Assembly (NCBI GenBank): GCA_023250495.1
Contig: JAHFAP010000012.1
Location: forward strand, 1 to 32,286
Direction of reading: 5' to 3'
Length of the DNA stretch: 32,286 nt
DNA from: Deltaproteobacteria bacterium
Lineage (GTDB): Bacteria; Desulfobacterota; Binatia; UBA9968
Position numbers and translations under genes: made by a program. Below are positions 1 to 32,286 of the stretch, in pieces. The notes beneath the pieces are model-generated. The model was given only the letters and a program-made list of their open reading frames with translations. It did no database searches and had not been told where the DNA came from. The stretch's first letter is position 1; each line of letters starts with the position of its first letter.

Positions 1-1
1 G

Positions 2-313
2 GTCGCCACCGACATCGCCGCGCGCGGGATCGACGTCGAGCAGATCAGCCACGTCATCAACTTCGACGTGCCGCATCATCCCGAGGACTACGTCCACCGC
101 ATCGGCCGCACGGGCCGCGCGCTCGCCGCGGGCGACGCCTTCACCATCGTGATCGCCGAGAATCTCCCGGAGATCGCCGCGATCGAGCGCTTCATCGCCC
201 AGAAAATTCCGCGCGTGAAGCTGGAAGGCTTCCCCTACAAATACACGCGCCTGCTCGAGGCGGCTCCACCGCCTCCCTTCGGCGGCCGGTCCCGAAGAAG
301 AAGCCGGTGGTGA
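2..313 (+). CDS. DEAD-box RNA helicase, C-terminal part (5' truncated by window edge)
   Basis: Frame 2 reads [40 protein letters not shown], helicase motifs V and VI; short basic tail and stop at 313. Confidence 0.93.
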
Positions 314-472
314 GGTTGAGCGCAACCAAGCGCCCGAAAATTTTCTTGCTAAGCTGTTATAGTCGCAATAAAATCACGGCTAACGTTAAACACCGACATC
401 CACGCTATACTGACATAAGGCCAAAATATACTGACCATATAATCATAGTTAGCGCTTACTAGACGCAATCCT

Positions 473-1264
473 GTGATGCGAAGTTTATCAGAGGGAATTT
501 ACGCCAAGGTTGAACGGGCCACAGATCACCTCAACGCGCTTAAGTCCGAAATTGCACAGTTCTGTGAACTCAATGCTCACGAAGTCCGTCATGAGGCGGA
601 TTTTCAGGCCGGCGAGAAGACTCTCGTTTACTACGCCAGAGAGAACATTCCTCTCCGCTGGTCAATTGTGATCGGAGAGATCATCCACAACCTTCGCTCG
701 GCTCTTGATCAAGCCGTCTATGATCTCACCATTCGGGAATCTGGGCAGGCCGTCGAATTGTCGGAGTTTCCCATTTTTGCCGATAAAAATGCGTTCCTTC
801 GAACAACTAGAGGTGGAGGACTCTACAAGATTCGAGGCGTCGGCGAAAAAACAAAGAGAGTTATCGAAGAGCTGCAACCGTTCAACATCCGGAAAGAGGG
901 CACCGAATCTGTGCTCTGGTTACTGCACGAACTCTCTAACATTGACAAGCACCGCACCATCCACTTGTGCCGGCGCATGACCAGCAACGTCGAAATCGGC
1001 GTGGTTCGTGACATCACCTTTATAGGGAATTTTACCTGGTTGGCTCCGCTCGGCCTGTTGGAAGACCGTACGATACTCGCCCGCTGGAAGCCTACTGACA
1101 ACCTCGGTGACGAGGTGGACATGAATGCAAAGATTGCTTTCGATGTAGCATTTGGTCAGGGGACAGTAGCCTCCCTTGTTGGGAAATCCGTCACCGATGT
1201 ATGCGAGCGCCTCATCCGCGGTATAGGACGCGTTTTTCATTATCTTGAAGAATCTGTTAACTAA
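473..1264 (+). CDS. Hypothetical protein (263 aa), unknown function
   Basis: Long ORF in an AT-richer island; contains NLRSALDQAVYDL and LHELSNIDKHRTIHL, seen in broadly distributed hypothetical proteins. No specific function recognised. Confidence 0.75.
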   Translation: MMRSLSEGIYAKVERATDHLNALKSEIAQFCELNAHEVRHEADFQAGEKTLVYYARENIPLRWSIVIGEIIHNLRSALDQAVYDLTIRESGQAVELSEFPIFADKNAFLRTTRGGGLYKIRGVGEKTKRVIEELQPFNIRKEGTESVLWLLHELSNIDKHRTIHLCRRMTSNVEIGVVRDITFIGNFTWLAPLGLLEDRTILARWKPTDNLGDEVDMNAKIAFDVAFGQGTVASLVGKSVTDVCERLIRGIGRVFHYLEESVN

Positions 1265-1269
1265 TGTGG

Positions 1270-1330
1270 GCCTAACAATGAGCTCCGGCGAACCCGCCGT
1301 GCCCGCTGCTCCATGTCACGGAGCTTCGTC
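1270..1330 (+). other. Possible degenerate attC-like recombination site
   Basis: GCCTAAC (fits RYYYAAC) at 1270-1276 followed by inverted repeat AGCTCCG (1281-1287) / CGGAGCT (1319-1325) just after the hypothetical gene stop; no clear GTTRRRY partner. Confidence 0.2.
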
Positions 1331-1333
1331 TCG

Positions 1334-3748
1334 CTACAGCTCCAACTTATTGAGACGCAGCGCGTTGCTGACGACGGAAACCGAGCTGAAGGTCATGGCG
1401 GCGCTGGCGATGACAGGACTTAAGAGTATTCCGAAGAACGGATAGAGCGCTCCTGCCGCAATCGGTACTCCCAGGACGTTGTAGACGAAGGCGAAGAAGA
1501 GATTCTGGCGGATGTTGCTCATCGTGCCCCGGCTGAGCCGGCGCGCCTTGGCGATTCCACGCAAGTCGCCCTTGACCAACGTGACCCCAGCGCTCTCCAT
1601 CGCCACGTCGGTCCCCGTCCCCATAGCGATGCCCACTTGAGCCTGGGCCAGCGCCGGGGCATCGTTGATTCCATCGCCGGCCATCGCTACGACGCAGCCC
1701 TTTGCCTGTAGGCGCTTTACCATCTCTCCCTTTTGCTCAGGCAAGGCTTCCGCGTAAAATTCGTCGATTCCAAGTTTCCTCGCTACCGCCTCGCCCGTCG
1801 TTGGATTGTCTCCAGTAAGCATGACGAGGCGCATTCCATCGTCGTGCAACATCCGAATCGCTTCCGGAGTCGACGGCTTGATAGGGTCCGACACGCCGAG
1901 CAATCCCGCGACGCCATCTCCAACCACAACGAACATCACCGTCTGTCCGTCCTGTCGCAATTGATCCGCAATATCCTGCAGGTTTTTCGAGCTTATGCCC
2001 AGGTCGTCGAGCAGCTTTTGATTGCCGAGCGCGACTCTTGTCCCATCGACAGTGCCGACAATCCCCTTCCCCGTTACCGACCGAAAGTTCCCGGCTTCCG
2101 AAAGTCTCAGCCCTTTTTGCTGTGCGGCAGATAGAACCGCTGCGGCCAGAGGATGCTCACTGCCACGCTCAAGGCTCGCCGCCAAGCGGAGAATCTCGGA
2201 CTCGTCCCCCCCATTTATCAACATGGTGGAGGTTAGCCGTGGCTTGCCCTCGGTAAGCGTTCCCGTCTTGTCCACGATCAGCGTATCCACCTTCTCCAAT
2301 ACCTCCAAAGCCTCGGCATTTTTAATTAGCACTCCTGCTGTCGCGCCGCGCCCGGTGCCAACCATGATCGACATCGGAGTAGCTAAACCGAGCGCGCACG
2401 GGCAAGCAATGATGAGTACGGCCACGGCGTTGAGCAGGGCATAAGCCATCCGCGGCTCTGGGCCGAACAGGCTCCAGACGACAAAGGTGATGATGGCGAT
2501 CAGAACCACCGCCGGGACAAAGTAGCCGGCGACGACGTCGGCGAGCTTTTGAATCGGAGCGCGGGTGCGCTGGGCTTCGCTGACCATGCGCACGATCCGG
2601 GCAAGTAGCGTATCGCTGCCGACGCGCTCCGCTCTCATCACAAAACTCCCGGTGCCGTTCACAGTGCCGCCCGTAACCTTGCTGCCATTCGTCTTTTCAA
2701 CTGGAATCGGCTCGCCGGTAACCATCGACTCGTCAACGGACGTCGCCCCCTCTAGGACCATCCCATCGACCGGAACCTTTTCGCCGGGGCGAACTCTCAA
2801 GCGATCTCCAGGCTGGACGCGATCCAAGGGAACATCCTCTTCGCTGCCATCGTCGCGAATCAAGCGGGCGCTCTTGGGAGCGAGTCCCAGCAGGGCTCTG
2901 ATCGCGCTGCTGGTGCGACTGCGCGCGCGCAGCTCCAGCACTTGACCCATGAGCACCAAGGTCGTGATAACGGCGGCGGCGTCGAAGTAGACAGCTACTT
3001 CGCCTCCGTGGCCACGGAACGATTCCGGAAACAGACCAGGGAAGATGGTGGCAAACAGGCTGTAAACGTAGGCGGTCCCGACACCGATGGCGATGAGCGT
3101 GAACATATTCAGGCTGCGGTTTACGATCGACGCCCAACCGCGCTCAAAGAAAGGCCAGCCGCCCCAGAGAACCACCGGCGTCGCCAGGACCAACTGCGCC
3201 CAATTGAGAAGTTGGAATGAGAGCAGCCGCTGCACCGGACGACCGGGGATGAAATCCGACATGGCGAGGAAAAAAATCGGCGCGGTAAGCGCCACGCTGG
3301 TCCAGAACCGGCGCGTCATATCCACGAGCTCGGGATTCACTTCCTCTTCGAGCGTTACGGTTCTCGGCTCCAAGGCCATGCCGCAGATTGGACAGGAGCC
3401 CGGCTCCTGCTTCACGATCTCCGGGTGCATCGGGCAGACGTATTCCGTCCGTGTCGCAGCCGGCGCAACCGTAAGCGGCTCGAGCGCCATGCCGCACTTC
3501 GGGCAAGCTCCCGGCCTAGCCACCCGCACTTCAGGATCCATCGGGCACGTGTAGACGGCGCCCGGAGGACTTTCTTTCACGTGGCTTTCACGCGGATGAG
3601 AAAGAGGCATGAGATATTTGGCAGGTTCCTTCTTGAACGTCTCCAGACAGTGAACGCTACAAAAGAAATAGGGCTGACCCGCGTAGTCGTAGCTCCCCGC
3701 GGCGGTTTCTTCCTCGACCTCCATGCCACAGACGGGATCAACCGGCAT
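1334..3748 (-). CDS. copA: Heavy-metal (Cu-type) P1B-ATPase with N-terminal YHS and two heavy-metal-binding domains
   Basis: YHS domain [14 protein letters not shown]...YFFCSVHC; two CPxCGMALEP HMBD modules; [21 protein letters not shown] and [10 protein letters not shown] motifs. Confidence 0.93.
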
Positions 3749-3756
3749 CGGACGCC

Positions 3757-3912
3757 TCAGCGCTTGGAGGGCTGGAGGTATTTCTCCGGGTCCTTGTCAA
3801 AGGACTCCTTACACATCTTGTGGCAGAAATAATAGGTTTGTCCTTTATAGGAAGAGGTCGCCGCAGCTTTGCGCTCCTCCACGTCCATCTTGCAGACTGG
3901 ATCTTTCGCCAT
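3757..3912 (-). CDS. YHS-domain mini-protein (51 aa)
   Basis: Read from sequence (below ORF-track length cutoff): [51 protein letters not shown]; preceded by an AAGGAGG SD. Confidence 0.88.
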
Positions 3913-3951
3913 AGCGCCTCCTTATCCGGCGGGAAGAACTCGCCGTCAGGG

Positions 3952-4947
3952 TTAAAAACGGATCACCGCGGCGCCCCAGGCAAAGCCCGCGCCGAAAGCA
4001 TTGAGGAGAACGATATCCCCGCGCTGGATGCGACCTTCTTTTCGAGCCTCGTCTAAGGCCACTGGCACCGAGGCGGCCGAGGTGTTGCCGTATCGATCCA
4101 GATTCACCATCACTTTGGACATCGGCACTTTCAGACGCTCGGCTAGGGCCGTGATGATTCTTAGATTGGCCTGATGGGGAATCACGAGCGACACCTGATC
4201 GATGCTCACGTCGGCCTCGTCCAGCGCCTCGCGGCTGATCCCATCCATCGAGCGCACGGCGATTTTGAAGACCTCTTTTCCATTCATCGCGATCGTGTGC
4301 TCGTTCTTTCTGACGCTCTCGGCGCTTGCGGGTTTGAGCGACCCACCGGCAGGGACATAGAGGGTTTTCACGTGGGAGCCGTCGGTGCGCAGCCGCGTGC
4401 TGAGGATTCCCCTCGCCCCGTCATGCGACGGCCCCACCACAACCGCCCCCGCCCCGTCGCCGAAGAGGATGCAGGTGGTCCTGTCCTTCCAGTTGAGCAT
4501 CCGGCTCAAGGCGTCCGAGCCGACGACGAGGGCATGACGGATCATGCCCGTGCGAACCAAGGAATCGGCTATGGCCAGAGCGTTGAGAAAGCCTGAGCAG
4601 GCCGCGTTCACGTCGAAAGAAAAAACCTTGCGCGCCCCGAGCATATTCTCCAGCACGCAGGCCGAGCTGGGAAAGGGATAATCCGGCGTCACCGTCCCCA
4701 TAATGATGGCGTCAAGATCCTTCGCCTCCATCCCCGCATCTTTGAGGGCGCGCACCGCGGCGCGATAGGCCATGTCGGCGGTGCCCTTCCCCTCTTCGAG
4801 GACTCGCCGTTCCTTGATGCCGGTGCGCGTGGTGATCCACTGGTCGCTGGTATCGACGAGCCGCTCCAGCGCGGCGTTGGTGATCACTCGGGAGGGGAGT
4901 TCGGAGCCGGTGCCGAGAATCGCGCTTCTGGGATGCGAACCCCTCAT
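3952..4947 (-). CDS. fabH: Beta-ketoacyl-ACP synthase III
   Basis: Start chosen at [19 protein letters not shown]; Cys-His-Asn triad in [19 protein letters not shown] and YGNTSAAS. Confidence 0.93.
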
Positions 4948-6197
4948 GTCGCCCTCCTGAAGATCACGCAGGCATTGGTCCCGCCGAAGCCGAAGGAGTT
5001 CGAAAGCACGACCTCGATATCGGCCTTGCGCGCCTGGTTCGGGACATAATCCAGATCGCACTGAGGATCAGGGTTCTCATAATTGATGGTCGGAGGAATA
5101 AGTCCGTGGTAAAGCGCCAGGACGCTATAGATTCCCTCCACTGCGCCGGCCGCGCCCAGCATGTGCCCGGTCATCGATTTCGTCGAGCTGACAGGAACTT
5201 TGTATGCGTGCTCGCTGAAGACCGTCTTGATCGCCTGCGTTTCGTTCATGTCGTTGTACTCGGTGGAAGTGCCGTGCGCGTTGATGTAATCGACCTTGTC
5301 CGGCTCGATCCCCGCGTCCTTCAGCGCCAGCGCCATGCAGCGCGCCGCCCCTTCGCCATCCGGCGCCGGCGCGGTCATGTGATGCGCGTCTCCGTTGGCG
5401 GCGTAGCCGATCACCTCGGCGTAGATCTTCGCCCCGCGCTTGAGCGCCGCTTCTCTCTCCTCAAGAATCAATATGCCGGAGCCTTCGGCGATGACGAAGC
5501 CATCGCGATCCTTGTCGAATGGGCGGCTCGCCTTCTCCGGCGCGTCGTTGCGCGTGGAGAGCGCCTTCATCGAGCTGAAACCTCCGACCCCAAGCGGCGT
5601 GATCGGCGCCTCCGCTCCGCCCGCGACGACGATGTCCTGAAGGCCGCGACGGATAAGATGGTAGGCCTCGCCGATCGCATGGTTGCCTGAAGCGCAGGCG
5701 GAAGTCGGCGTCCAGTTGACGCCTTTAGCGCCGTGGCGAATGGCGACATGGCCCGGCGCGAGGTTCGAGATCACTTTGGGAATGAAAAAGGGCGATATCT
5801 TTCTCGGGCCGCCCTCAAGATAGGCCTTGTGGTAAGTCTCGATGGTCTCAAGACCGCAAAGCCCGACGCCGATGATGACCCCGGCGCGCTCGGCCGCAGC
5901 GGGATCGATTTTGAGCCCCGCGTCTTGGAACGCCATCTGGGCAGCCGCGATGCTGTATTGAATAAAGAGATCCATTTTCTTGATCTCTTTTGGCTCGATG
6001 AAATCCTCAGGACGGAAATCGGGCACCTCCCCGGCTATCCGAGTCGCAAAGAACTCGACACCGGGGAAGCGACTGAGCGGCCTGATGCCGGAACGCCCGG
6101 CCACGATCCCTTCCCAGTTTTTTTCCACACCCGTGCCCAATGGGGTCACCATTCCCAGACCGGTGACGACAACGCGGCGTTGGTTTGACTCTCTCAT
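4944..6197 (-). CDS. fabF: Beta-ketoacyl-ACP synthase II
   Basis: [48 protein letters not shown] and [14 protein letters not shown] motifs; 4-bp ATGA overlap with fabH. Confidence 0.95.
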
Positions 6198-6261
6198 CGC
6201 TGGGTCCTTTTAAAGAGCCTTAAAAATAGAACAGTCCGCCTAGAGGGTCAATAGCCTGGTT

Positions 6262-6344
6262 TATTAAAAGCCGAGGATCGAAGATGAAAGATAGCGGATC
6301 GCGTTTCTCCATCCTCTATTCTCCATCCTCGGTTTTCCGTCATC
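6262..6344. repeat. Intergenic word-like inverted repeat
   Basis: AAAGCCGAGGATcgaagatgaaagat ... ctccatcctctattctccATCCTCGGTTTTC; arms AAAGCCGAGGAT / ATCCTCGGTTTT are near-complementary. Confidence 0.6.
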
Positions 6345-7370
6345 TCACCAGTACTGCTCCTGGATTCTGAGAACCCTGCGGATCAGCGGCTCAATGGCCT
6401 CTCCACCGTGGCTTCCGAGGCCGTCAGCCATGCTCTCGCCCTTCATCCTTTCGAGGACGGAAACCACCGAATTCTTCAGCGCCGCCAAATCATACCCGCC
6501 TTCGAGCAGGAAAGCGATCTTGCCTCCCGCGTGTTTCTCTGCAAGGGCGATGAGCATAGCGGCCATGGCGCCAAAGCCGCTCTCGGTCACGTTCATGCCG
6601 CCCAGCGGATCGCGCCTGTGAGGATCGAAGCCGGCGGAGACGAGGATCCAATCCGGCGCGAATTTCTCCGCGGTCGGGACCACGATCTCGCTAAAGACGC
6701 GCAGATACTCTTCGTCGCCGCAGCCCGCGGGAAGCGGCACATTGACCGTGTAACCCGCACCGCCTCCCTCGCCCACCTCCTCAGCCGCACCTGAGCCCGG
6801 ATAGTAAGGATACTGATGGGTCGAGAGATAGAGCACCGAGCGATCCTGATAAAATGCGTCCTGGGTACCGTTCCCGTGGTGGACATCCCAGTCCATGATC
6901 AGAACCCGCTCGGCGCCGTAATGGCGCCTGACGTGATGCGCGCCGATCGCCACCGTGTTGAAAAGGCAAAAGCCCATCGCGCGATCTCTTAGCGCGTGAT
7001 GTCCCGGAGGGCGCACCAAAGCAAAACCGTTTCGCGCCTCGCCGGCGGCGATGGCGTCCAACAGCCTCAAGAAACCGCCCACGGCCAGCAATCCTACGCC
7101 GAACGAGTCTCTGCATGTCACTGTATCGCCGTCCAACGCATAGCGGTTGGTCTTGGACGTGGCCCGAACGAGCTCGATGTAGTCGGCCGTGTGGCACGAC
7201 TCGATCTCCTCCCGCAAGGCCGCTCTCGGAGGCAGGAGCTGGAAGCTCTTCGAGCCCAGCTCTGCCGCCAGATCGAGCAGGACTTTGAGACGCTCGGGTC
7301 TCTCCGGATGAAACTCGCCCGGGTCATGCTTGAGGTATTCGGGGTCGATCACTACGGCCGAACGCGCCAT
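6345..7370 (-). CDS. Histone deacetylase / acetylpolyamine amidohydrolase family protein
   Basis: [37 protein letters not shown] and LEGGYD motifs. Confidence 0.92.
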
Positions 7371-7471
7371 GGCAGGAGTCTATTTACCACCTCGAGGCGG
7401 CTGGCGCAAAGGCGACGGCGGCCTATTGCCTCTCCTTTAGAAATGGACTAGCTTACATGCGGAGGTCGAAG

Positions 7472-7768
7472 ATGTTCGGCATCGGCATGCCAGAGCTGAT
7501 TTTGATCCTGGCGCTGGCCCTGATTGTCCTGGGGCCGAAGAGGTTGCCGGAAATCGCCCGCGCGCTGGGCAAGGGGCTGGCTGAGTTTCGCCGCGCCACT
7601 GACGAGCTGAAAGAAGAGCTGCGCCAGGTGGAGGTGGACGTCGAACAGTCTTCGACAAAGGCTTCGCAGGCAGCGGATCCTACCCCGGCAAGAAGCGCGG
7701 AGACTCCTCCCTCGCCTTCCTCAAGCCAAGCTCACCCCACGGAAGAGAGTGAAAGAAAACCAAAGTAG
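7472..7768 (+). CDS. tatB: Sec-independent protein translocase TatA/TatB-family subunit
   Basis: [50 protein letters not shown]; directly upstream of tatC. Confidence 0.88.
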
Positions 7769-8504
7769 CGGGCATCATGACGATGCCCGGATGCCGCTTA
7801 CCGGGCACCTGCAGGAGCTTCGCTCCTGCCTGGTAAAGTCCTGCGCGGCGGTGGCGGTTGGTTTCGGTGTCTGCTACGCCTATGTCGAGAATCTCTTCTT
7901 CTACCTGACAAGCCCGCTCCTGCGCATACAGAGTCCCGGGCTGACGCTCATCGGCACGGCGGTGCCGGAAGCGTTTTTCACGAAAATGAAGGTGGCGTTC
8001 ATTGCGGGTCTCTTCATCGCTCTTCCGGTCATTCTCTGGCAGACCTGGCGCTTCGTCGCCCCCGGCCTCTACGAGCACGAGAAACGACACGCGCGCAACT
8101 TCGTCTTCTTCGGCACCCTGTTTTTTTTGCTCGGCGCCTGGTTTTGTTACGAGGTGATCTTTCAGCTGGGATTTGGATTTTTACTGCGACGCTATGAGGC
8201 GATCCAGGTCCGGCCGGCGATCAGGGTTGGGGAGTATCTCTCGTTTGCGTCCGAGCTTCTGCTCGCCTTCGGCATCACCTTCGAGCTGCCGGTCGTCGCC
8301 TATTTCCTCACGCGCATCGGGCTGATCGATCACACCTTCCTGATCCGCCAATTCCGCTACGCCATCATCCTGATCCTGCTCCTCGCCGCCATCCTGACAC
8401 CGCCTGACATCGTTTCGCAGATTCTCCTCGCCCTCCCCCTCACCCTCCTCTACGGCGTGAGCATCGGCGTGGCGTACTTTGCGCGGCGCAAAAGCGCCGC
8501 TTAA
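7749..8504 (+). CDS. tatC: Twin-arginine translocase subunit TatC (alternative start 7791)
   Basis: [16 protein letters not shown]-terminus, multi-[18 protein letters not shown]; overlaps the end of tatB. Confidence 0.93.
8483..8500 (+). terminator. Hairpin at the 3' end of tatC, possibly part of a terminator
   Basis: Perfect 7-bp stem GCGGCGC-aaaa-GCGCCGC overlapping the last codons; no poly-U follows, so weak as an intrinsic terminator. Confidence 0.35.
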
Positions 8505-8562
8505 TGTTGAATTATGAATTTTGAGTTTTGAATTCAAAATTCAACATTCAACACTCAGAATT
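8504..8562. repeat. AT-rich word-like intergenic repeat between convergent genes
   Basis: gttgaattatgaattttgagttttgaattcaaaattcaacattcaacactc; 19-nt gaattttgagttttgaatt (8516-8534) recurs exactly at 18122-18140. Confidence 0.8.
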
Positions 8563-8566
8563 ATTT

Positions 8567-9142
8567 CTACTTGTTTTCGCTGTTGTTGGGCGGAGCGTCG
8601 TCGTTGATGAAGACGCAAGCGGCAAACACCGTGGTCCACAGCCCGTCCTTATTTCCGATCGCGGACTGGGTGGTGTTAGTGGTGCGGACGATCTTTTCTG
8701 ACATTTTGAAAATCTGTTCGCGCTCGTCCCAGGCGGTATCAGGATTGAATTCGATGCCCAAGGTCGTCGCAAGCATGCTCGCAGCGAGGTCCTCAGCGTA
8801 CTCTCCGGCCTTCTCATCGGTCTCGCCGCAGGAATGGTGCTCGGAGAGATAGCCATGCTGATTCTCGTCAGCAGGAATCGCCACGCCCACCGAGGCCGCG
8901 ACCAGACGGTTGGGTTCGTTGGTGCTCTCGCGATCGTAAACGCAAAAGACGATTTCTCCAGGCCGGAGCAATTTCAGCCCCTCTTCTCTCGACAACCGCT
9001 TACATCCCGGGGGATAGATGCTCGAGACGAGAACCAGATTGCAGTGGGCGAGCCCGGCCATGCGCAACGCCAACTCAAACGAGGCCAGTTTTTCTTTGTG
9101 GACTCCGACTCCTTTGGTTAAAAAAACTTTCCTCGGAATCAT
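8567..9142 (-). CDS. Pyruvoyl-dependent arginine decarboxylase
   Basis: [13 protein letters not shown] (Ser-Ser self-cleavage region of PvlArgDC), [27 protein letters not shown] and [28 protein letters not shown]. Confidence 0.9.
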
Positions 9143-9203
9143 TCTTGTTGGTGTATAGCATGAAAAAAAAATCGTGACAAGAAATTTCTTCGTCGCGGCA
9201 GCT

Positions 9204-9707
9204 TTATTCCACCACTACCAGGATCGCTCCCGCCTCCAACGCGTCGCCCGTCTGGACTTTCACCTCTTTCACCTCTCCATTAATCGGGCAGGGGACCTCG
9301 TTTTCCATCTTCATCGCCTCGACGATCACCAGCCCCTGCCCTCTCTCGACTTTATCTCCCTCGCTAACCAGCACGGCGATGACCCTACCCGGCATCGGCA
9401 CGGAGACTTGCTGCCGTCCCTGAAGCTGAATGCCCGACTGCAATCCGCCCAGGCGCATCCGTCTCTCATCCAACAGGTCGATATGGTAACTTCTCCCATC
9501 GACCAGGACCCGGTACTCGTCCTCCGAGATGTCCACATCCACCTCAAAGGAGCGGTTATCGACGATCAGCGAGTAGTTGGTCACCCCGGTCTTCTTTCCG
9601 TCCACCAAAAACTCGCTCCCGTCCACCGCGACGCGATAAAGAGATTTGCCGACCTCTTCGATCTCCACGGTGTAGCTTCTCTCCCCCAGCCTGGCGATAA
9701 AAGCCAT
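9204..9707 (-). CDS. Biotin carboxyl carrier (biotin/lipoyl) subunit of acyl-CoA carboxylase
   Basis: C-terminal biotinyl domain [12 protein letters not shown]; adjacent to biotin carboxylase. Confidence 0.9.
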
Positions 9708-9721
9708 AACCCTTCAACCCC

Positions 9722-11257
9722 TTATCCCTTCGACCCCCGTCCAGAAAATCCCGGGATCGATCGCAGCGATGCCCTTCTCCCGACGTCGCGCCATCGCGAC
9801 TTTTCCGCCACGCCCCTCTGCAGCATGCGCACGGCCCGCTCCTGCTCGCGGCGCAAGGCAGCGATCGCCGCCGAGGCGAGCGCGATATCCTTGTGCGGAA
9901 AGATCTCCTCCTTGCGCATGGTGCGGTACTCATCGTCGATGAATCCGGTATTGAACTCTCCGGCCATGAAGCGCGGGTGGCGCAAAATCCACTGGTGAAA
10001 GGGGATGTTGGTTTTAATCCCGCGAATCTGGTACTCGCGCAGGGCGCGGCGCATGCGCACGATCGCCTCGACCCGATCCTCTCCCCAGACGATGAGCTTG
10101 GCGATCATCGGGTCGTAGTGGATCGGCACCTCGGCGCCCTCGTAGACGCCGCAATCGTTGCGCACGCCGAGCCCCTCGGGCAGCCGCAGCCCCTCGATCT
10201 TGCCGGGGCAGGGCATGAAATCGTTCTCCGGGTCCTCCGCGTAGATGCGGCACTCGATGGCGTGGCCGGTGGGCTTGATGTGACGCTGGCGCCAGGGAAG
10301 ATAGGCGCCGGCCGCCACCTCGATCTGCGCCTTGACCAGATCGATCCCCACCACCCTCTCGGTCACGGCGTGCTCCACCTGCAGCCGCGTGTTCATCTCC
10401 AGGAAGTAGAAATTCATGTGCCGGTCGAGCAGAAACTCGAGCGTCCCGACGCCGACGTAGCGCACCGCGCGAGCGCCTTGAATCGCGATCCTGCCGATGT
10501 TGCGCTGCGCCCGGTAGTCGAGAGCCGGCGCGGGACATTCCTCGATGATCTTCTGGTGGCGCCGCTGGATCGAGCACTCGCGGTCGTAGAGGTGAATGAC
10601 CTTGCCATGCCGGTCGGCAAGGATTTGCACTTCGACGTGGCGCGGCCGGTCGAGATATCTTTCGATGTAAAGGCGGGAATCGCCGAACGAGGCGGCCGCC
10701 TCCGAGCGGACCGCGCGGAAGGCGGACGGGATCTCGCGGCTGGAGCGCACCAGACGCAGCCCCTTTCCTCCGCCCCCGGCCACCGCCTTTAACATAAAAG
10801 GATAGCCGACGCTCGCCGCAGCACTGGCAACCTCCTCTTCGGAGCTGAGAACCTCGGACCCGGGAACCACCGGGATGCCCGCGGCCTTCATGGTCGCGCG
10901 CGCCTTGACCTTGTCTCCCATCTCATCGATCACCCTAGGCGACGGGCCGATGAAAGTGATCCCGGCCTCACGACAGGCACGCGCAAACTCGCTGTTCTCG
11001 GCCAGGAAGCCGTAGCCGGGATGGACCGCGTCGGCGCCGCTCTTCTTGGCCACGTCGAGAACCCGGTCTATGGCGAGATAGCTCTGGGTGGAAGGGGATG
11101 GCCCGACCAGGTAGGCGTGGTCGGCATACTTCACGTGGAGGGATTCGCGGTCGGCCTCGGAATAGATTGCGACGGTCTCGATGTCGAGCTCGCGGCAGGC
11201 GCGCACGATGCGCACAGCGATCTCGCCGCGGTTGGCGATTAAAATGCGCTTGAACAT
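9722..11257 (-). CDS. Biotin carboxylase subunit of acetyl/propionyl-CoA carboxylase
   Basis: MFKRILIANRGEIAVRIVRACRELDIETVAIYSEAD, AVAGGGGKGLR, RDCSIQRR-like RECSIQRRHQKIIEE and EMNTRLQVEHAVTE. Confidence 0.95.
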   Translation of the reverse strand: MFKRILIANRGEIAVRIVRACRELDIETVAIYSEADRESLHVKYADHAYLVGPSPSTQSYLAIDRVLDVAKKSGADAVHPGYGFLAENSEFARACREAGITFIGPSPRVIDEMGDKVKARATMKAAGIPVVPGSEVLSSEEEVASAAASVGYPFMLKAVAGGGGKGLRLVRSSREIPSAFRAVRSEAAASFGDSRLYIERYLDRPRHVEVQILADRHGKVIHLYDRECSIQRRHQKIIEECPAPALDYRAQRNIGRIAIQGARAVRYVGVGTLEFLLDRHMNFYFLEMNTRLQVEHAVTERVVGIDLVKAQIEVAAGAYLPWRQRHIKPTGHAIECRIYAEDPENDFMPCPGKIEGLRLPEGLGVRNDCGVYEGAEVPIHYDPMIAKLIVWGEDRVEAIVRMRRALREYQIRGIKTNIPFHQWILRHPRFMAGEFNTGFIDDEYRTMRKEEIFPHKDIALASAAIAALRREQERAVRMLQRGVAEKSRWRDVGRRASLRSIPGFSGRGSKG

Positions 11258-11345
11258 AGGCTAGCGCTCAGCAATCAGCCTTCAGCTATCAGCTCCGGAT
11301 TCGGAATTCTTGTTTCTAGCTGAAAGCTGACGGCTTCTTAGCTTC
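11258..11345. repeat. Intergenic word-like repeat (cagcAATCAGCcttcAGCTATCAGCtc ... AGCTGAAAGCTGACGGC)
   Basis: Degenerate inverted copies of a CAGC(T/A)ATCAGC-type word between two same-strand carboxylase genes. Confidence 0.55.
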
Positions 11346-11352
11346 TTTGCTG

Positions 11353-12903
11353 TTAGAGCGGTATATTCCCATGCTTCTTGGGCGGGTTTTGATCCCGCTT
11401 GTTCTTCAGCATCTCCAGAGAGCGAATCAAGACCGGCCGCGTCTCCTCGGGATAGATCACCTGATCCACGTAGCCAAGCTCCGCAATCTTGAACGGGTTA
11501 GCGAAGGTCTCGCGGTAGCTCGCCGCCAATTCTTCCCTGGCCTTCTCCGGATCCGCGGCCTTCTCCAACGCCTCGCGAAAGACGATACTGATCGCCCCCT
11601 CGGGCCCCATGACCGCGATCTCTCCGGTCGGGTAAACCAGATTGATGTCTCCCCTCAGATGCTTGCTCGACATCACGATGTAGCCGCCGCCGTAGGCCTT
11701 GCGCGTGATCACAGTGATCTTGGGAACGGTAGCCTCGGCGTAAGCGTAGAGGAGTTTCGCGCCGTGACGGATGATGCCGTTAAACTCCTGCGCGGTTCCG
11801 GGCAAGAAGCCCGGCACGTCAACGAAGGTCACCAGAGGGATGTTGAAGCAGTCGCAAAACCGGATAAAGCGGGCCGCCTTGACTGACGCGTCGATATCCA
11901 GGCAGCCTGCCAGGTGCGCCGGCTGATTGGCCACCAGGCCGACTGATCGTCCTCCCAATCGGGCAAAGCCGATCACGATATTGGGAGCAAAATCGCGCTG
12001 CACCTCGTAGAAATATCCTTCGTCCACCACAGCCCCGATCAGCTCCTTCATGTCGTAGGGGCGGTTCGGGTTATCCGGGACAAGATCCCTCAGCCGTCGG
12101 TCCTCCCGCGATGGGTCGTCGTCGGTCGGATGGAACGGCGGCTCCTCCTGGTTGTTGCTGGGTATGAACCCCATAAGCTCACGGATCATCAGCAGACATT
12201 CCTTCTCGCCCTCCGTGGAAAAGTGGGCCACTCCACTCTTGGCGTTGTGCGTTTCAGCGCCTCCCAAATCCTCCTTGGTGACCTCCTCGTGGGTCACCGC
12301 CTTGATGACGTCCGGGCCGGTGATGAACATGTAGCTGTTGGTCTTCAGCATGAAGATGAAGTCGGTGATGGCCGGGGAATAGACCGCGCCTCCGGCGCAA
12401 GGCCCCATGATGGCGGAGATCTGCGGCACCACCCCGGAGGCCAGCACGTTGCGCAGGAAGATGTCCGCATAGCCTGCCAGGCTTGCTACCCCTTCCTGAA
12501 TCCGCGCCCCTCCCGAGTCGTTGATCCCGATGATCGGCGCGCCGTTCTTTACGGCCAGCTCCATCACCTTGCAGATCTTCTCCGCCACCACCCCGCTCAA
12601 ACTGCCGCCGAAGACCGTGAAATCTTGCGCGTAGACGTAGACCAGCCTGCCATCTATAGTCCCATAGCCGGTGACCACCGCGTCCCCCGGAATCTTTTTC
12701 TTGTCCATGTCGAAGTCCGCGCAGGTGTGGGTGCGCATGCGGTCCATTTCGACGAAGCTGCCGTGGTCGAGAAGGATGTCGAGCCGCTCGCGCGCCAGGA
12801 GCTTTCCCTGCTCATGCTGGCGGCGAATCCTATCCTCGCCGCCGGCTTCATCTGCCTGCCGGTTCAACTCCTTGAGCCTTTCGAGGTTCTCCTTCAAAGC
12901 CAT
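11353..12903 (-). CDS. Acyl-CoA carboxylase carboxyltransferase (beta) subunit
   Basis: Start at [54 protein letters not shown] and [17 protein letters not shown]. Confidence 0.95.
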
Positions 12904-13046
12904 GAAAACGTTTTCTCCTACGGCACAGAGATCGCCAAGTTCGGGCATAATAACAAACGAGCCTCATCTGTCAACACAAAGGCCCATTCGCCATCGGGGG
13001 CCGCCTTGATGTTCCATAGTGAAATTGCTAGGTTAGCCTTCTTCAC

Positions 13047-14180
13047 ATGAGCAAATCCAAAGAATCGCTGCTGATCGTTTCCGCGAGCGAGGGGGACGCC
13101 AACATGCTTTACGCGACGGCGTTCTTCGCGCCGGACCCGTTCGTGTTCTTTAAGCATCGGGGTAGAAAATACATGGTGATGAGCGACCTGGAGATCGACC
13201 GGGCCAAGAAACAGGCGGAGGTGGACCACGTCCTGTCGCTCTCCCTTTACCACTCCGAACTCAGAAAGAACGGTAAACAAAACCCGACCACGGCTGATCT
13301 CCTGGAGCGAATCTTCCGCGAGAAGCGGATGAACCGCGTCGCCGTTCCAGCCAATTTTCCGACGCTACTGGCTGACGAGCTAAGGGCCAGGAGGTTCGTC
13401 CTGCAGGTAAGACAGGACCCGTTCTTTCCGGAACGCGAAAGAAAGAGGGCTGACGAGGTCCGCAAGATCCGCGACTCCCTACGGGTAGCTGAACTGGGGC
13501 TGGAGGCCGGCATCCAGACCCTCAAGAGAGCGAGGATCGGTCGCGACCGCGACCTTTATATAAGCGGCTCCCGGCTAACCTCTGAGAGGCTGAAAACTAT
13601 CGTCAACACCTCCATCATGGCTCAGGGCTGGGTGCCGAGCCACACGATCATCTCCTCCGGCGACCAGTGCTGCGACCCACATCATGAGGGCAGCGGCTCG
13701 ATCAAGGCGCACAGCTCCATTATTTTTGACATCTTTCCCCGCTCGCAGAAGACCGGCTACTTCGGCGATCTGAGCCGCACCGTCGTGCGCGGCCGCGCCT
13801 CCGAGCGCCTCAAGGAAGCCTACGGTACGGTCCAAGCCGGGCAGGAAGTCGCCTATCGCATGATTCGCCACGGCGCGAACGGCAAAGAGATCCACCAGAA
13901 AATCCTCGCCCTGTTCGAACAGAGAGGATTTCCAACCGGCAAGATCGGCGGTCGGATGCAGGGCTTTTTTCACGGCACAGGGCACGGCCTGGGCCTGGAT
14001 ATCCACGAGCCGCCGCGCATCTCTCCCAGCGGGGCCATACTGCGCGCTGGCCACGTGGTCACGGTCGAGCCCGGGCTCTATTACATCGGAATGGGCGGCG
14101 TGCGCCTGGAGGATGTCGTCCTGGTCACGAAAAATGGCAACCGTAATCTCACGCGCGCTCCCCAGTTCTTGGAAATATAG
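13047..14180 (+). CDS. M24-family metallopeptidase (Xaa-Pro aminopeptidase-like)
   Basis: GTGHGLGLDIHEPPRIS, VTVEPGLYYIGMGGVRLEDVVLV and IIFDIFPRSQKTGYFGDLSRTVV (M24 metal-ligand motifs). Confidence 0.9.
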   Translation: MSKSKESLLIVSASEGDANMLYATAFFAPDPFVFFKHRGRKYMVMSDLEIDRAKKQAEVDHVLSLSLYHSELRKNGKQNPTTADLLERIFREKRMNRVAVPANFPTLLADELRARRFVLQVRQDPFFPERERKRADEVRKIRDSLRVAELGLEAGIQTLKRARIGRDRDLYISGSRLTSERLKTIVNTSIMAQGWVPSHTIISSGDQCCDPHHEGSGSIKAHSSIIFDIFPRSQKTGYFGDLSRTVVRGRASERLKEAYGTVQAGQEVAYRMIRHGANGKEIHQKILALFEQRGFPTGKIGGRMQGFFHGTGHGLGLDIHEPPRISPSGAILRAGHVVTVEPGLYYIGMGGVRLEDVVLVTKNGNRNLTRAPQFLEI

Positions 14181-14187
14181 CTGCACT

Positions 14188-15048
14188 ATGCGCAAGCCTT
14201 TCCTAGATGCCCTAGCTGAAGAGATCCTTCTCGCTGACGGCGCCATGGGGACGGAGATCTACTCCCAAGGCCTTGCTGCCTACCGCTGTCCCTGGGAACT
14301 TAACCTCTCCGCGCCGGAACAGATTCGCGCGATTCACCAGGCCTATCTTGCAGCCGGCGCAAAGCTCATCGAGACCAACACCTTCGGCGCGAACAGCATA
14401 AGCCTTTCGCGCCACGGGCTGGAGAAGAAAATGCGCGAGATCAATCTACGAGGGGCCGAGATCGCGCATGCGGCGAGCCGGGGAAAAGCCTATGCGGCCG
14501 GCTCTGTGGGGCCAGTCGGTCGCAAGATAGCGAGCAACTCTGAGCGCTACGCCGTATTTTTTTCCCAGATCGAGGCCTTGAGGGACGGCGGGGTGGAGCT
14601 GATCATCCTGGAAACCTTCTCCGACCTCGAAGAAGCGGAGATCGCCTGCCGGGCGGCGCGCGAGGCAGCGCGGCTGCCTCTGGTTCTGCAATTCTCCTTT
14701 CACGCTATGGACAGCGGCGCCGGACCGACGCCTGAGAAGGCCTCGAAGGCTGCGGAGAACTGGGGCGTGGATGTGGTCGGATCTAACTGCAACAGCGGCC
14801 CTGAAGAGACCCTGCAATGCATCAAGCGGATGGCCGGGATCACTTCTCTCAAGCTCTCCGCCATGCCGAGCGCCGGACTACCCAAGGTTGTCGAGGGCCG
14901 GACTTGTTATCCGGTCTCGCCGGGGTCGATGGCAGAGTTTGCCCGCAGCTTGGTCCAGGCAGGCGTGTCGCTCATCGGCGGCTGCTGCGGCACCACGCCC
15001 GCCATGATCCAGGAAATGAACCAGGCCCTTAGACCCTTCAACTCTTAA
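14188..15048 (+). CDS. Homocysteine S-methyltransferase family protein
   Basis: LADGAMGTEIYSQGL, ETNTFGANSISL, VGSNCNSGPE and GGCCGTTPAMI (Zn-binding cysteines). Confidence 0.92.
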   Translation: MRKPFLDALAEEILLADGAMGTEIYSQGLAAYRCPWELNLSAPEQIRAIHQAYLAAGAKLIETNTFGANSISLSRHGLEKKMREINLRGAEIAHAASRGKAYAAGSVGPVGRKIASNSERYAVFFSQIEALRDGGVELIILETFSDLEEAEIACRAAREAARLPLVLQFSFHAMDSGAGPTPEKASKAAENWGVDVVGSNCNSGPEETLQCIKRMAGITSLKLSAMPSAGLPKVVEGRTCYPVSPGSMAEFARSLVQAGVSLIGGCCGTTPAMIQEMNQALRPFNS

Positions 15049-15062
15049 ACCCTTTAACTTCT

Positions 15063-15887
15063 GTGATCCCTTCAACCCTTAAACTTTCTAACTTTTTTTC
15101 CGGTCCGACGCCCAGGATCCTCGGCCACCGGGGCGCCGCGGGAGAGGCGCCGGAAAACACGCTGGTCTCCTTTCAGCGGGCACTCGCTGACGGAGCCGGC
15201 TTCATCGAGTTGGATGTCCGCGGCAGCGCCGACGGTAAGGTGGTCATCATCCATGACGCCACCGTGGGGAGGACCACCAACGGCCGCGGCCGAGTGAGCC
15301 GGCTGAGTCTCAGGGAGCTTAAGCGACTCGACGCCGGCTATTGGTTTACCAGCGATGGGGGCGCAACCTATCCCTATCGCGGGCAGCGGGTCGAGATTCC
15401 AACTCTGGCCGAGCTACTCTCTATCCTTCCGCAAATCAGGGCTATTATCGAGATCAAGCAGTGGCGGCCGCCGATAGTAAAAAAGGTGATCGAGGCGGTA
15501 TGCCGGGCAGGCAAAGAACGCGACGTCCTCCTGGCTACTGAGAAGAACCGAATCATGAGGGAAATCCGCGCGGAGATCAGCGACAACGATCCGCCCATCG
15601 CCACGGGATTTTCCTACGGAGAGGTGGCAAGCTTCATGGCGTGGCTCGCAGGAAATCGGCGGGAGGTGTATCGACCGCCGGGCCAGGCGATGCAGTTGCC
15701 GTGTGAATTCGCCGGCATGACGCTGGTCAGCGGGCAGACGCTCGAAGCAGCGCACAAGCTGGGAGTCGAACTGTTTGTCTGGACCATTAACGACCCGGCG
15801 GAGATGGAGCGGCTGCTGAGACTGGGAGTGGACGGGATCATCACCGACTATCCGGGCCGCTTGCGCGCCCTGGTCGCCGGAAGGTAA
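15063..15887 (+). CDS. Glycerophosphodiester phosphodiesterase family protein
   Basis: ILGHRGAAGEAPENTLVSFQRALADGAGFIELDVRGSADGKVVIIHDATVGRTTNGRG. Confidence 0.94.
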   Translation: MIPSTLKLSNFFSGPTPRILGHRGAAGEAPENTLVSFQRALADGAGFIELDVRGSADGKVVIIHDATVGRTTNGRGRVSRLSLRELKRLDAGYWFTSDGGATYPYRGQRVEIPTLAELLSILPQIRAIIEIKQWRPPIVKKVIEAVCRAGKERDVLLATEKNRIMREIRAEISDNDPPIATGFSYGEVASFMAWLAGNRREVYRPPGQAMQLPCEFAGMTLVSGQTLEAAHKLGVELFVWTINDPAEMERLLRLGVDGIITDYPGRLRALVAGR

Positions 15888-15931
15888 AATAAATCTTTTC
15901 TCTGCGGATGAAACAGGTAAAATAGTCTGCC

Positions 15932-17164
15932 ATGGCTCCGATAGTAACGTCGGGAGGGGCGGCGCTCAATAAAAGGCAGACGATCATCATCCTGCAATGG
16001 CTGGTGACCATCGTCTCCTCCTATCTCATGCTTTTCAGCAAAGGAGAGGTCGTTGGACACCCCTGGTCTTACAGCCTGGTCCTCCTCTTTCTGATCAGCG
16101 CGCTGGTTTTGTACCGCCTTCCTGCCGCGCTCTTTCAGCATCGCCATTTCGACTCGATCCTGCTTGTCGCTGATACCGTTCTCATCTCGGCTGCGATCTA
16201 CCAGAATCGCGGCGGGCCCTGGGATCTGTTCCTCCTCTACTTTTTTGTTCTCTTTCTTGCGGCGGTCGGCGAGAGCCAGCTCAGGCTCGTGCTGGGATTT
16301 GTCGTCATCAGCCTGGTTTATCTCGGCTTCCTGCTCCACGAGGGCAAGGGGTTGGCTGAGATCGGCACCGATTTCCTTGTCCGCATCGCCTTCCTCTTCG
16401 GGGTCTCGGTCCTCTACGGCTATCTTTCAGAAAACGCCAGAAAAGAAAAAATCCGGGCGGAGACTGCCGTGCAGCATGAGAGGCTCAAGATGGATTTGGT
16501 TGCGGCGCTGGCCCATGACATCAAAAACCCCCTCGGCATTATCATGTCGTACGCGGAGCTTATCATGGACCAGATTACCGGGCGGAGCGAAGAGAAAAGC
16601 AAACTCGATATCCTGGGGCGCATTCAAGAGAACGCCCAGAGAATCGTCAATTTGGTCACCGGTTTTCTCGAGGCCAGCAAGGCCGAGGCGGGCAAGCTCG
16701 AAATCGCCCACAGGCCGGTGTTGGTCAACAACCTACTCAAGGAGGTCGCGCGCCAGCAGCAATCTGACCTGGCGAAAAAAGGGCTCATGCTGGAGTTTAA
16801 CCTGGATGAGAAGCTGCCGGAGCTCCTCGGCGACGAGACCCAGCTCGAACGGGTCTTCTGGAACCTGATCGGCAACGCGATCAAGTTCACTCCGGCAGGT
16901 GGCAAGATCCTGGTCAGCTCGAGGCGCGTTGACGGCCATGTCTGCGTGAGCATTCGCGATACGGGGATAGGCATCCCGCGCGACGAGGTGTCGCTGCTCT
17001 TCTCGCAGTTCAGGCGCTTGAAGGGGTCGGCCGGGATCGAAGGGACGGGCCTCGGCCTATTCATCGTCAAGACGATTGTCGAGGCCCACAAGGGCACAGT
17101 CCAAGTCGAGAGTGTGGACGGGCAAGGATCCACTTTCACCGTCCGTGTTCCCATCCGCATTTAG
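15932..17164 (+). CDS. Membrane-bound sensor histidine kinase
   Basis: Hydrophobic multi-TM N-terminus; LVAALAHDIKNPLGIIMSYAELI (H-box), N box NLIGNAIKFTPAGG, G boxes DTGIGIP and GTGLGLFIVK. No response regulator in the window. Confidence 0.93.
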   Translation: MAPIVTSGGAALNKRQTIIILQWLVTIVSSYLMLFSKGEVVGHPWSYSLVLLFLISALVLYRLPAALFQHRHFDSILLVADTVLISAAIYQNRGGPWDLFLLYFFVLFLAAVGESQLRLVLGFVVISLVYLGFLLHEGKGLAEIGTDFLVRIAFLFGVSVLYGYLSENARKEKIRAETAVQHERLKMDLVAALAHDIKNPLGIIMSYAELIMDQITGRSEEKSKLDILGRIQENAQRIVNLVTGFLEASKAEAGKLEIAHRPVLVNNLLKEVARQQQSDLAKKGLMLEFNLDEKLPELLGDETQLERVFWNLIGNAIKFTPAGGKILVSSRRVDGHVCVSIRDTGIGIPRDEVSLLFSQFRRLKGSAGIEGTGLGLFIVKTIVEAHKGTVQVESVDGQGSTFTVRVPIRI

Positions 17165-17180
17165 TCTCCGTCCCAGACTG

Positions 17181-17909
17181 ATGGACAAAGAGCCGGAAAA
17201 AATCGCCTCGCTGATCAAGTCTCTGAATCATCCCGATAAGAAGGTGATCCGCAAGGCCGTTGACGCGCTGATCTCCATTGCCGCCCGCATGCCGTTGCTG
17301 GCCGACAAACTCAACGAGCTCTTGAACGACACTCCAGCAGAAAAGCGTTGGCCCATTGCTTATGTGTTAGCTCATATCTCGTGCGCTTCACTCTCATCCC
17401 TCAAGATCCTGACAGAAACGCTGGGCAACAGCGATCCAGACATCCGCTGGGCCGTGGCCCTGCTGCTGGTCCGCCTGGCAAAACAATCCAATCCCGGCGT
17501 TGCTGCGCACCTGGTTGACCTTCTCAAGTCCGGGCGGCCGACGCAGAGACGGATGGCAGTTTACTGCTTGCGCGACATCGGCGCGCAAGACACCTCCTCC
17601 CGCCAGGCGCTGCTCGATGCGTTACATGATCCCGACCCATTGGTCCGCGTCGCCGCAGTGACGAGTCTCAAGGCCCGCCCCGAGATTGGCGCAAGCGCGT
17701 TGGATCACCTGCTGCGATTCGTTCTGGCGGATCCGGATTCGCGCGTGCGCGCCAGCGCCGCCCTCGCCCTCGCACACTTGGGCGCGCCCACCGACCCAGT
17801 CCGTCGGGCGTTGAGGGACGCCAGCGAGAGCGCAGACACGCGGCTCAGCAAGGCGGCGCGCGCCGCGCTGGCCTTATTAGAAAAAAAAGGGCCCACCCTA
17901 CCTGAATAG
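17181..17909 (+). CDS. HEAT-repeat domain protein
   Basis: MDKEPEKIASLIKSLNHPDKKVIRKAVDALISIAARM... with repeated DPDIRWAVALLLVRLA, DPDPLVRVAAVTSL and DPDSRVRASAALALAHLG units. Confidence 0.85.
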   Translation: MDKEPEKIASLIKSLNHPDKKVIRKAVDALISIAARMPLLADKLNELLNDTPAEKRWPIAYVLAHISCASLSSLKILTETLGNSDPDIRWAVALLLVRLAKQSNPGVAAHLVDLLKSGRPTQRRMAVYCLRDIGAQDTSSRQALLDALHDPDPLVRVAAVTSLKARPEIGASALDHLLRFVLADPDSRVRASAALALAHLGAPTDPVRRALRDASESADTRLSKAARAALALLEKKGPTLPE

Positions 17910-17923
17910 TGGAGGGCGGGCCC
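17881..17923 (-). terminator. Intrinsic terminator on the minus strand
   Basis: Minus-strand RNA GGGCCCGCCCU-ccacuauucaggu-AGGGUGGGCCC followed by U8; 11-bp stem including one G-U wobble that would be a mismatch on the plus strand. Confidence 0.85.
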
Positions 17924-17945
17924 TCGGTGGACTGAGGGGATTGAC

Positions 17946-17989
17946 AGGCCCTAAGCCTGAACCCCCGTCAGAGATTCAGCTCAGAGCCT
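17946..17989 (-). ncRNA. 15-bp structured RNA hairpin downstream of a 14-codon ORF
   Basis: Minus-strand AGGCUCUGAGCUGAA (17975-17989) pairs with UUCAGGCUUAGGGCCU (17946-17961) with one bulged G and two G-U pairs; 13-nt loop. Confidence 0.6.
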
Positions 17990-18032
17990 AAGTCTCAGCC
18001 ACCTCGCAGTCACTACATTTGTCATCAATCAT
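17988..18032 (-). CDS. Candidate 14-aa peptide MIDDKCSDCEVAET
   Basis: AGGAGG SD, 7-nt spacer, ATG; stop TAG; lies between a near-consensus promoter and an intrinsic terminator on the same strand. Confidence 0.55.
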   Translation of the reverse strand: MIDDKCSDCEVAET

Positions 18033-18060
18033 TGGACCACCTCCTTTCCCTGCTGGCGCT

Positions 18061-18089
18061 AGTTTACGGAAGCGGTTCCTTCATGTCAA
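18061..18089 (-). promoter_or_regulatory. Sigma-70-type promoter for the micro-transcript
   Basis: Minus strand TTGACA (18084-18089) - 17 bp - TAAACT (18061-18066); spacer holds the palindrome GGAA-ccgc-TTCC (18068-18079). Confidence 0.75.
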
Positions 18090-18118
18090 TCAAAAATTCC
18101 TGAGTTTACAGCGGTAGC

Positions 18119-18186
18119 GAAGAATTTTGAGTTTTGAATTATTAATTTTGAATTTCTGAAACTCAAAATTCAGAACTCAACATTTA
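18119..18186. repeat. AT-rich word-like intergenic repeat (second copy)
   Basis: agaattttgagttttgaattattaattttgaatttctgaaactcaaaattcagaactcaacattt; shares an exact 19-mer with 8516-8534. Confidence 0.8.
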
Positions 18187-18951
18187 AGGAAGACCGATAA
18201 AGCTCAACTGGCGGCCGGTTTCCTTTTTATCCCGGCGATACGAAAAGAAGTCCTCCGCCGCGCAGCGCGTGCAAGGGCCGATCTTGAAGATCTGCTCCGG
18301 CGGGAGACCGGCATCTTGGAGCAGTAAACGATTGAACTCTCCTAGGTCGAGGAACTGCCTGCCAGCTCTCGACTGCAGGCACTTCTCAGCCAGGCTCCCC
18401 CACCTCTGAACCAATGGGCCTGAAACATCAGCGCCGATCTCATAGCAGCAGGGGCCGATCGCCGGACCCAAAGCCGCTTCGATCAAGCTGGGAGTCACCT
18501 CGTATCGATCCTTGAGATGACGGATCATCTTGGCGGCGATGCCGGCCAAACTGCCCCGCCACCCTGCATGCGCAACCGCGGCCACCTCGCGCCCACGAAC
18601 GGAAAAGAGAATCGGCACGCAGTCGGCCGTGAGCACCCCGAGAAACAGCCCCTTCTCCTCCGTAATCATCCCGTCGGCCGCGCCCGCCTCTTTGAGGCGG
18701 TTGTCTTTGACCTCGATGATGCGCTCGCCGTGCACCTGCTTCATGGTGACGATCCTGAGATCATGCGCGCCCACGGCCTTCTTCACGTCGCAGCAATTGT
18801 CCTTGACCGCCTGCGGGTCGTCTCCGACCCTGAAGGAGAGATTGAGGCTCGCATAAGCCCCCGTGCTCTTACCGCCGCGCCTGCCCAGAAACCCGTGCAG
18901 CAGCCCGTCTCGCTTCTCCCACTGCGGCGCCTTGAGGCAAAGCATCTCCAT
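18184..18951 (-). CDS. YfiH/LACC1-family protein (purine nucleoside phosphorylase / polyphenol oxidase family)
   Basis: LTADCVPILF, VAAVAHAGWRGSLAGIAAKMI and EAALGPAIGPCCYEIG; probable start at MEMLCLKAPQWEKRDG, ORF open to 18987. Confidence 0.9.
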   Translation of the reverse strand: MEMLCLKAPQWEKRDGLLHGFLGRRGGKSTGAYASLNLSFRVGDDPQAVKDNCCDVKKAVGAHDLRIVTMKQVHGERIIEVKDNRLKEAGAADGMITEEKGLFLGVLTADCVPILFSVRGREVAAVAHAGWRGSLAGIAAKMIRHLKDRYEVTPSLIEAALGPAIGPCCYEIGADVSGPLVQRWGSLAEKCLQSRAGRQFLDLGEFNRLLLQDAGLPPEQIFKIGPCTRCAAEDFFSYRRDKKETGRQLSFIGLP

Positions 18952-19146
18952 ACGCCCAATTATTATGGCTCGTGGGCTTAGTTGCAAGTTGTTTTAGGCT
19001 CAACTCGTTCAGATACATGTGAGAAAGATTCGAGCTAAAAGGGATGGGTTCTAAGGAGCACCAGGGCCCCTTCGCCTTTCCCGCAATCAAAACATAGCCG
19101 GCCCGATCTCGCGACTCTATGGAAAAGCCTCCATCCTTTTCAGCAT

Positions 19147-19186
19147 AGTAACTTTTCGATTACGGAAGGGTATGAAAAAGGTTACT
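19147..19186. promoter_or_regulatory. Candidate upstream activator site (imperfect inverted repeat)
   Basis: AGTAACTTTTC ... GAAAAAGGTTACT, about 100-135 bp upstream of the -24/-12 element. Confidence 0.3.
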
Positions 19187-19280
19187 CACTCTTCACCCAT
19201 CTAAAGATCCGGCAGAACCCACAACAAAATTTCCTCTGTAAATTCGGCGTGTTACCAAGCCGGCGGCGATTTTTTTAAGA

Positions 19281-19298
19281 CCGGCACGTGCCTTGCTT
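19281..19298 (+). promoter_or_regulatory. Sigma-54 (RpoN) type -24/-12 promoter of the biosynthetic operon
   Basis: ccGGCACGtgccTTGCtt: GG at 19283-19284 and GC at 19295-19296 with N10 between; near match to TGGCACG-N4-TTGCW. Confidence 0.7.
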
Positions 19299-19357
19299 CC
19301 CAATTCACATCAAGGCCGAGCGACAAAACAAAGAGCCGCATGGAAAGGAGAAATTTT

Positions 19358-19534
19358 ATGGAGACAGAAGAAGCTTTTGAGACCACGTTGGGGGATTTGG
19401 TTGTGGCCCTGACTGAAGAAACCTCCCAGTACGTTCATGACGAGAAAGAAGTTAACAAAGTGGTCGCCTTCAGGCTCACGCACCTTTTGAACCCCGCAGG
19501 CGCCGCTTCGAGACGCTGGCAGTACTGGCAGTAA
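19358..19534 (+). CDS. 58-aa small protein heading the operon; possible RiPP precursor or accessory peptide
   Basis: AAAGGAG SD before METEEAFETTLGDLVVALTEETSQYVHDEKEVNKVVAFRLTHLLNPAGAASRRWQYWQ*; stop is 1 nt from the next ATG. Confidence 0.7.
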   Translation: METEEAFETTLGDLVVALTEETSQYVHDEKEVNKVVAFRLTHLLNPAGAASRRWQYWQ

Positions 19535-19535
19535 A

Positions 19536-21152
19536 ATGATTTCCCTCGAATCTTCGTTCATCAGGACTGCCAAGCGGCGTTGGTTTTCGTTCTGCATGGC
19601 CGACTCTACCGGGAAGGAGTTGACCTATGGGAGAGCGCTCGTAGGTAGCCTGTTGCTGTCCCGGCTGATTCGCAGACACTGCGCGGAAGAGTCCGTGGTT
19701 GGAGTGATGCTCCCCGCGTCCGTAGCCGGAGCGCTGGCCAATATCGCCCTTCTCATTGCAGGGAAGATTCCCGTCAATCTCAACTTCACCGCGGGACGTG
19801 AGGCGCTGGCCTCCGCCGTTCGGCAGTGCGGCATACGGAAGATTCTCACCTCGCGAGCATTTCTGGCCAAGGCGAAAATCGATCCGATAGAGGGGACGTT
19901 ATTCCTCGAAGACATGATAAGGGAGACGAATTCTTTGCGCAAAGCCGTGACAGTCCTGCTCGCTTTTTTGCTGCCCCCACGCCTGCTCCAGAGTTTCTAC
20001 TGCAATCCGAAGCGAGAGCCCGATGCCCTGGCCGCGATCATCTTCTCCAGCGGGACCACAACGACACCCAAGGGCGTGATGCTCAGCCATCATAACATTC
20101 TATCCAACATTGAAGGTCTCACGCAGCTCTTTCGGCTCAGCCGGCGCGACCGGATGATGGCGGCGCTGCCGTTTTTCCACGCCCTCGGATTTACCTGCAA
20201 CCTCTGGTTTCCTCTCCTCTCCGGCATCGGCGTCGCCTACCACTCCAACCCCAAAGACGCCGGCGCCATCGGCGCGATGGTGCTGAAATACCAAGCCACG
20301 ATTCTCATCAGCGCGCCTTCCTTTTATGCGCTCTATACCCAAGGATGCTCACGCCGGGAATTTGCTTCATTACGATACGCCATCGCCGGAGGCGAGAAGT
20401 TACGCGAGCCGATAGCGAAGGGTTTTAGAGAAAAGTTCGGGCGCGCGCTTTTGGAGGGCTACGGCTGCACGGAGATGGGGCCGGTGGTGTCGGTGAACGT
20501 CCCTGGCGGCGGCCAATGCAGCGGGCGTGGGATCGGATGCAAACCCGGCACCGTGGGCCGTCCTCTTCCAGGCGTGGTCGTAGAAGTCGTCGATCCCGGC
20601 AGTTGGAAACCAGTGCCCTGCGGCAAAGAAGGTCTCCTGCTGGTTAACGGGCCCAGCCGGATGCTGGGTTACGTGGGCGTCCCGCAAAAGAGCCAAAAAG
20701 TCATCCGAGACGGCTGGTATGTAACCGGAGATATCGCCTCCGTCGATGAAGACGGCTTTATCCGCATCACGGACCGCGCCTCCCGCTTCAGCAAGATCGG
20801 CGGTGAAATGGTCCCGCACATCAAAGTGGAGGAAACCATCCGCGCCATTCTCGATGAGGGAGACTGCGTGGTGACGGGGGTTGTCGATAAACACAAGGGA
20901 GAACGGCTGGTGGCGTTCTATACGGCGGACGAAATCTCAGTGGCACACTTGTGGGAACGGCTGTGCGAGGCAAGCCTGCCCAAATTGTGGATTCCCAGAA
21001 GAGAGGACCTCTATCCGATCGACGCCCTTCCAACTCTGGCGACGGGAAAGCCCGACCTGACAAGACTCAAATCCCTTGCCCTGGAAAGGCAATCGCACAC
21101 GCAACATGAACACATCCATCGACAGGCTGACAGCGCGCGATGCGCGGCGTGA
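19536..21152 (+). CDS. AMP-binding acyl-ACP/acyl-CoA synthetase (Aas-like)
   Basis: IIFSSGTTTTPKGVMLSHHNI, LEGYGCTEMGPVVSVN and VTGDIASVDEDGFIRITDRASRFSKIGGEMVPHIKVEETI, resembling the Aas acyl-ACP synthetase domain. Confidence 0.9.
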   Translation: MISLESSFIRTAKRRWFSFCMADSTGKELTYGRALVGSLLLSRLIRRHCAEESVVGVMLPASVAGALANIALLIAGKIPVNLNFTAGREALASAVRQCGIRKILTSRAFLAKAKIDPIEGTLFLEDMIRETNSLRKAVTVLLAFLLPPRLLQSFYCNPKREPDALAAIIFSSGTTTTPKGVMLSHHNILSNIEGLTQLFRLSRRDRMMAALPFFHALGFTCNLWFPLLSGIGVAYHSNPKDAGAIGAMVLKYQATILISAPSFYALYTQGCSRREFASLRYAIAGGEKLREPIAKGFREKFGRALLEGYGCTEMGPVVSVNVPGGGQCSGRGIGCKPGTVGRPLPGVVVEVVDPGSWKPVPCGKEGLLLVNGPSRMLGYVGVPQKSQKVIRDGWYVTGDIASVDEDGFIRITDRASRFSKIGGEMVPHIKVEETIRAILDEGDCVVTGVVDKHKGERLVAFYTADEISVAHLWERLCEASLPKLWIPRREDLYPIDALPTLATGKPDLTRLKSLALERQSHTQHEHIHRQADSARCAA

Positions 21153-22245
21153 TCGGCTCTACTTCGCCCAAGTGCGCGAGGATCCGGCGTTGGAGATCCG
21201 CGCGTTAAGGCCGACAGGCGCCGACACGATCGTCGTCGTGAGCTCCGGCGGCTGCACCGCCCTCTCGCTCCTGGCCGCCGGCGCGGGGCGCGTTTTCGCC
21301 GTGGATCTCAACGCCACGCAAAATCACCTGGTGGAGCTGAAGGCTCGAGCCGTGGCCCGCTTATCGCCTGGTGAGGCGGTTCGTTTCCTCGGCGGTGCAT
21401 GGGCACGGGCGAGCGACCGGACTGAGATCTATCTTCGCCTGCGCGCCGAACTCTCGCGCGCCGCGCAAGCTTACTGGAACACCCATCTGAGAGCGATTCG
21501 GCGCGGGGTGATTGACGCCGGGGTCACTGAAAGCTTGATTGCCCGGATCGTGCGCGCGATCCGCCTGGCCGTCCACGCTCCCTCGCGCATCGCGCGATTG
21601 CTCGCTTGTCGCGGCCTTGAGGAACAGCGCGAGTTCTACGCCCGCGAGTGGAATAGCCGGCGCTGGCGCGCCCTGTTTTCGATCCTGCTGAACCGCGCGG
21701 TCTTCAATCGAACCTACAACCCCGCTTTCTTTCGGCATGTGGGGAATATCGACTTCGCCCGGCATTTTTACCGGCTCGCGGAACACACGCTGACCGAACT
21801 CCCGGTCCGAAATAACTATTTTCTCCACCAGATGCTCACCGGCTTCTACCCTACCGGTGCGCCCGATGGGCTGCCCCTGTACCTGAGCGAGGCGGGAGCG
21901 GGTCGGATCTCCTCGACGCGCGACCGGCTTACCCTCGTGGACGGCAGCTATGAGAACTTTCTTCGCAGCCGTCCCGCTCGGAGCGTGAGCGGCTTCGCCC
22001 TTTCCAACATCTGTGAATGGCTTTCTCCCGACGAGATCGATGCGCTGTTTGGCGAGATTGCGCGCACCGCAGCGCCGGGCGCTCGGCTATGCTTTCGTAA
22101 CTTCGTCGGTTGGACCGAAGTCCCGGCGCGATGGCGCAAAGTCATTGTGGAAGATCCTGAGCAGGGCGCAGCTCTGATCCGGACCGACCGGAGCATGATG
22201 CAGAGCCGCCTCGCGGTCTGCGCCGTTGAAGGAGAGCTTTCATGA
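21106..22245 (+). CDS. BtaA-like (DUF3419) S-adenosylmethionine 3-amino-3-carboxypropyl transferase
   Basis: TIVVVSSGGCTALSLLAAGAGRVFAVDLNATQNHLVELK, PAFFRHVGNIDFARHFYRLAEHTLTELPVRNNYFLHQML and GFALSNICEWLSPDEIDALF, typical of the BtaA/DUF3419 fold. Confidence 0.8.
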   Translation: MNTSIDRLTARDARRDRLYFAQVREDPALEIRALRPTGADTIVVVSSGGCTALSLLAAGAGRVFAVDLNATQNHLVELKARAVARLSPGEAVRFLGGAWARASDRTEIYLRLRAELSRAAQAYWNTHLRAIRRGVIDAGVTESLIARIVRAIRLAVHAPSRIARLLACRGLEEQREFYAREWNSRRWRALFSILLNRAVFNRTYNPAFFRHVGNIDFARHFYRLAEHTLTELPVRNNYFLHQMLTGFYPTGAPDGLPLYLSEAGAGRISSTRDRLTLVDGSYENFLRSRPARSVSGFALSNICEWLSPDEIDALFGEIARTAAPGARLCFRNFVGWTEVPARWRKVIVEDPEQGAALIRTDRSMMQSRLAVCAVEGELS

Positions 22246-23372
22246 CCAGCAGGAAGCCCTGCTCGTCCGCCCGGCGAGTGCGCGACGCGATCACGGCGGA
22301 CAACGATCAACTCCTTTGTCTCGCAAAACTCTGTCCGATGGAGGGCCACGTAGCGATTTGCGTGAACCGCGCGCCCGATTTCTTCGCCTTAAACCGTCTG
22401 GAAGGAGACCGCTGGCGGGTCGGAGTTGTGGACGGCCCTGCCGGAACCATCGCCGGCTGCATCGCGGTGGCCGAGCGCAACGTTTATCTTGATGGCCGGC
22501 CGGCGCGGGTCATGTACGTCAGCGATCTCAAGGTCCATCCGGCGCATCGGGATGGATGGACAGGCAACGCCCTGATTCGCTATGCGCAGGAGGCGTGCCG
22601 CAGAGCGGGCGGAGACGACGCGCCGATCCTCTCGACGATACTGGCGAATAACCAGCCGATGGAGCGCCGGATCTATGGTCCTCGCGGACTTCCGCGGCTT
22701 ACCCGCTTCGCCACCATACGCACCTACTCGGTGCCGCTGCTATGGCGCCGCCCTCGGGCCGGCGCCGATCTCCGCGTCTCGCGCGCCAAGACGGATGACA
22801 TCGAGGAGATGGCCGCGCTTTGGCGGCGCCTGGGGCCGTCCCGCCAGTTTGCGCCGGTGCACGATGGAAAATCGTTCGCTGAGTGGATCGACCGAGCGCC
22901 TTCCCTGAGCCCCTCTTGCTACTGGTTGGCGCGCCGCGACAACGGGCGGCTGGCGGGCTTCGTCGGCCTGTGGGATCAGACGGCGTTCAAACAGTTGCGC
23001 GTCACCGGCTACTCCGCCAGGCTTGCCGCATTCCGGGCTCTGTTTAACGCGCTCGCGCCCGCCCTCCACGTGCCCGCGCTTCCCCCTCCCGGCGGCGAGC
23101 TTCGCCACCTGACCGCAATCCACATGTGCGTTTCGGCCGACGAGCCGGCCGTTCTCCGCTCTCTTCTGGTTCACGCTTACAACGAACTCAGAGGCTGCGG
23201 TTTTTCTTTTTTCAACGTCGGCCTGGATATCCGCGATCCGCTCGCCGCCGCCCTCAAAGGCCTCCTGGCCCAGGTCACCGACACTCATGCCTACGTTACG
23301 ACCCCGGCGGGCTGCTACAGCGGCCCGGCGCTGGACCATCGGCCGCTCCACTACGAGATCGCTCTTGTGTGA
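22242..23372 (+). CDS. Tandem GNAT-fold acyltransferase-like protein
   Basis: N-terminal half YVSDLKVHPAHRDGWTGNALIRYAQE (GNAT motif A-like); second half shows GNAT-like spacing; 4-bp overlap with upstream gene. Confidence 0.7.
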   Translation: MTSRKPCSSARRVRDAITADNDQLLCLAKLCPMEGHVAICVNRAPDFFALNRLEGDRWRVGVVDGPAGTIAGCIAVAERNVYLDGRPARVMYVSDLKVHPAHRDGWTGNALIRYAQEACRRAGGDDAPILSTILANNQPMERRIYGPRGLPRLTRFATIRTYSVPLLWRRPRAGADLRVSRAKTDDIEEMAALWRRLGPSRQFAPVHDGKSFAEWIDRAPSLSPSCYWLARRDNGRLAGFVGLWDQTAFKQLRVTGYSARLAAFRALFNALAPALHVPALPPPGGELRHLTAIHMCVSADEPAVLRSLLVHAYNELRGCGFSFFNVGLDIRDPLAAALKGLLAQVTDTHAYVTTPAGCYSGPALDHRPLHYEIALV

Positions 23373-23380
23373 GGTGACGA

Positions 23381-24385
23381 ATGAACCATCGGAAAATAGG
23401 TAAACTGGGATATTCGCTGCGCTTGTATGGGAAACTCCGCGCCGCAAACAAGCGATACTCCGCGAGCGGCGACATGGCGGCGCATCCGTTTCCAGGGGTG
23501 ATTCAGCTCCAGACCATCAATGCCTGCCAGGCAGCGTGCAAGATGTGCCCGTATCCGATCTTCAAGGACGTTTTTGCGCGCGGCCGCATGGACGACGAGC
23601 TGTTCAACAAGGTGATGCAGGAGATCGCGCAGCATAAGGAAGTCGATACGTTCGTCCCGATGCTCCAGAACGAGCCGTTTCTGGACAAACACATCTTCGA
23701 GAAGATCCGCACATTCAAGGAGACGACGCAGGGAAGGGTGACGGTGGAGCTCGTCACCAACGGCGCATTCCTGACTGAAGAGAACATCGAGCGGATTCGC
23801 GACAGCGGTCTCGACATCCTCGACATCAGCCTCGACGCCCTCAGCCGGGAAATTTACCAAAAGATTCGCATCGGGCTTAAGTACGAGACCGTGCTGGCCG
23901 GCGTGGAGAGGGTCCTGGACGCGAACCTGCCCAAGACGGCCGTCTTCGTGCGCCTCGTGCGCATGCGCGACAACCTGCATGAGGTGAAGCCGTTCACGCG
24001 CCATTGGCGGAAACGGGGCGCGTCGGTGTTCATTTACACGGCGAACAATCGAGTCGGCGCGCTGGACGAGTTTGACGAGAACCTCCACCTCCCCAACTCG
24101 GAGCTGTCGCCCTTTTACCGCATGGGTCGGCGGCTCTTCCGGGCGTGGATGGGGCACTGCCCGATCCCGTTCTCCACCGCCAACATCCTGCACAACGGGG
24201 ACGTGCTCATGTGCGTGCACGACTGGGCGCGCAAGGAAATCGTCGGGAACGTGCGCGAAGCGTCGCTGGCCGAGATCTGGAACGGCGAGCGGATGCGCGA
24301 GGTCCGGCGTCTCGTCAGCCGGCGCCAGTACGAGCAGCTGCCGGCCTGCCGTGACTGCTCACTGTGGAAAGATGGTTGGTTTTAA
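23381..24385 (+). CDS. Radical SAM protein with C-terminal SPASM/twitch-like cysteine region
   Basis: CQAACKMC (CxxxCxxC); C-terminal GDVLMCVHDWARKEIVGNVREASLAEIWNGERMREVRR...LPACRDCSLW. Confidence 0.92.
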   Translation: MNHRKIGKLGYSLRLYGKLRAANKRYSASGDMAAHPFPGVIQLQTINACQAACKMCPYPIFKDVFARGRMDDELFNKVMQEIAQHKEVDTFVPMLQNEPFLDKHIFEKIRTFKETTQGRVTVELVTNGAFLTEENIERIRDSGLDILDISLDALSREIYQKIRIGLKYETVLAGVERVLDANLPKTAVFVRLVRMRDNLHEVKPFTRHWRKRGASVFIYTANNRVGALDEFDENLHLPNSELSPFYRMGRRLFRAWMGHCPIPFSTANILHNGDVLMCVHDWARKEIVGNVREASLAEIWNGERMREVRRLVSRRQYEQLPACRDCSLWKDGWF

Positions 24386-26654
24386 AACAGACATAGCCCG
24401 GACAGTCGTCCGCCACCGGGGCTGGATCGCCGTCGCATGGCTGATAGCTTGCGCGGCGCTGCTTTCCGCCACCGGCCGGCTCGATCAGGCTTTGGATGTT
24501 TCGGCCCGAATCGACGGCAGTGAGGCGGCCCAGGTGGAGAGCCTGCTGGCAACCCGCTTCTATTCTCCTTTTGCCTACTACGCCGTCCTCGTTGTGGCAG
24601 GCGTGCCTTCACCCGATAGCGGTGAAGGAGCCCGGCTGCTTGAACAGGTTGTGACTGTGATAAACGGCGTGCCCGGCGTAACCCGCAGCTTTTCCTATTT
24701 GGATATATCCGACACGCTCTTCTTGGCGTCCGGCGCCCCTGGAACGTTTGTCGTTGTCGGCCTGGACCCAAAAAACGGGCCTCTGGATGTGCTCATCCCG
24801 CGACTGCGCGCGGCAACGGAGCCCTTGCAAAATCGCCTGCGCCAAGCGTTCCCGGACGTAGCGTTACGCTGGACGGGCGACGCGGCCCTCAACTCCGACC
24901 TTCGACGCACCAGCACAGAAGAGGCGCGCGCCGCGGAGCAGCGGGTGCTGCCCGTCACTATCGCGCTCTTGCTCCTGGCTTTCGGCGCCGTCGCTGCCGC
25001 CATCCTGCCGGTCCTTACCGGTGTTCTCGCCATCGTGATCGCTCTAGGCGCGGCTGTTCTTCTCGCCGAACGGTGGCCGCTGTCGATACTCCTGGTCAAC
25101 GTGGTTTCGATGATCGGCCTGGGTCTCGGCATCGACTACGCGCTGCTCACCGTGAGCCGTTTTCGTGAGTCCTTGAGCGCCGGTCCTATTGCGGCTGCGG
25201 AGGAGGCGGCGCGCCACGCCGGTCACACGGTCCTCTTGTCCGGCGCGGCGGTGGCAATCGGATTCGCGGCGCTTCTTATCGTGCCGGTCAACGAGCTGCG
25301 GTCGGTCGCCGTCGGCGGGTTGCTCGTCGTCGTCGCGTCAGTTGCTCTCGCCGCCACCCTGCTGCCTGCGCTCCTGGCTTGGGTGGGAAGATGGATTGAC
25401 GCCGGCAGGCTCAAATACCTGCCGCCTTGGCGATTGTCGGAGAAGCGGTGGCGGAGTTGGGGAGACCGAGTGGCAAAAAATCCGAAGCTGATTCTCCTCT
25501 TGGCCGGCACGCCGGTCTTGCTCCTGGCCCTGCAGGCGCCGCGCATGAACACCGCGATCCCTCGGGGCAACTGGCTCCCGCCGCGAATGGAATCCGCTCG
25601 CGCCGTGCGCGACCTTGAGGCGATGGGACGGGGCGGCATCATACAAACCACCCGTATCGTCGTCGAGTTCCCGGCTGGAACGACAGTATTGCAGCCCGAA
25701 GGATGGGCCGCGACCTGGCGGCTGATCGACTCGCTCGCCGCCGATCCCCACGTCACCCAGGTCCGTTTTCTCCCCGGGGCCACGAAGGGCCCAGGCCCGA
25801 ACCCCATACTCTTATCTCTCCTGCCGCGCGATGTCCGGCGCTCTTTCATCACCGACGACGGCCGCGCGGCGCTCGTGGAAGTTATTCCCCGGCAGAATGT
25901 CGAGCCCAACGAGCTGACGCAGTGGGTGCGAAAGCTCCGCACCGCCGATCCCGCCTTGCTGACGGGACTCGGCGGCGTCAAGCTTCGCGTCGGCGGGTTG
26001 CCGGCGTTTAACGCCGACTACGAGGATGCCGTCGCCGGCCGCTTCAGCGGGATCGTTTTATTGATCGTGCTAGGAACGCTGGCGGCGCTGTCGGTTGGAT
26101 TTCGCTCCGTTCTCATCCCAATAAAAGCCGTGGCCCTAAACTTACTCTCCGTCGCCGCCGCGTTCGGCGCTCTCGTGTTAGTGTTTCAGGACGGATACGG
26201 CGCTGGATGGATGGGAATCGCCGGCCCGACCGATGGCGTGTTCCCGGCCGTGCCGATCCTCGTCTTTTGCACGGTCTTCGGCCTGAGCATGGACTACGAG
26301 GTGTTCTTCGTCGCCCGAGTGGCGGAGGCGCGGCGCGCCGGTATGGACGAGGCGGACGCGTTGAAAGAAGGTTTGGCCAAAACAGCAGGGGTCATTACCA
26401 GCGCGGCCGCGATCATGATCGCCGTGTTCGCCGCCTTTGCCCTGGGCGATTTTCTCCTCATCAAAATGCTCGGTTTCGCGCTGGCCACCGCCGTGTTTCT
26501 CGATGCGACCGTCGTAAGGATTGCGATCGGCCCGGCTCTCCTGCGCTTGGCGGGACGCTGGAATTGGTGGCCCGGCGATGCCGACGGAATCTCGATTGCC
26601 GACCGAAAACGCGTAGAGCCTGGCGAAGAGAGAGGCCTCAGCCTGCATGACTAA
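24372..26654 (+). CDS. MMPL/RND-family lipid or metabolite transporter
   Basis: MVGFKTDIARTVVRHRGWIAVAWL; two TM blocks with GLGLGIDYALLTVSRFRE and VFGLSMDYEVFFVARVAEA signatures. Confidence 0.93.
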   Translation: MVGFKTDIARTVVRHRGWIAVAWLIACAALLSATGRLDQALDVSARIDGSEAAQVESLLATRFYSPFAYYAVLVVAGVPSPDSGEGARLLEQVVTVINGVPGVTRSFSYLDISDTLFLASGAPGTFVVVGLDPKNGPLDVLIPRLRAATEPLQNRLRQAFPDVALRWTGDAALNSDLRRTSTEEARAAEQRVLPVTIALLLLAFGAVAAAILPVLTGVLAIVIALGAAVLLAERWPLSILLVNVVSMIGLGLGIDYALLTVSRFRESLSAGPIAAAEEAARHAGHTVLLSGAAVAIGFAALLIVPVNELRSVAVGGLLVVVASVALAATLLPALLAWVGRWIDAGRLKYLPPWRLSEKRWRSWGDRVAKNPKLILLLAGTPVLLLALQAPRMNTAIPRGNWLPPRMESARAVRDLEAMGRGGIIQTTRIVVEFPAGTTVLQPEGWAATWRLIDSLAADPHVTQVRFLPGATKGPGPNPILLSLLPRDVRRSFITDDGRAALVEVIPRQNVEPNELTQWVRKLRTADPALLTGLGGVKLRVGGLPAFNADYEDAVAGRFSGIVLLIVLGTLAALSVGFRSVLIPIKAVALNLLSVAAAFGALVLVFQDGYGAGWMGIAGPTDGVFPAVPILVFCTVFGLSMDYEVFFVARVAEARRAGMDEADALKEGLAKTAGVITSAAAIMIAVFAAFALGDFLLIKMLGFALATAVFLDATVVRIAIGPALLRLAGRWNWWPGDADGISIADRKRVEPGEERGLSLHD

Positions 26655-27600
26655 CGTATTTGTCAACCACTGGTCGTACGCCCTGGGCGACGAGGCCTAC
26701 ACGGTCGAGGAAGCGGCGGCAATGGGAAGAATCCGCTCCAGCGCGGCGGCTTTGAAAGAGGCGGGCTTTGCGCGGCACCGCGTCTGCCGGCCGCACACCA
26801 CCGCCTATGACCTGGCGCGCCGAGCTGTCGAGAAGATCCGGGGGCGCCTGGGCGACGTCGGCGCCATCGTCTATGCGACCTGCATCCCGTGCAACGCCAA
26901 TATCGGAGAAGAAAAAAAGTTCCGCGAGACCGGCGACGTGAAGCATCTCATGGATTTTCCGGCCGGCCACTTGCAGCGCGATTTCGGCCTGGAGCGGGCG
27001 ACCGCGATCGGCATCAACCAGCAAGCCTGCACGGGAATGCTCGGTTCCCTGCGCCTGGCGAGGACGCTTTTGATCGCGGAGCCCGAGATCCGACGGGTGC
27101 TCTGTGTGACCGCGGACCGGTTTCCGGCAGGCGCCTCGTATGAGCAGTCGTATAATCTCATCTCCGAGGGCGCCGCGGCCTGCGTGGTTTCTGCCGAGCC
27201 TACGGGTTTTCAACTGATCGCTTGGCACGGAATCGCGAACGGGAGTCTCGCCATGGCCTCCGATGATGAGGTGATCGGCAGCTATTTCACTTACACTCAT
27301 CGGCTGATTGGCGAAGCCTTGGCAAAGGCGGGACTGCAGATGAACGACATCCGCTGGATCGTGCCGCAGAATATCAACGTCAAGGCCTGGCGGATTATTT
27401 CCCGCCTCCTCGAATTTTCTTTCGAGCAAGTCTATTTCCCGACGTTGGGAGAGGTCGGCCATGTGATCAGCGCCGATAACATCATCAACCTCAAACGGCT
27501 GGTGGAAGAAGGAAAGATTCAGCCGGGCGAGCGCGCGCTGCTGGTGATGGCGGGCTACGGCCTGAATTGGCAATGCGTGATTCTGGAACGGAGGTCTTAG
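26647..27600 (+). CDS. Ketoacyl synthase III-like (thiolase fold) enzyme with altered triad
   Basis: GINQQACTGMLGSLRLA (Cys); IVPQNIN where FabH has IPHQAN; EVGHVISAD where FabH has RYGNTSAAS. Confidence 0.85.
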   Translation: MTNVFVNHWSYALGDEAYTVEEAAAMGRIRSSAAALKEAGFARHRVCRPHTTAYDLARRAVEKIRGRLGDVGAIVYATCIPCNANIGEEKKFRETGDVKHLMDFPAGHLQRDFGLERATAIGINQQACTGMLGSLRLARTLLIAEPEIRRVLCVTADRFPAGASYEQSYNLISEGAAACVVSAEPTGFQLIAWHGIANGSLAMASDDEVIGSYFTYTHRLIGEALAKAGLQMNDIRWIVPQNINVKAWRIISRLLEFSFEQVYFPTLGEVGHVISADNIINLKRLVEEGKIQPGERALLVMAGYGLNWQCVILERRS

Positions 27601-27602
27601 AG

Positions 27603-28466
27603 ATGGGCGGGTTGTCGAAAACGATCGAGCGGCTGTGTGAGGTCTCGAAAAACGACTACAACAACCCGTACCCCTATCTCCAAGCGTGGCCTCGTACGCT
27701 CGATCCTGAACAATGGTTTGCCAGCCCGGAACTCATCTCGCTCTATGAGACGCCGGAGTACGAGCGGTTATCCGACGCTCGGAAACAGCGCCTGAGCCTC
27801 TATGAAGCGGTCAACTTCTTTAGCCTCAACATCCATGGAGAGAAGTCGCTCGTCGAAGGCCTGGCGAAGAGACTCTACGAAAGAGAAAAGGAGGAGATAT
27901 CTCCTTATCTCCATCACTTTCTGGACGAGGAAAACAAGCACATGATCTATTTCGCCGAATTCTGCATAAGATATGCGGGCAAAATCTATCCTGACAAGAA
28001 AGTGGTTTTTCCGCGCGACTATGAATCGGGAGAGGAGGATTTCCTATTTTTTGCCAAGGTTCTGATCTTCGAAGAGATCGTGGATGTTTACAACGTAAGA
28101 ATGTCCATGGACGAAACTCTGGCGCCCGTGGCCCGCCAAATCAACGCCCTTCACCACCGGGATGAAGCGCGCCATCTGGTGTTCGGCCGCCGGCTGGTGA
28201 CGGACCTCTTCCATCGCTACTCGCCGATGTGGTCGGCCGAGACGCTTGAGGGCGTGCGCGCTTATCTCAAGGACTACTTCGTCGCCACCTGGAGCGAGTA
28301 CTACAACCCGCTGGTTTATCAGGACGCCGGGCTGGACGATCCATGGGAGCTTCGAGAGAAGGCATTTCGATCCCCCTCAGGCCGACGGCGGAGAAAGAAG
28401 ATCGCGGCGGGATGCGTCCGCTACCTTTTGGACAACGGCATATTGACGGAGGAGCCTCCTTTATGA
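27603..28466 (+). CDS. AurF/CmlI-type diiron oxygenase (p-aminobenzoate N-oxygenase family)
   Basis: Diiron ligand pattern E (NIHGEKS), ExxH (DEENKHM), E (IFEEIVDVYN), HxxxExxH (LHHRDEARHLVFG). Confidence 0.85.
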   Translation: MGGLSKTIERLCEVSKNDYNNPYPYLQAWPRTLDPEQWFASPELISLYETPEYERLSDARKQRLSLYEAVNFFSLNIHGEKSLVEGLAKRLYEREKEEISPYLHHFLDEENKHMIYFAEFCIRYAGKIYPDKKVVFPRDYESGEEDFLFFAKVLIFEEIVDVYNVRMSMDETLAPVARQINALHHRDEARHLVFGRRLVTDLFHRYSPMWSAETLEGVRAYLKDYFVATWSEYYNPLVYQDAGLDDPWELREKAFRSPSGRRRRKKIAAGCVRYLLDNGILTEEPPL

Positions 28467-28726
28467 AAACCGGGACGGAAATTCGCCGGGCGCTGCGGGA
28501 TTGGGTGATTCGGACCAACGGGAAGATCGAGCCCGAAGAGCTGGACGACGAGACCCCGATCATAGAGCAGAGGATCGTTTCCTCGCTTCAGATCATGGAC
28601 CTGATTCTATTTCTGGAAAAGCTCAGCGGCAAGCCGATTGAAGTAGAGAAGCTCAAGCCCGGTGTTTTTCGCAACATCGGCGTCATCCACCGCAACTTTT
28701 TTGAGGAGCCGTCTCATGAACGCTAA
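28463..28726 (+). CDS. Acyl/aminoacyl carrier protein (ACP1)
   Basis: 87 aa; phosphopantetheine-site-like IVSSLQIMDLILFLEKLSG; overlaps both neighbours. Confidence 0.82.
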   Translation: MKTGTEIRRALRDWVIRTNGKIEPEELDDETPIIEQRIVSSLQIMDLILFLEKLSGKPIEVEKLKPGVFRNIGVIHRNFFEEPSHER

Positions 28727-29582
28727 GCGCGCGGACGATCTGGAAAAGGTTCCAGGCTACCGGTGGCACGCAAACGGCCAGTCCGCTTTCAGCGGAGAGC
28801 TGTTGGGGCTTTACCAGAGACTCGACCGGCTCTTTTTCGGCTGGGCCAGGGAGTATGATGCCGCGGAGTATGCCTTTCCGACATTTATTCCCGCGCGGGA
28901 ACTGGATAAAGTGGATTATTTCCGCTCGTTCCCTCATCTGGCGACGTTTCCGGTCGCGCTGGACGGGAGCGAGGAAAATCTCCGGGCGTTTGCCGGCCGT
29001 GGTCCGTTGAGCGCGGAGGGGAACGTCCGATTGACCGCCCCCGCGCCCATTCGGGACGTCATCACGCCGGCGGCCTGCTATCACTTTTACGTCCAATTCC
29101 AGGGTGAAACACTCACGGCGCCCAGAGTCGTCACGACTCGGGCGACCTGTTGTCGTAGAGAGTCCCATTATCTGCCGCTACAGCGTCAATGGATTTTCTC
29201 GATGCGCGAGATCGTCTGCCTCGGCACGGCGGACGAAGTGAAAGAGTTTCTGACGGCCTGTCAGGAGCGGGTGGATCGTTTCTTTAAGAGGGTTCATCTC
29301 CCCGTCCAATGGAACGCCGCGACGGACCCATTTTTCAATCCCTCGCGCAATCCCAAATATCTTCTTCAGCAACTCGATCCGGTCAAGACGGAAATGGTGT
29401 TTCAAGATCTGGCCATCGGCTCGGTCAATTTTCACCGCAACTACTTCGGCGAGGCCTTTGACATTCAGCGCGCAGGCAAAGAGGCTTTTTCCGGGTGCGT
29501 GGCCTTCGGCATCGAGAGGTGGATCTTTGCGTTGCTGACCCACTTTGGACCGGACCGGGCCGACTGGCCCGATCTCAACTGA
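28716..29582 (+). CDS. Amino acid:[carrier protein] ligase (class II aaRS/atypical SerRS-like)
   Basis: TPAACYHFYVQFQGE, RATCCRRESHYLPLQRQWIFSMREIVCLGTADE and FSGCVAFGIERWIFALLTHFGPD; Cys/Glu/Cys zinc-ligand pattern of atypical SerRS and aa:CP ligases; no tRNA-binding domain. Confidence 0.88.
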   Translation: MNAKRADDLEKVPGYRWHANGQSAFSGELLGLYQRLDRLFFGWAREYDAAEYAFPTFIPARELDKVDYFRSFPHLATFPVALDGSEENLRAFAGRGPLSAEGNVRLTAPAPIRDVITPAACYHFYVQFQGETLTAPRVVTTRATCCRRESHYLPLQRQWIFSMREIVCLGTADEVKEFLTACQERVDRFFKRVHLPVQWNAATDPFFNPSRNPKYLLQQLDPVKTEMVFQDLAIGSVNFHRNYFGEAFDIQRAGKEAFSGCVAFGIERWIFALLTHFGPDRADWPDLN

Positions 29583-29595
29583 GGGAACAAGCGCC

Positions 29596-30705
29596 ATGGC
29601 AGCCAAGCAAGTCCTCATTACCGGAGCGGACGGATACCTGGGATTTCGGCTGGCGCGAAAGCATCTTGAGCTGACCCAGGACCGCGTACTACTGTGGATA
29701 CGGGCAAGCACCGAGGATGCCTTCCGCATGAAAAGAGAAAATCTCGCCCGTCGACTTTCCGCCTTTGAAGGACGGGTGAGCTATCGGGCGGGAGATCTGA
29801 CGGCGCAAAATCCGTTCGATGCCGTCGATCCGAAAAACATTCGAAGCATCATTCACGCGGCCGCCGTGACCCGTTTCAATGTGGATGGCGCAACCGCCCG
29901 ACAGGTCAATATCGGAGGCGCCGAAAAGGTCTTCGATTTCGCCGCCCGCTGTCCGGCGCTGGAAGGGCTGGGGTTGTTAAGCACGGTGTACGCCTCAGGC
30001 CTGAAAACCGGAATGATCCAAGAGACGCCGTTAGGCGATCACGAGGGCTTCTCGAACCATTACGAGCGGTCAAAATGGGAGTCCGAGACCGTTCTCATCA
30101 AAAGATTTGGTCATCTCCCCTGGCGAATTTTTCGGTTGGCAACCGTCATTGCCGACAACGACGACGGCCGCGTCACGCAGCAGAACGCTTTTCATAATAC
30201 GCTCAAGCTATTCTACTACGGTCTGCTTTCTCTCATCCCGGGGAATCCGACAACCCCGCTCTATTTTGTCACCGGCGACTTTGCGACCCGCGCGATCTTC
30301 GATCTGATGCAGTCTCCCTTAAACCGGGCGATCTACCACGTCAGTCACACGAAAGATGAATCTCTGTGCCTGGACGAGCTTATCAACCTCGCCGCCGGCA
30401 CGTTTGAGCAGGACCGCGACTTTAAAACGAGGCGGGTCCTGAAACCGATCTATGCCGATCTAGAAAGCTTCAATCTTTTGGTCGGCGAAGTCAGCGCCTT
30501 CGGCGGGGGCGTTGTGAATCAGGCGATCGGGAGCGTTGCGCCCTTCGCCCGACAGCTTTTCCTCCATAAAGAGATCGGCAATCGCAACCTCGTTTCAGCG
30601 CTGGCCGATTATCATGCTCCGGATCCGCGCCGGCTGGCGCAAAATACCTGCCGATATATGGTCCAGACGAATTGGGGCAAGTCGGTACCGCATGAAAATC
30701 CGTAA
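29596..30705 (+). CDS. Extended SDR / thioester-reductase-like NAD(P)-binding protein
   Basis: VLITGADGYLGFRLARKHL, IIHAAAVTRFNVDG and NHYERSKWESETVL (YxxxK-type motif). Confidence 0.87.
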   Translation: MAAKQVLITGADGYLGFRLARKHLELTQDRVLLWIRASTEDAFRMKRENLARRLSAFEGRVSYRAGDLTAQNPFDAVDPKNIRSIIHAAAVTRFNVDGATARQVNIGGAEKVFDFAARCPALEGLGLLSTVYASGLKTGMIQETPLGDHEGFSNHYERSKWESETVLIKRFGHLPWRIFRLATVIADNDDGRVTQQNAFHNTLKLFYYGLLSLIPGNPTTPLYFVTGDFATRAIFDLMQSPLNRAIYHVSHTKDESLCLDELINLAAGTFEQDRDFKTRRVLKPIYADLESFNLLVGEVSAFGGGVVNQAIGSVAPFARQLFLHKEIGNRNLVSALADYHAPDPRRLAQNTCRYMVQTNWGKSVPHENP

Positions 30706-31324
30706 AACGGTTCTGGAGAGGAACCTGCAAAGAGAGTTTCGCCTGCGGTTGAGGCTGGCTATCGCAAGGGAGTCTATCCAGGTGGGGAAGTTGACGCCCA
30801 TGGAGTTAGCCCGTTTCCGGGAGATGAAGTCGGGTCCGCGACGGGATTCTTGGTTGAAAGGGAGATCGGCTCTCAAGCGTTTGTTGGCCGGCTTTGGCGA
30901 GGGAGAGGAGACCTCGCATATCCTGTTTCCCAACAGCCGATTTTCTTTGACCCACAGCGGAGATTACGCCGCGGCCGTGGGAACCGACCGGGCGCGGCTG
31001 CGGGGCGTCGGCATCGATCTGGAGTTAAACCGGCTGCCGCGCCCTGAAGCGGCGCGTTTTTTTCTCAATGCGGAGGAGCTCAGATGGTGGAAGCGGCTGG
31101 ATCGATCCGTTGGAACTGCCGAGCTCCTTCGTCTCTGGACCGTCAAGGAGGCCCTCTTTAAGTCATATCCGGGCAACCGTGAGATGGGCCTCCTGGATTT
31201 TTATGTGGAAGAACCCGAACAGCGGGGCGGAAGGGCCTTTGTGCGTGGCGAGCCGAGCGCGGAGATCCTGTATTGCTCTTTTCCCCTGATGCAAGGCGCT
31301 CTTTCGGTGGCAATCTTTTCATAG
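30692..31324 (+). CDS. 4'-phosphopantetheinyl transferase (Sfp-type)
   Basis: FSLTHSGDYAAAVG, GVGIDLELN and LLRLWTVKEALFKSYPG. Confidence 0.9.
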   Translation: MKIRKTVLERNLQREFRLRLRLAIARESIQVGKLTPMELARFREMKSGPRRDSWLKGRSALKRLLAGFGEGEETSHILFPNSRFSLTHSGDYAAAVGTDRARLRGVGIDLELNRLPRPEAARFFLNAEELRWWKRLDRSVGTAELLRLWTVKEALFKSYPGNREMGLLDFYVEEPEQRGGRAFVRGEPSAEILYCSFPLMQGALSVAIFS

Positions 31325-31337
31325 AGGAGGTGGACGC

Positions 31338-31922
31338 GTGCTCAACGAAAACGAACTCTGGCTCCTCAGCTTCTATCGCACCTCAGAGATCAGCGGGTCG
31401 CTGTTCTTCGGCCGATTGGCCCGGTCGATGAAACCCGGCCCGATCCAGCGCGACATGACCAAACATTTTGCCGACGAGGCCCTGCACGCCTGGTATTGGA
31501 CCTCTTGCATCGAGAAACTTGGCGCCCAGCCCCTCAAACTCACAGAAGCGTACCAGGACCAGTACCTCGTCGCCGCCGGCATGCCGGCGAACCTGATGGA
31601 AGTCCTCGCGATCACGCAGATCTTTGAAAAGCGCGTCATCAATGAATATGCGCGACACAGTCGGATCCCCGACGTGGATCCGGTAGTCAGAGAGACTTTG
31701 GACAAAATCACGGCCGACGAAAGATGGCACATCGAATGGGTGCGCAAGGCTTTAGGGACCATGGAGGCGGATTACGGAAAGGAGCTGATCGAAAAAACCC
31801 TCAAGCGGTTTTGGCAAGCCGATCGGCAAGTTTACTCGAAGACGATGAAGGAACATGAGGAGAGGGTCCAATACCTCTTGAACAAGAGGTCAATCTCCAA
31901 GGAGTCGCAAAAAAATGGATAG
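31338..31922 (+). CDS. Ferritin-like diiron protein (GTG start)
   Basis: GGAGG SD then GTG; E (RTSEISG), ExxH (ADEALHAWYW), E (IFEKRVINEY), ExxH (ADERWHIEWV) four-helix diiron pattern. Confidence 0.82.
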   Translation: MLNENELWLLSFYRTSEISGSLFFGRLARSMKPGPIQRDMTKHFADEALHAWYWTSCIEKLGAQPLKLTEAYQDQYLVAAGMPANLMEVLAITQIFEKRVINEYARHSRIPDVDPVVRETLDKITADERWHIEWVRKALGTMEADYGKELIEKTLKRFWQADRQVYSKTMKEHEERVQYLLNKRSISKESQKNG

Positions 31923-32163
31923 AGACGCTGTGAAGATAAAAATAGCCAGCCTCTTGAGGCAACCGCCGGCGACGCTAAGGGATGAAACAGCGCTGACCGA
32001 TCTGGCCACGGACTCCTTCGCCCTGGTGGAGATTGTCATCGAGCTGCAAGAGGAACTCGGCGTGCGCTTGGTCCAAGAAGATTTGAAAGATGTAAAAAGC
32101 GTAGGGGATTTGATTCGGCTATGTTTAAACGCCGGCCATGGTCAAGTTTTCTCGAAAACATAA
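31915..32163 (+). CDS. Acyl carrier protein (ACP2)
   Basis: TDLATDSFALVEIVIELQEELGVRL with DSF phosphopantetheine site. Confidence 0.9.
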   Translation: MDRDAVKIKIASLLRQPPATLRDETALTDLATDSFALVEIVIELQEELGVRLVQEDLKDVKSVGDLIRLCLNAGHGQVFSKT

Positions 32164-32286
32164 TGTGAATCGACTCACCGATGTCCATGTCCATCTCGCG
32201 GCGCTTGACGACGGCGCGAACGGCTGCTTCATTTCACCGAGAATGATGAGCAGCCTCAAGTTCCGCCTGTTCGCCTGGAAGCTGGG
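32138..32286 (+). CDS. Amidohydrolase/TIM-barrel metal-dependent hydrolase, N-terminus (truncated by window edge)
   Basis: MVKFSRKHNVNRLTDVHVHLAALDDGANGCFISPRMMSSLKFRLFAWKLG; DVHVH metal-binding start motif; overlaps the ACP2 3' end. Confidence 0.7.
   Translation, partial: MVKFSRKHNVNRLTDVHVHLAALDDGANGCFISPRMMSSLKFRLFAWKL

Follow-up and report, generated by a model that had tools for sequence, protein, structure and literature searches.

A freestanding amino acid:[carrier protein] ligase, derived from a class II aminoacyl-tRNA synthetase (aaRS), is encoded beside a carrier protein (ACP1) and an AurF-type diiron N-oxygenase, and the three genes recur together across phyla. We propose that ACP1 and the ligase are the freestanding aminoacyl loading module of an N-oxygenation pathway: the ligase would charge ACP1 and AurF would oxidise the amino nitrogen on the carrier. 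We put the probability of this reading at about 0.7.

The window (the whole stretch of DNA that we analysed, 32,286 nucleotides) is an entire 32-kb contig from an assembly that is 83% complete. The operon lies on the + strand and reaches the contig end, which is 123 bp past the gene for the second carrier protein (ACP2), so it may be truncated there. Scans with Pfam and NCBIfam gave this gene order from 19.5 kb onward:

19536..21152, +: AMP-binding acyl/aryl ligase, at the start of the operon
21076..22245, +: DUF3419 protein, paired with the GNAT protein
22242..23372, +: GNAT-family protein, partner of the DUF3419 protein
23381..24385, +: radical SAM/SPASM protein, a putative pathway member
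24372..26654, +: MMPL-family exporter; export of the product is probable from its family
26647..27600, +: KASIII-like acyltransferase/condensing enzyme
27603..28466, +: AurF-type ferritin-like diiron N-oxygenase (PF11583, E = 2e-35); overlaps ACP1 by 4 bp
28463..28726, +: ACP1, a freestanding type II carrier protein resembling peptidyl carrier proteins; predicted phosphopantetheine site Ser41 (IVSSLQ)
28716..29582, +: amino acid:[carrier protein] ligase of class II aaRS origin
29596..30705, +: freestanding thioester reductase (SDR motifs TGADGYLG and YxxxK; TIGR01746, E = 6e-25; PF07993, E = 3e-28)
30692..31324, +: Sfp-type phosphopantetheinyl transferase (PF01648, E = 3e-11), the presumed activator of ACP1 and ACP2
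31338..31922, +: small ferritin-like diiron protein (E17, E47xxH50, E97, E128xxH131)
31915..32163, +: ACP2, a conventional acyl carrier protein (PF00550, E = 1e-8)

The ligase and its carrier protein

An earlier note on this DNA, made from the sequence alone, had proposed the ligase and ACP1 as a loading module within a biosynthetic operon, and the KASIII, AurF, reductase, phosphopantetheinyl transferase and ACP2 genes alongside bear out that setting. The ligase ORF, which begins with ATG, lies where the note placed it, but it encodes 288 amino acids, not 289. Both of the core motifs that the note had picked out, FSGCVAFGIERW and SMREIVCLGT, are present, and family matches show that they do not arise by chance. 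In a profile scan, the ligase matches NCBIfam PRK07080 ("amino acid--[ACP] ligase") with E = 7e-42. A PDB sequence search found Bll0957 of Bradyrhizobium (3mey, E = 5e-29) across residues 6–285, with methanogen-type seryl-tRNA synthetase (SerRS) far weaker. The AlphaFold model is a single domain with a pLDDT of 94.6, and a Foldseek search with it found 4h2w and 4h2s (E = 1e-25, TM 0.88 and 0.86), and SerRS as a fragment only. The note had regarded assignment to a different HMM family as evidence against its idea; the family matched is PRK07080, though at 143 bits against an equivalog cut-off of 357. Judging by sequence, the ligase is a homologue of the PRK07080 family, not an equivalog of its curated members, and it belongs to a divergent clade of a known family.

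The predicted Cys/Glu/Cys zinc site also held up. After subtraction of a 20-residue tag offset, C121/E165/C261 are equivalent to C131/E176/C279 of Bll0957, which we take to be its zinc ligands. These residues and the motif 2 and motif 3 arginines are invariant across 45 aligned homologues. Like the atypical (methanogen-type) SerRS, the ligase has a zinc-dependent class II catalytic core, but it lacks the tRNA-binding domain, and the TM score is 0.5 when normalised to SerRS. The atypical SerRS profile is matched at positions 211–497 of 518 only, which is why we consider the N-terminal tRNA-binding domain to be absent, as had been claimed. The note had suggested an AlphaFold model as a check on the zinc site and the missing domain, and the single-domain model (TM 0.88 to the Bradyrhizobium Gly:CP ligase) agrees with it. 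A tRNA-acting SerRS was ruled out as the identity of this protein because that domain is missing.

The substrate is less clear. Identity to characterised enzymes is about 30–34%. Since the ligase scores below the equivalog cut-off and falls in a clade apart from the Bradyrhizobium enzymes, carrying their specificity for glycine or alanine over by analogy is only a guess, and the substrate could differ.

The ACP1 ORF was correctly placed in the earlier note; it begins with ATG, encodes 87 amino acids, and overlaps the ligase ORF by 11 bp. ACP1 matched no Pfam family at E = 0.01 but is similar to peptidyl carrier proteins of type II, such as PltL (E = 4e-5), and all 20 homologues compared have Ser41. 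The pairing of ligase and carrier, which the note had thought very likely functional, is conserved: a carrier ORF with the conserved Ser lies between AurF and the ligase in 49 of 49 AurF–ligase loci. The overlap of the carrier and ligase ORFs recurs in most of the 49 (mostly 4–14 bp), and AurF overlaps the carrier by 4 bp in 34 and by 11 bp in 11 (45 of 49 in all).

Coupling of the ligase to AurF

The earlier note missed the partner encoded directly upstream of ACP1, the AurF-type N-oxygenase. It scores 122.5 bits against a PF11583 gathering score of 29.6. Its candidate ligands E76/E118/H121/E165/H192/E196/H199 (numbered by the 295-residue alignment row that starts at 27579) are invariant in an alignment of 28 sequences. 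These are six metal ligands and the seventh His of N-oxygenases, with the first Glu (E76) assigned by invariance rather than from a structure. A His at E-4, four positions ahead of the final Glu, marks the N-oxygenase FDOs (PMC12154687). A PDB sequence search found no close relative of this AurF. Homologues of it in Azospirillum argentinense and Nostoc adjoin NRPS adenylation genes instead, which suggests that the ligase and ACP1 replace an A-PCP; they would be a freestanding equivalent of the A-PCP in NRPSs of the enteromycin/fragin type.

We compared the best 80 of at least 577 relatives of the ligase, from a scan with one genome per species. Among these, AurF lies just upstream of the ligase in 50 of the 54 members of the window's clade and in none of the 27 outside it (Bradyrhizobium-type). 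The AurF-bearing ligases form one part of the tree, which a branch with 100% support sets off from the Bradyrhizobium-type. The four clade members without AurF are L035, whose contig begins within the ligase, L021, L043, and L047. All three context groups together need 6 changes on the ligase tree, versus 36.6 when shuffled. Over 50 loci, AurF distances correlate with ligase distances at r = 0.953 (shuffles reached at most 0.12), and pairs among KASIII, AurF, ligase and reductase give r of 0.85–0.93. Such high correlations show that the module travels as a unit; they do not show that the proteins touch, since common inheritance also gives a high r. The recurrence and the tree rule out a chance neighbourhood of ligase and AurF.

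In one clade member, L043 (7158–12083, a Rhodospirillales MAG), the ligase lies between aconitase and citrate synthase genes, with no AurF. From its gene context, we read this as another role for the ligase family. Phage and plasmid collections held no copy of the KASIII/reductase type ("A-type") at useful identity. An unverified, unannotated 19-kb record of a faecal "Bacteriophage sp." (L093, MT835751) has a distant relative of the ligase (27% identity); the phage label is doubtful.

A five-gene core, KASIII–AurF–ACP1–ligase–thioester reductase, is complete and in order in 30 other loci (among the best 80 of at least 577), and three more fit but are cut by contig ends. The core-bearing loci come from nine named phyla: Nitrospirota, Acidobacteriota, Omnitrophota, Melainabacteria, Pseudomonadota, Fidelibacterota, Bdellovibrionota, Myxococcota and Actinomycetota. 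Many of these A-type relatives are MAG contigs. An MMPL gene also adjoins the core in L008, L016, L020 and L032. Three Obscuribacterales loci (L009, L011, L014) have an extra gene between ligase and reductase, which in L009 (9054–10019) encodes a TPR-repeat protein.

A second type of locus (L038–L055 and plasmid loci) has AurF, carrier and ligase without KASIII or reductase. Its hosts include Streptomyces, Tistrella and Agrobacterium vitis, and a nitronate monooxygenase (PF03060), absent from the window's type, takes the place of KASIII and reductase. This gene is in the same run in 12 of 12 loci of the main Actinomycetota group (one of them on a plasmid), in Tistrella and in A. vitis. AurF–ACP–ligase is the sole segment common to the two types. 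In the Actinomycetota loci (L044–L046, L048–L055 and L085), the order is a protein of unknown function, AurF, carrier, ligase, nitronate monooxygenase, alpha/beta hydrolase, second carrier (not detected in L045) and phosphopantetheinyl transferase; from its gene content, a nitronate- or nitrite-forming pathway is possible. On an A. vitis plasmid (L086, 10803–11186), a protein like fluoroacetyl-CoA thioesterase (FlK) follows AurF–nitronate monooxygenase–ligase.

Proposed pathway and alternatives

We propose that the Sfp-type transferase, going by its family, first makes holo-ACP1. The ligase would then adenylate a small amino acid (glycine or alanine being the likeliest) and hand it to ACP1, on the thiol of its phosphopantetheine arm, instead of to a tRNA; the modelled fold, the zinc site and the partner gene strongly support this step. 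In the resulting aminoacyl-S-ACP1, the amino group is free, and AurF would oxidise it to a hydroxylamine, an oxime or a nitro/nitronate group, a step that the conserved coupling and precedent from other systems support. For example, HamC N-oxidises a tethered valine (PMC11659414), and proposals for akazaoxime, enteromycin and althiomycin have a diiron oxygenase convert glycine on an NRPS carrier to an oxime or nitronate (PMC9967187). Finally, an acyl group may be coupled to the N-oxidised unit by the KASIII-like enzyme, after which the thioester reductase may free the chain as an alcohol or aldehyde. Tailoring of the chain would fall to ACP2 and the small diiron protein, and export of the product to the MMPL protein. 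By these steps, the ligase, ACP1 and the reductase would together act like HamD/PvfC, an A-T-TR NRPS. The nitronate monooxygenase of the sister type speaks for N-oxidation, but the window's type lacks it. Co-conservation of these genes does not prove that AurF acts on an ACP1-bound substrate.

Any role given to KASIII, ACP2, the small diiron protein or the DUF3419–GNAT pair is a guess. In KASIII, Cys128 is retained, but Gln241 replaces the catalytic His and His272 the Asn; all three residues are conserved in 20 homologues, and the GHxxxxD motif aligns with that of DpsC. Because of these features, ordinary decarboxylative condensation seems unlikely, and we would expect non-canonical condensing or acyl-transfer chemistry. 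The reductase has SDR motifs and matches the thioester-reductase (TR) domains of NRPSs. For the small diiron protein, a PDB sequence search found no close relative, and a fold search gave generic ferritin-like matches only, including PaaA/PaaC and aldehyde-deformylating oxygenase.

Among the 30 complete core loci, the reductase is in all 30, the small diiron protein is in 24, DUF3419–GNAT is in 6 (directly downstream of the core in L025, L027, L028, L030, L033 and L034), and none has both of the latter. The window has both, with DUF3419–GNAT upstream (21076–23372) and the small diiron protein downstream (31338–31922), so it either combines two tailoring branches or holds two operons in tandem. 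We rejected the AMP-ligase at 19536 as the counterpart of the AMP-ligases next to the core in related loci: it is 23–32% identical to them, while most of the others share 35–50% or more. By sequence, it is probably a different enzyme. We found no clear counterpart of that core-adjacent AMP-ligase, or of the relatives' ICMT-type methyltransferase, elsewhere in the 83% complete assembly, so they may be encoded past the end of the contig. A 58-aa ORF (19358–19534) that heads the operon has a good ribosome-binding site, but it matches no Pfam family, and none of the fetched loci has a relative of it. Together with the radical SAM/SPASM gene (23381), it could point to a small modified peptide, or to nothing.

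We also considered that ACP1 is loaded as proposed but that aminoacyl-ACP1 is used directly, by condensation or by reduction to an amino-aldehyde, while AurF oxidises a later intermediate or carbon. AurF-like FDOs also perform C-H and hydrazone chemistry (PMC12154687), and since all complete A-type loci have a reductase, the chain could be released directly by reduction. However, this fits poorly with AurF–ACP–ligase being the shared segment of both locus types and with the invariance of the N-oxygenase-specific His, and we consider it improbable. It is also unlikely, in our judgement, that the product is a signal of the diazeniumdiolate or pyrazine-N-oxide type, made by a dispersed form of the ham/pvf pathway. 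The set of functions does match (amino acid activation, carrier, thioester reductase, AurF-like N-oxygenase and a further diiron-type oxygenase), but the cited ham gene list (PMC11659414) has nothing that corresponds to KASIII, ACP2 or MMPL, and the small diiron protein is ferritin-like while HamA is described as a haem-containing oxygenase. Furthermore, the operon has separate proteins for these functions and no multidomain A-T-TR NRPS.

That this is an ordinary aa:CP ligase with the role of the Bradyrhizobium type, incidentally beside AurF in this contig, would explain why it has the fold and catalytic residues of Bll0957, but the recurrence of AurF across phyla, in 50 of 54 clade loci and 0 of 27 Bradyrhizobium-type loci and with r = 0.953, makes this very hard to believe. 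A degenerate SerRS or other tRNA-acting enzyme, or an inactive regulator, is just as far-fetched: the ligase is distantly similar to methanogen SerRS, but its zinc and motif 2/3 residues are all invariant, the tRNA-binding domain is absent, and a carrier gene always adjoins it.

Our proposal for the loading module can be extended, tentatively, to a widely transferred NRPS-free pathway, in which the ligase loads glycine or alanine, AurF N-oxidises it, a KASIII without the His for decarboxylation joins it to an acyl chain, and the reductase releases the product, an N-oxidised lipid of an undescribed class; the nitronate monooxygenase of the sister type would instead free nitrite or modify the nitronate.

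Known systems and significance

Bll0957 (3mey, 4h2s; PRK07080) and the window's ligase share their fold (TM 0.88), their zinc ligands and the class II core motifs; both lack a tRNA-binding domain and have a carrier protein gene in the same operon. In contrast, the window's ligase is about 30–34% identical to Bll0957, is below the equivalog cut-off, belongs to a separate clade, and lies beside AurF, KASIII and thioester reductase genes, with AurF in 0 of 27 Bradyrhizobium-type loci. Compared by description, the fragin/valdiazen system (ham, or pvf; NRPS HamD/PvfC and AurF-like HamC/PvfB) similarly has a carrier-bound amino acid, an AurF-like N-oxygenase and thioester-reductase release. But in the window, separate proteins provide activation, carrier and reductase, activation is by an aaRS-derived ligase instead of an NRPS A domain, and KASIII, ACP2 and MMPL are added. 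For enteromycin, akazaoxime and althiomycin, the proposed pathways likewise have a diiron oxygenase that turns carrier-bound glycine into an oxime or nitronate, but with an NRPS adenylation domain where we find an aa:CP ligase. They resemble the Tistrella sister locus in having an O-methyltransferase.

In the open-access literature that we searched, we did not find the conserved coupling of an aa:CP ligase to an N-oxygenase and a freestanding reductase. According to a 2022 review, the biological role of aa:CP ligases is still unknown (PMC9437257). A ligase clade tied to AurF in nine named phyla, with a carrier gene between the two, offers this family a pathway role that can be tested. If our proposal is correct, then an aaRS fold substitutes for the NRPS adenylation domain in secondary metabolism, and the ligase, ACP1 and AurF would be a short loading and oxidation module for N-oxidised building blocks.
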